A DNA stretch of 64,000 nucleotides, taken from Prochlorococcus sp. MIT 1300. GTDB lineage: Bacteria > Cyanobacteriota > Cyanobacteriia > PCC-6307 > Cyanobiaceae. Under the pieces are notes generated by a model. The model did no database searches and had not been told where the DNA came from. It saw nothing but the letters and a program-made list of their open reading frames with translations. The DNA lies in contig NZ_CP139302.1 in assembly GCF_034092375.1 (NCBI RefSeq), positions 620,001-684,000 on the forward strand, given 5' to 3'. Position numbers and translations under genes: made by a program. Every line of letters begins with the position of its first letter. The stretch's first letter is position 1. Below, piece after piece: positions 1 to 64,000 of the stretch.

Positions 1-93
1 GCAGGGGCTCAACGTATAGCAGTGGTTGGAGCAATAATGAATTCTCCTAATCCAAGAGAAGCTGCAGAAGAACTTTTTGAGGCTATGGAATGA
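1..93 (+). CDS. thiE: ThiE, thiamine-phosphate synthase, C-terminal end (5' truncated by window)
   Basis: Only the last 30 codons are present. The residues GAQRIAVVGAIMNSPNP followed by an acidic helix match the C-terminus of thiamine-phosphate synthase, which joins the thiazole and pyrimidine phosphates to make thiamine phosphate in the cytoplasm. The RIAVV-x-AIM-x-x-x-NP pattern is the phosphate-binding end of the TIM barrel. The stop codon overlaps the start of thiS in an ATGA junction, which supports both the identity and cotranscription. The N-terminal part lies outside the window. Confidence 0.85.
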   Translation, partial: AGAQRIAVVGAIMNSPNPREAAEELFEAME

Positions 94-302
94 AACTTAA
101 AGTCAATGGAGAAATTAAAGAGCTAAAGATAGGACTGGGACCAACAAGCCTTTCCAGCATTATCAGACTACTAGTGACTCATCCTGATCTAGTTGTAGTC
201 GAATTAAATGGCTCAATAGTTAGCAATGATCTTTGGAAGGAACAATCTGTCAATGATGGTGATGTCATTGAAATTGTGACGATTGTTGGAGGAGGTTCCT
301 AG
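90..302 (+). CDS. thiS: ThiS, sulfur-carrier protein for thiazole synthesis
   Basis: A 70-residue ubiquitin-fold sulfur carrier. It is adenylated and thiocarboxylated at a C-terminal glycine and delivers sulfur to ThiG for the thiazole ring of thiamine. The sequence shows the small beta-grasp pattern (VNGEIKEL at the start, VVVELNGSIVSNDLW in the middle, DVIEIVTIVGGG near the end). The start is fixed by the ATGA overlap with thiE. One oddity is that the reading frame ends Gly-Gly-Gly-Ser, whereas the active form of the family needs a terminal Gly-Gly, so the serine (and perhaps a glycine) would have to be removed or tolerated. Confidence 0.9.
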   Translation: MKLKVNGEIKELKIGLGPTSLSSIIRLLVTHPDLVVVELNGSIVSNDLWKEQSVNDGDVIEIVTIVGGGS

Positions 303-307
303 AGTCA

Positions 308-1297
308 ATGTCTATTGCCAATAAACCTTTGGCCAAACCCACGCTTAATTCAAGCCAAAAGCTGCTGAAACGCTGTTTCAGCATCCTCATCCTTCCGTTG
401 GTGATGACAGGTCTTCTTTTGCTGCAGCCCCAATCTGCCGAGGCAGCTGGAGGCGGCAGGATCGGTGGAGGCAGCTTTCGAGCACCATCTATTCCGCGTA
501 CCGGTGGATATGGCGGAGGCTATAGATATAGAGGAGGGGGATATGGATATAGAGGCGGTTACGGAGGGGGCGGCATGGGTTTTCCTTTCCTAATTCCAAT
601 GTTTGGCTTTGGGGGAGGAGGGTTATTTGGATTTCTAATCCTTATGACAATTGCTGGTGTTCTAGTAAATGCAGTAAGAGGTAATCGGGATTCAATTGTT
701 GGCACTCCTCAGGAATATTCACCTCAAGCACAAGGTCCTATAACTATGCTTCAAGTTCAAATAGGACTGTTAGCAAGTGCAAAATATCTACAAGAAGACT
801 TAAGAAGAATTGCTCAATCAGCAAATACAAGTAACTCGGAAGGGTTAAGACATGTACTACAAGAGACCACTCTTTCCCTTCTTAGAAAACCAGAACTTTG
901 GGTCTACTCAAATCTTGAGACAGGGATGATACCTTTCAACTCAGCAGAGTTAACCTTTAATCGTTTATCAATGAATGAAAGAAGTAAACTTAGTGCAGAG
1001 TTGACTTCGAATTATTCAGGTCAACAACTTTCTGAAAAAAGTCCTTCCTCTCTGGCTGGCGAAGCGGATCCTTCCAACGAGTACATAGTTATAACGATCC
1101 TGGCCGCATCAAAAGGTCGAATCAACCTCAACACTTCTGCTGAAAGCAATCATCTAACAGAAAGTCTAAGAACCCTTGGATCAATTCCCTCCGATGATCT
1201 AATGGCGTTGGAAGTGATTTGGCAACCTGAGGGAGCTGGAGAAGTGCTCACGTCTGACGATCTATTGACCTCGTACCCAAACCTGCAACATCTCTAG
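308..1297 (+). CDS. DUF1517-family membrane protein
   Basis: A 329-residue protein. A hydrophobic N-terminal segment (about residues 25-47, ending QSAEA) looks like a signal peptide or anchor. A Gly/Arg/Tyr-rich linker follows (about 48-92, GGRIGGGSFRAPSIPR), then a second hydrophobic segment rich in Phe and Gly (about 92-125), then a soluble domain of about 200 residues (IGLLASAKYLQEDLRRIAQ onward). This order is typical of DUF1517, a family of cyanobacteria and chloroplasts whose plant member FLAP1 affects acclimation to fluctuating light. The molecular function is unknown. It starts 5 bases after thiS, so cotranscription is likely, but a link to thiamine is not implied. Confidence 0.85.
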   Translation: MSIANKPLAKPTLNSSQKLLKRCFSILILPLVMTGLLLLQPQSAEAAGGGRIGGGSFRAPSIPRTGGYGGGYRYRGGGYGYRGGYGGGGMGFPFLIPMFGFGGGGLFGFLILMTIAGVLVNAVRGNRDSIVGTPQEYSPQAQGPITMLQVQIGLLASAKYLQEDLRRIAQSANTSNSEGLRHVLQETTLSLLRKPELWVYSNLETGMIPFNSAELTFNRLSMNERSKLSAELTSNYSGQQLSEKSPSSLAGEADPSNEYIVITILAASKGRINLNTSAESNHLTESLRTLGSIPSDDLMALEVIWQPEGAGEVLTSDDLLTSYPNLQHL

Positions 1298-1457
1298 TCC
1301 ATAGCCTTGAAAAACCAGCCAAGACGAAATTCTTTATAATTTCTTTCGAGAAAATTGTGCAATACGAGCGAAATGAGGGCTTCAACACAATTATCTTATT
1401 GGGACTTAATTTTTTTACCAAGCAGTGTCCGCCTCATCCCAACCCGAGTCCCGTCCC

Positions 1458-1592
1458 ATGAAATGGGAAAGCAATGGCGAACTTGCACATCATGACTTGT
1501 CCGAACTAGTCAGCCGATTGCTCGATGTCGAATCAACTAATCACACAAATGAGCTCTCAAGGCTTGGAACAAAATACGAAGATTCAGACTGA
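1458..1592 (+). CDS. Small hypothetical protein (44 aa)
   Basis: A short open frame starting ATG and reading MKWESNGELAHHDLSELV, then an acidic/polar helix, ending in YEDSD. It lies in the 360-base gap after the DUF1517 gene and in front of another small gene. The composition is protein-like (amphipathic Leu spacing, few rare residues), but no family is recognised and no strong ribosome-binding site is seen. It could be non-coding. Confidence 0.35.
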   Translation: MKWESNGELAHHDLSELVSRLLDVESTNHTNELSRLGTKYEDSD

Positions 1593-1659
1593 TTAATCCT
1601 TTTCCCTCTTGCGTCGAGAGCTCATATCACTCACCTTCAGTTCAACTGAAAAAATATGA

Positions 1660-1842
1660 ATGGCAATACGACCACTTCATTGGGTCAATACTCCAGTTCT
1701 CATGGAAGCAATATTGCGCTACCAGGAAGGACGTTTAGCCAAGCCAATGCGTCTATGGGTTGAGCAACTCCTAGAACTGAAGCCCAGCAAAAACCAAATA
1801 TGCGCGCTAACAAATGACTCTCATATTGAGGAGATTCAATAG
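1660..1842 (+). CDS. Small hypothetical protein (60 aa)
   Basis: A 60-residue frame with ordered amphipathic helices (VLMEAILRYQEGRLAKPM, then RLWVEQLLELKPSKNQ). No known domain is recognised. It converges on larB, whose stop is 16 bases away. The Trp, Met and Leu content and the lack of low-complexity sequence favour a real gene. The start is ATG inside an A-rich leader. Confidence 0.5.
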   Translation: MAIRPLHWVNTPVLMEAILRYQEGRLAKPMRLWVEQLLELKPSKNQICALTNDSHIEEIQ

Positions 1843-1858
1843 AGTCAATAAGACTCGA

Positions 1859-2521
1859 TCAATGTTTTTGAATTTTAATGATCCTAAGAGCAGCCATTGC
1901 AGCTCCATATCCATTGTCAATATTGACTACCACTAAACCAGGAGAACAACTTGAAAGCATCCCAGCGAGAGCAGCTTTCCCCTTAGAGCTCATTCCATAA
2001 CCCACTGAAATAGGCACCCCAACTATTGGTTGCGGTAAAAGCCCCGAAATAACAGTAGGTAATGCTCCTTCCATTCCAGCACAAACAATTAATACCTTTG
2101 CCTCTTTCAAGTAATTAAGGTTCTCAAGAAGCCTATGAAGCCCTGCTACACCAACATCAAGAAGCAAGTCGGTCTCAATGCCATGGCATTCCAATGCCAA
2201 TTGTGATTCTTTAGCTACTTGCAAATCACTAGTACCCCCACTAACAACGACAACTCGTCCTAATGAACTTTCTTTAGGCAAGGGGTCACCAACCGTTAAG
2301 CAATTGGCTTCAACGTGATAGGTAGCCTCTTGTATTGATTCAAGAACTATTTCGGCTTTTTGAGAAGAGACTCTTGTAACCAAAGCCATCTGATTCCGCG
2401 ATTGAAACATTTTCAAAATTGCTGCAATCTGTTCAACACTTTTGTGCTCTCCCCAAACAGCCTCAACCATCCCAATACGTTCTCTTCTCCGAAAATCCAA
2501 TCGCGCATAAGCATCAGTCAC
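1859..2521 (-). CDS. larB: LarB-family (PurE-related) carboxylase/mononucleotide synthase
   Basis: A 220-residue protein with the PurE-like fold motifs VVSGGTSDLQVAKE, LLLDVGVAGLHRLL, VCAGMEGALPTVISGL and VGVPISVGYG. LarB carboxylates and hydrolyses nicotinate adenine dinucleotide in synthesis of the nickel-pincer nucleotide of lactate racemase. Older annotations call it an NCAIR-mutase-related protein. The N-terminal helix ARLDFRRRERIGMVEAVWGE is characteristic of LarB and absent from PurE, which fixes the call. LarC and LarE are not in the window, so the product may serve another role here. The start overlaps the upstream gene by 4 bases. Confidence 0.85.
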   Translation of the reverse strand: MTDAYARLDFRRRERIGMVEAVWGEHKSVEQIAAILKMFQSRNQMALVTRVSSQKAEIVLESIQEATYHVEANCLTVGDPLPKESSLGRVVVVSGGTSDLQVAKESQLALECHGIETDLLLDVGVAGLHRLLENLNYLKEAKVLIVCAGMEGALPTVISGLLPQPIVGVPISVGYGMSSKGKAALAGMLSSCSPGLVVVNIDNGYGAAMAALRIIKIQKH

Positions 2522-2976
2522 TGAGGGAGCATCTCTCCTTCAAAAACCACTGGGAAAGGATTCCCCTCTAACTGTCTTGTATAACTCCTAGCAAGCCCTT
2601 CAAAGTTTTCTTGAACCAACTCAACCTCATATTGGGGAATATCTTTCCATGCCTCTCTACTAGACCAAGTAATTAATAAGGTTGATTCTTCACTATTCGG
2701 ATCCCAAAACATCTGTCTTCCTAAAAAGCCATTCTTCTTAACAAGCCATTGCTCCCAACTACCCATTTCAGCCCTAAGCCACGCCTCCCTTGAGGTCTTA
2801 GGAACTGAAAGGCGAATCACCTCAACTATTTCTGTAGAGCTTTCAAGAGATTGATTTTGGGCCATCAATTGACTTTCTAAAAAAGGAGTAAAAAATAAAA
2901 TTGTACAAAATACAAAAGAAGCAACGCTCAATCCAAATATTCTTTGGAGCATCTTCTTAAGAAAATGCAAGTTCAT
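2518..2976 (-). CDS. TIGR03792-family exported protein
   Basis: A 152-residue protein with an N-terminal hydrophobic segment (about residues 11-38, ending ESQLMAQ) that looks like a signal peptide or anchor. A ferredoxin-like ABM-type domain follows ([47 protein letters not shown]). This matches TIGR03792, a cyanobacterial family of unknown function related to dimeric alpha-beta barrel monooxygenase-like proteins. The gene overlaps both neighbours by 4 bases (ispF upstream, larB downstream), giving a three-gene operon. Confidence 0.8.
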
Positions 2977-3473
2977 AAACGCTCAAGCAATGCAACAGCA
3001 TGACTACTTATCCCTTCTTCTCGTCCTTCAGGGCCAAGCAGCTCATTAGTAGTAGCTTTAATTGCTACTGATTCAAGATCTAAACCAATTGTTTTAGATA
3101 AATTTTTTCTCATCAGGTCTATATGAGGCCTGAGCTTAGGACGTTCAAGAACAACAACTGAATCAACATTCACAACCTTCCAACCACGATCTGATACAAG
3201 TCGAACTACATTCTCAAGCAAAAATAAACTGTTAGCACCGCTCCATTTTGAATCAGAAGGCGGAAAGTGCTTCCCTATATCACCTAAAGCAAGCGCCCCT
3301 AAAAAGGCATCCATAACTGCATGCACTAACACATCAGCATCACTATGACCATCAAGACCAAGGCCATCTGGATGGATAAGTTCGACTCCTCCTAAGATCA
3401 ACTTCCTGCCTGGCTTTAGGCAATGTATATCGTAGCCATTACCTATGCGGAATTGTGATCTAGGATCTGTCAT
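2973..3473 (-). CDS. ispF: IspF, 2-C-methyl-D-erythritol 2,4-cyclodiphosphate synthase
   Basis: A 166-residue enzyme of the MEP isoprenoid pathway. It cyclises CDP-ME 2-phosphate to ME-cPP with loss of CMP, as a trimer with zinc. Hallmarks are [11 protein letters not shown] (metal-binding Asp and His), [31 protein letters not shown] and [20 protein letters not shown]. The length is normal. It is the first gene of the operon with the TIGR03792 gene and larB. Confidence 0.97.
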
Positions 3474-3767
3474 GGCAATGGTTTTCGAGAGAAAATCAAA
3501 CTGTGGCGCATCTGTGATTCAATAACGATATTATGCAAAGAAGTCGAAATGTGATTTGAGTCGTTTTGAGCATTCTAAGTTTAGTTCGAATTGAGCATTC
3601 GGATAAATAGGAAAAAATAAAATATGCTGGAGAAAAATCTATTGTCAGTCCTGGGCTAAAAAACTGATTAAAATAACAGTTTTACAAAATCGTTACTTAT
3701 AAATAACTGCAGTATCAATCTTTAAAGTTCATAAAATTAAACCTGACTATTTATAGGCCTAGACTAA

Positions 3768-4556
3768 TTACCAATCTGGGTAAGTGTCGTATTCATTAGT
3801 GACACAATGGTCTATAGAGATGGTTTTCGATGCATCCTCTCTAGAGTTTTTCGAGAACTTCCACTTAATCCATTTCAAATAAAGATCAGGACGCCGCTTT
3901 TGAGTACGCAACTCACGTTGCACCTGACGCCATTGATCAATGGCGCCATGATTTCCACTTTTAAGAACTGAAGGTACCTCTAGACCTCGGAAATTTGCAG
4001 GTCTTGTGTAATGAGGATGCTCCAAGAGATATTCTGAATGACTTTCATTAAGTAAAGATTCAGGCTTGCCAACTGTTCCTGGCAATAGTCTCACGACCCC
4101 ATTTATTAATACCATTGCAGGAATTTCTCCACCACTAAGAACAAAATCACCGACAGAAATCTCTTCATCTACAAGGGTTCTTATCCTTTCGTCGAAGCCC
4201 TCATAGTGACCACAAAGCAGAATTAATTGATCATAATTTGTCGACCAGCGGAGCAAATCACTTTGACTCAAAGAGCTACCTTGTGGTGTCATCATCAAAA
4301 CTCTTCTTCGTTCTCCTACTGGAATCGACTCAAAAGCGGCAAAAACCGGCTCTGGTTTTATTACCATCCCAGCCCCACCCCCATAGGGTTCATCATCAAC
4401 CTTGTGATACCTATCAGTTGCAAAGTCACGAGGATTATGAACATGTAATTCAGCAATACCATTAGAAAAGGCTCTACCAATTACGCCTAGCTCATGTAGA
4501 GAAAAGAAAATTTCAGGAGCCAAGCTCAAAATATCAATCCGATAAGGAGTTGTCAT
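3768..4556 (-). CDS. trmD: TrmD, tRNA (guanine-N1)-methyltransferase
   Basis: A 262-residue SPOUT methyltransferase that places m1G37 on tRNAs using S-adenosylmethionine and prevents +1 frameshifting. Motifs seen are YRIDILSLAPEIF at the N-terminus, VDDEPYGGGAGMVIKPEP, LLCGHYEGFDERI and EEISVGDFVLSGGE (trefoil-knot cofactor site), then HYTRPANFRGLEVP. The C-terminus runs about 25 residues past the conserved end. The gap to ispF (3474-3767) is AT-rich and holds no gene that I can see. Confidence 0.97.
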   Translation of the reverse strand: MTTPYRIDILSLAPEIFFSLHELGVIGRAFSNGIAELHVHNPRDFATDRYHKVDDEPYGGGAGMVIKPEPVFAAFESIPVGERRRVLMMTPQGSSLSQSDLLRWSTNYDQLILLCGHYEGFDERIRTLVDEEISVGDFVLSGGEIPAMVLINGVVRLLPGTVGKPESLLNESHSEYLLEHPHYTRPANFRGLEVPSVLKSGNHGAIDQWRQVQRELRTQKRRPDLYLKWIKWKFSKNSREDASKTISIDHCVTNEYDTYPDW

Positions 4557-4698
4557 TTTTAACTGAGTTAATTCAAAGGAAAGAGAATGCTGAAAAAGTT
4601 TTACTCTTAAGTGATGCAGCTCACATTATTAAAAAAGGAAAATCATAAGCACATTAAAATGAAAAGCACCCGATTGGAACATCGATATTAAGTCTCAA

Positions 4699-5643
4699 TC
4701 AATTCCCCTCATAACCCAACTCATTCAACCGAGAAGGTTTACTTCTCCAATCAATTACAACCTTTACAAAAAGTTCTAAATAAACAGGCCCATCAATCAA
4801 CTTTTGCATTTGCAGTCTGGCTCCATGACCAATGGTCTTCAGCATTGCTCCACCTTTACCAATAAGAATTCCTTTTTGACTTTTACGTTCAACAAAAACC
4901 GTTGCCAGAATAGCCGTGGAAGGTGCTTTAGAAGAGGCTTCTTTCCCAGGAGACATCTCTTCAATTCTCTCAATTCTTACAGCAACACTATGAGGTATTT
5001 CTTCTCGTGTGTGCAAAAGCACCTGCTCCCGTATTAAGTCCGCTAGCAATACCCTCTCAGGCTGGTCACAAACCATCTCTGAGGGATAAAGTTGAGGGCC
5101 TAAAGGTAAGTAATTAACCAATTCAGCAATTAAAGAATCACAACCATCACCAGTCGTCGCACTACAACGATATATTGGCCAATCAGAGTTTGATAAAAGT
5201 TTTTGATATGAGTCTTCGATATTGTCTTGATTTGCTCTAGATGCTAGGTCCCATTTATTAAGTGCAACTACAACAGGAACTTTCTGATTTTGAAGCAACC
5301 TAACTATGAACTCATCACCTTTCCCAGGCAGCTTAAACCCCTCAAACATTAAAAGAACAACATCAACTTCTCCTATAGAAGACCTTGCGCTCTGAACAAG
5401 TCTTTCACCTAGCAAATGGTGTGGCTTATGAATGCCAGGGGTATCTAAGATCACAAGTTGAGCATCTGGAGTAGTGAGTATTGCTCTAAGCCGATTACGT
5501 GTTGTTTGCGCTACTGGGGAAGTGATTGCAACCTTCTGACCTACTAGCTGGTTAACCAAAGTCGACTTCCCTACATTTGGTCTACCAACAAATGCAACAA
5601 ACCCAGAGCGAAAACTCCTAGCAGGAAACTCTTTTAAAGTCAT
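4699..5643 (-). CDS. era: Era, ribosome-assembly GTPase
   Basis: A 314-residue GTPase that binds the 3' end of 16S rRNA and helps 30S maturation. The G1 loop GRPNVGKSTLVNQL is at about residues 20-33, DTPGIH (G3) at about 66, NKWD (G4) at about 128, and the C-terminal KH domain has KGILIGKGGAMLKTIG. Order and length are typical. The gene is on the minus strand, downstream of a divergent conserved cyanobacterial gene whose start is 43 bases away. Confidence 0.97.
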   Translation of the reverse strand: MTLKEFPARSFRSGFVAFVGRPNVGKSTLVNQLVGQKVAITSPVAQTTRNRLRAILTTPDAQLVILDTPGIHKPHHLLGERLVQSARSSIGEVDVVLLMFEGFKLPGKGDEFIVRLLQNQKVPVVVALNKWDLASRANQDNIEDSYQKLLSNSDWPIYRCSATTGDGCDSLIAELVNYLPLGPQLYPSEMVCDQPERVLLADLIREQVLLHTREEIPHSVAVRIERIEEMSPGKEASSKAPSTAILATVFVERKSQKGILIGKGGAMLKTIGHGARLQMQKLIDGPVYLELFVKVVIDWRSKPSRLNELGYEGN

Positions 5644-5685
5644 GACATCTAACAGATTCCCTGCATAACCTCAGGGGAAGAATAA

Positions 5686-6222
5686 ATGGAAACCAAGAAC
5701 AAAAAAACACCAAGCTTCGAACAAGCCATGAATGCTGCCATGCTTTGGTGCAAATCCTGGGAGAAAGGAGAACTAAGTGATGAAGTTTTAGCAGATAGAG
5801 TGTCGGAACTAATAGAAACTAGAGATGGGGCTAGGGGTTTCTTTGTCATTACTCTTGCGACTGACCTCACTGTTATCGATCGTCTACCAGAGCCATTAAT
5901 TCTACAGTTGCGAATAGCGGGAGAAATGATAGTTGATCTAGCAGTTAAGAATCTTGCGATGAGCACAGCTATGTCCATACATCATGAAAGAGTAGGCGAC
6001 ATAAAACAGAAAGCTAATTCTCAAAGAATTACCAATAGATGCATAGAACTATTACGCTCCCTCGAGCCAAGAATCGTAAAAAAGAGACTTGAGATACTTT
6101 TAGATGCAACTAGTGGGAATGGAGAGGATGTTAACTTCTTAAAGAGATGGAATTATGACAAAGGTCAAATACTGGCTATATCTAAAAGCATCCTTTCTGT
6201 TGCAGAAAAAAAACAATACTAA
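5686..6222 (+). CDS. Conserved cyanobacterial protein of unknown function (178 aa)
   Basis: A soluble, mostly helical protein (FEQAMNAAMLWCKSWEKGEL, DEVLADRVSELIETRDGARG, GFFVITLATDLTVIDRLPEP). No catalytic motif or known domain is recognised. It is divergent from era, a neighbourhood that suggests a core gene, and its codon use resembles neighbouring core genes. The start ATG gives a Lys-rich N-terminus. The stop is followed by a hairpin. Confidence 0.7.
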   Translation: METKNKKTPSFEQAMNAAMLWCKSWEKGELSDEVLADRVSELIETRDGARGFFVITLATDLTVIDRLPEPLILQLRIAGEMIVDLAVKNLAMSTAMSIHHERVGDIKQKANSQRITNRCIELLRSLEPRIVKKRLEILLDATSGNGEDVNFLKRWNYDKGQILAISKSILSVAEKKQY

Positions 6223-6256
6223 GAGAGGTTTAAAAAAACATCTCCTAGTATTGAAT
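6214..6256. terminator. Hairpin between convergent genes, possible terminator
   Basis: CAATACTAAGAGAGGT and ACATCTCCTAGTATTG form a 16-base stem with two mismatches around an A-rich loop, starting at the stop of the 178-aa gene. It sits between convergent genes (the other is a Bax-inhibitor-like gene). There is no clean T-run, so termination is an inference. Confidence 0.4.
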
Positions 6257-6305
6257 AGTGAATAATTAATTTGTATTTTTTATAAATTCAAAGAATTAAA
6301 TTTTA

Positions 6306-7043
6306 TTAATCTCGTCGACCACCACCCTGAAGAGCGATCATAAGTCTAAGGATAAATATAAATAGATTGATATATGTAAGGTACATCCCTAGAGCACCTG
6401 CCAGGTATTGATCATCTCTATAAGTACGAGGCATTGTATAGAAATCAACAAATGACATCCCGACAAAGAGAACCGTTCCAAAACCAGCAATCATTAATTC
6501 AAACGTGCTACCTCCAAACATTCCTGGAGCAAATATGCCTCCAATTATTTGGACAACCATTGCAACTATTAAACCTATCAACCCCAATCCCACTACACCT
6601 GAAAGGGCCTGACCAACAGAATCACTCATCCTGCGCCCAACTACTGAAGCTATTGCGAATGTGATCCCCGTTGCCAAAGCAGCTGTACCAACAGAACCAA
6701 TCCCTATATCTCGTATTGCGAGAAAAACCAATCCACTCAAGGTATAGCCCGTTATCAAGCTATAAGCACTCAACAATGGCAACGCAGTTGCGTTATCTGC
6801 TTTCATCGCGACGTTCTGTGCCACGAAGAACAAAATGAAATTTCCTATAAGTGCCACCCAGAAAAGAGGCATGAACAAACCTGGGTTGGTATTCATCAAA
6901 GACAAACCACCAAAAACACCCCCAGCGGTAAGGACCATGCCGCCACCTACGTATGGCAATGCTTTGTTAACTACATTTGGTCCAACAAGGGCACTGGACT
7001 GCGCCTCTCGGATTGCGGCTTGAAAATTGCTGCTTGCTGGCAT
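6306..7043 (-). CDS. Bax inhibitor-1 / YccA-family membrane protein
   Basis: A 245-residue protein with about seven hydrophobic segments (for example GGGMVLTAGGVFGGLSLM, LFWVALIGNFILFFVAQ, LIAGFGTVLF-like core, YLTYINLFIFILRLMIAL). The ending IFILRLMIALQGGGRRD, with polar residues after the last helix, is typical of the BI-1 family, whose bacterial members act as pH-sensitive calcium leak channels or FtsH-associated proteins. The substrate is not evident from sequence. The N-terminal segment of about 25 residues (SSNFQAAIREAQSSALV) is cytoplasmic in cyanobacterial members. Confidence 0.88.
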   Translation of the reverse strand: MPASSNFQAAIREAQSSALVGPNVVNKALPYVGGGMVLTAGGVFGGLSLMNTNPGLFMPLFWVALIGNFILFFVAQNVAMKADNATALPLLSAYSLITGYTLSGLVFLAIRDIGIGSVGTAALATGITFAIASVVGRRMSDSVGQALSGVVGLGLIGLIVAMVVQIIGGIFAPGMFGGSTFELMIAGFGTVLFVGMSFVDFYTMPRTYRDDQYLAGALGMYLTYINLFIFILRLMIALQGGGRRD

Positions 7044-7134
7044 AGCTCACCAGGTCATTTAACAAGTTCACTTTGCCAGTAAAAAAACGATTTTGACTTA
7101 ATTGTTAGTTCGGATCTCCCTATCAAGAATGATG

Positions 7135-8091
7135 TTATTCATAAGCATCAATAACACGTTGCACAAGAGGATGACGTACAACATCTGCTGAAGTAAGGCG
7201 ACAAACCGAAACTCCCTCAACATTTTTAAGCCGTTCAGCTGCCTCTACCAGGCCACTTAATTGACCATGGGGTAAGTCAACTTGAGTTACATCTCCAGTA
7301 ACAACCATCCGAGAGCGTAGCCCTAGTCTAGTAAGTACCATTTTCATTTGGGCAGAAGTCGTATTCTGTGCTTCGTCAAGAATCACGAAGGAATCTTCTA
7401 AGGTCCTACCCCGCATATAAGCCAGCGGCGCAACTTCAATCAAGCCTTTCTCTAATAATGTGGAGGTCTTTTCTGGTCCTAAAAGTGTATGTAATGAGTC
7501 ATATAAAGGTCTTAAGTAAGGGTCAACTTTTTGCTGCAAATCACCAGGAAGGAACCCTAGCCTCTCCCCTGCCTCCACTGCTGGGCGAGTGAGTATTAAA
7601 CGCTCAACTTTTCGAGCAGAGAGCATGCGAACGGCCAAAACTGCAGCAAGAAAAGTTTTGCCTGTACCAGCTGGACCAAGGGCAAATGTCAAATCATGTT
7701 TTTCCATCGCACTTACATAAGCTTTTTGACGCAGAGTTCTAGGCCTAAGCAGGTGGCCTCTTTGACTTCGAGCCAAAACCTGATGACCTAATTCCGCATG
7801 GTCATTCTCCCTACCAGTTTCTAAGGCCAAGATCGCGGCTTGTAAATCAACAGGAGACAGTGCCTGGCCCTGTTGCCAAATAGGTCTAATTAATTCAACA
7901 ACCGCTGCTGCACGCTCCAACTCAGCTGGCGGCCCTCCAATAATTAATTGAAGGCCTCTAATAACCAAGGAAGCACCGGTAAGTGCTTCAAGTCGATGCA
8001 AGTTTTCATTCCCGGCACCTGCTAAAGCAAGTGCCGCATTTGAATCAGACAAGTCAAGAACGAAGCGACCAGAGGGAGGTGCTCCGCTCAT
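7135..8091 (-). CDS. PhoH-family ATPase
   Basis: A 318-residue protein with an N-terminal KH-like segment (LHRLEALTGASLVIRG) and a P-loop ATPase core (GPAGTGKTFLAAVLAVRML, ILTRPAVEAGERLGFLPGD, EDSFVILDEAQNTTSAQMK for Walker B, VTGDVTQVDLP). Bacterial PhoH proteins are RNA-associated ATPases or helicase-like factors, often linked to ribosome or RNA turnover and to phosphate stress in some species. It sits 8 bases after rpsP and is probably cotranscribed in an ffh-rpsP-phoH order that fits an RNA-related role. Confidence 0.93.
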   Translation of the reverse strand: MSGAPPSGRFVLDLSDSNAALALAGAGNENLHRLEALTGASLVIRGLQLIIGGPPAELERAAAVVELIRPIWQQGQALSPVDLQAAILALETGRENDHAELGHQVLARSQRGHLLRPRTLRQKAYVSAMEKHDLTFALGPAGTGKTFLAAVLAVRMLSARKVERLILTRPAVEAGERLGFLPGDLQQKVDPYLRPLYDSLHTLLGPEKTSTLLEKGLIEVAPLAYMRGRTLEDSFVILDEAQNTTSAQMKMVLTRLGLRSRMVVTGDVTQVDLPHGQLSGLVEAAERLKNVEGVSVCRLTSADVVRHPLVQRVIDAYE

Positions 8092-8099
8092 AGAAATAC

Positions 8100-8495
8100 T
8101 CAGGCTTCTGAAGCTTCAGAAACTTGTTCTGAGGCTTCAGAATTTGAATCTGACTCTTTTGCTTTTGCTTGAGCCTTTTTCTCAGAATCTTTTTTAGAGG
8201 CCTGTTTGCGAGCCTCAGCCTGTTTTGCCTTGCCCACTATCTCAGCGGGACGAACGCTTTTTTCTAGCAAGCCGCCCTTCTCAAGCAAAGATCTAACAGC
8301 ATCTGTAGGCTGTGCACCTTGACTTAGCCGGGATCTCAGAGCCTCGGTATCTAACCTTGTCTCCTTTGTACGAGGGTTATAAAACCCCAATTCCTGCAAT
8401 GGACGTCCATCTCTGCGAGAAGTGCTGTTACAAGCAACCAAACGAAAACTAGCTTCTCGCTTCTTCCCAAACCGCTTTAGGCGGAGCTTGATCAT
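8100..8495 (-). CDS. rpsP: Ribosomal protein S16
   Basis: A 131-residue protein. The conserved S16 core is at residues 1-85 ([36 protein letters not shown]). It carries a long charged tail rich in Lys, Glu, Ser and Ala ([20 protein letters not shown]), an extension common in marine picocyanobacteria. It binds 16S rRNA in the 30S body. It lies between ffh and phoH on the same strand. Confidence 0.97.
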
Positions 8496-8573
8496 TTTGA
8501 AAATGAATTAATTAGGACGTTGAGTTTTTGGCGAAGCAATAAACGCCAAATATCAATTTTAACCTGCTGAGGC

Positions 8574-10043
8574 TCAAAGGTCTCCAAAACCCTTCTTTTT
8601 CTTGACTGGACGCTGCCTTCTAGGGGCGGCCGCTCCTCCTCGACCGGTTCTGCCATGAGCAGGCAAACCACCTCCCATCCCTGGGATAGATCCACCTAGG
8701 TCTCCCATTCCAGGTAAACCTCCCATCCCTGGCAAGCCCCCCATACCACCACTCGACATCTGCTTCATAAAGCCGCGCATTTTCTGGAAATCAGCCAAAA
8801 CCTTTTCTACGTCTGAAGCAGCGTATCCACTTCCCAAAGCAACTCTCCGACGACGAGAGGGATGAGCGGCGAGAAGCTCAGGCTGAGTTCGCTCTATAGG
8901 AGTCATTGAACCAATCATTGCCTCGATTCTTTTAAATTGTTCTTCCCCTTGTTTAAGCATTCCATCATCAATCTTGTTCATTCCAGGGATCATCTTCATC
9001 AAGCCTCCTAAAGACCCCATCCGCTTAATCAATCTCATCTGTTTTAAAAAATCTGAAAAATCAAACGTTGCTTCCTGCAACTTCTTTTGCATCTTTTCTA
9101 CATCAGCTATTTCAACTTCTTTTTGTGCCTTCTCAACAAGAGTAAGGACATCGCCCATGCCTAAAATTCGACTTGCCATCCTTTCGGGATGAAAAGGCTG
9201 CAAAGCTTCGACCTTTTCACCAGTACCTACAAACTTGATTGGCTTGCCACTAATTTTTCGAATAGAAAGCGCTGCTCCCCCCCTTGAATCTCCATCGAGT
9301 TTGGTTAAAACTGCTCCTGTAATTCCTACCTTTTTATGAAAAGCTCTAGTTAATTCAGCGGCCTCCTGACCAATCATTGAATCAACCACTAGCAAAACTT
9401 CTTCAGGGTCAACTGCCGATCTAATTCGAACCATTTCTTCCATCATCTCGGCATCTATCTGAAGACGACCAGCCGTATCAACAAGAACTACATCCATCCT
9501 CTCGTCTCTGGCTTTAAAGAGTCCTGCTGCCGCTATCTCCTCTGGCTTAGCGTCTACTCCCAAACTAAAAACGTCTAACCCAATCTCAGAACCAAGTGTT
9601 TCCAACTGATCAATAGCTGCCGGTCGGTAGACATCAGCTGCAACCAATAACACTCTCTTCCCTTGATCTTTTAAATGCAGTCCTAACTTGGCAGTAGCAG
9701 TTGTCTTCCCTGCACCTTGAAGCCCTGCCATCAAAACAACAGTGGGTGGATTTGCTGTCATTTCCAATGGAGCATTAGCTCCACCCATTACTTCAACTAG
9801 CTGTTGATGTACTAATTGAATAAACTTCTGATCAGGACTAATTCCCCGAACCACCTCCTCCCCAAGTGTTTTTTCTCGTACTTCTTCAACAAAATCTTTA
9901 ACAACAGGTAAACTCACATCGGCTTCTAAAAGAGCTCTGCGCACCTGCTTTAAAGCAATTTCTACATTGCTCTCACTAATCTTTGCTTGGCCCCTAAGCC
10001 CTTTGACTGCATCCTCAAAACGGGCTGAAAGCTCATCAAACAT
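8574..10043 (-). CDS. ffh: Ffh, signal recognition particle GTPase
   Basis: A 489-residue SRP54. The N domain is at about residues 1-85. The G domain has LQGAGKTTATAKLG, DTAGRLQID and TKLDGDSRGG. The C-terminal M domain is Met-rich (MRLIKRMGSLGGLMKMIPGM), ending in a Gly/Met/Pro repeat tail and a basic patch (RRQRPVKKKKGFGDL). It binds signal sequences at the ribosome and docks with FtsY. Its RNA partner gene is also in this window (38490-38585). The next gene downstream is rpsP. Confidence 0.98.
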   Translation of the reverse strand: MFDELSARFEDAVKGLRGQAKISESNVEIALKQVRRALLEADVSLPVVKDFVEEVREKTLGEEVVRGISPDQKFIQLVHQQLVEVMGGANAPLEMTANPPTVVLMAGLQGAGKTTATAKLGLHLKDQGKRVLLVAADVYRPAAIDQLETLGSEIGLDVFSLGVDAKPEEIAAAGLFKARDERMDVVLVDTAGRLQIDAEMMEEMVRIRSAVDPEEVLLVVDSMIGQEAAELTRAFHKKVGITGAVLTKLDGDSRGGAALSIRKISGKPIKFVGTGEKVEALQPFHPERMASRILGMGDVLTLVEKAQKEVEIADVEKMQKKLQEATFDFSDFLKQMRLIKRMGSLGGLMKMIPGMNKIDDGMLKQGEEQFKRIEAMIGSMTPIERTQPELLAAHPSRRRRVALGSGYAASDVEKVLADFQKMRGFMKQMSSGGMGGLPGMGGLPGMGDLGGSIPGMGGGLPAHGRTGRGGAAAPRRQRPVKKKKGFGDL

Positions 10044-10127
10044 GGGAAAAGAGCAATAGAAACCTCATTTAATAATCATAAAAACTATCTGCGTCTTTTT
10101 CAGGCGAATTAAAAAACTTGTCTCATT

Positions 10128-12158
10128 TTAATTCTTGAAAGCATGTAGACGCCACACATCAGCATCTCTTCCCAAAATATAAGTTACTGCAAGGTCTTTA
10201 ATCGAAGTTTGTGCGAGAGTGTTACCTGAACGATCTAATCGCACATCATTGTAATTGACCTTTGCCTGAACCTCAATTCGACGAGGTTTTCTACTAACAA
10301 TATTAATTGAAGTTATGTTGGCTTCAATCTCCTGTCGCTGCCGGAGAGCAGCATCTTTAGAACGCTCTTTAGCCAGTGCCTCGACCAAATGCTTCCTAGC
10401 AACTATTTCTAAATTTTCAGACATAGATCCAGAAAGAAAAGTTGATTTACTTGATAACCAAACCTCCAATAATTCAAGGATCTCAGCTCTGTCTGGTCGA
10501 TCAGACGTTAAAGGTTTTACCTTCATAACCTCCTTTTCCTCAAGGGATTCTTTATCTTGTTTAAAGTCAATATTTTCAAGGTCATCCTTCGTCTCTCCTA
10601 ACTCCTCTTTAGTAAGTTCTTGAGTTAAGTCTGAATTGTTTCTACGCAAAACTAATTGATAAATATTTGGAGCAAAAAATATAGTTATTGCTAAAAAACC
10701 TAGAGAAGTGCCAACCAATATCAAACCAAAAGGAGATTTCAAAGGCTTAAAGGGTGTCAATAAATCCTTGAATCTCAAAACAGAAGAATGTAAATACTCA
10801 AAGGGTCTATTTATTGCAAAAGCGCTGGCATCATCATTGATATTGTTGAAAAGGTCTTCTTTTATTTCTTCATCATCAACTTCAACCAACTGTTCACTGT
10901 CATCACTCAACAATAAATCTTTAGTTGACTGCTCAGAAGACAAGGAAGAAAGGAACGAGAAGCCTGCTTTAGCAAGACCTAATGCACCTTTTCTTTCTAG
11001 TTGCTCTACAAAATTCTGAACATCTCTATCAGCGAACCAAGATTCAAGATCAACTTCTTCTGAGTCAACATCTCGGAAACCTGGCAAGACATCTTTCTTT
11101 AGCCAATCGCGACAATAATCACACAATGCCGCAAGGTCATCACCAGGATAGTTATCCAACCAAGTACATAGCTTTTCATCAGGACTTTGTCTAAATTTTT
11201 CTTTCGCAAGTTCTACATCAGCAAGCAAAAGGTCAAGACAGCCAAGCAAGGGGAAAGAATCAAGCCCCTTAAAATTAATTCTTTTGAGAAACTGTCTTGC
11301 TTCATTTAGCCGCTCTGGCTTCCTTCTAGAGAATCCAGATGCAGTAAGAGCTAAAACGGCTAAAAAGCCTGCCTCATCAGAACCTTCTTTATGCCAGGCA
11401 ATAAACAGATCTGCCTGTTCTTGAACAGTTAAAAACTTTCGAATCTGTTGAAAAAAGACCTCAAATTCAGATTGGTCCAGTCCACTCCTAAGAGATTTTT
11501 GTCTTCGCCCTTCTAATCCCCCTCTTTGTGATACGAAATCATCTAAAAGCCTTATTCCTTCTTGATGAGAAGACTGGTCACCTAGATCTCTACTTAAAAG
11601 ATCCAGAATTCGATAAGGAAGCAATTGCTCAAGGTCATCTTCAAGATTCTTTCTCTCTTCGGGGAGCTTTCCCATCCTCTGAAGCAATTGAATACCTTCC
11701 TTCAAAAGCATCCCAGCGGATTGATAGCGCCTCTCTTCTTTCTCTTGTTTTGCCGCTTCCTTGCAAGCCAGTGCTGAAACAAGAATCAAATCCGCCTCTC
11801 TACTACTGCCCAAAGCAGGCGCCTGAGGAGGCTTAAGACGCTTAGATGCGAGCTGAAACGCCTCAAAGGACGCATCTGCCTCCCATAGCAAAATCAAACC
11901 AGCAATTTCTTTCCTGGAAGGGACTTCCAGCCCAACAGCACCCTTCAAGAGAGCAGTTTCATATTCCTTACGTAAGGACGAATCACTCAACAAATCTGCA
12001 GAAAGTCTCAGCAGCTCCGCTCTTTGAGAAAGAGTCTCGTGAGTAAACCCTTGCTCAGGAGCTTTGTCCAACCGCAACTGCAAAGCCCTTAAGACTTCTC
12101 CAGCGTCAACGGATGGACTTACTCCTAACAAGCGGAAATGATCAATCGGCAATTCCAC
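10128..12158 (-). CDS. ftn2: Ftn2/ZipN (ARC6-like) cell-division protein
   Basis: A 676-residue protein that anchors FtsZ in cyanobacteria and chloroplasts. The N-terminus has a degenerate J-like domain (DHFRLLGVSPSVDAGEVLRA, LSDSSLRKEYETALLKGA). The middle is helical and repeat-like. One transmembrane segment lies at about residue 490 (GLILVGTSLGFLAITIFFA). An acidic linker follows, and the C-terminal IMS domain reads RRIEVQAKVNYNDVRLDRSG and AVTYILGRDADVWRLHAF. The length is close to the family norm. It is divergent from pdhA. ftsZ and ftsQ lie elsewhere in the window. Confidence 0.93.
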   Translation of the reverse strand: MELPIDHFRLLGVSPSVDAGEVLRALQLRLDKAPEQGFTHETLSQRAELLRLSADLLSDSSLRKEYETALLKGAVGLEVPSRKEIAGLILLWEADASFEAFQLASKRLKPPQAPALGSSREADLILVSALACKEAAKQEKEERRYQSAGMLLKEGIQLLQRMGKLPEERKNLEDDLEQLLPYRILDLLSRDLGDQSSHQEGIRLLDDFVSQRGGLEGRRQKSLRSGLDQSEFEVFFQQIRKFLTVQEQADLFIAWHKEGSDEAGFLAVLALTASGFSRRKPERLNEARQFLKRINFKGLDSFPLLGCLDLLLADVELAKEKFRQSPDEKLCTWLDNYPGDDLAALCDYCRDWLKKDVLPGFRDVDSEEVDLESWFADRDVQNFVEQLERKGALGLAKAGFSFLSSLSSEQSTKDLLLSDDSEQLVEVDDEEIKEDLFNNINDDASAFAINRPFEYLHSSVLRFKDLLTPFKPLKSPFGLILVGTSLGFLAITIFFAPNIYQLVLRRNNSDLTQELTKEELGETKDDLENIDFKQDKESLEEKEVMKVKPLTSDRPDRAEILELLEVWLSSKSTFLSGSMSENLEIVARKHLVEALAKERSKDAALRQRQEIEANITSINIVSRKPRRIEVQAKVNYNDVRLDRSGNTLAQTSIKDLAVTYILGRDADVWRLHAFKN

Positions 12159-12261
12159 TAACTGCTAAGCCATTGGCATAAAACTCTAGGCATTGGAAGG
12201 GGTTTTGCCTATTCTTAATCCACAGGACCTTACAGTCGTAAATGGATAGAGCGCATATCTC

Positions 12262-13353
12262 ATGAGCAAAGAAACTACAACCACAGCCAAAGAGCCCGCC
12301 CAAAGGGCATTTCCAGCGGAAGAACACGCTGAAAGGCTCTCAAATTTGGTCTCATCTCAACCAGCGGTAATAGACCGCAAAACCGGGCTGGAGCTCTTCA
12401 GGGACATGACCTTAGGCAGGCGCTTTGAGGACAAATGCGCTGAAATGTATTACCGAGGGAAGATGTTCGGATTTGTTCATTTATACAACGGCCAAGAAGC
12501 AGTTAGTACAGGTGTTATTGGAGCAATGAAACTTAAACATGACTGGTTCTGTAGTACTTATCGCGATCACGTACACGCTCTTAGTGCTGGGGTGCCAGCC
12601 AAAGAAGTAATGAGTGAACTTTTCGGCAAGGAAACTGGTTGCAGTAAGGGCAGGGGCGGCTCTATGCATCTTTTTTCAAAAGAACATCACCTTTTAGGTG
12701 GATATGCCTTTATCGGTGAAGGGATCCCAGTAGCACTTGGAGCGGCCTTCACTAGTAGATACAAACGTGACGCTCTTGGAGATGAAAAAAGTGATTCTGT
12801 AACTGCTGCCTTCTTTGGTGATGGAACCTGTAATAACGGTCAATTCTTTGAATGTCTAAACATGGCCCAACTTTGGAAATTGCCAATCATTTTTGTCGTG
12901 GAAAACAATAAGTGGGCAATCGGAATGGCTCATGACCGAGCGACAAGTGACCCAGAGATATGGAGGAAAGCCGGAGCCTTTGGCATGGCTGGAGAAGAAG
13001 TCGATGGAATGGACGTACTTGCAGTACGAGGAGCAGCGCAAAGAGCAATAAAAAGAGCACGTGAAGGCAAGGGCCCAACAGTCCTGGAATGTCTTACATA
13101 TCGCTACAGAGGCCACTCACTAGCAGATCCTGACGAGTTGAGGCTAGAAGAGGAAAAATCCTTCTGGGCTAAAAGAGATCCACTAAAAAAACTTGAAAAA
13201 GATCTCACTGATCAAGATCTAGTGGAAGATAAAGAACTAAGGGGAATTGAGAAAGAAATCGATGCTGAAGTACTAGACGCAGTTGAGTTTGCATTAAATG
13301 CCCCTGAGCCAAGCCCCAACGAACTAACAAGATATATATGGGCTGAAGATTAG
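12262..13353 (+). CDS. pdhA: PdhA, pyruvate dehydrogenase E1 alpha subunit
   Basis: A 363-residue thiamine-diphosphate enzyme subunit that decarboxylates pyruvate and passes the acetyl group to lipoyl-E2. The ThDP motif [15 protein letters not shown] ending [10 protein letters not shown] is clear, along with [18 protein letters not shown] and [13 protein letters not shown] (phosphorylation-loop region of the family). The start gives a Thr/Lys/Ala-rich N-terminus of normal length. lpd, the E3 partner, lies separately at 22346-23800. Confidence 0.97.
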
Positions 13354-13409
13354 ATTGCTAAACCTAAATTAGGTTAATAATTAAATCTATAATATAAGCA
13401 GCTAAAATA

Positions 13410-14351
13410 CTAAAAACCCCCTGGAAGTTTTCTCGTTAGGTTTCTGAGCTTACGAAGAGCTTTTAGCTCTACTTGTCGAACTCTCTCTCTCGAGACTTCA
13501 GTCAATCTACCTATCTCTGCAAGGGTGTGTCTTTCATTTCCCTCTAATCCAAAGCGAAGCCTTAAAACATGTTGTTCTTGTTCACTTAAATGACTAAGCC
13601 ATCGACCGAGTTGTTCGTGGTGAATTCGTTGCTCAACTTTATCCAAAGGTTCTTCTAAAGAAGCATCAGCAATTAAATCGCCCAAGAAGCTTCGTCCTTC
13701 TTCTCCATTTACAGGGGCATCAAGGCTGCTTGTGGTCAACGCCTGACGCAGAAGAGAATCAAGCTCCTCTAGAGGCATATCTAATGCCTCAGCAATTTCA
13801 AACCGACTAGGCATAGCACCTAATTTGTGCGCAAGATCAAGGCTTACCTTGCGAATGGTTGTAAGCCTTTCACTCAAATGAACGGGTAAACGAATAGTCC
13901 TTGACTGACAAGCAATTGCCCTAGTCATGCTTTGACGTATCCACCAAAAGGCATAAGTAGAAAACTTGTATCCACGGGTGGGGTCAAATTTTTCAACAGC
14001 TCTCTCTAAGCCCAAAGAGCCTTCTTGGATCAAATCTAAAAGTTCTAACCCTTTACCTTGATACTTCTTGGCAACGCTCACTACAAGACGAAGATTTGCT
14101 TTCATCATCCGTTCCTTCGCCCGTCGACCTATTCGAATCATTCGTCGTTCATGTGAAGTGAACTTCTTGGTTTCTCCTGCTACCAACCCATCTTCTGTGA
14201 GGTTCATCATTGTCTGAACCTGATTGCCCAGCTCAATTTCCTCGGCGGGGGTAAGCAAAGGAATTCTTCCAATAGTTGAGAGATACCAACTAATTGGATC
14301 ACTACCCCTTCGTCTTTGGGACTCGGTTCCCCTAGTCGCTGTTGCAACCAT
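13410..14351 (-). CDS. Group 2 sigma-70 factor
   Basis: A sigma factor of about 313 residues without the long region 1.1 of the primary factor. Region 1.2 reads DPISWYLSTIGRIPLLTPAE. Region 2 has MMKANLRLVVSVAKKYQGKG, LDLIQEGSLGLERAVEKFDP and GYKFSTYAFWWIRQSMTRAI. Region 4 has a helix-turn-helix with TLAEIGRLTEVSRERVRQVE. The frame stays open 30 residues further upstream (to 14441), but MVATATRG at 14351 is the more natural start because upstream residues show no sigma similarity. It is probably a non-essential RpoD-like regulator of stress or light responses. The exact Sig letter cannot be set. Confidence 0.92.
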   Translation of the reverse strand: MVATATRGTESQRRRGSDPISWYLSTIGRIPLLTPAEEIELGNQVQTMMNLTEDGLVAGETKKFTSHERRMIRIGRRAKERMMKANLRLVVSVAKKYQGKGLELLDLIQEGSLGLERAVEKFDPTRGYKFSTYAFWWIRQSMTRAIACQSRTIRLPVHLSERLTTIRKVSLDLAHKLGAMPSRFEIAEALDMPLEELDSLLRQALTTSSLDAPVNGEEGRSFLGDLIADASLEEPLDKVEQRIHHEQLGRWLSHLSEQEQHVLRLRFGLEGNERHTLAEIGRLTEVSRERVRQVELKALRKLRNLTRKLPGGF

Positions 14352-14455
14352 TTTCAACTTTCCCCAACTCAATAGAAGGGACTTTCCTACAGGTATTTGG
14401 TAAAACCCTCTTGTTTTCAAAAAGGTTTCGGATTTATGCAAGGAAATCTACACAT

Positions 14456-16063
14456 TTACCCCTTTGCACTGCTAAATAAGTACAAATCCTTGTGATCTTG
14501 GGAACATTTCCCCGATTGGATGCCAAGGGTGAATTCTTCTAAAGATCGACAGATAGAACTTGCAGCACCACCATCGCAAGACTGCCTAGCAGCCTGGGAA
14601 TGAATTAATGCACACATCGCTAGGTCCTGAGCTTTTGCAAAGCCCCTAGCAGCGACTCCAATAGAACCAATACCAACTGCATAACCAGCCAAAAGATCAC
14701 CAAGCCCAGCCCTTGCAGTCCAGGGAGCTGTATCGAGTAATTGCCAAACACCATCAGAACTGTCAGCGACAATACTGTTTGCGCCTTTGAGCAAAACAGT
14801 TCCTTGAAGCAAGTCTGCGGCCTTCAAAGCAGCCTCAACAGGATTAAAGAGAGGTATCTCGGGGAACAAACGCTGAAACTCAGCCAAATGAGGTGTGATC
14901 CATATTGGTCCGTTTCGATGTCGAAATAACTTCGAACCCTCGGGACAAAAAGCTATTGCATTTAAAGCATCAGCATCTAAAACTAATAATCCTTGAAAAG
15001 CCTCAAAGATTTCCTTCAAATAAATCCATGATTTTTCTTCCACTCTTAATCCTGGGCCTAATAAAAGGCCATCAAACCTGTCCAGATTTTGGTTCTCTAC
15101 AAGACCCTGCAAAGAAACTCCATCATCTTTTATTTTAGGAATAGGGTCCAGGAAAACAACCTCAGGAATTGTGCTCCAGATTTGTTTAGTTATTTGTTTG
15201 GGAAGAATCGCCTTTAAACTACCAACTCCACTTGCAAGAGCACCCTTTAATGCAATCAGAGCAGCTCCTGGATATTGATCACTACCTGCAATTACAAGAG
15301 ATCTACCTCGCTTGTATTTAGAGGCATTTACAGGTGGACTAGGCAATAAAACCTTATCCAAATCAAAACTGGAAAGCAATTTTGGAGTTTCCTTAGTAAG
15401 TTTCTTTTGGAGAAAATTCTGCTTTAAACCAACATCTATACGAACCAAATGTCCAACATAAGGTAGGGCCTGATCCTGAACCAAACCTTGTTTGATCAAC
15501 CCAACAGTTAATGTGGTATATGCCTTAGCGACATTTGTCCCAAGTTTATTCCCCGTATCAGAAGAAATTCCAGCAGGAACATCTAAAGAGACCATCTTTC
15601 CTAATTGATAAGAATTCCGAGCAGCAAACAAACTAGAAATCAACTCTGGCAATGGTCTACTTTGACCAACACCAAATAGAGCCTCAATCCACAAACAATT
15701 TTCTTGAGCTTTAGGTGTAACTTGAATTTGTTCCACCCCTAGCCAATGCAAATTAGAAAGATGACTTGCAGTTAAATCCTTTTTAATTGGAAAAGGGCAC
15801 CAGAGTTGAACCTGGTACCCAGCCAAATGCAATTCCCTTGCTACAACAAGTCCATCACCACCATTGTGACCAGGGCCTACAAGAACAAGCACACCATTAG
15901 AAAGCAAGTCAGGCTTTTCTAAGAACCAAGAGGCCATGCCTAATCCAACTTTTTCCATCAGAGAAGCCACAGGCAGCCCGCTCTCAAAAAGCTCATGTTC
16001 CAAACCCATTATTTGGCTAGAAGTAACCATCAGGTGTTCGGCATCAAATGCAGGCCAGCTCAC
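14456..16063 (-). CDS. nnrD: Bifunctional NAD(P)HX epimerase / ADP-dependent NAD(P)HX dehydratase
   Basis: A 535-residue fusion. The N-terminal YjeF-N epimerase domain (about 1-215) has VLVGPGHNGGDGLVVARELH and SLDVPAGISSDTG. The C-terminal ribokinase-like dehydratase (about 235-520) has SKYKRGRSLVIAGSDQYPGA, LVLDADALNAIA, GPIWITPHLAEFQRLFP and ARAGLGDLLAGYAVG. It repairs hydrated NADH and NADPH. The glycine-rich dehydratase motif reads AGLGD instead of the more common GSGD, a small variation. It is divergent from mnmA. Confidence 0.93.
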   Translation of the reverse strand: MSWPAFDAEHLMVTSSQIMGLEHELFESGLPVASLMEKVGLGMASWFLEKPDLLSNGVLVLVGPGHNGGDGLVVARELHLAGYQVQLWCPFPIKKDLTASHLSNLHWLGVEQIQVTPKAQENCLWIEALFGVGQSRPLPELISSLFAARNSYQLGKMVSLDVPAGISSDTGNKLGTNVAKAYTTLTVGLIKQGLVQDQALPYVGHLVRIDVGLKQNFLQKKLTKETPKLLSSFDLDKVLLPSPPVNASKYKRGRSLVIAGSDQYPGAALIALKGALASGVGSLKAILPKQITKQIWSTIPEVVFLDPIPKIKDDGVSLQGLVENQNLDRFDGLLLGPGLRVEEKSWIYLKEIFEAFQGLLVLDADALNAIAFCPEGSKLFRHRNGPIWITPHLAEFQRLFPEIPLFNPVEAALKAADLLQGTVLLKGANSIVADSSDGVWQLLDTAPWTARAGLGDLLAGYAVGIGSIGVAARGFAKAQDLAMCALIHSQAARQSCDGGAASSICRSLEEFTLGIQSGKCSQDHKDLYLFSSAKG

Positions 16064-16143
16064 AACTATTACGCTTGTTACCTAACTATGGATAAAGAAT
16101 TGCCTTATTGCCTGTAAATAATCAATTTCACCCACGATTTGCC

Positions 16144-17331
16144 ATGCCTTCCTGCTCATTACCGGTCACTCAAACCGGGGCAAAAACACTCGAAGCTCTA
16201 GAGCGCTTTAAAGGCGAACACAAAATTGCTGTAGGCCTCTCAGGTGGAGTTGATAGCTCTTTAACAGCAGCTCTTATGGTTGAAGCTGGATGGGAAGTAG
16301 AAGGTTTAACACTTTGGTTAATGAGTGGTAAAGGGTCATGTTGCTCCGAAGGACTGGTAGATGCAGCAGGTATATGCGATCAACTAGGAATAGTTCACCA
16401 TATAGTTGATTCAAAATCTATTTTTGAAGAACAAATAGTCAACACATTAGTTAAAGGTTATAAAGAAGGAATAACACCTCTTCCATGCTCAAGGTGCAAT
16501 CGTTCAGTCAAGTTTGGTCCAATGCTTAATTGGGCTGAAGAACAACGAAAGATTCCTTTTTTAGCAACTGGGCATTATGCAAGAGTTCGACACCCTGATG
16601 AACAATATTTGCAGATTAAAGGAATCCCAGAAGATAAATCAAGACACCAACTTCTTCGTGGAGCTGATAAAAACAAAGATCAAAGCTACTTCTTATATGA
16701 TCTACCACAAGAAATACTTGCGAAAGTAATCTTTCCTCTTGGAGAATTATCCAAAGAAGACACCAGAAAAGAGGCTGCTAGGCATGGCCTTCGCACAGCA
16801 CAAAAGCCTGAAAGTCAAGACCTATGCCTAGTTGAACATTATGGCTCAATGAAAGATTTTCTTGACAATTATCTGCCATCAAAAAAAGGGGAAATTATTC
16901 TCAAAAACGGAACTGTAATAGGAGAACACGATGGAATACAACATTTCACCATTGGCCAACGAAGAGGGATAGGAGTCGCATGGCATGAGCCACTTCACGT
17001 AACTCGAATAGACGCAGAGAACAATCAAGTTGAAGTTGCACCCAGAGCAGAAGCCGGGCAATCAGAATGTATTGTTGGAAAGATTAACTGGGTGTCAATT
17101 CAACCTCCTTGCGAGCCATTAGAAGTGGAAGTGCAGGTCCGCTATCGAAGTCAACCAGTAGAAGGTTTATTAACACCAATTGAAGCCGAGCAACGTGATA
17201 TTGATGATCATCGACCATATAGATGCATTTTGACTTTTAAAGAGTACCAGTTTTCAATTACACCAGGGCAAGCAGCAGTTTTTTACAGGGGGGATTTACT
17301 CCTCGGTGGAGGCTTAATCGAAAGCATCTAA
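16144..17331 (+). CDS. mnmA: MnmA, tRNA-specific 2-thiouridylase
   Basis: Adds sulfur to U34 of Lys, Glu and Gln tRNAs. The PP-loop [20 protein letters not shown], the catalytic cysteine context [15 protein letters not shown], and the second cysteine in [11 protein letters not shown] are all present, followed by [18 protein letters not shown]. The frame is open from a TTG at 16108. I prefer ATG 16144 because the 12 extra residues show no similarity. The family length supports either start. Confidence 0.95.
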
Positions 17332-17350
17332 AGAATAAAAATTTAATAGT

Positions 17351-18880
17351 CTAACCTTTGAAAAAAATACCAAAAGACCCAAGCACTAAAAACATATAGA
17401 GGGGCAACTCACCCCATTTAGAATAGAAAGTATTAGAGTCATATAGGTGGACTTTTGCTAGGCCATTACCTTCCTTAAATGGATCAACTAGTTGTACTTG
17501 CTCCCCATTGGGTGAAACCAGAGTTGATGGGCCATTATTTGCCACAACTAAAAGATCACGAGCAGTTTCAATACTACGAATTTGAGATAGTGAATTGAAC
17601 TGTGCATGTAAAGAAACAGGGTAGGGATCCAAATTGGCAACTACTAGGAGCCAATTAGCTCCTTTAGAAACAGCATTTGAGAATGAAACACCATTACTCA
17701 ATTCATAACAAATACCAACACCAACTGGAGGTCCCTTCCAATCCAATAGTCTAGAGGGTGCGCCAGGAGTCAACCCTCCTACTGCTGAGAGGCCAATCTT
17801 ATTTAGTCCTGGCCAAGAAGGCACCCACTCGCCTAAAGGTACTAAACGATATTTATCAATTGCCGAAGAGGCTATTTGTTCACCTTTTTCAAAAACCAAT
17901 AATGAACTTCTTTGCTGACCTTTCACTGAACGGAACCCACCAATAAAGCTTGGCAATGGTGCTGGTAAAGGAAGGACTTTGCCATAAGGCAAAGTCCCCT
18001 CTGGAGCAACAAATAAATCTGCCCCCAAATCAGCTGAATCTTCTAAAGCAGTCTGCAATGCATTTGGCAAAAGACGCAATTGTTCCATTGTGAACTTCTT
18101 GCGTGTAGGGATTGCAGGTTGCCATGTACTAACAAGAATTGATCCAGATGATTTATGTCCTGCTAACAAACTCCAACCAAATAAATGTAGTAAAGCTACC
18201 AAGCTAAAACCAATCAATAAAGGCTTAAAAAGCTTTCTACCACTACGCATAGCGATAAATATTTTCCAAATCCACCAACTAATTAACAATTGAATTGTTG
18301 CCAATCCCCCTGCACCAAAAAGTTGGGCCAGCCCTGCCAGAGGTCTATCTAACGGCAAAAGGCTTGAACCCAAACCAATCCAAAACAAAGGCAAACGAGC
18401 AAGTGATACCTCAGCCAGCCCCCAAAGACAGGCCATAACCAGTGCATAAGAAAACTGAATTCGCAAAGTTCCATCCTTATGCACAAAACCAAAAATCAAT
18501 TTGCCAAACCAAGCCCAAAAACCAACAAGAATCCCTCCCAAGAATGCACAAGCTGTCCAAATGATTAATGTAAAAGGAAGGCTCAAGGCAGCATTTATAC
18601 CCACCCAAGTAAGGGGATGCAAAGCAAGCAGCCAAGAATGACTAATAAGGACTGCAAAACCACCCCATATAGAAGCTGCTAATGGATAGCGGCAAATTGA
18701 CCAAAGCAACACCAAAGATGGAGTCATCATCACCACACCGGCATTACTAAGGCCATATCCAGCCAACACCCCCCCAAGTAATCCTCGCAAAAGGATTAAG
18801 AAATACTCGATGCGCTTTGGGTTTAAAGGAAACCGCAGAAGTCGAGACCTCAATGAAAACAGTGAAATTTGTCTAACCAA
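17351..18880 (-). CDS. lnt: Lnt, apolipoprotein N-acyltransferase
   Basis: A 509-residue inner-membrane enzyme that adds the third acyl chain to bacterial lipoproteins. There are about six N-terminal membrane segments (residues about 25-230), then a nitrilase-like domain. Its Glu-Lys-Cys triad is visible in VAPEGTLPYG, SAIDKYRLVPLGEWVPS and VGVGICYELSNGV. The last hydrophobic stretch (LPLYMFLVLGSFGIFF) is the usual C-terminal anchor. It converges on mnmA. Confidence 0.94.
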   Translation of the reverse strand: MVRQISLFSLRSRLLRFPLNPKRIEYFLILLRGLLGGVLAGYGLSNAGVVMMTPSLVLLWSICRYPLAASIWGGFAVLISHSWLLALHPLTWVGINAALSLPFTLIIWTACAFLGGILVGFWAWFGKLIFGFVHKDGTLRIQFSYALVMACLWGLAEVSLARLPLFWIGLGSSLLPLDRPLAGLAQLFGAGGLATIQLLISWWIWKIFIAMRSGRKLFKPLLIGFSLVALLHLFGWSLLAGHKSSGSILVSTWQPAIPTRKKFTMEQLRLLPNALQTALEDSADLGADLFVAPEGTLPYGKVLPLPAPLPSFIGGFRSVKGQQRSSLLVFEKGEQIASSAIDKYRLVPLGEWVPSWPGLNKIGLSAVGGLTPGAPSRLLDWKGPPVGVGICYELSNGVSFSNAVSKGANWLLVVANLDPYPVSLHAQFNSLSQIRSIETARDLLVVANNGPSTLVSPNGEQVQLVDPFKEGNGLAKVHLYDSNTFYSKWGELPLYMFLVLGSFGIFFKG

Positions 18881-19103
18881 TTTCCCCTATAAAGGATAGT
18901 GAAACATCAACTCCTATTCGCAAGAGAAGAATTAATAAGGAGAATGCCTGAAATTAATCAGGATTAGACGAAGCTGATGACATGTAAAGCACCTCAAGGT
19001 ATTGAGAACAAGTCATACAAAGGTCACACTAAAAATCCATCGGTTTTCAAATTTATAATTAGCGAAGTAACCTTTCTCATAGGAAAACCTAAAAACCAAA
19101 ACG

Positions 19104-19706
19104 ATGAAAGACATCCTGATAAGTTTTACTGTTTTTGTCTGCTGTTTAATCGTTGCACTAGCAAGCCAGATCGTTGCTCCCTCGGCTATAGCCGCTAGCA
19201 ATGAAGAGCCTCTGACTCAAACTAACCTTCAAAAGGTTGAGCAAGCTGCTGTTTCAACAAACGTTTTTGAGCTTGACCCTGACGATCCCAATCCAGTTCT
19301 TTTTGCAATGGCTTCCTCAAAGGACACCCTTGGAAGTACAGATCTAGGAACACCTATTGAATCAGAGACTCCTCAAATGACCTCAAGTGGATTAATGATC
19401 ACAGAAATCTCACTTGGCACAGGTGATGAGGCATCAGCTGGACAAACTGTATCGGTGCACTATCGAGGGACCCTTGAGAATGGCAATGAATTTGACAGTA
19501 GTTATGGCCGAGGCCCTTTTACTTTCCCTCTAGGAGCTGGAAGAGTAATAAAAGGATGGGATGAAGGTGTCGCGGGAATGAAAGTAGGCGGGAAAAGAAA
19601 ATTAGTAATACCACCTGAGCTCGGATATGGCTCTAGAGGGGCAGGACAAGTAATTCCACCAAACGCGACCCTCATTTTTGAAGTTGAACTTCTGAGTATC
19701 AAGTGA
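19104..19706 (+). CDS. FKBP-type peptidyl-prolyl cis-trans isomerase, exported
   Basis: A 200-residue protein. The N-terminal signal peptide (about residues 1-31, [18 protein letters not shown]) targets it to the periplasm or thylakoid lumen. A spacer of about 65 residues is followed by a full FKBP domain: [77 protein letters not shown]. All aromatic pocket residues of the family appear present. It lies just upstream of the nickel-SOD module, with 72 bases between stop and next start. Confidence 0.95.
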
Positions 19707-19738
19707 GCCTCATCCCTTGTGAATTGAAGATGAATTTC

Positions 19739-19763
19739 CCTACTTAGTAATGTCCCCAAGTAG
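19739..19763 (+). promoter_or_regulatory. Inverted repeat upstream of sodN
   Basis: CCTACTT and AAGTAGG (7-base stem, 11-base loop) lie just in front of sodN, after the FKBP stop. This could be a weak terminator of the FKBP gene or an operator for the nickel-SOD genes. No T-run follows. The assignment is an inference from position only. Confidence 0.3.
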
Positions 19764-19778
19764 GCTGTAAACAGGCAC

Positions 19779-20264
19779 ATGATTAACGAGATGTTCCGCT
19801 CGGCACTTTCAACAATTCTCAATTTCCTTCCTGCTCAAACAGCTGAGGCCCATTGTGATGGTCCTTGTGGTGTCTATGACCCTGCCTCAGCACGAGTTGC
19901 AGCAGAAGCAGTTTTGTCAATGACTAAAAAGCTCATTGCCATGGCACCGCCTACAAGCAGTGATCCAAAAGCTTGGGCGGAATACAACAACACATTCTCC
20001 CGCTATGTCGCTGTAAAAGAGGAACAAGCCCAAGAAACCAAAAAGGAACTACTAATTCTTTGGACTGATTACTTCAAACCAGAGCATTTAGCCACCTTCC
20101 CAGACCTTCATGACACCTTCTGGAAAGCTGCAAAATTATGTAGTGCTTGCAAGGTCAACATTGATCAAGAAAAAGCCCAAGAGCTAATGAGCTCTGTGGA
20201 GAAAATCCACAACATGTTTTGGCAATCAAAAGGTCGTTCTGACGCCTGGGACACTGCAAGTTAA
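19779..20264 (+). CDS. sodN: Nickel superoxide dismutase precursor
   Basis: A 161-residue pro-SodN that dismutates superoxide with a single nickel ion. The metal hook HCDGPCGVYDP begins right after a leader peptide of about 23 residues ending in AEA, whose removal exposes the N-terminal histidine ligand. The remainder is the four-helix bundle (EAVLSMTKKLIAMAPP, NNTFSRYVAVKEEQAQETKK). The SodX protease gene follows 37 bases downstream and a nickel permease converges on it, so this is a complete nickel-SOD locus. Marine cyanobacteria often use SodN in place of iron SOD. Confidence 0.97.
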   Translation: MINEMFRSALSTILNFLPAQTAEAHCDGPCGVYDPASARVAAEAVLSMTKKLIAMAPPTSSDPKAWAEYNNTFSRYVAVKEEQAQETKKELLILWTDYFKPEHLATFPDLHDTFWKAAKLCSACKVNIDQEKAQELMSSVEKIHNMFWQSKGRSDAWDTAS

Positions 20265-20301
20265 TTTAAAAAAAGGCTTTAACCAGCCTGATCCAAACTG
20301 G

Positions 20302-20721
20302 TTGTTTCTTGCAAAGATACTAAGTGGGAGCCTTAGACATTGTCGTGTTGAAGGCTATTCAATGCTGCCAACACTTGCTCCTAAGGATATCGTTATCTTC
20401 CGTCCAACAAATGAACAAGATTTATCTCTAAAAGAAGGTTGTTTAGTTGTTGTAAGCCACCCGCTTAAACCAGAAGTATTAATGATTAAACGTATCTACC
20501 GATTAACACAACATGGATTTGATCTGAGAGGTGATAACGAAGTGGGAAGTATCGATAGCAGACAATTTGGGTTGGTCAACAATTTTTGCCTGAGAGGTAT
20601 TGTCGAACAAGTCTTTAAAGTTCAAACAGCTCAAATAGGACCATTTGGTTCATTTAAAAAATTAAAGCAGAAGTTTTTTGAAGCCAAAAGAATCCTGTTA
20701 CAACTGATAGCCCACCAGTAA
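20302..20721 (+). CDS. sodX: SodX, nickel-SOD maturation protease (S26 family)
   Basis: A 139-residue serine protease of the signal-peptidase S26 type. The serine nucleophile is in CRVEGYSMLPTLAPKD and the general-base lysine in VLMIKRIYRL. RGDNEVGSIDSRQFG is the usual box E. It cleaves the SodN leader. The start is uncertain. The frame opens upstream into the sodN end, and the first usable codon is TTG at 20302; the first ATG is inside the catalytic box and would be too late. Its last 68 bases overlap the convergent nickel permease gene. Confidence 0.9.
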   Translation: MFLAKILSGSLRHCRVEGYSMLPTLAPKDIVIFRPTNEQDLSLKEGCLVVVSHPLKPEVLMIKRIYRLTQHGFDLRGDNEVGSIDSRQFGLVNNFCLRGIVEQVFKVQTAQIGPFGSFKKLKQKFFEAKRILLQLIAHQ

Positions 20722-21322
20722 GTCCAATAATGACTGGAAATCTCCTTCTTCCAGCATACACAGTTGCATTAGAAATCACTAAAACAAAAGCTCCCATTGC
20801 TGCAACTGAACCAAACAAAAACGCAGTCATATATAGCACTGCCCCGAACGCAGGAAGAGCCAATGCTGGTATAACTGCAAGCAAATGGCTGGCACCTGCT
20901 AAACCATGGAGGACACCAAGGCTGGTAGCAGCATGACTATGACTTAGGTGTCCTTTATCACCTCTGAAATGCATGTGTAGATGCTTATGGGAGGTATTCT
21001 CATCATGCATATGCTTATGACTATGTATATAAAATCCTAAAGAGCTTCTAATAGCTAAAGCACCTATAACAAGCAGCAATAAGCCAACAGTAAATTCTGC
21101 AAAGGTAGAAAGTTTTTCAATCTGAGCAATGTCCTTAAAAAGTATTGCTAGTCCTGACAAAAGCAATACGCCTGTTGAATGTCCAAGGCCCCAAGCCATA
21201 CCACCTTTCAATGCTTTGGCTGGGCTCTTTAAAGAGCTTGGCGCCATGGCCACAAGATGATCGGCACCCCCTACAACATGAAGTGCACCTGCAGCAAAGC
21301 CTGTAAGGACGCTGATTAACAT
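20654..21322 (-). CDS. Nickel permease-like membrane protein (HupE/NicO type)
   Basis: A 222-residue protein with about six membrane segments. A first histidine motif lies in LHVVGGADHLVAMAP, a second region in GMAWGLGHSTGVLLL, a His-rich loop (HSHKHMHDENTSHKHLHMHF) at about residues 110-130, and a repeat motif in LGVLHGLAGASHLLAVIP. The HxxxxDH-like signatures fit nickel or cobalt transporters. Its place next to sodN-sodX supports nickel import for the dismutase; in marine Synechococcus a gene in this position has been named sodT. It overlaps the sodX 3' end on the opposite strand. Confidence 0.85.
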   Translation of the reverse strand: MLISVLTGFAAGALHVVGGADHLVAMAPSSLKSPAKALKGGMAWGLGHSTGVLLLSGLAILFKDIAQIEKLSTFAEFTVGLLLLVIGALAIRSSLGFYIHSHKHMHDENTSHKHLHMHFRGDKGHLSHSHAATSLGVLHGLAGASHLLAVIPALALPAFGAVLYMTAFLFGSVAAMGAFVLVISNATVYAGRRRFPVIIGLTGGLSVVTGFFWLQKTSALIF

Positions 21323-21429
21323 AGAAAAACAATGAACAAACTAATTTTGTCTAATTGCATCAGTTTGAAAGAAGCCTCTAAGTATTAGCAATTATGAATC
21401 GTAGCTGATTACAAAAACCTTAAATGTTC

Positions 21430-22314
21430 TCAACCCCGTATTAGCTTTTGCAAAGCAACATAGACGTCCATTTGCTTCATCAACGACTCTCCAACCAATA
21501 CAGCCGCTGCACCTGCAGAATGAACCCTATCCAAATCACCCCGGGTAAACAAGCCAGATTCACTTACCAGCAAACAGCCTTCTTGACTTAATTCATCTTT
21601 AAATCGCTTCCCAAGTGACTCGGTTGTAGCCAGGTCGGTTTCAAAAGTAGTTAGATCACGATTATTGATTCCTACTAACGGGAAATTCCCAAGTGCAAGT
21701 ATGCGCTGAAGTTCTTCCTCATTGTGTACTTCCACCAACACATTTAAAGTCAATGATTTTGCCACCTTATTTAAATAAGTAAGATCCTGATCAGAAAGAA
21801 TTGATGCTATTAATAAAACTGCATCCGCACCAGCAGCTCTCGATTGATAAAGTTGATATGGTGAAAGGATAAAATCCTTGCAAAGGATAGGCAGATCAAC
21901 CTGTTTTCTTATGTCTACAAGATAATCAAATCCACCCTGAAAAAAATGCTTGTCAGTTAATACCGATATACAACTTGCTCCTCCCTTAGCGTAAGCCAAG
22001 GCAATAGACACTGGGTCAAAGTCCTCTCGTATAACTCCTTTACTTGGACTAGCTTTCTTAACCTCAGCTATAACCGCAGGCAAAATTGGTGCACTTCTAA
22101 GTGCCTTAAGGAAATCCTTTGTAGGAGGAAGTTCAAATATCTTTTTTTGCAATTTTTCCAAAGGAACACGTTTTCTTAAATTTTCAACTTCTCTATCTTT
22201 TTCCCAAACAATCTTCTCAAGAATATTGCGCGGCTGACTATCTTCATGAGGAATGGAATATTCCAGGCTGGCAACTTTTACACTTGGATTGGGAGGCCTA
22301 CGACGTATTTCCAT
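21430..22314 (-). CDS. trpC: TrpC, indole-3-glycerol phosphate synthase
   Basis: A 294-residue TIM-barrel enzyme of tryptophan synthesis that closes the indole ring from CdRP. Motifs are [20 protein letters not shown] (phosphate and catalytic Lys), [42 protein letters not shown] and [13 protein letters not shown]. The extra N-terminal 40 residues ([20 protein letters not shown]) are usual in cyanobacterial TrpC. lpd lies 31 bases upstream on the same strand. Confidence 0.97.
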
Positions 22315-22345
22315 TTTAAATTTGTATGAATTACTGGATTTTAGG

Positions 22346-23800
22346 TTAATTAGAATCTAACTTATTAAGCTGATGAACAGCTTGTTTGTAAGCAACTTCA
22401 ACAACTTCACTAAGAGTAGGGTGGGTATGAACTTCACAAGACAATTCTTTAACACTCTGGCGCCTTGCTATTGCATTAGAGACCTCTTGAATAAGGTCTG
22501 CAGCATGCAGACCAAAAATATGTGCGCCTAATACCTCTCCTGTGTCTTTCCTAAATAGCAACTTCATAAGACCATCACCTTCATTTTCCGCCAATGCTTT
22601 TGAGTTAGCTTTAAAATAACTTCGCACGCTTCCTAATTCAAAGCCAGATTCATCAGATAGTTTCCTCGCCTCTAATTCAGAAAGTCCTACCGAACTAATT
22701 TCTGGATGTGTAAAAGTAGCCGCAGGAATACTTCTATAGTCAATTAATCTTGAATTACCAAGTATATTGTCAACCGCTATAGTTCCTTGCGCCGCTGCAG
22801 TATGAGCAAGCATCATTTTTCCAGTTAAATCTCCCACAGCCCATAAATTGGGGATAGGTTTTCCATCTACTAATACACGCATATGATCATCTACTGGTAC
22901 AAATCCTCGATTAGTTTCTATACCTAAACAACTAAGGTTGAGTTCTTCACTTGAAGGGACTCGCCCTGTGGCAACCAATACTGCATCGACCTCAAGCTGT
23001 TCTAATGGTTCTTTAGTCTTCGTGTCTGCAAGATCAATTTTCACAGGGCATCCAGGTACAATTTTGTTTGCCAAAACCCCTGCACGAGCATCAATATCCC
23101 GACCATCAATTAGTTGTCTTTTAGCCAATTTGGTGAGATCAACATCAAAAGTTGGCATCACCCGCTCAAGAGCTTCGATCATTGTCACTTCGCAACCAAG
23201 CGCCGTATAAACATCCGCAAATTCCAAACCTATATAGCCGCTACCGATTATTGCTATCCATCTAGGCAACCATTCAAGATTTACCGCTTCATCACTAGTA
23301 AAAACAGTACGGCCATCAGTCTCAATTCCCGGAGGTACAAAAGGGTCAGAGCCTGTAGCAAGAATAATGTTTCGAGAACTTAAAACCCTATCAACTCCAT
23401 TCTTATCTCTAACACCGACTCTCTGAGGCCCCTCTAAGCGGCCAGAGCCAAGAAGGATAGTTACACCAACTCTTTCAAGACTCTTAGTGAGGTTAGTGCG
23501 AATAGTTTTAACCAAATTATTCGCATGTTCAGCAATTTTTCTCCTTTCAAAACGTACCGGAGACGCATGAATTCCAAAACCAGAAAGATGAGCAGAATCT
23601 GCCAGTTCACGAACCTTTCCACTTGCAGCCAACAAAGCCTTAGAAGGCACACAACCTCGATTCACGCATGTGCCTCCCATTTCTCGCGACTCAACAATGG
23701 CCACCTTTAGGCCTTTCTCAGCAGCATGCTTTGCGGCATCAAAGCCCCCATAACCTGCGCCGATAACTATGAGATCAAAGTCGAAACTGGCTTCCTTCAC
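22346..23800 (-). CDS. lpd: Lpd, dihydrolipoyl dehydrogenase (E3)
   Basis: A 484-residue FAD flavoprotein that reoxidises lipoyl groups of pyruvate dehydrogenase and the glycine cleavage system. It has an FAD-binding [17 protein letters not shown], the redox disulfide in [16 protein letters not shown], an NAD-binding [20 protein letters not shown], and the C-terminal HAHPTLSE-type motif here as [13 protein letters not shown]. The gene overlaps the upstream methyltransferase gene by 4 bases. Confidence 0.97.
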
Positions 23801-24657
23801 TCGAGCTTTTGCATTGTCTTGGTCATTTTGGCCCTTCGTCGCTCAAGAAGCATCGGAACTGCTGCAGCTGCCACATTGAGTGACTCAACATTTGAGCTAT
23901 GAGGGAGGGTAACTCCATGCGTACAACAGCTCTTAAGAAGTGGATGTATACCTGATCCTTCATTACCCAACAACAAAATGGTTGGCTTATTCCAATCAAG
24001 TTCCCAATAAGGTAAAACCGGAAAAATATCTGAAAAACCTGGAACAAAACTTCCAACAATTTGCTGGCCTGCTTTTGCACAAAGCCTGAGTTGATGTTCA
24101 AGCTTTAAGACACCCTTGCTTGCATCATCATCACCAAAACGACAAATTGGCATTCGAAGCAAAGCCCCTGAAGAAGCCCTAATAGCCTTTTGAGACATGG
24201 GGTCAGCACCGCCAGCCAGCCAAACAGCTTGAATTTCCGCAGCTAAAGCAGTTCTCAACAAAGTTCCTAAGTTCCCAGGATCTTGCAGACGATCTAAAGC
24301 TAAAACAAAATTGCTATGAGGCCTAGGCAAAGGAAGTGCTGAGATAGGTATTAAAGAAGCAACTCCATCAGGGCTAACTGTAGTTACTGAGGCAGCCAAC
24401 ACTGAAGGAGTGACCTCATATATTTGAGTTTCTGAATTTATCTCTCGCAGGATTGATTGATTTGCATCCATCCACAATCTTGTTGCAACAAGTTCTTTAG
24501 GCAGAGAACCTACTTTTAGAGCTTCTTCTAACAAATGTGTACCTTCTAATAACAGCATCGAATGTTCTTTTCTCCCTTCTCGTGTGGCAATTGACCTCAA
24601 TCGCTTAACGAGGGGATTCCTTCGGCTTTTAATAACAGTAGTGGGAATAATATTAAT
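23797..24657 (-). CDS. SPOUT (SpoU/TrmH-type) RNA 2'-O-methyltransferase, probable ATT start
   Basis: An RNA ribose methyltransferase with an N-terminal substrate-binding domain (LLLEGTHLLEEALKVG). The knot domain has LALDRLQDPGNLGTLLRTA, LLLGNEGSGIHPLL and LPHSSNVESLNVAAAA. The target RNA is not evident. The only ATG/GTG/TTG start near the N-terminus is TTG at 24600, but the codons upstream still encode the conserved family beginning (IKSRRNPLVKRLRS), and the frame is open back to a stop well inside the preceding gene. The best start is ATT at 24657, 7 bases after GAGGT. That gives 286 residues. Confidence 0.88.
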   Translation of the reverse strand: MNIIPTTVIKSRRNPLVKRLRSIATREGRKEHSMLLLEGTHLLEEALKVGSLPKELVATRLWMDANQSILREINSETQIYEVTPSVLAASVTTVSPDGVASLIPISALPLPRPHSNFVLALDRLQDPGNLGTLLRTALAAEIQAVWLAGGADPMSQKAIRASSGALLRMPICRFGDDDASKGVLKLEHQLRLCAKAGQQIVGSFVPGFSDIFPVLPYWELDWNKPTILLLGNEGSGIHPLLKSCCTHGVTLPHSSNVESLNVAAAAVPMLLERRRAKMTKTMQKLE

Positions 24658-24667
24658 AGTTAGTACC

Positions 24668-24916
24668 TCAAAAATCCTGTTGTTTTCTAACCCTTAACCC
24701 TTCACCAAGAAGCAACTTTTGTCCTTCTACTTCCATTCCATTAACTATAGAGATTTGTCCTTTTACCCCTTCGCCTTCGAGGTTTTTAATAAGCTCTTTC
24801 ATAAGCTGCTCTTCTACAGCAGTCTGATCAATTTGATCTGGCGTAAGAAGTTCTACAAACTTCCCAACTTTTGAAGCCACAAGTTCGGAAGCATTAGAAA
24901 TCTTCAACAAAATCAT
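24668..24916 (-). CDS. Conserved small protein of unknown function (82 aa)
   Basis: An 82-residue acidic protein: ILLKISNASELVASKVGKF, LTPDQIDQTAVEEQLMKELI, GQKLLLGEGLRVRKQQDF. No enzymatic motif is seen. Its stop codon is embedded in TGAGGT, which also supplies the ribosome-binding site of the methyltransferase gene, so the two are translationally coupled. It is transcribed away from tRNA-Leu(CAG). Confidence 0.65.
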   Translation of the reverse strand: MILLKISNASELVASKVGKFVELLTPDQIDQTAVEEQLMKELIKNLEGEGVKGQISIVNGMEVEGQKLLLGEGLRVRKQQDF

Positions 24917-24950
24917 TTCAAACAGAAAAAACCAGACCTACTCAAAATAG

Positions 24951-25034
24951 TGCGGATGGGGAGACTTGAACTCCCATGACATTGCTGTCACTAGTACCTG
25001 AAACTAGCGCGTCTACCGATTCCGCCACATCCGC
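24951..25034 (-). tRNA. tRNA-Leu (anticodon CAG)
   Basis: Read on the minus strand it begins GCGGATGTGGCGGAATCGGT and ends CATCCGC plus A. The acceptor stem is perfect. The anticodon loop is TTCAGGT (CAG), there is a long variable arm (class II), and the T-arm has GTTCAAGTC. CCA is not encoded. It lies head to head with murA. Confidence 0.96.
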
Positions 25035-25186
25035 CTGAACATGCCGTGAAACCGACGGTCTGACCCTAAAGCATCAACAACTAGGTTTTTGACACCATAC
25101 AAATAATCCACCAGTTCATGCTCTGGACGGCTGGACGCAATCAAATTCTCTTGTCAATATGGGCCGAAAGAAGTAGTGAACACGAC

Positions 25187-26485
25187 ATGCCCTTCGCGGC
25201 CAGAGTCTCTCAAGAGATTAAAAAGCCGCATCTTCAAATCAGAGGAGAGTCCTCCTTGTCTGGAGAAATAAAAGTAAGTGGAGCAAAAAATTCAGCGCTT
25301 GTTTTGATGGCAGCTGCGCTATTAACTGATGAGTCTTTAATCCTGAACAATGTTCCTGAGCTAACTGATATTGATGGGATGAGTGCAATCCTCCAATTTA
25401 TGGGGGTAAAGCTAAGTAGATCCCAAAGTTCACTTCAATTGAATGCCAATCAAATTCAACATGTTGAACCTCCCTATGATCTCGTCCATGGACTGAGGGC
25501 AAGTTTTTTCTGCATAGGCCCTCTTTTAGGAAGACTTGGAAAAGCAAAAATACCTCTACCTGGTGGTTGCAGAATCGGGGCAAGGCCTGTAGCGGAACAT
25601 ATCAAGGGGCTCAAAGCTCTTGGAGCAGTTGTAAGTGTTGAGCATGGAGTGGTATCAGCCTCAGTGCCAGGGCTTTCAAGGAAATTAAAAGGTGCATCTG
25701 TAGTACTGGATTGTCCCAGCGTTGGTGCAACAGAAACTCTAATAATGGCCTCAGTCCTGGCTCATGGCACAAGCACAATAGAAAATGCAGCCCAAGAACC
25801 TGAAGTTCAGGATTTAGCAAACCTGCTCAATGAGATGGGAGCCAAAGTCGTTGGTGCAGGGGGGCCGACAATAACCGTGGAGGGCGTTGAAAAACTTTAT
25901 GGCTGCAATTACAGCGTTATTCCAGACCGTATAGAAGCTGCCACCTTTCTTCTCGCAGCAGCAATAACACGCTCAATAATTACAGTGAAGCCAATTGTTC
26001 CTGAGCACCTCAACGCAGTTCTACAGAAACTTAGGGATTGCGGCTGTGAACTTAGATATGAGAATAATTCAATAACCATTTTCCCAGGGGATATAAAAGG
26101 TGTTGATATAACTACGCAACCATTTCCAGGCTTCCCTACAGACTTACAAGCCCCATTCATGGCACTGCTAGCAACTGCTCAAGGGACCAGTGTCGTCACA
26201 GAAAAAATCTATGAAAACCGCATGCAACATGTTGCGGAACTCGAACGAATGGGTGCATGCATACGCCTCCAAGGCAATACAGCTGTCATAGAAGGAGTAC
26301 CTCAATTAAGCGCTGCGCCGATTTTCGGAACGGACTTAAGAGCAGCTGCTGCAATGGTTCTTGCAGGCCTTGCAGCAAAAGGCACCAGTCAATTAGAAGG
26401 CCTCAAGCATCTTGATAGAGGCTATGAAAACTTTGAAAAGAAGCTAAATCTTGCAGGGGCAAATATCCTCAGACATCAAAATTAA
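25187..26485 (+). CDS. murA: MurA, UDP-N-acetylglucosamine 1-carboxyvinyltransferase
   Basis: First committed enzyme of peptidoglycan synthesis, adding enolpyruvate to UDP-GlcNAc. Motifs are LSGEIKVSGAKNSALVLMAA (substrate-binding KN), PGGCRIGARPVAEHIKGL (the position of the catalytic cysteine, present here in PGGCRIG), YSVIPDRIEAATFLLAA and PGFPTDLQAPFMALL. The frame opens further upstream to an ATG at 25118; I prefer 25187 (MPFAARVSQE) because it leaves the normal N-terminal length. Flanked by two tRNA-Leu genes. Confidence 0.96.
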   Translation: MPFAARVSQEIKKPHLQIRGESSLSGEIKVSGAKNSALVLMAAALLTDESLILNNVPELTDIDGMSAILQFMGVKLSRSQSSLQLNANQIQHVEPPYDLVHGLRASFFCIGPLLGRLGKAKIPLPGGCRIGARPVAEHIKGLKALGAVVSVEHGVVSASVPGLSRKLKGASVVLDCPSVGATETLIMASVLAHGTSTIENAAQEPEVQDLANLLNEMGAKVVGAGGPTITVEGVEKLYGCNYSVIPDRIEAATFLLAAAITRSIITVKPIVPEHLNAVLQKLRDCGCELRYENNSITIFPGDIKGVDITTQPFPGFPTDLQAPFMALLATAQGTSVVTEKIYENRMQHVAELERMGACIRLQGNTAVIEGVPQLSAAPIFGTDLRAAAAMVLAGLAAKGTSQLEGLKHLDRGYENFEKKLNLAGANILRHQN

Positions 26486-26512
26486 GACCAGACTCACATA
26501 AACTGTTTCCAT

Positions 26513-26594
26513 GGGAGCGTGCCGGAATTGGTAGACGGACTCGACTCAAAATCGAGCGCCTTAGGGCATGTGGGTTCAAGTCCCACCGCTCCCA
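26513..26594 (+). tRNA. tRNA-Leu (anticodon CAA)
   Basis: Acceptor GGGAGCG pairs with CGCTCCC, followed by discriminator A. D-arm GCCGGAATTGGTAGACGG, anticodon loop CTCAAAA (CAA), a long variable arm, and T-loop GTTCAAGTC. It lies between murA and argD. The argD reading frame happens to run open through it, which is why the true argD start must be placed after the tRNA. Confidence 0.96.
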
Positions 26595-26602
26595 CTTCAA
26601 TA

Positions 26603-27787
26603 ATGGGTACTTACCAACGCTTCCCTGTAACTCTTGTAAGAGGAAAAGGGTGTTGGGTTTGGGATGACTCAGGGAAACGTTACTTAGATGCTGTTGCAGG
26701 CATTGCCACTTGCAGTCTTGGGCATAGTGACAAGGTTCTAAGAGATTCACTGTCTAAGCAATTAAATAAGATTCAACACATTTCTAATCTCTATAAAATT
26801 CAAGAGCAGGAAGAACTTGCAAATTGGCTGGTTGCAAATAGTTGTGCCGATAGTGTGTTCTTCTGTAATAGCGGCGCAGAGGCCAATGAGGCGGCAATCA
26901 AACTCGCTCGCAAATATGGAAATACCAAGTTAAATCTTAATGAATCCATTATTCTTTCAGCGAAGGGAAGTTTTCATGGAAGGACTCTTGCTGCAGTTAG
27001 TGCAACTGGGCAACCTAATTATCACAAAGGTTTTGAACCAATAGTTAAAGGCTTTAAATATTTTCCCTATAACAATTCAGATGCCTTTGAAGCACTGCTA
27101 CTCGAAATTAAATCCTCTAGAGAAACTGTTTCAGCAGTTTTGATAGAACCCCTTCAAGGAGAGGGAGGGGTATATCCAGGGGAATTAAATTTCTTTAAAA
27201 GTCTTAGAAACCTCTGTACAAAAGAAAAGATATTACTGATCTTCGACGAAGTTCAAACTGGAATGGGACGAACAGGAACCCTATGGGGATATGAACAGCT
27301 AGGTATAGAACCAGATGCCTTTACTGTTGCAAAAGGTTTGGGAGGAGGCCATGCTATAGGGGCCTTATTAGTTAAAAACCATGCAAACATATTTAAACCT
27401 GGTGACCATGCAAGTACTTTTGGAGGAAATCCTTTTGCCTGCAAAGCTGGGTTAACTGTTTGCAAAGAAATTGTCAAGAGAAACCTTCTTTCAAATGTTC
27501 AACAACGAGGCCATCAATTATCTGAAGGTCTCATAGAGCTCATTAGTAAATTTCCTAAAGAATTAAAAGAGGTTAGGGGGCTTGGCCTAATCCAAGGCCT
27601 AGTCCTTAATCAAGATACTAAAATAAGCTCAAAGCTAATTGCAGAAACAGCTCTTCAACAAAAACTTTTAGTAGTTCCAGCAGGGGCAAATGTAATCAGA
27701 ATAATTCCGCCACTAATAATCAAGAAGAATGAAGTAAACGAACTCTTATCAAGGCTTGAATCAACATTAAAACTCTTATTCACTTGA
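26603..27787 (+). CDS. argD: ArgD, acetylornithine aminotransferase
   Basis: A PLP class III aminotransferase of arginine synthesis. It has FFCNSGAEANEAAIKLARKY, KGSFHGRTLAAVSATGQ, LLIFDEVQTGMGRTGTLW (Asp that holds the PLP ring) and the PLP lysine in AFTVAKGLGGGHAIGALL. The start is MGTYQRFPVTLVRGKG, the first ATG after tRNA-Leu(CAA), 8 bases from it. The stop overlaps the folC start as TTGA. Confidence 0.96.
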   Translation: MGTYQRFPVTLVRGKGCWVWDDSGKRYLDAVAGIATCSLGHSDKVLRDSLSKQLNKIQHISNLYKIQEQEELANWLVANSCADSVFFCNSGAEANEAAIKLARKYGNTKLNLNESIILSAKGSFHGRTLAAVSATGQPNYHKGFEPIVKGFKYFPYNNSDAFEALLLEIKSSRETVSAVLIEPLQGEGGVYPGELNFFKSLRNLCTKEKILLIFDEVQTGMGRTGTLWGYEQLGIEPDAFTVAKGLGGGHAIGALLVKNHANIFKPGDHASTFGGNPFACKAGLTVCKEIVKRNLLSNVQQRGHQLSEGLIELISKFPKELKEVRGLGLIQGLVLNQDTKISSKLIAETALQQKLLVVPAGANVIRIIPPLIIKKNEVNELLSRLESTLKLLFT

Positions 27788-29031
27788 AGCAAATAAATAC
27801 TCTGTCATCACAAAGCTTCAATGACTTAATACCAGAACTTGAACAGTTCGGCATGCATCTTGGACTGGAAAGAATAAAAAGAGCTCTCAAAGATTTGGGG
27901 GGACCCTCCCAAGATATTCCTGCTATACAAATAATAGGCACGAACGGGAAAGGTTCAATAGCAAGTTTTCTGCAAAGCATTTTTAAAATTGCCAACATCC
28001 ATACAGGTGTATACACCTCTCCACATTTAATTAGTTGGTGCGAGCGAATACAAGTAGACAAGGAGTTGATTAGCCCTACAGATCTACGCACATTCCTTAC
28101 CAAGATCAAACAAATTGCCGAGAAACACAAACTAACTCCTTTTGAATATGTTACTGCAACTGCATTTGATTACTTTTCAACTAGAAATGTCGATTTATTA
28201 GTATTAGAAGCAGGACTTGGGGGAAGATTAGATGCAACCTCAATCCATCCAAATAGGAAAATAATTGCCATTGCCTCAATTGGGTTAGATCATTGCCAAC
28301 ACTTAGGCAATAGTTTGCAGGAAATTTCAAAAGAAAAAACAGCTGCAATACCTAATGACGCAATAGTAATTAGTGGCCCACAACATCCTCAGGTGGCTGA
28401 AATAATCCAGAAAGAAACTGAAATAAAAAAGGCCACTTTAAAATGGGTATCTAAAGTTCCAAAGGAATGGAAGTTAGGTTTAAGAGGAGAGATTCAAAGG
28501 CAAAATGCTGCTGTTGCAAAGGCTGTTATTGAAGCAATTTCCTTAATTGGCTGGAACATCAGTAAAGAAGAAATTAAAACTGGACTCAGTCAAGCTAGTT
28601 GGCCAGGGAGAATGCAATTCGCAACTTGGAGGGGACTACCTGTAGTGATTGATGGAGCACACAATCCTCACGCAGCTAAGCAACTCTCAATAGAAAGAGC
28701 TGCTTTGACAGAACAAGACACAAGTACTTGCTGGATTCTGGGAATCCAATCACACAAACAGGGGCCAGAAATTCTTCGTTACCTTCTAAAGCCCGGTGAT
28801 AAGGCTTGGATAGTTCCAATACCTGGTCACAGTCACTGGCAACAAAGACAACTCTCAGAAGCCTGTCAGGATCTCAAAAATCAACTCATTTCAGCCAAAT
28901 CAGCTGAAGACGCATTGTGCAAAATCTTCTCTATGGGCCATTGGCCAAGTCCTCCTCCCTTGATAGCAGGTTCTCTATATCTTCTGGGTAATCTTCTCGC
29001 AACAGGGATAATCAAGCAAAGTAGTCAGTAA
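27784..29031 (+). CDS. folC: FolC, dihydrofolate / folylpolyglutamate synthase
   Basis: A 415-residue Mur-ligase-type ATPase that adds glutamate to dihydropteroate or folate. The P-loop is IIGTNGKGSIASFLQ, followed by TGVYTSPHLISWCERIQ, LVLEAGLGGRLDATS, ASIGLDHCQHLG and VIDGAHNPHAAKQLS. The start is TTG, overlapping the argD stop in TTGA, which indicates translational coupling. Confidence 0.95.
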   Translation: MKQINTLSSQSFNDLIPELEQFGMHLGLERIKRALKDLGGPSQDIPAIQIIGTNGKGSIASFLQSIFKIANIHTGVYTSPHLISWCERIQVDKELISPTDLRTFLTKIKQIAEKHKLTPFEYVTATAFDYFSTRNVDLLVLEAGLGGRLDATSIHPNRKIIAIASIGLDHCQHLGNSLQEISKEKTAAIPNDAIVISGPQHPQVAEIIQKETEIKKATLKWVSKVPKEWKLGLRGEIQRQNAAVAKAVIEAISLIGWNISKEEIKTGLSQASWPGRMQFATWRGLPVVIDGAHNPHAAKQLSIERAALTEQDTSTCWILGIQSHKQGPEILRYLLKPGDKAWIVPIPGHSHWQQRQLSEACQDLKNQLISAKSAEDALCKIFSMGHWPSPPPLIAGSLYLLGNLLATGIIKQSSQ

Positions 29032-29046
29032 TTGCCTTCTCAAATC

Positions 29047-29616
29047 ATGCGTATATCTTCACGGAAGCTTCAAAGCCTGTTAATGCTCTTTGGCCTAATT
29101 CTGTGCTTTCTAGTCTCAACGCCTGCTTATGCCCTTGATAGTGCTCTTGAAAGTCTTGCCCAGGAGCGCGCTCTTCAACAAGAAGGTCGTTTCGGCGAAA
29201 AAGAAATGTCCAATCAACCGAATTACGTCTTAACCAATGTCACTGGCAGGGACTTTCATGGGCAGGATTTCTCAAGGTCCTCATTCGCAGGTGCAATTGC
29301 ACGGGATGCAAACTTTAGTAATGCAAACCTTCATGGCACAACATTAACGAGAGTTGATTTCCTTGGCGCAAATCTGGAAGGAGTTGATCTATCAGACACT
29401 TTGGCCGATAGAGCTAATTTCAAAGGAACCAACTTAAGGAATGCAGTCCTCACAAATATGGTCGCAATGGGTAGCAGCTTTGCAGGTGCTGATATAGAAG
29501 GGGCTGACTTTAGTTATGCAGTTCTTGATAGTGATGACCAAAGAAAACTTTGTCTTGAAGCTGAAGGAGTTAATCCAACCACAGGAATAGCTACTTATGA
29601 CAGTCTTGAGTGTTAG
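29047..29616 (+). CDS. Exported pentapeptide-repeat protein, likely thylakoid lumen
   Basis: About 189 residues. The signal peptide is MRISSRKLQSLLMLFGLIL and the following CFLVSTPAYA, with cleavage after AYA. A pentapeptide-repeat domain of the A(D/N)LXX type follows (about residues 75-150: ANFSNANLHGTTLTRVDFLG, ANLEGVDLSDT, ADIEGADFSYAVLD), then a C-terminal segment with two cysteines (LCLEAEG, SLEC). Lumenal pentapeptide proteins of this kind occur in chloroplasts and cyanobacteria; their function is not settled. A TTG at 29032 could extend it by five residues. Confidence 0.85.
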   Translation: MRISSRKLQSLLMLFGLILCFLVSTPAYALDSALESLAQERALQQEGRFGEKEMSNQPNYVLTNVTGRDFHGQDFSRSSFAGAIARDANFSNANLHGTTLTRVDFLGANLEGVDLSDTLADRANFKGTNLRNAVLTNMVAMGSSFAGADIEGADFSYAVLDSDDQRKLCLEAEGVNPTTGIATYDSLEC

Positions 29617-29623
29617 GAACTTT

Positions 29624-30964
29624 CTAAACCCAACCCTTTAATTTCCCAGGATTGAGAAGTCCACGAGGGTCATAACGCTTCTTAGCCTCAACCTGATCCT
29701 GATCAGTTACACCAAGTCCACCTTCCTCAACAGTAATAACGTGAGGATTAAACAAAAAAGCACCATTATTTATGCAATCAGCAATCATTTCTTCCAACAA
29801 CTTTTGGCCTTGCCATCTCACTATTGGTAAAGCAGCTAAGCGCTGAACTCCTTGTTGGCGAACAGATTCCAAATGCCATAACAAGTCCCCCCCCCAGCGT
29901 TCTTTTAGCGCACACATAGCAGGTAATTCTGGCTGAGGCAAAAGCATCTGCAAGTAAGTCCATTTGGGGTCTCCGCTCCGTAAATGCAAAGTGGTGTGGT
30001 TCCATGTCAATTCACGTAATCCATTACCACTTCGCACATTCTCTTCACCTATCCAATTAAAAATTCCACCTGCTCTTGCTGCGAGGCGCTCAATAGTATT
30101 AACCCCATCTGGAGCAACAAGTAAAAAAAGACGATGTTGAGACAGAGAATTACCACACCATTTAGGAAGCTGATCAACGATGCTGCTCTCGACCAAACTA
30201 CAAAGGTTCAACTCCACGGCAGAGCGAGAGCACTCCAACAAAAGTTCGACAGCCTGAGACCACTCTTTGCAATCAACAATCACCTCTTGCCACGAAACTA
30301 AAGGAGCAGTAGCCAAGCTCAGCGCAGTAATAATTCCATTTGTTCCGTACGCATGATTCAAAGCCTCAGAAGAAGAAGCATCTAACTGAAGTCGCTGGGG
30401 TTTTTTCTCCATCGTGACAACTTCAAGTGCCTGCAGGTGACCAGGATCTCTTAGGAATCCCCATCTAACAGACCCAATACCACCTGAGCCACCAGCCACA
30501 AAACCTCCAATCGTTGCACTTCTCCATGTGCTAGGACAAAGTCTTAACTGACGTCCAAATACTGAAAGTTTTTCGTCCAGTTCACGCATTAAACAACCGG
30601 TTTCCACTGTTACAACCCCAGAGACTTTGTCAAAAGTTCGAACATTACGTAGACCTCCCATAAGCATTACCACTCCTCCTTGAAGGGGTACACATTGCCC
30701 ATAATTTCCCGTTCCCGCACCCCTAAGAGTTAAAGGAATACCATTGCTAGTGCATACTCTTGCGACAGCTTCCACTGCATTTACAGAGCCAGGTCGCACG
30801 ACAAAATCAGCTATACAACCGTCCAGCTTCTTTTTCAAAATAGGAGAATAGTCATAAGCATCTCTAGAGAACCTCTTCACTTCAGAAGGTTCACTTATGA
30901 CATCGAGACCTTCTATCGAAATCAATTCTGAAATCAACTTTTGGGGTGACATAGAACTACTCAT
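29624..30964 (-). CDS. FAD-binding oxidase (GlcD-like, PCMH domain)
   Basis: A 446-residue flavoprotein. The FAD-binding PCMH domain covers residues about 35-215, with ADFVVRPGSVNAVEAVARVC, PLTLRGAGTGNYGQCVPLQG and STWRSATIGGFVAGGSGGIG. The C-terminal cap ends with the family signature RYDPRGLLNPGKLKGW. Homologues include the GlcD subunit of glycolate oxidase and D-lactate dehydrogenases. Without GlcE and GlcF the substrate cannot be named. It is 39 bases from the amidohydrolase gene upstream on the same strand. Confidence 0.85.
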   Translation of the reverse strand: MSSSMSPQKLISELISIEGLDVISEPSEVKRFSRDAYDYSPILKKKLDGCIADFVVRPGSVNAVEAVARVCTSNGIPLTLRGAGTGNYGQCVPLQGGVVMLMGGLRNVRTFDKVSGVVTVETGCLMRELDEKLSVFGRQLRLCPSTWRSATIGGFVAGGSGGIGSVRWGFLRDPGHLQALEVVTMEKKPQRLQLDASSSEALNHAYGTNGIITALSLATAPLVSWQEVIVDCKEWSQAVELLLECSRSAVELNLCSLVESSIVDQLPKWCGNSLSQHRLFLLVAPDGVNTIERLAARAGGIFNWIGEENVRSGNGLRELTWNHTTLHLRSGDPKWTYLQMLLPQPELPAMCALKERWGGDLLWHLESVRQQGVQRLAALPIVRWQGQKLLEEMIADCINNGAFLFNPHVITVEEGGLGVTDQDQVEAKKRYDPRGLLNPGKLKGWV

Positions 30965-31003
30965 TTATCAGCAATGATCTGAAGTGTTTGTTTAATAAGC
31001 CTT

Positions 31004-32275
31004 TTAATCTATCCAATTTCCATTAATCATTACTTTCCTTGTAGGAGGTGCAGCCATGGCCTCAGACCAACTTGCTGCATCAACCAACAGAAAATCAGCA
31101 GCATTACCAATCTGGACCCCCCCATTCCAATCAATTCCCATAACCTCTGCCGCTGCACTTGTAAAAGGGGCCAGTCCCAAGCGCTGCCAAGGAGCCAAAT
31201 GAACCATGGCTAATGAAAAGCCCATAAGTGCAATGGGATCAAAATTACCAGCAGGAAACCAGGAATCCTGAACATTATCCCCACCGACAGCGACTGTTAC
31301 CCCTGCATTCTGCAATTGGCAAACAGGTGCCACTGGGCGAACAAGAGGAGTTGCTCTCGAGGTTGAGGTTCTACCTAATAACCATGAATTAGTTAATGGA
31401 AGGGCAACTACTTTTATCTTGTGATGAGCCATTCGTTCAGCAAGACGATTCAACTCCCCAGTAGACATCAAGGCCATACTGCTCAAATGACTACATGTAA
31501 TTGGGACTGATATTTTCATTTCTTCCAAAGCACTTAGCAATTGCTGAAGTCCAGCTGCTGGATGTGAGGCAGCCTCATCGACATGCAGATCAATACCACA
31601 GCCAAGTTCTTCAGCCAGTGATAAGAGTTTTTGCAATGAGTCTTTAACTATTTTCTTTTCAAAAGGAGGCACAATCACGCCACCCAGCAACCCGCCAGCT
31701 TGAGCAACCTTTTTTGCAAAAACCCTCCCTGGAGAACCACTCCAAAAGTCCAGACGGCTTAGGGCAACGAGCTGTAGCTCTATCAATCCTCTCCAATCAC
31801 ATTGGAGATCAACTAAAGACTCCCAGGATTCATCTTGCCTTCCATCCAAGACATCAACATGACTTCTTATAGCCTTTACCCCATTGCGCAGGGCTAAAGC
31901 CATTGCCTTTTCTGCCCTTTGTCTAACTAAGGCTTTAGAGCGAATCTCGTGCTCTTGCATATTTGCAGACAAAGCACACTGATATGTTCCTCTTAGATTT
32001 GCGAACTGCTTCCAGGTAAAAGCCTTATCTAAATGAGCGTGGGGCTCAAAGAGTCTTGGTAAAAGAAGTTTTTTGGGAGACAAACCATCTGGAGCAATTA
32101 TCTCAATAGCTGAAATGATGCCTGATCTCCACTTGACTCGAATAGCTGAAAGCCCCTCAACATTCACAGGAGCATCAATTAGTTCGTCCGAGTTCAGTAA
32201 AAGCAGCCCTCTTGGGACAAGAGCTTCTATAGATCCTTTTCCTTTAGGGCTCACGAACAACCTGCCCAAACCCAA
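31004..32275 (-). CDS. CodA-like amidohydrolase
   Basis: A 423-residue metal-dependent hydrolase of the cytosine-deaminase branch. The first metal site is PRLFEPHAHLDKAFTW. Further ligands are seen in KAIRSHVDVLDG, GIDLHVDEAASHPAAG and ITCSHLSSMAL, with the catalytic Asp in VAVGGDNVQDSWFPAGNFDP. The last motif corresponds to the GHDDVFDPW-type box of CodA but differs in detail, so the substrate may be another pyrimidine, pterin or triazine-like ring. Confidence 0.85.
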   Translation of the reverse strand: MGLGRLFVSPKGKGSIEALVPRGLLLLNSDELIDAPVNVEGLSAIRVKWRSGIISAIEIIAPDGLSPKKLLLPRLFEPHAHLDKAFTWKQFANLRGTYQCALSANMQEHEIRSKALVRQRAEKAMALALRNGVKAIRSHVDVLDGRQDESWESLVDLQCDWRGLIELQLVALSRLDFWSGSPGRVFAKKVAQAGGLLGGVIVPPFEKKIVKDSLQKLLSLAEELGCGIDLHVDEAASHPAAGLQQLLSALEEMKISVPITCSHLSSMALMSTGELNRLAERMAHHKIKVVALPLTNSWLLGRTSTSRATPLVRPVAPVCQLQNAGVTVAVGGDNVQDSWFPAGNFDPIALMGFSLAMVHLAPWQRLGLAPFTSAAAEVMGIDWNGGVQIGNAADFLLVDAASWSEAMAAPPTRKVMINGNWID

Positions 32276-32423
32276 CAGATTTTATGACCAGAACAGCACC
32301 TCAAAAGGGAAACAATGATCACGCACCTGCCATTTAAATCACTCCTATGTGAATTAACCACACAAAACAACAGTTGAATCAAAGCAGTTCTTCTTGGTTA
32401 ATTGGTAAATTCATAGAGACGCG

Positions 32424-32496
32424 GCGGGCGTCGCCAAGTGGTTAAGGCAGCGGCTTGTGGCGCCGCTATTCGGGGGTTCGAATCCCCTCGCTCGCC
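32424..32496 (+). tRNA. tRNA-His (anticodon GTG)
   Basis: GCGGGCG pairs with CGCTCGC, and a G lies at 32423 opposite the C73 at 32496, the tRNA-His-specific G-1. The anticodon stem is GCGGC/GCCGC around TTGTGGC (GTG). The T-arm has GTTCGAATC. The 240 bases from here to miaB contain only a 24-codon frame ending RINITFNL (32558-32632). Confidence 0.95.
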
Positions 32497-32735
32497 CTCA
32501 ACTAATTCAGTGTCCTGGCAAAAACACTGAAAGACACCGGCTCAACAAGGAAATATCATGGTGAGGCAAGAGTTTTCACCCGAGCCAATAACTAACGAAG
32601 ATGAACGAATCAACATCACATTCAACCTTTAATTATATGGAGAGTCCTTGGCCAGGAAGGATTAGTCCTTCTTCCTAAAAACCATACCTATGTAAAAAAA
32701 TCCGAAAACCACAAAAATTCACAGATCAATAGATT

Positions 32736-34181
32736 ATGGAGACATATCAATCCTCCAGTTCCACCCCTTTAAAAGTCCCCTTGGTGACCTCATCTACAAA
32801 AAATCTGCCCAAAAGTCCTTACAGCCCAGAACGGAGTCAAAGTAGCTATTGGATAACCACCTTTGGTTGTCAAATGAATAAGGCTGACTCTGAAAGAATG
32901 GCAGGCATTCTTGAAAGTATGGGATACAACCAAGCCTCCAATGAACTTGAAGCCGATGTAGTGCTTTATAACACTTGTACTATTCGTGATAATGCCGAGC
33001 AAAAAGTTTATAGCTATTTAGGGCGACAAGTTCTAAGGAAACAAAGTAATCCTAATCTCAAGCTCATTGTTGCTGGTTGCGTTGCACAACAAGAAGGAGA
33101 AGCCTTGCTAAGGCGAGTCCCAGAATTAGACTTAGTTATGGGACCTCAGCATGCAAACAGGCTAGAGACCTTGCTTATTCAAGTAGACAATGGACAACAA
33201 GTTGTTGCTACTGATGAACACCACATAATGGAGGATCTAACCACAGCGAGAAGGGATAGCAAAATTTGTGGATGGGTAAATGTAATCTATGGCTGTAATG
33301 AAAGATGTACTTACTGTGTAGTCCCTTCTGTTAGAGGTAAGGAACAATCAAGGACTAAACAATCTGTTCTTAAAGAAATAAAAGAACTATCAAACCAAGG
33401 ATTTCGTGAGGTCACATTACTTGGGCAAAATATTGACGCATATGGTCGTGATTTACCTGGAATTAGTTCAAGCGGAAGACGTGAAAATACACTTACAGAT
33501 CTATTGTATTTTATTCACAATGTCAAAGGTATTGAGAGAATTAGATTCGCCACAAGCCACCCACGCTACTTCACAGAAAGGTTAATCAAAGCCTGCTCAG
33601 AGTTACCGAAGATTTGCGAACACTTTCACATCCCCGTACAAAGTGGAGATAATGATTTACTAAAATCAATGTCTAGAGGGTACACCGTAGAGAGATATCG
33701 TCGAATAATTTCCCAGATAAGAGAAAGAATGCCTGATGCTGCAATAAGTACCGATGTAATAGTTGCTTTCCCAGGTGAAAGTATTGATCAATTCGAAAGA
33801 ACCCTAGACTTAATTGAAGAAATTGGTTTTGACCAAGTTAATACTGCTGCCTACTCTCCTAGGCCTAATACACCAGCCGCTACATGGCCTAATCAAATCT
33901 CAGAATCCCAAAAAGTTGAACGTCTCAAGGAAATCAATAAGATTGTAGAAAAAACAGCTAGACGAAGAAATTGTCGTTATCAAGGACGAATCGAAGAGGT
34001 CCTCGCAGAAGGGGCGAATTCTAAAAATCCATCTCAATTAATGGGAAGGACGAGAACAAATCGCCTAACTTTCTTTGATAGGCAAGGACAAAGCGGCAAA
34101 ATCTTTTCGCCAGGAGACCTGGTTCAAGTAAAAATTAGCGATGTTCGCTCATTTTCTCTAACCGGAAACCCCTTGACATGA
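32736..34181 (+). CDS. miaB: MiaB, tRNA-2-methylthio-N6-dimethylallyladenosine synthase
   Basis: A 481-residue radical SAM methylthiotransferase acting on i6A37. The N-terminal MTTase domain has [19 protein letters not shown] with its cluster cysteines, including [16 protein letters not shown] and [15 protein letters not shown]. The radical SAM motif is [20 protein letters not shown]. The C-terminal TRAM domain includes [14 protein letters not shown] and ends in SFSLTGNP. The first 40 residues are variable. Confidence 0.96.
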
Positions 34182-34242
34182 TGTCTCAAAAAAGTACTAA
34201 TTAATTTGATGATTTTTTCGTCAGCTCTTACCGATTAAATCT

Positions 34243-35304
34243 ATGCCTTCCTCCCGCACATGTGTAGGGGTGGTTTTTGGTGGTGCTTCTGGTGAGCATA
34301 CCGTCTCAATCCAATCAGCAAAAACAGTTGTAAAGGCACTAAGAACAGGTGCCAACAAAAGTCGTTTCGAGGTAATTCCCATTTACGTCGACAGGCAAGG
34401 TTCTTGGCATGAAACAGCCATTGCGTATCAAGTATTAGGAGATGATTCTTATACTCTCCAAGCAAAACTTGCTTCCAAAAAAAATATTTCGGGATTCCAA
34501 GGGCTCCCACATAACACCTCTCGAATAGATGTTTGGTATCCAGTTATGCATGGTCCCAATGGAGAGGATGGAACTATGCAAGGTCTCTTCAAACTAATGA
34601 AAAAGCCTTTCGTAGGTTCTGGCGTACTTGGCTCTGCCTTAGCAATGGACAAACTGGCTATGAAAGCTGCTTTTAAAGCCGCAGAGATCCCTCAAGTCCC
34701 ATATCTTGGGGTAAAAGCAAGTCAACTTTCAGACGAAAACTATATCGAAGAGCTTATCAAAAAACTAGAGGAGAGACTTTCCTACCCTTGCTTTGTGAAG
34801 CCTGCAAATTTAGGTTCTTCTGTAGGAATAACAAAAGCATTTAATAAACAAGAAGTTTTAAATGGCCTCACTAAAGCAGCAAAATTTGACCAAAGAATAG
34901 TTATAGAAAAGGGACTTATTGCGAGAGAGCTTGAATGTGCTGCTCTAGGTCATGAGGATCTAAAGCTATCGGTTGTTGGGGAAGTACGTTTTGATTCAGA
35001 TTGGTACGACTATGAAACAAAATACTCAGAAGGACGTACTACGACGATTATTCCTGCAGCTATCCCTAAAAGCCTTGAAGATGAAATCCATAAGCAAACC
35101 AAGAGAGCTTGTCAAGCACTTTCTGTATCTGGAATGGCAAGGGTTGATTTTTTCTATGAAGAATGTATTCAAAAAATTTGGATCAATGAAGTTAATACCC
35201 TTCCGGGCTTTACACATCAAAGTATGTATCCAATGCTTTGGAGAGCCTCAGGTGTAACTCTCGAGGAACTTGTCTGCCAGCTTGTTGAAGCAGCGCGAGA
35301 ATGA
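34243..35304 (+). CDS. ddl: Ddl, D-alanine--D-alanine ligase
   Basis: A 353-residue ATP-grasp ligase of peptidoglycan synthesis. It has VGVVFGGASGEHTVSIQSAK, MHGPNGEDGTMQGLFKLM, GSALAMDKLAMKAAFK, PCFVKPANLGSSVGITKAF and INEVNTLPGFTHQSMYP (metal and substrate binding). It begins the ddl - unknown - ftsQ - DnaJ-like - ftsZ cluster. Confidence 0.97.
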   Translation: MPSSRTCVGVVFGGASGEHTVSIQSAKTVVKALRTGANKSRFEVIPIYVDRQGSWHETAIAYQVLGDDSYTLQAKLASKKNISGFQGLPHNTSRIDVWYPVMHGPNGEDGTMQGLFKLMKKPFVGSGVLGSALAMDKLAMKAAFKAAEIPQVPYLGVKASQLSDENYIEELIKKLEERLSYPCFVKPANLGSSVGITKAFNKQEVLNGLTKAAKFDQRIVIEKGLIARELECAALGHEDLKLSVVGEVRFDSDWYDYETKYSEGRTTTIIPAAIPKSLEDEIHKQTKRACQALSVSGMARVDFFYEECIQKIWINEVNTLPGFTHQSMYPMLWRASGVTLEELVCQLVEAARE

Positions 35305-35350
35305 ACAAAACCTTCCCATTCCCTCTGGACTCTAATTATTTCCGCTGAAA

Positions 35351-35761
35351 ATGATTCACGGTCTGCTCTGGTTTCCACTCCTGCTTGCATTTTTAATGCT
35401 TACAGCCCTTGGCTGGCTTGAACGACGTAGGCAAAATCTCTTTCTTACTTGGGCAGAGGGAGCAGAACTTTCCAAGTTAGACAGTTCTGGGGCTGCGAAA
35501 CTTAAAGGAGGCCAATTAAGTTGGAGCAGCTTTGAAGCAGGAAGCTTCCAGGAGCAAGGAAGCTTTGAAGTCACAAAACTAGAACTAGTAGAGCTAATGG
35601 CATTAACTTCTGGAGAAGCTCCGTTAACGGAAGAGTCCCAAGGGCGCTGCCGACTACGACTAATCGGTGACGGCAAGGAAATGGATGTTCCTTTTGCTGA
35701 TGCTGAAAGAGCCCGCGAATGGATGGACCAACTCATGTCCAAAGCACGATGCGACTTATGA
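35351..35761 (+). CDS. Conserved membrane-anchored protein upstream of ftsQ (136 aa)
   Basis: One N-terminal membrane helix (LLWFPLLLAFLMLTALGWLE), then a soluble beta-rich domain (LSKLDSSGAAKLKGGQLSWS, RCRLRLIGDGKEMDVPFADA). No known domain is recognised. Its place between ddl and ftsQ, and a stop codon within TGAGGT that provides the ftsQ ribosome-binding site, suggest a wall or division role, which is inference only. Confidence 0.7.
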   Translation: MIHGLLWFPLLLAFLMLTALGWLERRRQNLFLTWAEGAELSKLDSSGAAKLKGGQLSWSSFEAGSFQEQGSFEVTKLELVELMALTSGEAPLTEESQGRCRLRLIGDGKEMDVPFADAERAREWMDQLMSKARCDL

Positions 35762-35772
35762 GGTAAACAGCT

Positions 35773-36561
35773 ATTAAAAAACAAAAATCAGCTCTTAATC
35801 CTAGGGAGGAAAGGCGAAGAAACTTCAGACATCAACGTCGCAATGATCAACTTGTAGAGTTATGGAGAGCAATCATATTTAGTAGTATATCTTTTGTACT
35901 TGGCTCAATACTACTTGCAAACGGATGGAGTCAAATAAATGTGAAGCATTTACGTATTAAAGGCAATTCAAAACTTGACCCACAATCAATCATAAATGCA
36001 TCTGGCAGTACCTTCCCTCAACCCCTACTTTTAATCAACCCAAAAGAGCTAGAACGAACTCTACTTATAATGCTGCCAGTCAAAGCAGTTTCTATACGTA
36101 AACAGCTAATTCCACCTAGACTCGAAATTGAATTACAAGAAAGAAAATCAATTGCATATGCAACAAGAAAGAGCTCTCAAGGCCCCTATGAGAATGGGGT
36201 TCTTGACAAAGATGGTCAATGGATGTCAATGAAAATTGCCAAGCTTGGCGACCCACCCACAACTCAAATAATAGTTGAGGGATGGACAAAAAATGATCAA
36301 AAAAGAATATCAATAATACTCCGTGAAAGGAGGAAAATTGGGAATGATCTTGAAAAAATAATTCTCTCGCCAACTGGTGAACTTAGCCTTAAAACAAAGG
36401 AATTCAAATTGATTCAACTTGGAAGTGATAAGAGTCAACTGATTAAACAACTTCAGGCCTTCACAGAATTAAAAAGGACATTGCCCAAAAGGCTTCGCAA
36501 CAAGAACGATTCAAGCATCGATCTGCGTGATCCATTGAAACCCGAACTACAAATACCCTGA
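35773..36561 (+). CDS. ftsQ: FtsQ-like division protein (POTRA), probable ATT start
   Basis: With the extended start the protein has a basic cytoplasmic tail (PREERRRNFRHQRRNDQLVE), one membrane helix (WRAIIFSSISFVLGSILLAN), a POTRA domain (VKHLRIKGNSKLDPQSIINA, LLINPKELERTLLIMLPVKA) and a beta domain. This is the exact FtsQ layout. ATG/GTG/TTG starts before the membrane helix do not exist: the first is GTG at 35941, which would remove tail and helix. An ATT at 35773 lies 8 bases after GAGGT and fits. FtsQ links FtsZ-ring components with septal wall synthesis. Confidence 0.85.
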   Translation: MKKQKSALNPREERRRNFRHQRRNDQLVELWRAIIFSSISFVLGSILLANGWSQINVKHLRIKGNSKLDPQSIINASGSTFPQPLLLINPKELERTLLIMLPVKAVSIRKQLIPPRLEIELQERKSIAYATRKSSQGPYENGVLDKDGQWMSMKIAKLGDPPTTQIIVEGWTKNDQKRISIILRERRKIGNDLEKIILSPTGELSLKTKEFKLIQLGSDKSQLIKQLQAFTELKRTLPKRLRNKNDSSIDLRDPLKPELQIP

Positions 36562-36749
36562 CCCCAAAATAAAAGACTTAAAGCCAAGAAATCATCATAT
36601 CCAAAAGCTTATTTTAAGCCCTTTAAAAACCAAAGCATAAGTGGAATACCTTTAGCAATAAATGAAAAAAGACAAACAATTTGTCCTAATGATCTGGCTA
36701 AATGGCCAATTTCTAGATATCGATGGTCTACATAAGTCAAAGACATCTG

Positions 36750-37145
36750 ATGACCTCCTCTTTAGGCACGTTTACTTACTGGTCCTTATTAGGACTTAAT
36801 CCCAGTAGCAATGATGAGGAAATCAAAAAGGCCTTTCGTAGAGAGGCTATGAGGTGGCATCCCGACGTAAATGGGAATGATCGAAACGCAGAGGAACGTC
36901 TGAAATGGATCAACAAAGCCTATGAGGTGCTGAATGATCCCCAAAAGCGATTCGAATGGGAAACAGCGGGTCGACCCACTTTTGAGATACATAAAGTCAA
37001 CCCATACCCTCCTAGCCCTATTCGAGAAAGAGCACCTGTAAGAAAATCTCCAAACGATGACGAAACTTTCAGCCCTGCTGAAAAATTACTACTCCTATTA
37101 ATTTCAATCTTTTCCTTATTTTTGCTGAATGCTTTGAGGTTTTAG
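36750..37145 (+). CDS. DnaJ-domain protein with C-terminal membrane anchor
   Basis: About 131 residues. A J domain (TYWSLLGLNPSSNDEEIKKA, then FRREAMRWHPDVNGNDRN with the HPD motif, LKWINKAYEVLNDPQKRFEW), a Pro-rich linker and one C-terminal helix (LLLLLISIFSLFLLNALRF). It probably recruits Hsp70 to a membrane. It lies between ftsQ and ftsZ. The frame also allows an ATG at 36723. Confidence 0.85.
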   Translation: MTSSLGTFTYWSLLGLNPSSNDEEIKKAFRREAMRWHPDVNGNDRNAEERLKWINKAYEVLNDPQKRFEWETAGRPTFEIHKVNPYPPSPIRERAPVRKSPNDDETFSPAEKLLLLLISIFSLFLLNALRF

Positions 37146-37149
37146 TTTA

Positions 37150-37176
37150 GAAGCCCTTTTGCTGAAAGGGTTTCAG
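37150..37176 (+). terminator. Hairpin after the DnaJ-like gene, possible terminator
   Basis: GAAGCCCTTTTGCTGAAAGGGTTTC forms a stem (CCCTTT/AAAGGG extended by GAA/TTC with one extra base) about 5 bases after the stop codon. There is no long T-run, so it may be an attenuating hairpin ahead of ftsZ rather than a full terminator. Confidence 0.4.
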
Positions 37177-37310
37177 GGAAGAAAGCTCCACTGAAAGAAC
37201 CTTTTACCTCAGTTTTTTAGTGACTCTAAATACAAGGAAGCTTATGAAATTATCTACAGAATCCTCTAACAGGGACATAATGCACCAAACCTCAATTCCA
37301 AAACCTGAAA

Positions 37311-38471
37311 ATGGAGAGCGGTCTAGCCCGATTTGGTGGTGGAAACAGATCCGGCTTGATAAAAGCTGACGCAAGCAAGTCAGGACTAATCAAAGCCGAG
37401 GGGATCCATCCAAGCCAGCAGGCCCGAATAGAGGTGATTGGTGTTGGTGGTGGTGGAAGCAATGCCGTCAACAGAATGATCCTCAGCGATCTAGAGGGGG
37501 TGGCCTATCGAGTCCTTAATACTGACGCCCAAGCCCTTATCCAATCTGCCTCCAAAAACAAAGTTCAACTTGGTCAGACCCTAACCAGAGGATTAGGAGC
37601 AGGCGGCAACCCAACTATTGGGGAAAAGGCCGCTGAAGAGTCAAGAGCAGAACTACAACAAGCACTTCAAGGCGCCGACTTGGTTTTTATTGCTGCAGGA
37701 ATGGGAGGTGGAACTGGAACAGGTGCAGCTCCTGTGGTAGCAGAAGTAGCAAAAGAAAGTGGGGCACTAACCATTGGAATCGTTACTAAACCATTTGGGT
37801 TCGAAGGTCGACGTCGCATGCGCCAAGCTGATGAAGGCATAGCTCGACTAGCTGAAAATGTTGACACCTTGATAGTGATTCCAAATGACCGTCTGAAAGA
37901 TGTGACTTCTAGTGCACCACTTCAAGAGGCATTTCGTAGTGCTGATGATGTCCTCCGTATGGGAGTCAAGGGCATAAGCGACATCATTACCTGCCCTGGG
38001 CTAGTGAACGTCGACTTTGCAGACGTTCGTTCAGTCATGACAGAAGCGGGAACAGCATTACTAGGGATAGGAATAGGTTCAGGAAGATCTAGAGCAATAG
38101 AAGCGGCTCAATCAGCTATTAATAGTCCCCTGCTTGAAGCGGCACGCATAGATGGAGCCAAAGGATGTGTGATCAATGTCAGCGGAGGCAAAGATATGAC
38201 CCTTGAAGATATGACTGCAGCTTCAGAAGTTATTTACGATGTTGTAGACCAAGATGCAAACATCATTGTTGGAGCAGTCATAGACGAAAAACTTGAGGGC
38301 GAAATTCATGTAACTGTTATTGCTACTGGCTTCGAGAGCAAACAGCCCTATCAACGATCTAACAAAATCTCTGCTCAATCAATATATGGAAAATCTGAAA
38401 CTAAAGAAGCTGGAGCAAGCATCCCTGAATTCCTTCGCAGAAGACAACTTCGAAAGAACGCTGAGAATTAG
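37311..38471 (+). CDS. ftsZ: FtsZ, tubulin-like division GTPase
   Basis: A 386-residue protein. The GTP-binding core is [20 protein letters not shown] and [20 protein letters not shown], the T7 loop is [12 protein letters not shown], and the C-terminal peptide region is [14 protein letters not shown]. It polymerises into the division ring. The N-terminal 40 residues ([18 protein letters not shown]) form a lineage-variable tail. The DnaJ-like and ftsQ genes are upstream and an SRP RNA gene follows on the other strand. Confidence 0.98.
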
Positions 38472-38489
38472 AGTCTTAATTAATTATTT

Positions 38490-38585
38490 GGTGACCCGGA
38501 TTCCACGCCTGCTTAGAGCATCCCTTGTGGCTGCTACCTTCCGGTCCTGACCAGATTTAGGCGTCAGAGCCGCATGGGTCCGAGT
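38490..38585 (-). ncRNA. ffs: Signal recognition particle RNA (small bacterial type)
   Basis: On the minus strand the core GTCAGGACCGGAAGGTAGCA is the conserved 4.5S apical domain (tetraloop and symmetric loop) to which Ffh binds. The arms GGACCC and GGGTC close the helix, and GGCTCTGACGCC pairs with GGCGTGG-type sequence. The length is about 96 bases, and the ends are approximate. It lies between convergent-facing ftsZ and panB without another gene. Confidence 0.92.
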
Positions 38586-38629
38586 CAACTAAATTCTAGC
38601 AATGGAAAACCTAGGGCCTTAAAAAAAAG

Positions 38630-39421
38630 ATGCTCCCAGCGGAATTGATTCGGTTTAAACAAACCGGACGATCAATAACTGTTTTAACTGCATGGGACAG
38701 CATCACATCCTCCATGGTTGAAGCGGCTGGGGCTGATGTTGTTCTAGTAGGTGATTCGTTAGCAATGGTTGTGCTTGGACATGCAACGACCTTGCCTGTC
38801 ACATTGGAGCAGATGTTGCACCATGCTCAAGCCGTTGGCAGAGGATTTGCTCGGCCATTGAGTAACCAACCCTTGGTTGTTTGCGATCTCCCTTTTCTGA
38901 GTTATCACTGTGGGGAAGATGAAGCTGTTGCGGCAGCAGGCAGTCTTCTAAAAAACTCCTGCGCATCAGCAGTAAAACTCGAAGGGGCTGAATCAGAAGT
39001 CCTCAAAGTTATTCAAAGACTTGTCCGTACTGGAATTCCTGTAATGGGGCATTTAGGGCTAACCCCTCAAGCAGTGCATCAACTCGGATATCGCCGGCAA
39101 GCTGAAGATCAATTAAGCCAAGACAAGATCTTTAGACAAGCTTTAGAGCTTGAACAATCAGGTTGCTTTGCAATAGTCCTTGAACATGTACCTGGAGAGC
39201 TTGCTAGCCGTCTTAGGTCTGAATTAAAAGTCCCTTTAATAGGAATTGGTGCAGGAACAGACTGCGATGGTCAAGTAAGAGTAACTGCTGATCTATTAGG
39301 ACTAAGCGAAAAACAGCCTCCTTTTAGTCCTTCATTAATTTCAGGAAGAGAACTATGTATTAATGCTCTGCAAAAATGGGTAAATGAACAACAGAAGCAG
39401 GCAAAGAATCCCACCAAATAA
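38630..39421 (+). CDS. panB: PanB, 3-methyl-2-oxobutanoate hydroxymethyltransferase
   Basis: A 263-residue enzyme of pantothenate synthesis that adds a hydroxymethyl group from methylene-tetrahydrofolate to ketoisovalerate. Motifs are [74 protein letters not shown] and [14 protein letters not shown]. The last 62 bases overlap the convergent hemW-like gene. Confidence 0.97.
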
Positions 39422-40634
39422 CAATCTCTACCAATACCTGATTACTAAATGTCATACCTTCTGGCTCAGTTAATTGATATCTTTTTCCACTCCTTCTCAA
39501 CCAACCCCTTTCGATTGCCTTCTGCCACCGTTTTTCAAGCAATGGCAAATAGGTAGAGGACTGCTTACTATTCCACCCATAGTTTTGTGCCAAAAGTTCT
39601 AAATTAATACCTTCACTTCGACGTAAGCCAACTATTAATTGATCATCAAGTGGAATAGGTTTTGCATTCTCTGCAAGCAAGGACAGTTCAGGACCATATT
39701 TTTGTTGGTCGTTAATCCAGTTGTTATATCCATCTCTTGTTCTAGGTCTAGAAAATCTATAACCCCAAGGTGAACTAGTAGCGCCTTGCCCAAACCCCCA
39801 CCATCCACTTCCTGCCCAATAAACTCTGTTGTGACGAGACCTATGACCTGGTAGTGCAAAATTAGAAATCTCATAACGATTAAAACCTGCTTTGCCAAGC
39901 AAAAGGCTAGTTAATTCAATATTCTGCCTAGACAAGTTCTCATTAGGCAATTCCAACTCACCCCTTCTTTGCAGCCAAGAGAAAACTGTTCCTGGTTCAA
40001 TAGATAGGTCATAAATGGAAAGATGAGGAGCATTAGTTGCAATTGCTTCGTTTAATTGTAACTTCCAATCTTGCAAATCTTGTCCGGGAAGATTTTGTAT
40101 TAGATCCAAGCTCCAAGAAGAAAGTTCGCCTTTCTGATGAGCTTTGTGCAACCATTCTGCAGCTTGAATCAAATCTTGTCTTTGATGCTTTCTTCCAATT
40201 CGCTTTAAAACATTATCATCAAAACTCTGGCCTCCAAGGCTGACTCTATTGACCCCTACATCTAGAAACGACTCTAAATCATTTAAGTCAAAAGTAGCTG
40301 GATCCATCTCTAGGGTGATCTCTGCCCCACCTTGCAAACCAAAATGTTTCTTAAGATGAACCAATAAGCCACTAATTTGAACCGGAGTCAATAAAGATGG
40401 GGTCCCACCTCCGATATATACAGTTGCTAAAGGAGGGCCAATTGGTGACAACTCAATTTCCTTATGCAAGTGTTCTAAGTAAGTCTTAATTGATTGACTA
40501 CCAGGCCCTTCACCGCCTCGAGCAAGGTCCCCCAAAGGAACAACTGCAAAATCACAGTAAAAACAACGGCGATGGCAAAAGGGAATATGCAAATAAGCAC
40601 TTCGCGGAGGGAACATGAATTCGCCAGTTCTCAT
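39360..40634 (-). CDS. hemW: HemW-like radical SAM protein
   Basis: A 424-residue protein with the radical SAM motif [17 protein letters not shown] (CxxxCxxC), then [39 protein letters not shown] and [20 protein letters not shown]. It lacks the extra N-terminal residues of true HemN and fits HemW, a heme chaperone, better than coproporphyrinogen dehydrogenase. Many older annotations say HemN. A second ATG at 40616 is an alternative start. Confidence 0.9.
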
Positions 40635-40731
40635 CTTTCAATCCGCCAAGGTGCGGGCATCTGCCTGGGCAAAATCTTGAGAATGAAACATTCTGCCTAG
40701 ACATGACAAGAGGAATCTCTATTTTGAAGCC

Positions 40732-41823
40732 ATGGTGAATCCTCTGATATTGATTCTATTTCTTATCTCAGGAGTGGCTGCTGGTTGGCTTGGGGTGGAT
40801 TTACTGCCAACAAGAATGCTCGAACAAGTGTCAAATATAAGTGGGTTAAGGAAAGTATTGGCAGGTTTTGGGGGCTTTTTTGGGGTATTAGGCGGTTTTT
40901 TCTTTCAAATTCTCCGCCAAAGGTTGCTGGCAAAAATACGAAATGTTCCTACTGACCTATTGGTTAGTAGGGCAATTGGACTCATCCTTGGATTACTTGT
41001 CGCCAACCTTCTTTTAGCCCCAATCCTCCTTCTACCACTACCTCCTGAGATGGTTTTCGTAAAACCTCTAGCTGCTATTACAAGTAATTTGCTCTTTGGA
41101 GTTCTTGGATACAATCTTGCCGATATTCATGGGAGGACTTTATTACGCTTGTTCAACCCAAATAGTACAGAAGCTATTTTAATCTCAGAAGGAATACTTA
41201 CTCCTGCAAGCGCAAAGATACTCGATACAAGTGTAATAATTGATGGGCGAATTAAGGGTTTACTTGAATGTGATTTAATAGAGGGAAAGGTTATCATAGC
41301 TCAAACGGTTATAGATGAAATGCAACAATTAGCAGATTCCAATAATAATGAAAAAAGAGCAAAAGGCCGCCGAGGCCTTAAGCTACTTACTAGCCTAAGA
41401 GAGACGTATGGGAGGAGATTAGTTATAAATAGCACAAAATATGAAGGAGCTGGAACGGATGAAAGGCTCCTCAAACTAACATCTGATACTGGTGGAATAC
41501 TTATAACCGCTGATTACAATTTGGCACAAGTTGCAAAAGTAAAAGACCTAAAAGTAATGAACCTAAGTGAGTTGGTAATTGCATTGAGGCCTGAAGTGCA
41601 CCCAGGTCAACAAATCAATCTAAAGATCGTTCGTGAAGGCAAGGAAGACAGCCAAGGGATTGGATATTTGGATGATGGCACCATGGTGGTCGTAGATGGT
41701 GCAAGAAGTGCCATTGGCCAGCGACTTCAAATAATCGTCACTGGGGCCCTCCAAACACCTACTGGCCGAATGATCTTTGGTAAAGCTGAAAAAGGTCAAA
41801 CTCCACAAATATCAAACAACTAA
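40732..41823 (+). CDS. Membrane PIN-TRAM domain protein (YacL type)
   Basis: A 363-residue protein. About four N-terminal membrane segments (VNPLILILFLISGVAAGWLG, VLAGFGGFFGVLGGFFFQIL, LGLLVANLLLAPILLLPLP, and one more) are followed by a PIN nuclease domain (AKILDTSVIIDGRIKGLLEC, QTVIDEMQQLADSNNNEKRA, TADYNLAQVAKVKDLKVMNL) with the acidic residues in place, and then a TRAM domain (GQGIGYLDDGTMVVVDGARS-like, here starting SQGIGYLDDG). It is probably an RNA-related membrane nuclease. The family is broadly conserved and its target is unknown. Confidence 0.9.
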   Translation: MVNPLILILFLISGVAAGWLGVDLLPTRMLEQVSNISGLRKVLAGFGGFFGVLGGFFFQILRQRLLAKIRNVPTDLLVSRAIGLILGLLVANLLLAPILLLPLPPEMVFVKPLAAITSNLLFGVLGYNLADIHGRTLLRLFNPNSTEAILISEGILTPASAKILDTSVIIDGRIKGLLECDLIEGKVIIAQTVIDEMQQLADSNNNEKRAKGRRGLKLLTSLRETYGRRLVINSTKYEGAGTDERLLKLTSDTGGILITADYNLAQVAKVKDLKVMNLSELVIALRPEVHPGQQINLKIVREGKEDSQGIGYLDDGTMVVVDGARSAIGQRLQIIVTGALQTPTGRMIFGKAEKGQTPQISNN

Positions 41824-41883
41824 AACCAGCAGCCACCTCCAAGCACTCGCTAGGCTCAAATTCTTAAAAGTTTTTCCTTTTAT

Positions 41884-42555
41884 ATGACGGTTTCCGCTCC
41901 TTATTACGGGGATTCAGCCGTAATGCGCACACCCCCACCTGATTTACCCTCGCTTCTGCTTAAAGAGAGGATCGTTTACTTAGGGCTTCCTCTGTTCTCA
42001 GATGATGATGCCAAACGACAACTGGGAATGGATGTCACCGAATTAATAATCGCTCAACTCCTGTATCTAGAATTCGACAATGCAGAAAAGCCTATTTATT
42101 TCTATATAAACTCGACTGGGACTAGTTGGTATACCGGCGATGCAGTCGGGTTTGAGACTGAGGCCTTCGCTATCTGTGACACTCTGAGCTATGTAAAACC
42201 CCCTGTACACACCATTTGCATTGGTCAGGCAATGGGAACAGCAGCTGTAATTCTTTCAGCAGGAACGAAAGGTCAGAGAGCAGCTCTTCCGCACTCTTCA
42301 ATAGTGCTTCATCAGCCTAGGAGTGGAGCCAGAGGGCAAGCAACAGACATTCAAATTCGGGCCCAGGAAGTGATTCATAACAAACAGGCCATGCTCGAAA
42401 TTCTTTCAAAAAACACTGGCCGTAGTGTTGAGCAATTGTCTAAGGATTCTGACCGAATGAGCTATTTGAGTCCTGAAGAGGCTGTCAGCTATGGGCTAAT
42501 CGATAGGGTCCTCAAATCAAGGAAAGACTTACCAAGCTCAATTACTCCTAGTTGA
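41884..42555 (+). CDS. clpR: ClpR, non-catalytic ClpP-family subunit
   Basis: A 223-residue ClpP paralogue. The catalytic-serine box reads CIGQAMGTAAVILSAG where active ClpP has GLAASMGA, so the serine is missing, while the histidine box LPHSSIVLHQPRSG is kept. An insertion containing STGTSWYTGDAVGFETEA is typical of cyanobacterial ClpR. It assembles with ClpP3 in a mixed ring. clpP3 follows 61 bases downstream. Confidence 0.95.
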   Translation: MTVSAPYYGDSAVMRTPPPDLPSLLLKERIVYLGLPLFSDDDAKRQLGMDVTELIIAQLLYLEFDNAEKPIYFYINSTGTSWYTGDAVGFETEAFAICDTLSYVKPPVHTICIGQAMGTAAVILSAGTKGQRAALPHSSIVLHQPRSGARGQATDIQIRAQEVIHNKQAMLEILSKNTGRSVEQLSKDSDRMSYLSPEEAVSYGLIDRVLKSRKDLPSSITPS

Positions 42556-42616
42556 TTATCAAACCTAAATTATCTAAAAACACTTTCTTAATTAACCATT
42601 CTTCTCCTTTTTCATC

Positions 42617-43219
42617 ATGCCAATTGGTACACCAAGTGTTCCCTATCGCCTGCCAGGCAGCCAAATAGAGAGATGGGTAGATATATACACAAGACTTGGC
42701 GCAGAACGAATTCTTTTCCTTGGGCAAGAAGTTAACGATGGGGTTGCAAATAGTCTGGTTGCACAGATGCTCTATCTCGACTCAGAAGACAGCAGCAAGC
42801 CTATTTATCTTTACATCAACTCTCCAGGTGGATCTGTAACAGCCGGCTTAGCCATTTATGACACCATGCAATACGTCAAAAGTGATGTGGTAACAATTTG
42901 CGTGGGACTTGCCGCTTCAATGGGTGCATTTCTTCTTACTGCTGGCACCAAAGGTAAGCGGCTTGCATTGCCACATAGCAGAATCATGATCCACCAACCA
43001 CTAGGTGGAACTTCACAACGACAAGCTAGCGATATAGAAATTGAAGCAAAGGAAATCTTGAGGATCAAAGAAATGTTGAACCGGTCAATGGCTGAAATGA
43101 CAGGCCAAACCTATGAAAAAATTGATAAGGATACAGATCGAGACTACTTTCTAAGTGCAGATGAAGCTAAGGAATACGGATTAATCGATAGGGTTATTGC
43201 CCATCCCAATGAAGCCTGA
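42617..43219 (+). CDS. clpP3: ClpP3, ATP-dependent protease proteolytic subunit
   Basis: A 200-residue serine peptidase. The serine is in [20 protein letters not shown], histidine in [20 protein letters not shown], and aspartate near [40 protein letters not shown] is the oligomer-handle strand. It is the active partner of ClpR in the cyanobacterial ClpP3/R core. Confidence 0.96.
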
Positions 43220-43374
43220 ACAAAAAATTGCTCATTGGCTCAAAAAGGCAACATTCTCAACTAGTCAAAAACTTGATCTTTTTAAAAAAGAGTTTCAATT
43301 AATTCGAACATAGACACTTAAATCCGTTCAATTCTTGTGTTCGTTGCAATGAGCTGAGCGCCCTGCTTGCTTAA

Positions 43375-45425
<2,051 letters not shown>

Positions 45426-45426
45426 G

Positions 45427-46164
45427 TTAATAAGCACCTCGATCCATTGGGAAAAGAAGCACACCAAAAGTCCTCATAATTATTGCAAGATCTAAAAAGA
45501 ATGTTCGCCGTCTTGCGTAAGCCAAATCAAGCTTTACCCTCCTTGCATAGCTCAAGTTATTCCTTCCACTTACTTGCCACAGCCCTGTGAGGCCTGGCCT
45601 TACTGAAGCAATCTCATCCATAAATTCTCCAAAGCGCTGAAGCTCTTTATCTACAATTGGCCTAGGACCAACAATACTCATTTCACCCTTTACAACATTT
45701 ATAAACTGCGGAAGTTCGTCAAGGCTTGAGCGGCGCAAGAAATTACCAAGAGTAGTTATTCTTGGATCCTTTCGTAATTTAAAATCTCTTTCAAACTCTG
45801 CTTTCATAGAGGGTGAACTTTCTAGGACACTAGACAAGACATCGTCGGCATCAACATGCATAGTGCGAAATTTTATGCAGCCAAATCTCTTATAATCTCT
45901 TCCTACTCTCCGTTGAATATAGAATATTGGGCCAGGGGAACTAATCTTTATTAAGACAGCTAAAAGCACAAATATTGGGGAGCCTAATGTCAACACTAAT
46001 ACAGAAAATATAACATCACCAACTCTCTTCAATGATCTTCCAATTTTACTTTGCTGATTTATAAGTGTATTGGCAGGATATGGAGATGGAGAAGATGAAA
46101 GCTCATCAAGTTGTCTTTGTGAAGCGACTCTTCTAAAAATCATTTTTTCTTTATTCAAAACCAA
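45427..46164 (-). CDS. Bacterial sugar transferase (WbaP/exopolysaccharide type)
   Basis: A 245-residue protein that transfers a sugar phosphate to undecaprenyl phosphate, starting a polysaccharide repeat. One membrane helix (VGDVIFSVLVLTLGSPIF, preceded by KR) precedes the catalytic domain: PGPIFYIQRRVGRDYKRFGC, KFRTMHVDADDVL, RRSSLDELPQFINVVKGEMS and IVGPRPIVDKEL. It lacks the long N-terminal membrane part of WbaP. It is 50 bases downstream of a glycosyltransferase on the same strand. Confidence 0.92.
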   Translation of the reverse strand: MVLNKEKMIFRRVASQRQLDELSSSPSPYPANTLINQQSKIGRSLKRVGDVIFSVLVLTLGSPIFVLLAVLIKISSPGPIFYIQRRVGRDYKRFGCIKFRTMHVDADDVLSSVLESSPSMKAEFERDFKLRKDPRITTLGNFLRRSSLDELPQFINVVKGEMSIVGPRPIVDKELQRFGEFMDEIASVRPGLTGLWQVSGRNNLSYARRVKLDLAYARRRTFFLDLAIIMRTFGVLLFPMDRGAY

Positions 46165-46214
46165 TACGCCTCAGAGGCAGAGATTGATCACCCTTAGGCA
46201 TATCCCACTAAATA

Positions 46215-47447
46215 TCAAACTTGGAAGCCTAAAAACTTCGCTGGGTCACTCGCCCCAACGTCACAGTCCTTTCTATGCAGTCCCCAAACGCGCCTCAGCT
46301 CAGTTTCCAACCTTGAGGCAAATTGCTCTGGGCGAAATTGCTCAGCCCATAGTCGAGTTGATTCCGATGAAAACTTCTTCCAAAGTCGACTCTCCTCAAA
46401 CCAAGACAAAGCTTGAATAATTGAACCAACAGTTTGATCAGGGAAAAGCACTCCTGTAGGCAGAGCTCCATCAGCAGAAGCACACCTCACCGTATCCAAT
46501 AATCCACCTCTCCCTAAGCCAATAACAGGGGCTCCAGAAGCCATAGCCTCAACGGGAGCTATCCCAAAATCCTCCAGACCCGCATAAACATAAGCTCGAC
46601 AATGCGCCATAAGAGTCTCCACCTCCTGCTCAGGCTGAAAACCAACTAAACGAACAGTCGGTCCAGCAAGTTTTTTCAAATACCCCTCCTCAGGCCCTTG
46701 ACCCACAACCACAAGAGGGAGCTTAAGTCTATTAAAAGCCTCTACCACCAAATCAACTCTCTTATAAGAGACAAGACGAGAAACACATAAATAAAAGTCC
46801 TCTCTAGGTTCATTCCAACAAAAACGCTGAACCTCGACCGGAGGGTGTATGACTTTTGCAGCTCTTCCCCAAAAAGCTGCAATTCGTCGAGCCGTAAAAC
46901 GTGAGTTAGCAATCAAATGATCTACACGCAAGCCACTCAATTGATCCCATTGCCGCAAATTGTGCAATTGCCATCTAATCAAAGGTCCTGCACCCAACCT
47001 TGCCAAATGAGATCGACGCAAATAAGCATGCATTAAGTCCCATGCATAGCGCATAGGAGTATGCACATAACTGACATGAAGGTTTTCAGGTGAAGTTATT
47101 ACACCCTTTGCAACCAAATGGCTACTACTAATTACCAAGGGATAATCAACAAGATCAAGCTGCTCAATAGCAAGAGGAAGCAAAGGGAGGTATTGCTGAA
47201 CATGACTCCTTCCCCAAGGTAGGTTTTGAATTGGAGTAGTAAGAACTGATCTCCCATACAACCAGCTGTCAAGTTGAGTGCTTTGGCCATCTACTAATGA
47301 TGCCAACTGCGTTGAGCAACCTAAATGCAAAAGCAAGGAGTCAATTTCCCTGGTAACCAACTCAGCTCCTCCATGGGATCTGGTACTAAACCAATCATGT
47401 ACAAGAGCAACTTGCTTAGGGAAATCGACTAAGTCCTTATCTGGCAT
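46215..47447 (-). CDS. Glycosyltransferase family 4
   Basis: A 410-residue GT-B enzyme. The N-terminal acceptor domain has VALVHDWFSTRSHGGAELVT and VSYVHTPMRYAWDLMHAYLR. The donor domain has FYLCVSRLVSYKRVDLVVEA, LVGFQPEQEVETLMAHCRAY and VYAGLEDFGIAPVEAMASGA with the E-x7-E retaining motif. It likely adds a sugar to the polysaccharide begun by the neighbouring sugar transferase. It marks the edge of the accessory region. Confidence 0.92.
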   Translation of the reverse strand: MPDKDLVDFPKQVALVHDWFSTRSHGGAELVTREIDSLLLHLGCSTQLASLVDGQSTQLDSWLYGRSVLTTPIQNLPWGRSHVQQYLPLLPLAIEQLDLVDYPLVISSSHLVAKGVITSPENLHVSYVHTPMRYAWDLMHAYLRRSHLARLGAGPLIRWQLHNLRQWDQLSGLRVDHLIANSRFTARRIAAFWGRAAKVIHPPVEVQRFCWNEPREDFYLCVSRLVSYKRVDLVVEAFNRLKLPLVVVGQGPEEGYLKKLAGPTVRLVGFQPEQEVETLMAHCRAYVYAGLEDFGIAPVEAMASGAPVIGLGRGGLLDTVRCASADGALPTGVLFPDQTVGSIIQALSWFEESRLWKKFSSESTRLWAEQFRPEQFASRLETELRRVWGLHRKDCDVGASDPAKFLGFQV

Positions 47448-47483
47448 AACTAGATCGAATAGGAGGGAAAGATAACTACTTCA

Positions 47484-47512
47484 AACGTCTCCTGGAGATT
47501 AGTGCGTTTGAT
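47484..47512. repeat. Two-step hairpin in the divergent gap
   Basis: TCAAACG and CGTTTGA pair outside, and TCTCC and GGAGA pair inside, around single-base and six-base spacers. The hairpin lies between the divergent glycosyltransferase and the 146-aa gene. A terminator is not expected there, so it may be an operator or a 5' leader structure. Confidence 0.35.
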
Positions 47513-47605
47513 CAGAAGAAGAAGCGGGATTGATTAAAATTTTCTACAAATTCGTGCTTTTAGTATTATACAAGTAAAGTTGCATTACAAAATATCGAGT
47601 GTAAA

Positions 47606-48046
47606 GTGAGTTCTTCTGTCCAGTTTAGCGATTTCTACAGAGTTTTAGAAGGGGCAAAAAATGGTGACAATGATCAGTTAAAAAAACTTGATTGGATCCT
47701 TGCTGAATATGAACATGCAACGAATAGCATCAATGCTTACGATGAACTTGGTCAGATATTCTGCCATATTGGAGTAATGAAACTTTATGAATACACGGGA
47801 ATAGATGAGGTTAAAATTATAAGCGAATTCCCAAAAGAAGTCTGGGACTACTTAATACTACGAACGAAAATTGACCTGATAAGTTGCATGAAAGAGGCAA
47901 TGAATAAGCATGCAAAAGAGCATGATTTGCCAAAAAAACTTTGCAATAGTTGGGGAAATAGTATTGAAGAAATTGAATCAAATCTTGAGGACTTGGCTTT
48001 TTATGTGGCTGAAGGTATCGAGCAAATAGTAAAAGAGCCTGCTTAA
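47606..48046 (+). CDS. Hypothetical protein, paralogue A (146 aa)
   Basis: A soluble helical protein, GTG start. It shares an ordered core with the next gene: here DELGQIFCHIGVMKLYEYTG, there EELGKLFCNIGIMELYKYAG, and the ends are also alike (AFYVAEGIEQIV versus AQYVTEGIIRLI). No known domain is recognised. The pair looks like a local duplication with strong divergence. Acidic composition and lack of a signal suggest a cytoplasmic protein. Confidence 0.65.
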   Translation: MSSSVQFSDFYRVLEGAKNGDNDQLKKLDWILAEYEHATNSINAYDELGQIFCHIGVMKLYEYTGIDEVKIISEFPKEVWDYLILRTKIDLISCMKEAMNKHAKEHDLPKKLCNSWGNSIEEIESNLEDLAFYVAEGIEQIVKEPA

Positions 48047-48171
48047 TATCCTTGGCAGAAAATGCTTTAAAGTTAAAGAATTAACAAGAATTCTGATTGC
48101 AAACCGATCTGTTCATGGCTTAATACATCTTCTAGTTAGAATAATGGTCAACTCATAAAGGTCATTAGAAG

Positions 48172-48600
48172 ATGGCAAACGAAATAGAGTTCAGTGAACT
48201 TTTTGGGCTTCTCAATGCAATAGTAGAAGGCGAAGAAAAGCATTTGGAAGCTGAGCAGCTTTTAATTGATTATCGTGAAGGGAAAGGTAGCCACTCAGCA
48301 ATTGAGGAATTAGGGAAATTGTTTTGCAATATTGGAATAATGGAACTATATAAATATGCTGGCTCTAGGGACATTAGGTATATTGCCAACCTAGAAAAAG
48401 AAGAATGGGAAAAGAAAGAGGAGGAGCAAGAGATAAGTCTTCCCTATTTTCTAGCAAATGCAATGATAAGTTACACTAAAGAAAATAAAGTGGTCGATTA
48501 TCTTTCGAAGAAATGGGAAGAAAGGAAAAGGATGGTTGAGAAAAATATAGTAAGTATGGCCCAATATGTAACTGAAGGTATTATACGATTAATAGACTAA
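48172..48600 (+). CDS. Hypothetical protein, paralogue B (142 aa)
   Basis: Paralogue of the preceding gene over its whole length, with the best match in the central FCNIGIMELYKYAGSRDIRY and the C-terminal YVTEGIIRLI. The middle region is rich in Glu and Lys (LEKEEWEKKEEEQEIS). No domain is recognised. It has its own 125-base upstream gap, so it may have its own promoter. It converges on the DUF481 gene. Confidence 0.65.
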   Translation: MANEIEFSELFGLLNAIVEGEEKHLEAEQLLIDYREGKGSHSAIEELGKLFCNIGIMELYKYAGSRDIRYIANLEKEEWEKKEEEQEISLPYFLANAMISYTKENKVVDYLSKKWEERKRMVEKNIVSMAQYVTEGIIRLID

Positions 48601-48649
48601 AGTAGTTTTTTTAATAAGCAACATAGCTTCTGATAGAAATCTATATCAT

Positions 48650-49576
48650 CTAAAATCCCAACCCCATCTGGAGTTTTAAGTTATTATCATGTTTAGGATC
48701 TTTTATTGATTGAAATGAGGAGTTAAAGCTAATAGAAGTATAGAAAGAAGAATCTAAAGAAGGAAAGTAACGGAATTTAGTGGAAAAGTTATTACTAGTA
48801 GAAGAGTATGGAATATGCCCAATAATTAGCTCATCAGAAACTAGAAAGCTCAAATGTTTGTTTATATTCCAGGAAGCATCCGCTGCATAACTAGAGGAAG
48901 TTAAAAAGGTACCACAAGAGCTATAGCTAGAACATTGAGAGCCTCCATCAATTAAATGAACACTAGGTCCTATTGATAAATCAAGAGAAAGATTATCTGA
49001 TTCTATTAGATTATATCCAATGCCTAGAGAAGTTGATATGTCATTAACTCCAACAGTATTAAGCTGATTATATCTATAATCACTAAGAGTATACAAACTA
49101 AGCCCTTTTGCAAAAATACGATCATACCTAAGCTTCAATCCAGCCTTTGCGACCTGTGAGTTTATATCATTTTTTTGTTCTTGAATTTTCTCCCCCATAA
49201 GAGAACTAGAAATAAAGAGTTTCTGGGTTTTTCCTTTATAAGTTGATGATATATCCAGAGCATATCCTAGTGAATTGTTTGGGCCTGTCGAATTGGAATC
49301 TATTCCTAAATCAATATTTGTTTTCCATTTTTTGTTAATTCTTTTTTTTAATATTGATTTAGTATTGACTTTAACTATTCCAAGGAGGGAATGATCTAAT
49401 ACCCTAACTTGTTTAGTACTTTTTGATTTGATCAGCTTTCCTGAAATAATGTCGCCATTTTTCAGCTTGAATTTAACTAGGTCATTTGCCTGTGCGGGAG
49501 TAACTATGTTGAACACACTAAATAGGGTCCCTGAAAGAAGTAGCCTGATAAAATAATTAAATGAATTATTTCTCAT
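48650..49576 (-). CDS. DUF481-family outer-membrane protein
   Basis: A 308-residue protein with a signal peptide (about residues 1-30, LLLSGTLFSVFNIVTPAQA). A small N-terminal domain follows (VKFKLKNGDIISGKLIKSKS, LLGIVKVNTKSI) that is typical of DUF481-type proteins, then a series of alternating beta strands (SLGYALDISSTYKGKTQKLF, SLYTLSDYRYNQLNTVGVND, LSLDLSIGPSVHLIDGG) ending in LQMGLGF, with the terminal phenylalanine expected for beta-barrel insertion. The role is unknown, possibly a small porin or surface factor. Confidence 0.8.
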   Translation of the reverse strand: MRNNSFNYFIRLLLSGTLFSVFNIVTPAQANDLVKFKLKNGDIISGKLIKSKSTKQVRVLDHSLLGIVKVNTKSILKKRINKKWKTNIDLGIDSNSTGPNNSLGYALDISSTYKGKTQKLFISSSLMGEKIQEQKNDINSQVAKAGLKLRYDRIFAKGLSLYTLSDYRYNQLNTVGVNDISTSLGIGYNLIESDNLSLDLSIGPSVHLIDGGSQCSSYSSCGTFLTSSSYAADASWNINKHLSFLVSDELIIGHIPYSSTSNNFSTKFRYFPSLDSSFYTSISFNSSFQSIKDPKHDNNLKLQMGLGF

Positions 49577-49589
49577 AAAAATAGCTGGG

Positions 49590-49610
49590 TATCATGGATC
49601 AACCATGATA
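49590..49610. promoter_or_regulatory. Perfect inverted repeat upstream of the DUF481 gene
   Basis: TATCATGG and CCATGATA form an 8-base perfect inverted repeat with a 5-base spacer, 14 bases upstream of the start codon of the outer-membrane protein. Position and symmetry fit an operator or a 5' leader hairpin. The regulator is unknown. Confidence 0.4.
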
Positions 49611-49730
49611 ACTTTGTTCTCACTAGAGGTCAGTTAAAGAAGTACTTAAAACAATAATTAACGGCAAGCCGTATCCAAGTGGCTTGACATTCCGCCGCCT
49701 TGAGGTAAAATTAGCAATGTTACCTTTAAG

Positions 49731-49973
49731 ATGAGCAAAGTTAAAAGCAAGAAAACTAAAAACTGCAATAAGAGAAAGAAGATTGCCTGGCTAGCTTATA
49801 GCTTCACAGGAATTGGTTTAAGAGCATTAACAACTCTATCATTAATAATTATCGCTTCAAGCCTTTTGAAGGTGGCAAAGAATGCTGTTCAACATTCTGA
49901 TTGTGTAGCAGATATGTCGTCACAAGTAGGAAACCGTTCAGATGCTTTGAGATACTGTAATGGAGGAAACTAG
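49731..49973 (+). CDS. Small single-helix membrane protein (80 aa)
   Basis: A strongly basic N-terminus (SKVKSKKTKNCNKRKK) leads into one hydrophobic helix (LTTLSLIIIASSLLKVA), then a short outside segment with two cysteines (HSDCVADMSSQVGNRSDALR, ending YCNGGN). The two cysteines and the final Gly-Gly motif look deliberate. No named family is assigned. It precedes a TPR gene by 69 bases. Confidence 0.6.
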   Translation: MSKVKSKKTKNCNKRKKIAWLAYSFTGIGLRALTTLSLIIIASSLLKVAKNAVQHSDCVADMSSQVGNRSDALRYCNGGN

Positions 49974-50042
49974 CTCAATTAGAAATTCATAGCAGATATG
50001 AAATAGGGTCGAACTCATTCAAAATCATCGATCAAAAAGCTA

Positions 50043-50618
50043 ATGAATAGAGGTGATTTGAATGGGGCAATAAAAGATTTCTACATTGGAAATATAAGGG
50101 CTGGAGAAAAAGATTTTGAAGGTGCATTAGAGTCTTTCTCAAGGGCAATCGCAAAAAACCCACGACATGTTCTGGCCAAAAATAATAGGGGAATTATTAG
50201 AAGGCAAAGAGGTGACTTCAAAGGGGCTATTGATGACTTCACATCTGCTATAGAAATAAACCCAAATAAAGCAGATCTATATTTTCAAAGAGCACTTACA
50301 AAGATAAACATAGGGAATGAATCGACGACATATCTTAGTGCAATTCAAGACCTAACTAAAGCCATAAGACTTGACCCTACTTTTGCCTTGGCAATAATTC
50401 AGAGAGGACTTATTAGAACTAAGCTAAATAATCACTTAGAGGCAATAAAAGATTTCACATTGGCAATAAGCTTAAAACCCAATCTAGGGTTGGCGTATTT
50501 ATATAGAGGAAACGCAAAATATTATCTGTATAAATCACATCATGGATGTTCTGATTGGAATAAGGCATTAGAACTTGGCTGCTCGGAGGCTAGGGAGAAA
50601 TTACAGAGTTTTTGCTAA
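50043..50618 (+). CDS. TPR-repeat protein (191 aa)
   Basis: At least four tetratricopeptide repeats: DFEGALESFSRAIAKNPRHV, DFKGAIDDFTSAIEINPNKA, SAIQDLTKAIRLDPTFALAI and HLEAIKDFTLAISLKPNLGL. A last segment (SDWNKALELGCSEAREKLQS) is also TPR-like. There is no signal peptide. It is a protein-interaction scaffold with an unknown partner. The neighbour upstream is the small membrane protein, and a PrsW-like protease follows. Confidence 0.8.
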   Translation: MNRGDLNGAIKDFYIGNIRAGEKDFEGALESFSRAIAKNPRHVLAKNNRGIIRRQRGDFKGAIDDFTSAIEINPNKADLYFQRALTKINIGNESTTYLSAIQDLTKAIRLDPTFALAIIQRGLIRTKLNNHLEAIKDFTLAISLKPNLGLAYLYRGNAKYYLYKSHHGCSDWNKALELGCSEAREKLQSFC

Positions 50619-50674
50619 CAGAGAACATTAAGCATCCAAACTTTAGATTGATTTATTAAAGGAATTTTTATTTA

Positions 50675-51769
50675 GTGATCTTTTTCTTATTGCCAGCGAT
50701 TGATTTCAACTTAAAGAAAATGCTAGCATATAGGTTTGATAATAATAATTGGATCATGTCAGTTAAGAATGAAAAGGAATTAGGCCCTGTATCTGAAGCC
50801 ATTTCGCGCCTATCAAGAGTCGGTGATGCTGATGGCTTGGGTCAATTTAATTTCTCCAGGTTTTTTGGTGGAATTAATAAGCCTCATACAGAAGAAGAAG
50901 TTGAAAAAAGTTTAATTGTTGGAACTTCAAGTACAACACCCTCCATAAATGAAGTTGATCTAGAGTATCCTCAACCTTGGTTATTTTTTAGATTAATAAT
51001 AGGATCTATTATACTCTTTTATGGATTTGTATTTGCTTATGAGCAATTTGAAAATTCGAATTTAATACCTGGAGTCATTATCACAGGTTCTTTTGCTGTA
51101 CCAATATCAACATTATTTCTGTTCTTTGAACTAAATATACGTAGAAATATACATTTATGGCAAGTACTTAGGTTGGTTTTGTTTGGCGGTTTACTTTCAC
51201 TACTAATAGCCCTATTGGTCTTTGAAAATACAGATTTCTTAGAGGATTCTATGGGAGCATCTGTAGCTGGCTTGGTTGAAGAGCCAGCAAAGCTTGGAGC
51301 TTTGCTCCTTTTAATGAAGGGCAAAAGAAAGTACCCTTATATATTGAATGGATTATTACTAGGGGCATCAGTTGGTTGTGGTTTTGCTGCATTTGAATCT
51401 GCTGGCTATGCGTTAAATGTGGGACTTTACAGTAGATCCTTTGATTCCTTGGTTGAAAATATTCAAATGAGAGGGTTACTCTCTCCTTTTGCTCATATTG
51501 TGTGGAGTGGGGTAGCTGGTGCAGCCCTATGGCGTGTAAAAAAGGCTGGAGACTTTTACCTTGGACTATTACAAAAGAAGGAATTCTATATGCCATTTGG
51601 AATAATTGTTGCTTGCCATGCAATATGGAATTCGACTTTTTCACTTCCTTTTATGGGTAAATACATTATCTGCGGAGTTGTATCTTGGATAATCGCTTTA
51701 TCTCTAGTCAATTTAGGTATAAAGCAAATTGCTTCAGAAAAAAAAGGAGAGTTTATCTTTAGAAGATAG
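50675..51769 (+). CDS. PrsW-family intramembrane metalloprotease
   Basis: A protein with about eight membrane segments and the three PrsW motifs: VAGLVEEPAKLGALLLLMKG (EExxK), CGFAAFESAGYALNVG and FAHIVWSGVAGAALW with VACHAIWNSTFSLPF (histidines as probable metal ligands). Family members cleave anti-sigma factors or other membrane substrates. The start is uncertain. GTG 50675 gives 364 residues, while ATG 50756 (MSVKNEKELG) is an equally good start before the first membrane helix. Confidence 0.85.
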   Translation: MIFFLLPAIDFNLKKMLAYRFDNNNWIMSVKNEKELGPVSEAISRLSRVGDADGLGQFNFSRFFGGINKPHTEEEVEKSLIVGTSSTTPSINEVDLEYPQPWLFFRLIIGSIILFYGFVFAYEQFENSNLIPGVIITGSFAVPISTLFLFFELNIRRNIHLWQVLRLVLFGGLLSLLIALLVFENTDFLEDSMGASVAGLVEEPAKLGALLLLMKGKRKYPYILNGLLLGASVGCGFAAFESAGYALNVGLYSRSFDSLVENIQMRGLLSPFAHIVWSGVAGAALWRVKKAGDFYLGLLQKKEFYMPFGIIVACHAIWNSTFSLPFMGKYIICGVVSWIIALSLVNLGIKQIASEKKGEFIFRR

Positions 51770-51925
51770 GTATGATTCTCTAAAGATTAAGAGGGACCCT
51801 GCTTGAATAAGAAGTTTAATCAGAAAGGGATTCTTAAGTAGTTCAGCTTTTCTATCAAATAAGGTATCTGAGTTCAAAAAAACCTGGAATTTTTTTGGAT
51901 GCCCAAAAGTTCCTGGCTGAGCCAT
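51734..51925 (-). CDS. Doubtful small protein (63 aa)
   Basis: The frame reads MAQPGTFGHPKKFQVFLNSD and later KNPFLIKLLIQAGSLLIF. It has protein-like composition and lies mostly in the 255-base gap after the PrsW gene, overlapping its last 36 bases on the opposite strand. No similarity is recognised. It could be the remnant of a longer gene. Confidence 0.3.
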   Translation of the reverse strand: MAQPGTFGHPKKFQVFLNSDTLFDRKAELLKNPFLIKLLIQAGSLLIFRESYLSSKDKLSFFF

Positions 51926-52024
51926 GAAGATAACATTCTAATAAATGCCTATTAAAACATTTTATTTGTATTGCATTTTTTGGTAATTAGAAATAACATT
52001 ATAAATAATTAAAATACGAGTTTC

Positions 52025-52522
52025 ATGGCAGTCACACCGCAAATGCAAGAAAGGCTTGACAAAATAGACTTGCTTATAAGCAAAGGTTTTTCATTAAAAA
52101 GCTCAATGAGAGGGTTTTACCACATCCTTAGCAACCCAGAAGGCAAAGCTATTAATACTATAAGTCAAGCCTATAAGAATGAGCCTCTACCTGGTTTCTC
52201 CTGGATTGGATTCTTATGGTGTCCTTTTATATCAGTTCAAATACGTCATTGGAACTACTTTTGGTTTCTTGGAATCGCTTCATTTATATTTGACTTCATT
52301 GTTGCAGTAACTAATCTTCCCACCTCGGTTAATAATTTGTTTGGTATTTCTGTTGGTTTTATTTACGCATATAACTTTCCCTACCAAAGATGGCTTTTTA
52401 ATAAGAGCAACAAGAAAGAAATCTCTGTTTGGAAATCTATTTTAATAGGCTTAGTGCTTTCCATATTAGTTTCTATACCGGGCCTAATAGTTTCAGAGAT
52501 AATTAATCCAACTGCTTTTTAG
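52025..52522 (+). CDS. Hypothetical membrane protein, DUF2628-like (165 aa)
   Basis: An N-terminal soluble part of about 60 residues, then three or four membrane segments (SWIGFLWCPFISVQIRHWNY, FWFLGIASFIFDFIVAV, WKSILIGLVLSILVSIPGLI). The aromatic run between the helices resembles DUF2628-type proteins, but the match is weak. Function unknown. Confidence 0.6.
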   Translation: MAVTPQMQERLDKIDLLISKGFSLKSSMRGFYHILSNPEGKAINTISQAYKNEPLPGFSWIGFLWCPFISVQIRHWNYFWFLGIASFIFDFIVAVTNLPTSVNNLFGISVGFIYAYNFPYQRWLFNKSNKKEISVWKSILIGLVLSILVSIPGLIVSEIINPTAF

Positions 52523-52608
52523 GTAATGGTCAAATAATAAAATTGATTAGTTCCTTTCATATGAGGCATATCCATTTAACTCTTATTAGTACCTGCCAAG
52601 TGTAAATA

Positions 52609-54846
52609 ATGAATAATAGCAAAGCAGCTGGAGCTATTTTAGCTTTAGCAAAAGAAAAGCAGAAACAAGGAAAGTATCAAGAAGCAATCCTTGCTTTCCA
52701 AAAATCAATTGCTCTTAAAGAAGACTGGGATGCATACCAAAGCCTGGGATCTACATTTTTTACAACCAACCAATTTATAGAAGCAATTGAAGCACTGCAG
52801 AAATCACTTACCTTAAAAAAAGACTGGAACTCTTTCAAGGGATTGGGGTGGGCATTCTTAAACACTGACCAGTATCAAAAAGCAATAGAGGCTTTCCAAA
52901 AATCAATTGCTCTTAAAGAAGACTGGAACTCTTACCAAGGTTGGGGATGGGCTCTATATAAAAGCATCCGGTTCAAAGAATCAATTAGTCCATTCCAAAA
53001 ATCAATTGCTCTTAGAGAAGACTGGAATTCCTACCAAGGCCTTGGATGGGCGCTATTTAGGAACAATCAATTCGAGGAAGCTGTTGATGCTTTCCAAAAA
53101 TCAATTGCTCTTAAAGAAGATTGGAACACATTATATGGACTTGGTTGGGCTCAAATTAGAATGAACCATTTCAGAGAAGCAATAGAAGCGTTTCAAAAAT
53201 CAATTATCCTGAAAGAAGATTGGAGTTCATACCAAGGTCTAGGGTGGGCTCTATTAAATACAAAACAATACAAGGAAGCTATTCAGAACTTCGATAAATC
53301 GATTGAATTTATAAAAGACTGGAATTCCTTAAAAGGGCTTGGCTGGGCACTTTTAAAGACAAAGCGTTATCAAGAAGCTATAGATGCATTCCATGCATCA
53401 CTTCTAATGCAACCAGTATGGGATTCCTACGAAGGACTTGGTTGGGCTCTTATTAAAATAAAACAATACAAGGCTTCTATAAATGCATTCTGTAATTCCA
53501 TAGCACTAAATGAGAATAATAGCTCTTACTTAGGTCTTGGTTGGAGTCTTTATAAAGTCAATAACCAAAAACAAGCTAACGATGCTTTAAAGAACTCGGT
53601 TCCTATAAGAAATACACAAAGAATTTATCAAGGGAAGGAATGGTTGGAAAGTGTCTATCAAATTTTAGGTAGAAGTTATTCAAGCCTAGAGATGGAGAGG
53701 AATCCATTCGTTTCTCAGGTCTATGAAAAATATATTCATATAGATTCGAACATGGATTCATGCATCAAACCAGATAAGACAATTAAAGAGACAAATACTT
53801 CCTCTTTTGAATGTTCCTTAATTCAAGGTGCAGTCATAACAAATATTTATGGAGTCTACAATCTGCAAGGCTTGCCATTTAATGAAAGTATTATAACAAG
53901 GGGTAAAAAGCTTCACTCGAGAGATTTTCCACTTGGCTCTTTTCACAGCCTAAATTTATCCAACTACCCAAAATTTAATGAAATCAGGTCCGCAATTTGG
54001 ATTAAATATCTTGAGTTTAATCATATAGGTCATGCTCTAACAGAAATGTGCTCAAGTATTTACCCCTTACTAATGTGGGTAGAAAATGGTTTTAATTTAA
54101 ATGAGTTAACTATAGTTATTCCAGCCAAATGCAAAGAGCATAAAGAAACGTTGGCAACTCTTTTGTCTCTGGACCCCAAACAATTAATACATGTGGGTGA
54201 TGAAGACATACCTCTAAGGGTGAATCAACTCCTAATACCTAGACCAACTATGGTATTAAGAGATTTCATGCATCCTAACCATTGCAAAGTTGTACAAACT
54301 TATCTCAAGCTTTATATAAAAAATATTGAAAAAATAGACACTGATTATGTTTGCAATGATTACTTTTCAAACAAGGTGGGCGAGTTACCTCCTCAAATAC
54401 ATCCAAGTAAATTATATATTTCAAGATCAAAAATGCCATCTAGGCTTCGTAAGTTTGTCGGAGAAGAAGAAATCGAAAGGGAGTTGATTGAATTAGGTTG
54501 GACTATAATTTTTCCAGAAAGAACTACTGTTAAAAACCAATTATCGTTATACAAACATGCTAAATATATTGCTGGAACAGAAGGGAGCGCCTTCCATATT
54601 TTAATGGGTATTGAAAAACCTAAATTCAAAATAATCTTACTAACGAAAGTAATAAGGGACCCAGAGGAAGATATGCAAGTAAATCTGGGTTTGCAGTTCT
54701 CTTCACTAAATACCAAGGTCGATCATATCAACTGTTTAGAGAGTACCGGAAACAAATGGGGAACAATTCGAGACGTATCTCTTCTTCGAAACTATAATGC
54801 AACAAATATTGCAAAAGAAATAGAGGCTTTTAGCCAAAAAAACTGA
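52609..54846 (+). CDS. TPR-repeat protein fused to a GT61-like glycosyltransferase
   Basis: A 745-residue protein. Residues about 20-340 hold nine consecutive repeats of exactly 33 residues (type FQKSIALKEDWNSYQGLGWA), shorter than the canonical 34. The C-terminal half (about 390-740) looks like a DUF563/GT61 glycosyltransferase: HIGHALTEMCSSIYPLLMWV, LYISRSKMPSRLRKFVGEEE, and LYKHAKYIAGTEGSAFHILM, where the family has the conserved G-x-H/E-G-A/S box. TPR domains joined to glycosyltransferases are known from O-GlcNAc transferases and cyanobacterial islands. It likely modifies a surface glycan or protein. Confidence 0.82.
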   Translation: MNNSKAAGAILALAKEKQKQGKYQEAILAFQKSIALKEDWDAYQSLGSTFFTTNQFIEAIEALQKSLTLKKDWNSFKGLGWAFLNTDQYQKAIEAFQKSIALKEDWNSYQGWGWALYKSIRFKESISPFQKSIALREDWNSYQGLGWALFRNNQFEEAVDAFQKSIALKEDWNTLYGLGWAQIRMNHFREAIEAFQKSIILKEDWSSYQGLGWALLNTKQYKEAIQNFDKSIEFIKDWNSLKGLGWALLKTKRYQEAIDAFHASLLMQPVWDSYEGLGWALIKIKQYKASINAFCNSIALNENNSSYLGLGWSLYKVNNQKQANDALKNSVPIRNTQRIYQGKEWLESVYQILGRSYSSLEMERNPFVSQVYEKYIHIDSNMDSCIKPDKTIKETNTSSFECSLIQGAVITNIYGVYNLQGLPFNESIITRGKKLHSRDFPLGSFHSLNLSNYPKFNEIRSAIWIKYLEFNHIGHALTEMCSSIYPLLMWVENGFNLNELTIVIPAKCKEHKETLATLLSLDPKQLIHVGDEDIPLRVNQLLIPRPTMVLRDFMHPNHCKVVQTYLKLYIKNIEKIDTDYVCNDYFSNKVGELPPQIHPSKLYISRSKMPSRLRKFVGEEEIERELIELGWTIIFPERTTVKNQLSLYKHAKYIAGTEGSAFHILMGIEKPKFKIILLTKVIRDPEEDMQVNLGLQFSSLNTKVDHINCLESTGNKWGTIRDVSLLRNYNATNIAKEIEAFSQKN
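52695..53590 (+). repeat. Nine tandem 99-base repeats inside the TPR-glycosyltransferase gene
   Basis: The unit encodes 33 residues. Copies starting near 52695, 52893, 52992 and 53091 share almost the same DNA (TTCCAAAAATCAATTGCTCT, then TAAAGAAGA or TAGAGAAGA). The later copies, from about 53290, are more diverged. The near identity points to recent tandem duplication or conversion and copy-number variation between strains. Confidence 0.8.
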
Positions 54847-55032
54847 CTAATTTTTTCTTCTCCTATATCCAAAAAGGCAAATACAACTCAGGGCAACCTA
54901 ATATAGAAATTCAAATAATGACGAAAACTCTTGTAATTATTGAAAAATTTAAACTCTAACCATATTTTATTAGTTTTATCCAAGGGACCAAATGATAGTA
55001 GGATTTATGAGTGATTACTTGACTCATCACCC

Positions 55033-55548
55033 ATGAAGATATCTGTTGACTTGGGCTGTGGTTCGACCATTAGAAATCCATATGAAGCCGACAAAGTAAT
55101 AGGAATAGATATACATGCTTATCCAGGAGTAATGGCATGCAATCTATTTTGTGAGCCAATTCCTTTACCAGATCAATCAGTAGATTTCGTAACAGCAATT
55201 GATTTTATAGAACACCTTCCAAGAACACCCATATATGAACCTAATCATGTTGAAAACCCCTTTATATTTTGTATGAATCAAATATCTAGAGTATTAAAAA
55301 CTGGTGGCACTTTTATGCACAAAACACCTGCTTATCCAAAGCCGGAGGCATTTATGGACCCAACACATACAAACATCATTACGGAGAAGACAATTATTTA
55401 TTTTGCAAAAATTCCTACAGAGGCATATGAGGATTCCTATTCCTTTATCAGAGAAATATCCTCTGGATATGGAATTCAAACAAGATTTGTACTAAAGTCA
55501 AGTAAATGGGAGAATTATCATTTAATTCAGACCCTTGAAAAATACTAA
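55033..55548 (+). CDS. SAM-dependent methyltransferase (type 11)
   Basis: A 171-residue protein. Motif I is SVDLGCGSTIRNPYEADKVI, followed by GIDIHAYPGV (acidic residue at the end of strand 2), LPDQSVDFVTAIDFIEHLPR (motif IV region) and MNQISRVLKTGGTFMHKTPA (motif V/VI). The substrate is unknown. Its position behind the glycosyltransferase suggests surface-glycan modification. Confidence 0.85.
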   Translation: MKISVDLGCGSTIRNPYEADKVIGIDIHAYPGVMACNLFCEPIPLPDQSVDFVTAIDFIEHLPRTPIYEPNHVENPFIFCMNQISRVLKTGGTFMHKTPAYPKPEAFMDPTHTNIITEKTIIYFAKIPTEAYEDSYSFIREISSGYGIQTRFVLKSSKWENYHLIQTLEKY

Positions 55549-55561
55549 ACCACAAAAATAT

Positions 55562-55675
55562 ATGCGATCTAAAATAAACATCAACGGCTACTATTTATTA
55601 GGGGCCATAGCGGCCCCTGGATGTCCAGCACTGATTTTTTTAGATTACATGCATGGACCAATATTTAATTTCTAA
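55562..55675 (+). CDS. Possible small membrane peptide (37 aa)
   Basis: An ATG-started frame reading MRSKININGYYLLGAIAAPG and then CPALIFLDYMHGPIFNF, with one short hydrophobic stretch. It lies 13 bases after the methyltransferase gene. The DNA contains the 7-base inverted repeat AGGGGCC/GGCCCCT (55600-55618), so the region could instead be a 3' hairpin of the methyltransferase transcript. Confidence 0.35.
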   Translation: MRSKININGYYLLGAIAAPGCPALIFLDYMHGPIFNF

Positions 55676-55795
55676 CTCAGCCGATACAGAAAGTCAGTAG
55701 GCAAAACTGCTCTAGTTGCCGCCATTAAAGTTGCGAACAACAAAAAATGTACTTTTAGCCTTTCTCTTGCTTCTACATTAGAATTTATAAATCTT

Positions 55796-55933
55796 TTACT
55801 TCCTGCCTAACTTCGCCGAAACTTCAGGCTTCTCAGCATTAGGCAAAACAAAAGTAAGGTCAATTTCTTGATCCCTAAGGCAATGAAGCTGCTCTGGTGG
55901 GCAGTATCTGCTTCTAAATTTTGGTTTAATCAA
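55796..55933 (-). CDS. Possible small protein (45 aa), TTG start
   Basis: The minus-strand frame begins MIKPKFRSRYCPPEQLHCLR, continues DQEIDLTFVLPNAEKPEVSA and ends KLGRK. Protein-like composition, with two cysteines and a polar C-terminus. A stop codon lies directly before the TTG, so no longer form exists. It may be an intact small protein or a remnant. The rest of 55549-56396 has no gene that I can support apart from the repeat near 56173. Confidence 0.4.
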   Translation of the reverse strand: MIKPKFRSRYCPPEQLHCLRDQEIDLTFVLPNAEKPEVSAKLGRK

Positions 55934-56172
55934 TCATTAGAACTTTGTAGAGCATGATCCAAATCGGATAGAAATATCCTTTTTCAATGACTAAGAGAAA
56001 ACGAAGAGAAGCAAAAGTCACAAAAAAAGAGAGACACAACAGGCATCTCCCTTTCTTTTAGCGACTGTTTGGGGACAAATCGCCTATATATTTCTAGTCA
56101 GACAGTTCATGAAAAAAAACTCAAAATCTTGATGCCCTCACAAGAAAACCCTATTTGACCAGGAGCTGATTT

Positions 56173-56275
56173 GAGCAGTAATACAGAATTTCGACAGTCC
56201 TCACACAAATTTGTGCGGCATGGACTCCACTCAACAAGTGCGCTTTTTTTGTTGGACTTGCTAAAGCAATAGATA
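56173..56275 (+). repeat. Leader-like repeat, copy 1 (upstream of rpmG)
   Basis: About 100 bases similar to 57665-57768. Shared blocks include ACAGAATTTCGA, TCACACAAATTT, a TGCGGYATG block, and an ACAAGTGC ... GGACTTGC hairpin that is imperfect here. The first copy also has the 12-base palindrome CACAAATTTGTG. It sits about 120 bases in front of rpmG. It may be a promoter/leader module or a mobile repeat. Confidence 0.6.
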
Positions 56276-56396
56276 CACGTAAAAGCGCCTAAAGGGAGGG
56301 GCTCCGATCTTCCTAACAGCTGAAAGGTAGAACTGACAGGTTTGATTGTATGATCTACATATCTATAGAAAGGCTCCTAAAAGGAACTCATGTCAT

Positions 56397-56594
56397 ATGG
56401 CTAAAAAAGGTACCAGGATAGTTGTAACCCTTGAGTGTACCGAGTGTAGGACTGTCCCCGACTCAGAAAAGCGCACTCCTGGCGTCTCAAGATACACAAC
56501 CGAAAAAAACCGGAGAAACACCACTGAAAGGCTCGAACTCAAGAAGTTCTCCCCGCAGCTCAATAGGATGACTATCCACAAAGAAATTAAGTAA
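56397..56594 (+). CDS. rpmG: Ribosomal protein L33
   Basis: A 65-residue protein: [59 protein letters not shown]. It matches cyanobacterial L33. The first CxxC is present and the second pair is replaced (FSPQLNR), so it is a zinc-free or partial type. The usual partner rpsR does not follow. The gene stands alone in the accessory region, and a terminator lies about 110 bases downstream. The start is the ATG at 56397. Confidence 0.93.
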
Positions 56595-56702
56595 TCAGCC
56601 TAGATTCCAAAACAGGTGTTTATACCGTTGATTTTTTAGTTGAGCGATTTATAAATAGCTTAGGAGTCAGAGCATGAACGGTCTTAGATAAGTGCTCGAC
56701 TC

Positions 56703-56740
56703 AAAGGGCGGGATCGAAATACCCCGCCCTCTTTAATTTT
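56703..56740 (+). terminator. Rho-independent terminator downstream of rpmG
   Basis: GGGCGGG and CCCGCCC form a strong 7-base GC stem (extendable by flanking A/T pairs) followed by CTTTAATTTTT. An additional hairpin with arms AGTCAGAGCA and TGCTCGACT lies just upstream (56664-56700). The gap from the rpmG stop is long, so the terminator may end a 3' UTR or a separate small RNA. Nothing else is seen in 56595-56920. Confidence 0.75.
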
Positions 56741-56920
56741 TCTAATCCTTAGAGCTTGGCCAGAAGAGTGCTAAATCACTGCTTCACTAAGGCACTAGCC
56801 AGCTACCGACAACAAATTTTGCCATCAAGGCTTCTTGCTTTATGAGGGCTTAATTTTGTTTGATGCTGAATCTGGAAAATTCAGCTATGTTCACTCAGAA
56901 CATTAGCCATTTGTTGAACA

Positions 56921-57238
56921 ATGCTTCGGAAGCAAGAAAAAAATGCCATCACAAGAGGCGTATTACTCGGTATTGGATGGGGATGGGGGTTAGACAGGTT
57001 TTATGAAGGGGATAAAAAAGGAGGTGTACTCTCAATAATTGGCTGGGCTATCATTTTTACAAGTTTGATGTATCTGAAATGCTCTGGGATTGAATACGTA
57101 GATGGGGTCAAGGATTATTCCAACTACAGTCCTAATCCATTAATCATACTTCCATTACTGGCTGGGGTTTATGGAGTATATTTGATTATAAAAAAGGCAT
57201 TTAAACTTGCAAAACAGTTTGAAAATGCAGAAGATTGA
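56921..57238 (+). CDS. TM2-domain-like membrane protein (105 aa)
   Basis: Two membrane segments with the TM2 layout. The first is VLLGIGWGWGLDRFYEGDKK (glycine-rich helix, then DRFY and a short turn), followed by GGVLSIIGWAIIFTSLMYLK, a loop of about 20 residues, and a further helix (PLIILPLLAGVYGVYLIIKK). The DRFY motif is a diagnostic feature of TM2 proteins. Function unknown. Confidence 0.75.
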   Translation: MLRKQEKNAITRGVLLGIGWGWGLDRFYEGDKKGGVLSIIGWAIIFTSLMYLKCSGIEYVDGVKDYSNYSPNPLIILPLLAGVYGVYLIIKKAFKLAKQFENAED

Positions 57239-57429
57239 TATATTTCCTTTTAAATTAATTTATTAAATAAATAGGTTTTCAAAAGAAAATATCTATTCTC
57301 CAATTTTAGTGAATTGAAATAAATGTAGTCAAGAAAACTTTATGTACAAAATTTTTTTTTAATCAGTAAAAAGTGATGATTTCACTTAGTTTTTTGATGT
57401 AGCAACAAGTAAAATCCTTTTTATATCAA

Positions 57430-57624
57430 TTGCCTTTCCATAAAAACTTGAAAGCCCAATACCCCAACAAAGTTATCAACACCCAGGGTATCAAGGCTCT
57501 TAACGCCGAGAGAACAAAAAGAATGGCAACAGCAGAAAGCAGAACTCTCTTTGTTAACGCTTTTGCGTCATCCGTCATAACTTCCCAGCGGGGGAGTAAA
57601 GACATAGATAAATCAATAAACTGA
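57430..57624 (+). CDS. Doubtful small protein (64 aa), TTG start
   Basis: A basic, polar frame (YPNKVINTQGIKALNAERTK, then RMATAESRTLFVNAFAS). No ribosome-binding site and no similarity are recognised. It is bounded by an AT-rich gap upstream and the second leader-like repeat downstream. It may not be a gene. Confidence 0.25.
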   Translation: MPFHKNLKAQYPNKVINTQGIKALNAERTKRMATAESRTLFVNAFASSVITSQRGSKDIDKSIN

Positions 57625-57664
57625 TACCTTTTTAACGGATTTTCACTGAACTACACTGTCCCCG

Positions 57665-57768
57665 GGAGCAATAAAACAGAATTTCGAACCTTCTCACACA
57701 AATTTATGCGGTATGAACGCCTCTCGACAAGTGCACCGTTTTTGTTGCACTTGTCAAAGGAAGAGATC
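57665..57768 (+). repeat. Leader-like repeat, copy 2 (upstream of the Yfr2-type RNA)
   Basis: Counterpart of 56173-56275. It contains a perfect 10-base inverted repeat (GACAAGTGCA and TGCACTTGTC around CCGTTTTTGT). The block TCACACAAATTTATGCGG matches copy 1 with one change. It ends about 20 bases before the small RNA region. Confidence 0.6.
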
Positions 57769-57785
57769 CAGGTAATGATACCTAA

Positions 57786-57876
57786 TGTGAGGAGTTTGAT
57801 CTTCCGAGCAGTGGAAACAAGGAAACACTTGCTTTAGATCTCCCAAAAAGCCTGCCCTAGGGCAGGCTTTTTGGTT
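57786..57876 (+). ncRNA. Yfr2-type small RNA
   Basis: A stem AGCAGTG/CACTTGCT (one bulged base) closes a loop with the doubled motif GGAAACAAGGAAACA (57813-57827), which is the mark of the Yfr2 family of cyanobacterial small RNAs. A strong terminator closes the gene at 57845-57872. The 5' end is a guess. Yfr2 RNAs are abundant, have multiple copies per genome and act in trans; targets here are unknown. Confidence 0.7.
57845..57872. terminator. Bidirectional intrinsic terminator
   Basis: AAAAAGCCTGCC and GGCAGGCTTTTT form a perfect 12-base stem around CTAG, with A-run and T-run on both sides. It ends the Yfr2-type RNA on the plus strand. It is also placed 3 bases after the stop of a small minus-strand frame (57875-57958), so it may serve both. 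Confidence 0.9.
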
Positions 57877-57958
57877 ACTTACAAAACCTTAAAGCTCCAA
57901 AATTCATCCACAAGTCTTGCAACGCAGCCATTAAGTAATCGCCATAGAAGCCATACAA
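57875..57958 (-). CDS. Possible very small protein (27 aa or longer)
   Basis: The minus-strand frame reads YGFYGDYLMAALQDLWMNFG followed by ALRFCK. The frame is open about 13 codons further upstream (VLIEEWLVKL) without ATG, GTG or TTG. The composition is protein-like, and the stop is directly followed by the bidirectional terminator. The start is uncertain: TTG at 57958 is the only usable codon. No family is recognised. Confidence 0.4.
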   Translation of the reverse strand: MYGFYGDYLMAALQDLWMNFGALRFCK

Positions 57959-58091
57959 CTTGACGAGCCACTCCTCGATTAGTACTCTTGTATTACCTTA
58001 GAATTTTCGCGGGCGCTCCTTCCCAGCCTAAAAGGCCCTTGGATTTAGCGCTAAGCGTGGTTCCTTTTTGATCCTTTGAAACACTGAACTT

Positions 58092-58367
58092 ATGGTCGCT
58101 GAAATTGAGAGAGCATTACCAACTCCAACTGGATGGTTAATTCACCCTGAAAGGAAGCGGGTGCTCTTTTTCATTCGTGACACCAAATCCGTAGCAAGAA
58201 ACCCTCAGGTAATAACTCAACTTTGGTATTCCACTAAAGACGGTGTACCTACACACATCAAGGACACTAGATCGATGGAACCAGAAGATGCTGTAAAAAC
58301 TTGGAATAAGTTGCTGAATAACGGTTGGGAATTGGTAGAGCATCAAATCAATGAAGATGCTGCTTAG
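58092..58367 (+). CDS. DUF1651-family protein (91 aa)
   Basis: Reads TPTGWLIHPERKRVLFFIRD, then THIKDTRSMEPEDAVKTWNK and LLNNGWELVEHQ. The W-x-V/I-x-P opening, the FxRD motif, and the final W-x-x-L-x-x-x-G-W match DUF1651, a family common and multicopy in marine Prochlorococcus and Synechococcus and concentrated in islands. Function unknown. Confidence 0.75.
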   Translation: MVAEIERALPTPTGWLIHPERKRVLFFIRDTKSVARNPQVITQLWYSTKDGVPTHIKDTRSMEPEDAVKTWNKLLNNGWELVEHQINEDAA

Positions 58368-58533
58368 CTAAATTTTTACAACGGCACTATTATGCAACCT
58401 CTGAAGAAACTAAATACATTAGAAACATTGATCTTATACATATAGCATTTATATCTAATTTATAGCCTTAAATAAATAGTTTTAAATATAGATATCGTCA
58501 TTTCTCTCATGCCTCAAACGGGGTAATAAGACC

Positions 58534-59001
58534 TCAATATCTATCGATTTTTGGACAATCCCTAGAAACTCGCCAAAACCCTTCTGCGGCATATAAAAGA
58601 TCTATATCATCGCGTAAATATTGCTTTTCTCCATACCAAAGACTACTTCCTAATCCCACTATCAATACAGTCTTTTTGCCTTTAACTGATTTGGCATTCT
58701 TATGCCCTCTAAGGGGCTCCTTATCTACAAATAGCAGAACTGATCCAGTAGTACTTTTACCCACCATGTCTTCTCGAGGAGTCGACCACCAAGTTGTTGC
58801 ATATCCTTGATATTGACCGTGAGAAAAAGACCTTACCTTATTCCCCTTATAGAACAATGTACCCTTCCATTCAGGGCTGGCTTTCATCGATGTATCATGG
58901 AAGCGTATTACCGCATCAGAGCTTCTTTCGCTACGCCATTCACACCCAATGGCAGGGTAAGAAAACAGAAGAGCAGTCAAAAGTAATGATCGACAGATCA
59001 T
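58534..59001 (-). CDS. Exported hypothetical protein (155 aa)
   Basis: The first 19 residues (MICRSLLLTALLFSYPAIG) form a signal peptide with cleavage near C20. The mature part is beta-rich (DAVIRFHDTSMKASPEWKGT, LFYKGNKVRSFSHGQYQGYA, KKTVLIVGLGSSLWYGEKQY). Two cysteines (near the start and in SRDCPKID) could bridge. No family is recognised. It is divergent from the 118-aa membrane gene. Confidence 0.6.
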   Translation of the reverse strand: MICRSLLLTALLFSYPAIGCEWRSERSSDAVIRFHDTSMKASPEWKGTLFYKGNKVRSFSHGQYQGYATTWWSTPREDMVGKSTTGSVLLFVDKEPLRGHKNAKSVKGKKTVLIVGLGSSLWYGEKQYLRDDIDLLYAAEGFWRVSRDCPKIDRY

Positions 59002-59107
59002 ATTAGAAATAGTTTTAGAGCAGCCTAAAAGGCAATATCCTGATCATAAATCTGAGAGGGTCCAGCAATATGTATATACTGCTAGAATATTGAATATAGT
59101 TCTGACC

Positions 59108-59464
59108 ATGCTAAGTAACAACGATTTCAACACAAAGAATCTTTCCGACCAATTTAAAAAGCATATTGAATTAACTAAAAAGAAGAAAGGAGTATACCTC
59201 TTATCTACAATATCTCTAACACTTAGCACGGCGTTATTTCTATGGGGTTTCCAGCAAATATTAATGAATATTTTGTATCTAGTAAACCTCTCATTTTTCT
59301 CTTTGATCTTCCGAGATGCTTGGTCAGTTAAAAATAAAAATATTATTCCAATTATTGCTATTACTATAAGCATACTCTTAACTTCAAGCACTTTAATTGA
59401 TATTTTAAAAGCGCTTGATGCATTTACATCTCTAGGAAGTACTCTTCAGGATATGTTTGATTAA
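59108..59464 (+). CDS. Small membrane protein, paralogue 1 (118 aa)
   Basis: A cytoplasmic start (MLSNNDFNTKNLSDQFKKHI), then three hydrophobic segments (LLSTISLTLSTALFLWGFQQ, ILYLVNLSFFSLIFRDAW, IIPIIAITISILLTSSTLID). The central part resembles the protein at 59962-60420, including a charged turn between two helices. Function unknown. A TTG at 59090 could extend it by six residues. Confidence 0.55.
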   Translation: MLSNNDFNTKNLSDQFKKHIELTKKKKGVYLLSTISLTLSTALFLWGFQQILMNILYLVNLSFFSLIFRDAWSVKNKNIIPIIAITISILLTSSTLIDILKALDAFTSLGSTLQDMFD

Positions 59465-59631
59465 ATTATCTCCAAGTTACTAATTATAAATTTAAAAAGA
59501 AAAGCAAAGTATCAAAATACCTCATAGAGTTATGCCTTAAAGATCTAGTAGTTGATTTTATTTGCCAGAAAATCAACCTAATCAACATACTTCTTTCATC
59601 GTTGTTTCTCCTAAGTCCAACCAAGTCTTAC

Positions 59632-59644
59632 ACGGAGAGGGTGT
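59632..59644 (-). other. tRNA-Ser-derived attachment core, copy 1
   Basis: The 13 bases ACGGAGAGGGTGT on the plus strand read CACCCTCTCCGT on the minus strand, the T-arm/acceptor end of tRNA-Ser(CGA). Twelve bases match the tRNA copy and 13 match copy 2. The flanks differ, as expected for integration scars. Confidence 0.65.
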
Positions 59645-59961
59645 CCGTTAATTAGGGCCTAAATGGCACTTCCTGGAACCAACTTTGGGTTATTTTTTGG
59701 TTTGTTTCCTAGCATTTTCCCTAGCACCTAAACGGGAACTCATGAGACTTCATTTCAGGTCTTCCCAAATTTCCCCATGGAGGAGTAGGGCTGAAGAACG
59801 ACACCCTCACACACGTTTTTTGTCATGAGTGCCGCCAAATAAGGGCAACTTTTTTATACTTTATCACCAAAAATCTCTGGAAACTAAAGAGAGTTTATCT
59901 ACTCTGTGAAAGTGAGTGGCTACCTTCAAAGGATGGATTGAATCGAGAAAACAGTTTTTTC

Positions 59962-60420
59962 TTACAAAGAATATATCCATAAATTAATAACTATACTGAA
60001 GAGCACGAGGACTAAAGGGACATAATTATCCTTTCTAATCTTAAGAGTCTCTCTAGTTATTAGTGATAAGAAAATAATATTTATTAGATCTATTTTTGTA
60101 TAATAAAATTCATCTCCAATAAACAACAAACGATATACCATTATTAGACTTATGATCACAGATATAGATGAAGATATCGACCTGAGGTCCTTCCTTTTAA
60201 GACTCTTTAAAAAGTCATTCCAAAGAGTAGGCAATTCTTTCTTGTTCGTTTTTAACTTTGATCCTTCAAACTTTTCCATCTGCTCTGACTGACACCCTGC
60301 TGCCAAACCACAAAAAACAACAGGCGACCATGAAAAACCTGTTATGTCATATCCTAGGAACATTCCCAAGAAATCTACTAATGCTACTAAATAAACAATG
60401 TAACCGATTAAATTGAACAT
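59962..60420 (-). CDS. Small membrane protein, paralogue 2 (152 aa)
   Basis: Two N-terminal helices (MFNLIGYIVYLVALVDFLGM and a second near ITGFSWSPVVFCGLAAG), a charged linker (KFEGSKLKTNKKELPTLWND), then helices resembling paralogue 1 (LINIIFLSLITRETLKIRKD here, LVNLSFFSLIFRDAWSVKNK there). It is the only gene in candidate unit 1. Function unknown. Confidence 0.6.
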   Translation of the reverse strand: MFNLIGYIVYLVALVDFLGMFLGYDITGFSWSPVVFCGLAAGCQSEQMEKFEGSKLKTNKKELPTLWNDFLKSLKRKDLRSISSSISVIISLIMVYRLLFIGDEFYYTKIDLINIIFLSLITRETLKIRKDNYVPLVLVLFSIVINLWIYSL

Positions 60421-60672
60421 GGTTCAGATGCATTCATTGGTATCCTAATCGAAAATATTAGAATTAATAACATTGTTAACTAAAAAGAGATCCAAAACTC
60501 TTACGCCTGAAAAATTACATCAAAAAAGCAAGCAAGAATTCTCTAACATTTTCCCTAACACCAAATTGGAACCTACTGATCCTTTCTGGAACTAACTAAG
60601 AGTAAAAATCTCCTGAATTCGCCAAATTGCAGCAATGATGGGACTTCCTGGAACGTCAGGATACTTACAAAA

Positions 60673-60685
60673 ACGGAGAGGGTGT
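60673..60685 (-). other. tRNA-Ser-derived attachment core, copy 2
   Basis: The second isolated copy of ACGGAGAGGGTGT, in the same orientation as the tRNA. It is the shared boundary of candidate units 1 and 2. Nearby, TTTTCCGCCAACGCTTCCGC (60751 onward) is an arm-like sequence about 65 bases inside unit 2, the same distance as the arm at 59709 in unit 1. Confidence 0.65.
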
Positions 60686-60978
60686 GCTCCGACTTGCACC
60701 TAGCAAAGCAGGTATAGACACATATAAGCAGGTGATTCAGAAAAATCGACTTTTCCGCCAACGCTTCCGCTAACAGGGAGTCAACCCTATAAGTTCAATT
60801 TATTTAGATCAAATAAAACAATTACGTGGACAATATATGGTATACCTAATTGTAATAATTACTAGGTGAATAAAACAGTCAAGGATTTATTTAAGGTTGT
60901 TGCTCCAATTATAGTTGTTGGTGGATCTATTAGACCTGCTTGAATGAGTTTGTAAGGAAATACCAAATACTTCTTCAA

Positions 60979-60991
60979 ATACCCTACCATT
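60979..60991 (+). repeat. ATACCCTACC repeat, left copy
   Basis: ATACCCTACCATT here is identical over 13 bases to 63006-63018 near the other end of the unit. It may be a recombinase arm site or a regulator site. Confidence 0.55.
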
Positions 60992-61055
60992 AATTTTACA
61001 ATCAGTACAACCAAGTTCCAACGTTGTAATTTACTTGCATTTCATTACTATAACT

Positions 61056-61253
61056 CTACTTAAATCTCTTCAATATATTTTCGATCTATTTATTAACATC
61101 AGATTCCAATCAGACAATGATCAGAGTTCCAAGTCATATTGATTTTTGAAATGTTACGGCATTCATCCAGTTATAAATAGTGCCTTTTGAAACCTCAATT
61201 ATGTTCGCTACTTCTGGAAGGCGTATAAAACGATGCGCGATGGACTTGGGCAT
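61056..61253 (-). pseudogene. AlpA-family regulator with three in-frame stops
   Basis: The first 39 codons read MPKSIAHRFIRLPEVANIIE and VSKGTIYNWMNAVTFQKSI, the winged-helix start of AlpA/excisionase-type DNA-binding proteins. After a TGA the same frame continues LGTLIIV, a second TGA, LESDVNK, a TAG, then IENILKRFK and a final stop, which matches the rest of the family (LG-x-x-x-I-x-W-LES-D-V-N-x-W-I-E). The second and third stops sit where Trp is expected (TGG to TGA or TAG) and the first where Lys/Arg is expected. AGGAGG lies upstream at 61275-61280. Confidence 0.7.
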
Positions 61254-61292
61254 AGTGCTCAGAAGAGAAACAACCCTCCTATTGCAACTCAA

Positions 61293-61451
61293 CTAATAAA
61301 GGGCAATTAAAATTGACTGAATTTTAGATATAACTAGCAGAACAAATAAACCTTCTCCGAAGAGTAACCAAGTAATCGTGGAGTTGCTGAGTCCGAACCT
61401 TCTATAACGAGCAATCGTGGCATCATGGACCCTTCGGATACTTGAAAGCAT
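61293..61451 (-). CDS. Small membrane protein (52 aa) of the compact operon
   Basis: MLSSIRRVHDATIARYRRFG and then LSNSTITWLLFGEGLFVLLV with ISKIQSILIALY. It has a basic start and one membrane helix. The ATG directly follows the stop of the 110-aa gene (TAAATG), and the gene ends 12 bases before the AGGAGG of the AlpA remnant. The tight junctions support a real gene. Confidence 0.5.
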   Translation of the reverse strand: MLSSIRRVHDATIARYRRFGLSNSTITWLLFGEGLFVLLVISKIQSILIALY

Positions 61452-61784
61452 TTATTTCGCTCCCATCACTTTGATTTGATTTCCAGCATCGCTTAATTTC
61501 ATCCACCTTTTTTTATCCTCATCAGTAAAGGTCTCTAGCCTTCTTGCATACACGGCATCTGCATTTAAGTCTTCGATCATTTCATAACCAAAGAAGTCCA
61601 ATAACTCTTCCTGACTGTTAAAGCAGCGATCACTCCACTCATAATTGTTATTCCCCTTCGCATTTTCATACTCATAGCACTCATAGAAATAATCAGTCCT
61701 ATAACGCTCTACTAACGCAAACTCCTTTTGCTCTTCATCTGGGAGTTTGTCGTATACGCTCCAACCAATTATCAAGACTGGCAT
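61452..61784 (-). CDS. Hypothetical protein (110 aa) of the compact operon
   Basis: Starts MPVLIIGWSVYDKLPDEEQK. An acidic, aromatic-rich protein (YRTDYFYECYEYENAKGNNN, SQEELLDFFGYEMIEDLNAD, TDEDKKRWMKLSDAGNQIKV). The frame is open 50 codons further upstream, but that region codes another protein in a different frame (61784-61939), so the start is the ATG at 61784 in a TAATG junction. No family is recognised. Confidence 0.65.
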   Translation of the reverse strand: MPVLIIGWSVYDKLPDEEQKEFALVERYRTDYFYECYEYENAKGNNNYEWSDRCFNSQEELLDFFGYEMIEDLNADAVYARRLETFTDEDKKRWMKLSDAGNQIKVMGAK

Positions 61785-61939
61785 TACTTGTTGAGTTGAG
61801 AGCGAAGGACTAACTGACGCTTTAGTTTTACGCTCTCGTCTTTTAGTTCTTCCATCTCCTTCTGATACTTGTCGATCAAATCCAGAGTCCACTTCCATTT
61901 CTTCTCTTTGCAGTGTGCTCTTGCTGCGTCCCAATCCAT
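61784..61939 (-). CDS. Small helical protein (51 aa) of the compact operon
   Basis: MDWDAARAHCKEKKWKWTLD, then LIDKYQKEMEELKDESVKLK and RQLVLRSQLNK. A single amphipathic or coiled-coil-like helix dominates the second half. It overlaps the next start by one base (TAATG). A longer frame on the same DNA in another phase (61785-61934) is a shadow. Confidence 0.65.
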   Translation of the reverse strand: MDWDAARAHCKEKKWKWTLDLIDKYQKEMEELKDESVKLKRQLVLRSQLNK

Positions 61940-61955
61940 ATTGAAAGCCTCATTA

Positions 61956-62267
61956 TCAATTGAGTCCTCTTGTCTTTTCTAGCAGAGTCTTATTCATGTC
62001 AACAGAACACTTCATGATCATGAGTGGATAGATAGTGCCTTCTTTGTATTGCATATATGCCTCTTCACACATCGTTTGCCTAATTCCTACCCACTCTTCA
62101 AAAGTTTTGGATTTCAGTTCCTGCTTCAACTTTTTATCTGACTGAACAAGTTTGCTGAAAGCACATTCACGCATCGCGTAGGTATTTCCTTCGTTGCAAT
62201 ACCCCTCTTTCTCTTGTGCCAATACAGGTAAAGGGATGAGTAATAGCAATAGAAGGAAGGATCTCAT
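61956..62267 (-). CDS. LprI/DUF1311-like exported protein (103 aa)
   Basis: The signal peptide is MRSFLLLLLLIPLPVLA. The mature part has four cysteines in the LprI pattern (GYCNEGNTYAMRECAFSKLV, WVGIRQTMCEEAYMQ, MIMKCSVDMNKTLL) with the helical spacing of DUF1311. LprI proteins inhibit lysozyme in Mycobacterium. Here the role is open. The ATG directly follows the stop of the preceding gene (TAAATG). Confidence 0.65.
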   Translation of the reverse strand: MRSFLLLLLLIPLPVLAQEKEGYCNEGNTYAMRECAFSKLVQSDKKLKQELKSKTFEEWVGIRQTMCEEAYMQYKEGTIYPLMIMKCSVDMNKTLLEKTRGLN

Positions 62268-62477
62268 TTACTCCTGATCATTCATTAAATAAAGCACCTC
62301 TAAATCTTGTCTTGAGTCGGCGACCTTCCTTCTTAAAAAGGTCAAGGCATCTCCATCGATTTGCGATTCAGCAATCATCGCTTCTGACTGGTCAATGGCA
62401 TGCTCCAAATTCTTGATTTTAAGTTGTCTAATTTCCTTATCTTTCTTGCACTGCTCAAGTGTGTAGGAATCAATCAT
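62268..62477 (-). CDS. Small coiled-coil protein (69 aa) of the compact operon
   Basis: MIDSYTLEQCKKDKEIRQLK, IKNLEHAIDQSEAMIAESQI, then DGDALTFLRRKVADSRQDLE with VLYLMNDQE. A long helix with heptad-like leucines. The start overlaps the stop of the small membrane gene as ATGA. The same frame stays open upstream to 62600, but those codons are a shadow of that membrane gene. Confidence 0.6.
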   Translation of the reverse strand: MIDSYTLEQCKKDKEIRQLKIKNLEHAIDQSEAMIAESQIDGDALTFLRRKVADSRQDLEVLYLMNDQE

Positions 62478-62590
62478 CTTCTGTCTCGGCCCTTGGTGAA
62501 GACCCTTGTAATCACAATATTCATCACCACAAAGAAAATCACCGATCCAATCGTGGGAGCAAAGATAAACAGTGCATCGGAATAGTGCAT
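62474..62590 (-). CDS. Small membrane peptide (38 aa) of the compact operon
   Basis: MHYSDALFIFAPTIGSVIFF, VVMNIVITRVFTKGRDRR: one membrane helix with a basic cytoplasmic end. It is coupled to the coiled-coil gene by an ATGA overlap. The pairing of a membrane peptide with a small coiled-coil protein recalls phage lysis accessory genes, but no similarity was established. Confidence 0.55.
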   Translation of the reverse strand: MHYSDALFIFAPTIGSVIFFVVMNIVITRVFTKGRDRR

Positions 62591-62593
62591 CGC

Positions 62594-62713
62594 TTACCAA
62601 TCTGGATAGGCAAAATCATCTCCAACAGGTTCCTCATAAAAATCACCTGCTTTGATTCCCCTTTGGTAAGACGAAAGGAATGAAAGGAAATGGCGAGTCA
62701 TTTCTTTGCTCAT
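62594..62713 (-). CDS. Small protein (39 aa) of the compact operon
   Basis: MSKEMTRHFLSFLSSYQRGI, KAGDFYEEPVGDDFAYPDW: acidic C-terminus with aromatic residues. The start overlaps the upstream stop (ATGA) with AGGAGA just before it, and the stop is 3 bases before the next ATG. Confidence 0.6.
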   Translation of the reverse strand: MSKEMTRHFLSFLSSYQRGIKAGDFYEEPVGDDFAYPDW

Positions 62714-62895
62714 TCTCCTGCTACCTCTCTTAAACGATAGAAAGTTTCCTCGCACCTCACAACGACACCTTTGTATTCAGGTGGAAACGCTTTCATCCAA
62801 GTGGGGATTCCCATAGTCACGGGGAATCCTCCCTTGATATGGAAGACAACCTCTTTCTTCTTTTCGTCCAAGAAGTGTGGGGGAAGGTTCACCAT
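62710..62895 (-). CDS. Small protein (61 aa) of the compact operon
   Basis: MVNLPPHFLDEKKKEVVFHI, KGGFPVTMGIPTWMKAFPPE, then YKGVVVRCEETFYRLREVAG with a final E: a compact beta-rich protein. It begins 7 bases inside the end of the 37-aa gene and ends in an ATGA overlap. No family is recognised. Confidence 0.6.
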   Translation of the reverse strand: MVNLPPHFLDEKKKEVVFHIKGGFPVTMGIPTWMKAFPPEYKGVVVRCEETFYRLREVAGE

Positions 62896-63002
62896 TCCAA
62901 CACTTTCTTATAAGGATGTTTTTTCATTTCACCAAAGATATACTCGTATAAACAACATTGAATGAAAGAATTAAACGCTTCTAAAAATACCCTATCAGAC
63001 AC
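62889..63002 (-). CDS. First gene of the compact operon (37 aa), GTG start
   Basis: MSDRVFLEAFNSFIQCCLYE, YIFGEMKKHPYKKVLEW: a helical, aromatic-rich small protein. It overlaps the next gene by 7 bases. One ATACCCTA-type repeat covers its first codons and two more lie just upstream, suggesting that the operon promoter and operator are at about 63003-63060. Confidence 0.5.
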   Translation of the reverse strand: MSDRVFLEAFNSFIQCCLYEYIFGEMKKHPYKKVLEW

Positions 63003-63037
63003 TTTATACCCTACCATTCCAGTCAAAATACCCTACC
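62987..63037 (+). promoter_or_regulatory. Three ATACCCTA(C/T)C direct repeats at the operon start
   Basis: Copies begin at 62987 (ending TATC), 63006 and 63028, spaced 19 and 22 bases, about two helical turns. They lie at the 5' end of the ten-gene operon and 110-165 bases inside the tRNA 3' end. They may be operator iterons or recombinase arm sites. Confidence 0.5.
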
Positions 63038-63150
63038 GTTTAAATTGCATTGCGTTGCCTTTGTGTGCATATGTCTGAAAGGTAGACCGCTGAAATCGAC
63101 TACAGAACTCCAGTTTGAGACCCTGTATTCCCGTGTGAATGAGTTTGGTA

Positions 63151-63235
63151 CGGAGAGGGTGGGATTCGAACCCACGGACGGTTTCCCGTCAAACGATTTC
63201 GAGTCGTTCGCTTTCGACCACTCAGCCACCTCTCC
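63151..63235 (-). tRNA. tRNA-Ser (anticodon CGA)
   Basis: On the minus strand it starts GGAGAGGTGGCTGAGTGGTC and ends CCTCTCC plus G. Anticodon stem AACGA/TCGTT with loop CTCGAAA (CGA), long variable arm, T-loop GTTCGAATC. CCA is not encoded. Its 3' end is the likely integration target of the units at 59632 and 60673. Confidence 0.96.
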
Positions 63236-63404
63236 AGAGCCTATAGACTAAGGTCGACTAATTATAAAGTTATATTATCGTAAAAATCAAATAATTACTC
63301 TTTGAGTATTCAAACTCAAAAAGAATAATAAATCACCCTTTGGGAACCAGGAAGATTTTAAATCTTCACTAAAAAATATCAGCTCGCTACAAATCAATTT
63401 ACTA

Positions 63405-64000
63405 TTATTTCCAGCCAAACTTAGCCATTAACTTCGTGGCTTTGGCATTCAAACTTCCTAACGCCTTTATCGATACTCCATCAGGAATGAAGTTCCCAAA
63501 CTTACGTACATATGGAGAGTTGCTAAAACCATTTAGAGGATGTTCAAATGTAGGTCCAGCTAGACCAGTGCTCCCATCAGGTGATGCTAGAAATTCAAGT
63601 AACTCAATAGCTTCAGCCTTGTTTTTTGCATACTTAGCTATACCGCCAGCGCTAACATTTACATGTGCGGGGTTGGGAGTAATGACCTTCACTTTTTTTG
63701 CCAAAGCCTTATCCTTTTCACCATTTATGCCTCCAAGCATTCTTGCAACATAATAATGATTAGTAATTCCTACTCCACAAATTCCTTGTGCTACTGCTCT
63801 TGTCAACGAAATATCTCCACCAAAGAAAGGTTCAGAAACATTGTTAATCATCCCTTTCAACCAAGACTTAGTTGACTGCTCTCCATATAGTGAAATTTGA
63901 TCTGCCACCAATGATTGGTTGTAAACACTATTTCTCTTTCTCAAGCAAACCTTACCTTTCAGACCAGGCTTTGCCAAATCAGCATAAGTATTAATCTTGT
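63405..64000 (-). CDS. futA: FutA/IdiA-type iron ABC transporter substrate-binding protein (5' end outside window)
   Basis: At least 198 residues of the C-terminal part. YADLAKPGLKGKVCLRKRNS, then VAQGICGVGITNHYYVARML (the tyrosine pair that binds ferric iron), KVITPNPAHVNVSAGGIAKY, EAIELLEFLASPDGSTGLAG and FEHPLNG. It captures Fe(III) in the periplasm for the Fut transporter. The frame continues past the window end, so the internal methionine at 63977 is not the start. Confidence 0.93.
   Translation of the reverse strand, partial: KINTYADLAKPGLKGKVCLRKRNSVYNQSLVADQISLYGEQSTKSWLKGMINNVSEPFFGGDISLTRAVAQGICGVGITNHYYVARMLGGINGEKDKALAKKVKVITPNPAHVNVSAGGIAKYAKNKAEAIELLEFLASPDGSTGLAGPTFEHPLNGFSNSPYVRKFGNFIPDGVSIKALGSLNAKATKLMAKFGWK

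Follow-up and report, generated by a model that had tools for sequence, protein, structure and literature searches.

A probable shift of the ftsQ translation start from an ancestral ATG to an AUU codon in Prochlorococcus sp. MIT 1300

In the deep-living ocean strain Prochlorococcus sp. MIT 1300, translation of the cell-division gene ftsQ has probably moved from an ancestral start that overlaps the upstream stop codon (RTGA; here ATG 35758) to an AUU codon at 35773, where it would depend on Shine-Dalgarno-assisted (re)initiation. We reached this reading by comparative sequence analysis of a 64,000-nucleotide stretch of the chromosome (the window, whose coordinates are used throughout unless genome coordinates are indicated). 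If it is correct, a cell-division gene with an essential role in other bacteria relies on a start codon that gene finders ignore, and its ancestral start has become a two-codon dead end, illustrating start-codon migration. A preliminary description of the window had proposed that ftsQ starts at this ATT; the codon stands as the best remaining candidate, and the in-frame ancestral ATG, aborted by TAA, had been overlooked.

The ftsQ junction and the N-terminus of its product

The features on which the argument turns are as follows.

34243–35304, forward strand: ddl, D-Ala-D-Ala ligase (Pfam PF07478, PF01820)
35351–35761, forward strand: upstream gene for a 136-residue protein with an N-terminal hydrophobic segment; stop TGA at 35759–35761
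35758–35766, forward strand: ATG AGG TAA minimal reading frame, the apparent ancestral ftsQ start, overlapping the upstream TGA (ATGA) and aborted at codon 3
35760–35764, forward strand: GAGGT, complementary to the 16S 3' end (ACCUC of CACCUCCU), at an aligned spacing of 9 to ATT
35773–35775, forward strand: ATT, putative ftsQ start, the sixth codon from ATG 35758
35773–36561, forward strand: ftsQ, 262 residues from ATT, with a basic tail, a membrane helix and an FtsQ-type POTRA domain (residues 56–124)
35941–35943, forward strand: GTG, first standard ftsQ start, giving a product with neither tail nor helix
37311–38471, forward strand: ftsZ (Pfam PF00091, PF12327)

At the junction, TGAGGT (35759–35764) is followed by 8 bases and then by ATT 35773–35775, and all the coordinates given in the preliminary description for this layout and for GTG 35941 are correct. 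Read across the upstream TGA, the ftsQ frame runs ATG (35758) AGG TAA (35764) ACA GCT ATT (35773) AAA AAA, and from ATT it stays open to the stop at 36561, with no internal stop or frameshift. No ATG, GTG or TTG lies in this frame between TAA 35764–35766 and GTG 35941. The resulting run of 58 coding codons that lack a standard start is, taken alone, only mildly unusual (P ~0.06). Apart from two AGG codons, the frame ahead of the helix contains a single codon that differs from ATG by one base, ATT 35773, which is also the only near-cognate there of a type with known use in bacteria; ATC 35872 and a number of ATA codons fall at or within the helix. The alternative frames are shut by TGA 35759 and TAA 35775, with no start between them, and we found no single insertion or deletion at the junction that would supply a standard ftsQ start from either of the other two frames.

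The identity of the gene product is supported by its domain content and its surroundings. It carries an FtsQ-type POTRA (PF08478, 49.7 bits against a cut-off of 23), preceded, in the product from ATT only, by the tail and single helix typical of FtsQ/DivIB, and it is encoded in a division-cluster neighborhood, flanked by ddl and, in the opposite direction, by a DnaJ-domain gene and ftsZ. The genome holds this one FtsQ copy, and a search of solved structures returned no sequence match. The 136-residue product of the upstream gene matched no family above cut-off, the only hit being a PH domain at E 0.05.

Counted from ATT, residues 1–34 include 11 K/R and 4 D/E, and the strongest 19-residue hydrophobic window begins at residue 30, with a score of 1.88; the best score in the GTG product is 1.07. 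Residues 9–55 are 46–47% identical to 28–29 relatives, much as the body of the protein is (44–47%), and residues 1–8 show no conservation (14%), the pattern to be expected close to a start. Ranked by the coding-like character of the sequence before the first standard start, ftsQ comes second among 687 genes in 864 kb. Hydrophobicity and conservation thus agree with the earlier claim that the ATT product has a basic tail and membrane helix and that the GTG product has neither. Conservation of the tail and helix at the protein level makes GTG 35941 a very improbable true start.

A broader form of this alternative, in which translation starts internally, either at ATC 35872 with the helix but no tail or at GTG 35941 with neither, or in which the gene is dying, has very little probability. 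GGAG does precede GTG 35941 at a spacing of 9, and GGAGA lies just before ATC 35872; against this, relatives retain both tail and helix, residues 9–55 are conserved like the body, the frame is intact and no second ftsQ exists.

Starts of ftsQ in relatives

A homologue of the upstream gene precedes ftsQ in 67 of the 68 relatives examined, and in 54 of 67 relatives the ftsQ start is a standard codon (ATG, GTG or TTG) overlapping the upstream TGA, at the site of ATG 35758. Every one of 30 further genomes, among them small-genome Prochlorococcus of other genera, has a standard ftsQ start, in 27 cases overlapping a TGA. These overlaps make ftsQ expression in the relatives look coupled to the upstream gene. 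Two probable other cultured strains of the same grade (LLVII), L014 and L050, have GTG at the ancestral site. Judged by this comparison, ATG 35758 is the ancestral ftsQ start, which a nonsense codon at the third position now truncates. The preliminary description had counted an upstream ATG reached by frameshift in homologues as evidence against the ATT; as worded this does not apply, and the starts of relatives fall at this very site and in this frame.

It had also suggested that ftsQ starts be compared across Prochlorococcus. In all ~97 family relatives with a readable junction a standard start precedes the helix; AUU occurs at the start column of none of them, all of those read using ATG, GTG or TTG, and the proposed shift to ATT is unique to this genome. 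In four relatives (L021, L032, L064 and L066) an in-frame stop lies beside the junction, and a standard start follows slightly downstream, which indicates that the ftsQ start site does move. Among the junctions read, only that of MIT 1300 has no standard start after the in-frame stop.

A separate junction, that of L026 (G144 contig C3), has ATA at the start column, overlying a TAA stop, and a GTG nine bases before it, and looks intermediate.

The nearest relatives are only ~50% identical, and the collection contains a single genome of the genus. Scanning genome and viral contigs at the protein level returned no close relatives. The exact junction sequence was not found elsewhere, so that no same-species sequence was available against which to compare the TAA.

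The ATT of ftsQ is not conserved, and one base change in TAA would restore an ordinary gene; both points count against an AUU start. In a rival reading, TAA 35764–35766 reflects an error in sequencing or a variant present in a single culture, with ftsQ in the population starting ordinarily at ATG 35758. One substitution would be enough, the ATG sits exactly at the ancestral site, we found no second strain of the species for comparison, and our sample contains a further nonsense codon, early and in frame, in an OsmC-like gene. PacBio errors, however, are mostly indels, and no single indel yields a standard ftsQ start. A well-placed GAGGT and ATT would, moreover, be a coincidence, and the genome of MIT1300xe (LLVII grade) is a closed PacBio assembly at 186-fold coverage (PMC11559063). 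We therefore consider an error or variant quite unlikely.

In the OsmC-like gene (genome ~1619347, forward strand), the in-frame TGA lies in the N-terminal part, at a position occupied by glycine in relatives; an obvious standard start is missing there in close relatives as well.

Initiation at AUU and its alternatives

Our preferred reading, (re)initiation at AUU, would proceed as follows. Ribosomes ending the upstream gene at UGA 35759–35761 would reach the ftsQ junction; alternatively, ribosomes initiating at AUG 35758 would stop after two codons at UAA 35764. In either case, GAGGU across the junction would hold the terminating or aborted ribosomes, and (re)initiation could take place at AUU, 6–11 bases further on from the stops. 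With AUU read as initiator methionine, the product would be the 262-residue FtsQ, its basic cytoplasmic tail and membrane anchor kept. As for the order of events, initiation at AUU was presumably working before the TAA could be tolerated.

It is from the directly observed features, namely the junction layout, an ATG site homologous to the start of relatives, the conserved tail and helix and the Shine-Dalgarno match, that we infer the use of AUU and the supply of ribosomes by translation upstream. ftsQ has no usable standard start for its conserved N-terminus, and a Shine-Dalgarno sequence lies at working distance from the ATT; AUU at the start column of relatives, which would lend further support, is absent. 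Re-initiation in E. coli spans a few bases and is aided by Shine-Dalgarno sequences, and the distance from UGA or UAA to AUU falls within its range (PMC2268962). AUU starts are established for E. coli infC and pcnB, and in S. aureus AUU and AUA have ~10% of the activity of AUG (PMC13009471; PMC5472188). A study of eukaryotic re-initiation (PMC4648390) was set aside as a parallel, since it concerns frog oocytes.

The same junction could be read as one in which ftsQ still starts at ATG 35758 and low-efficiency readthrough of UAA yields a little full-length FtsQ. The ancestral ATG is intact and the frame is the same on both sides of TAA. UAA readthrough is nevertheless rare, and RNA structure at the junction is not unusual (z 0.64), leaving this a highly unlikely account. 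Modest supply would be in keeping with the needs of E. coli, whose FtsQ roughly matches FtsB and PBP3 in abundance, at 147–336 copies (PMC4428075).

Compatible with AUU initiation is the further idea that AUU and the ATG-AGG-TAA decoy form a selected device for keeping FtsQ low or for control by IF3. The preliminary description had suggested, more simply, that low initiation at ATT could keep FtsQ scarce; in E. coli, as noted, FtsQ is similar in abundance to FtsB and PBP3. In S. aureus reporters an AUU or AUA start reduces initiation roughly tenfold (PMC13009471), and starts of this kind are repressed by IF3 (PMC5472188). AUU is, however, found in ftsQ of no relative examined, which argues against an old regulatory device, and a neutral shift of the start site fits the data equally; we regard selection for such a device as unlikely. 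The infC gene (genome 1371830–1372039, reverse strand), the classic AUU-start gene and here an internal control, has an ATG start immediately following a TGA. This counts against an AUU start in ftsQ, and IF3 autocontrol via a rare infC start is absent here.

Near-cognate starts in the genome and lineage

We placed the junction against the rest of the genome (1,855,146 bp) by sampling ~47% of it, comprising the window and 40 further stretches (sampled GC 41.3%). The Shine-Dalgarno scan covered 864 kb and 687 genes and called a 5-base match at a spacing of 5–10. Such matches are scarce, occurring at 26 of 687 first standard starts, and the GAGGT-to-ATT spacing in ftsQ falls within the range that this genome's standard starts use. 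As a chance control, of 590 AT[TCA] codons lying out of frame ahead of first starts, 7 (1.2%) have a 5-base Shine-Dalgarno. Upstream of genes, in-frame AT[TCA] codons with a 5-base match were not enriched (5/385, against 4/318 and 3/272 out of frame), which indicates that AUU starts are not a general habit of this genome. Nor did the genome-wide scan for TGAGGT-N7/8-ATT proposed in the preliminary description reveal clear over-representation (21 occurrences at N7 and 14 at N8, with 6–16 at other spacings); the string by itself is accordingly no evidence.

A second gene in the window has a similar candidate start.

23797–24657, reverse strand: SpoU-type RNA methyltransferase; proposed ATT start at 24657–24655, GAGGT at 24669–24665

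The resemblance between the two layouts pointed out in the preliminary description holds, with GAGGT then ATT in both, separated by 7 bases in the methyltransferase and 8 in ftsQ. The methyltransferase likewise has no standard start before its conserved N-terminus. Eight codons before its conserved (I)KSRRNP block (column -8), AT[TCA] is present in 16 of 30 picocyanobacterial genomes, against 0–4 at other upstream columns, and a Shine-Dalgarno accompanies it in 13 of those 16 (association, Fisher P 0.005). The column looks like a real conserved near-cognate start. For the methyltransferase the AT[TCA] start column is kept in about half of these genomes, whereas the ATT of ftsQ is kept in none of the relatives read.

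Two more genes drew our attention. A glcE-like gene (genome 370538–371821, forward strand) lacks any standard start close to the conserved N-terminus, both here and in several of the 17 genomes examined, and shows ATT or ATC ATT where the start is expected. In a UbiA-like prenyltransferase gene (genome 1744065–1744982, reverse strand), only ATC ATC follows AGGTAACGA, and most relatives have GTG or another standard start. Together with the methyltransferase, the glcE-like and UbiA cases back AT[TCA] initiation in the lineage, short of proof. That marine picocyanobacteria use AUU, AUC or AUA starts in a small, partly conserved gene set (the SpoU methyltransferase and the glcE-like oxidoreductase subunit; here also ftsQ and ubiA) under a common control of start-codon fidelity, with ftsQ as a recent recruit, is a speculative extension that we consider doubtful but conceivable. 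If the ftsQ reading is correct, it and the methyltransferase case suggest that annotation of the most abundant phototrophs misses rare starts.

Among systems described elsewhere, E. coli infC and pcnB resemble ftsQ in being chromosomal genes with an AUU start. They differ in that an aborted ATG start lies 15 bases upstream of the ftsQ ATT, and the AUU of E. coli infC serves the IF3 autocontrol that the ATG of this genome's infC does not provide. Streptomyces sigR, with its IF3-repressed GTC start (PMC5472188), likewise combines a non-canonical start with a badly placed canonical codon in a coupled operon, but its arrangement is conserved across Streptomyces, whereas only one genome shows that of ftsQ. 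S. aureus cvfC1 (AUU) and ccpN (PMC13009471) share with ftsQ a non-canonical start preceded by a recognizable Shine-Dalgarno; theirs were mapped by ribosome profiling and have long matches, while the putative ftsQ start has a 5-base match and comes from sequence analysis.
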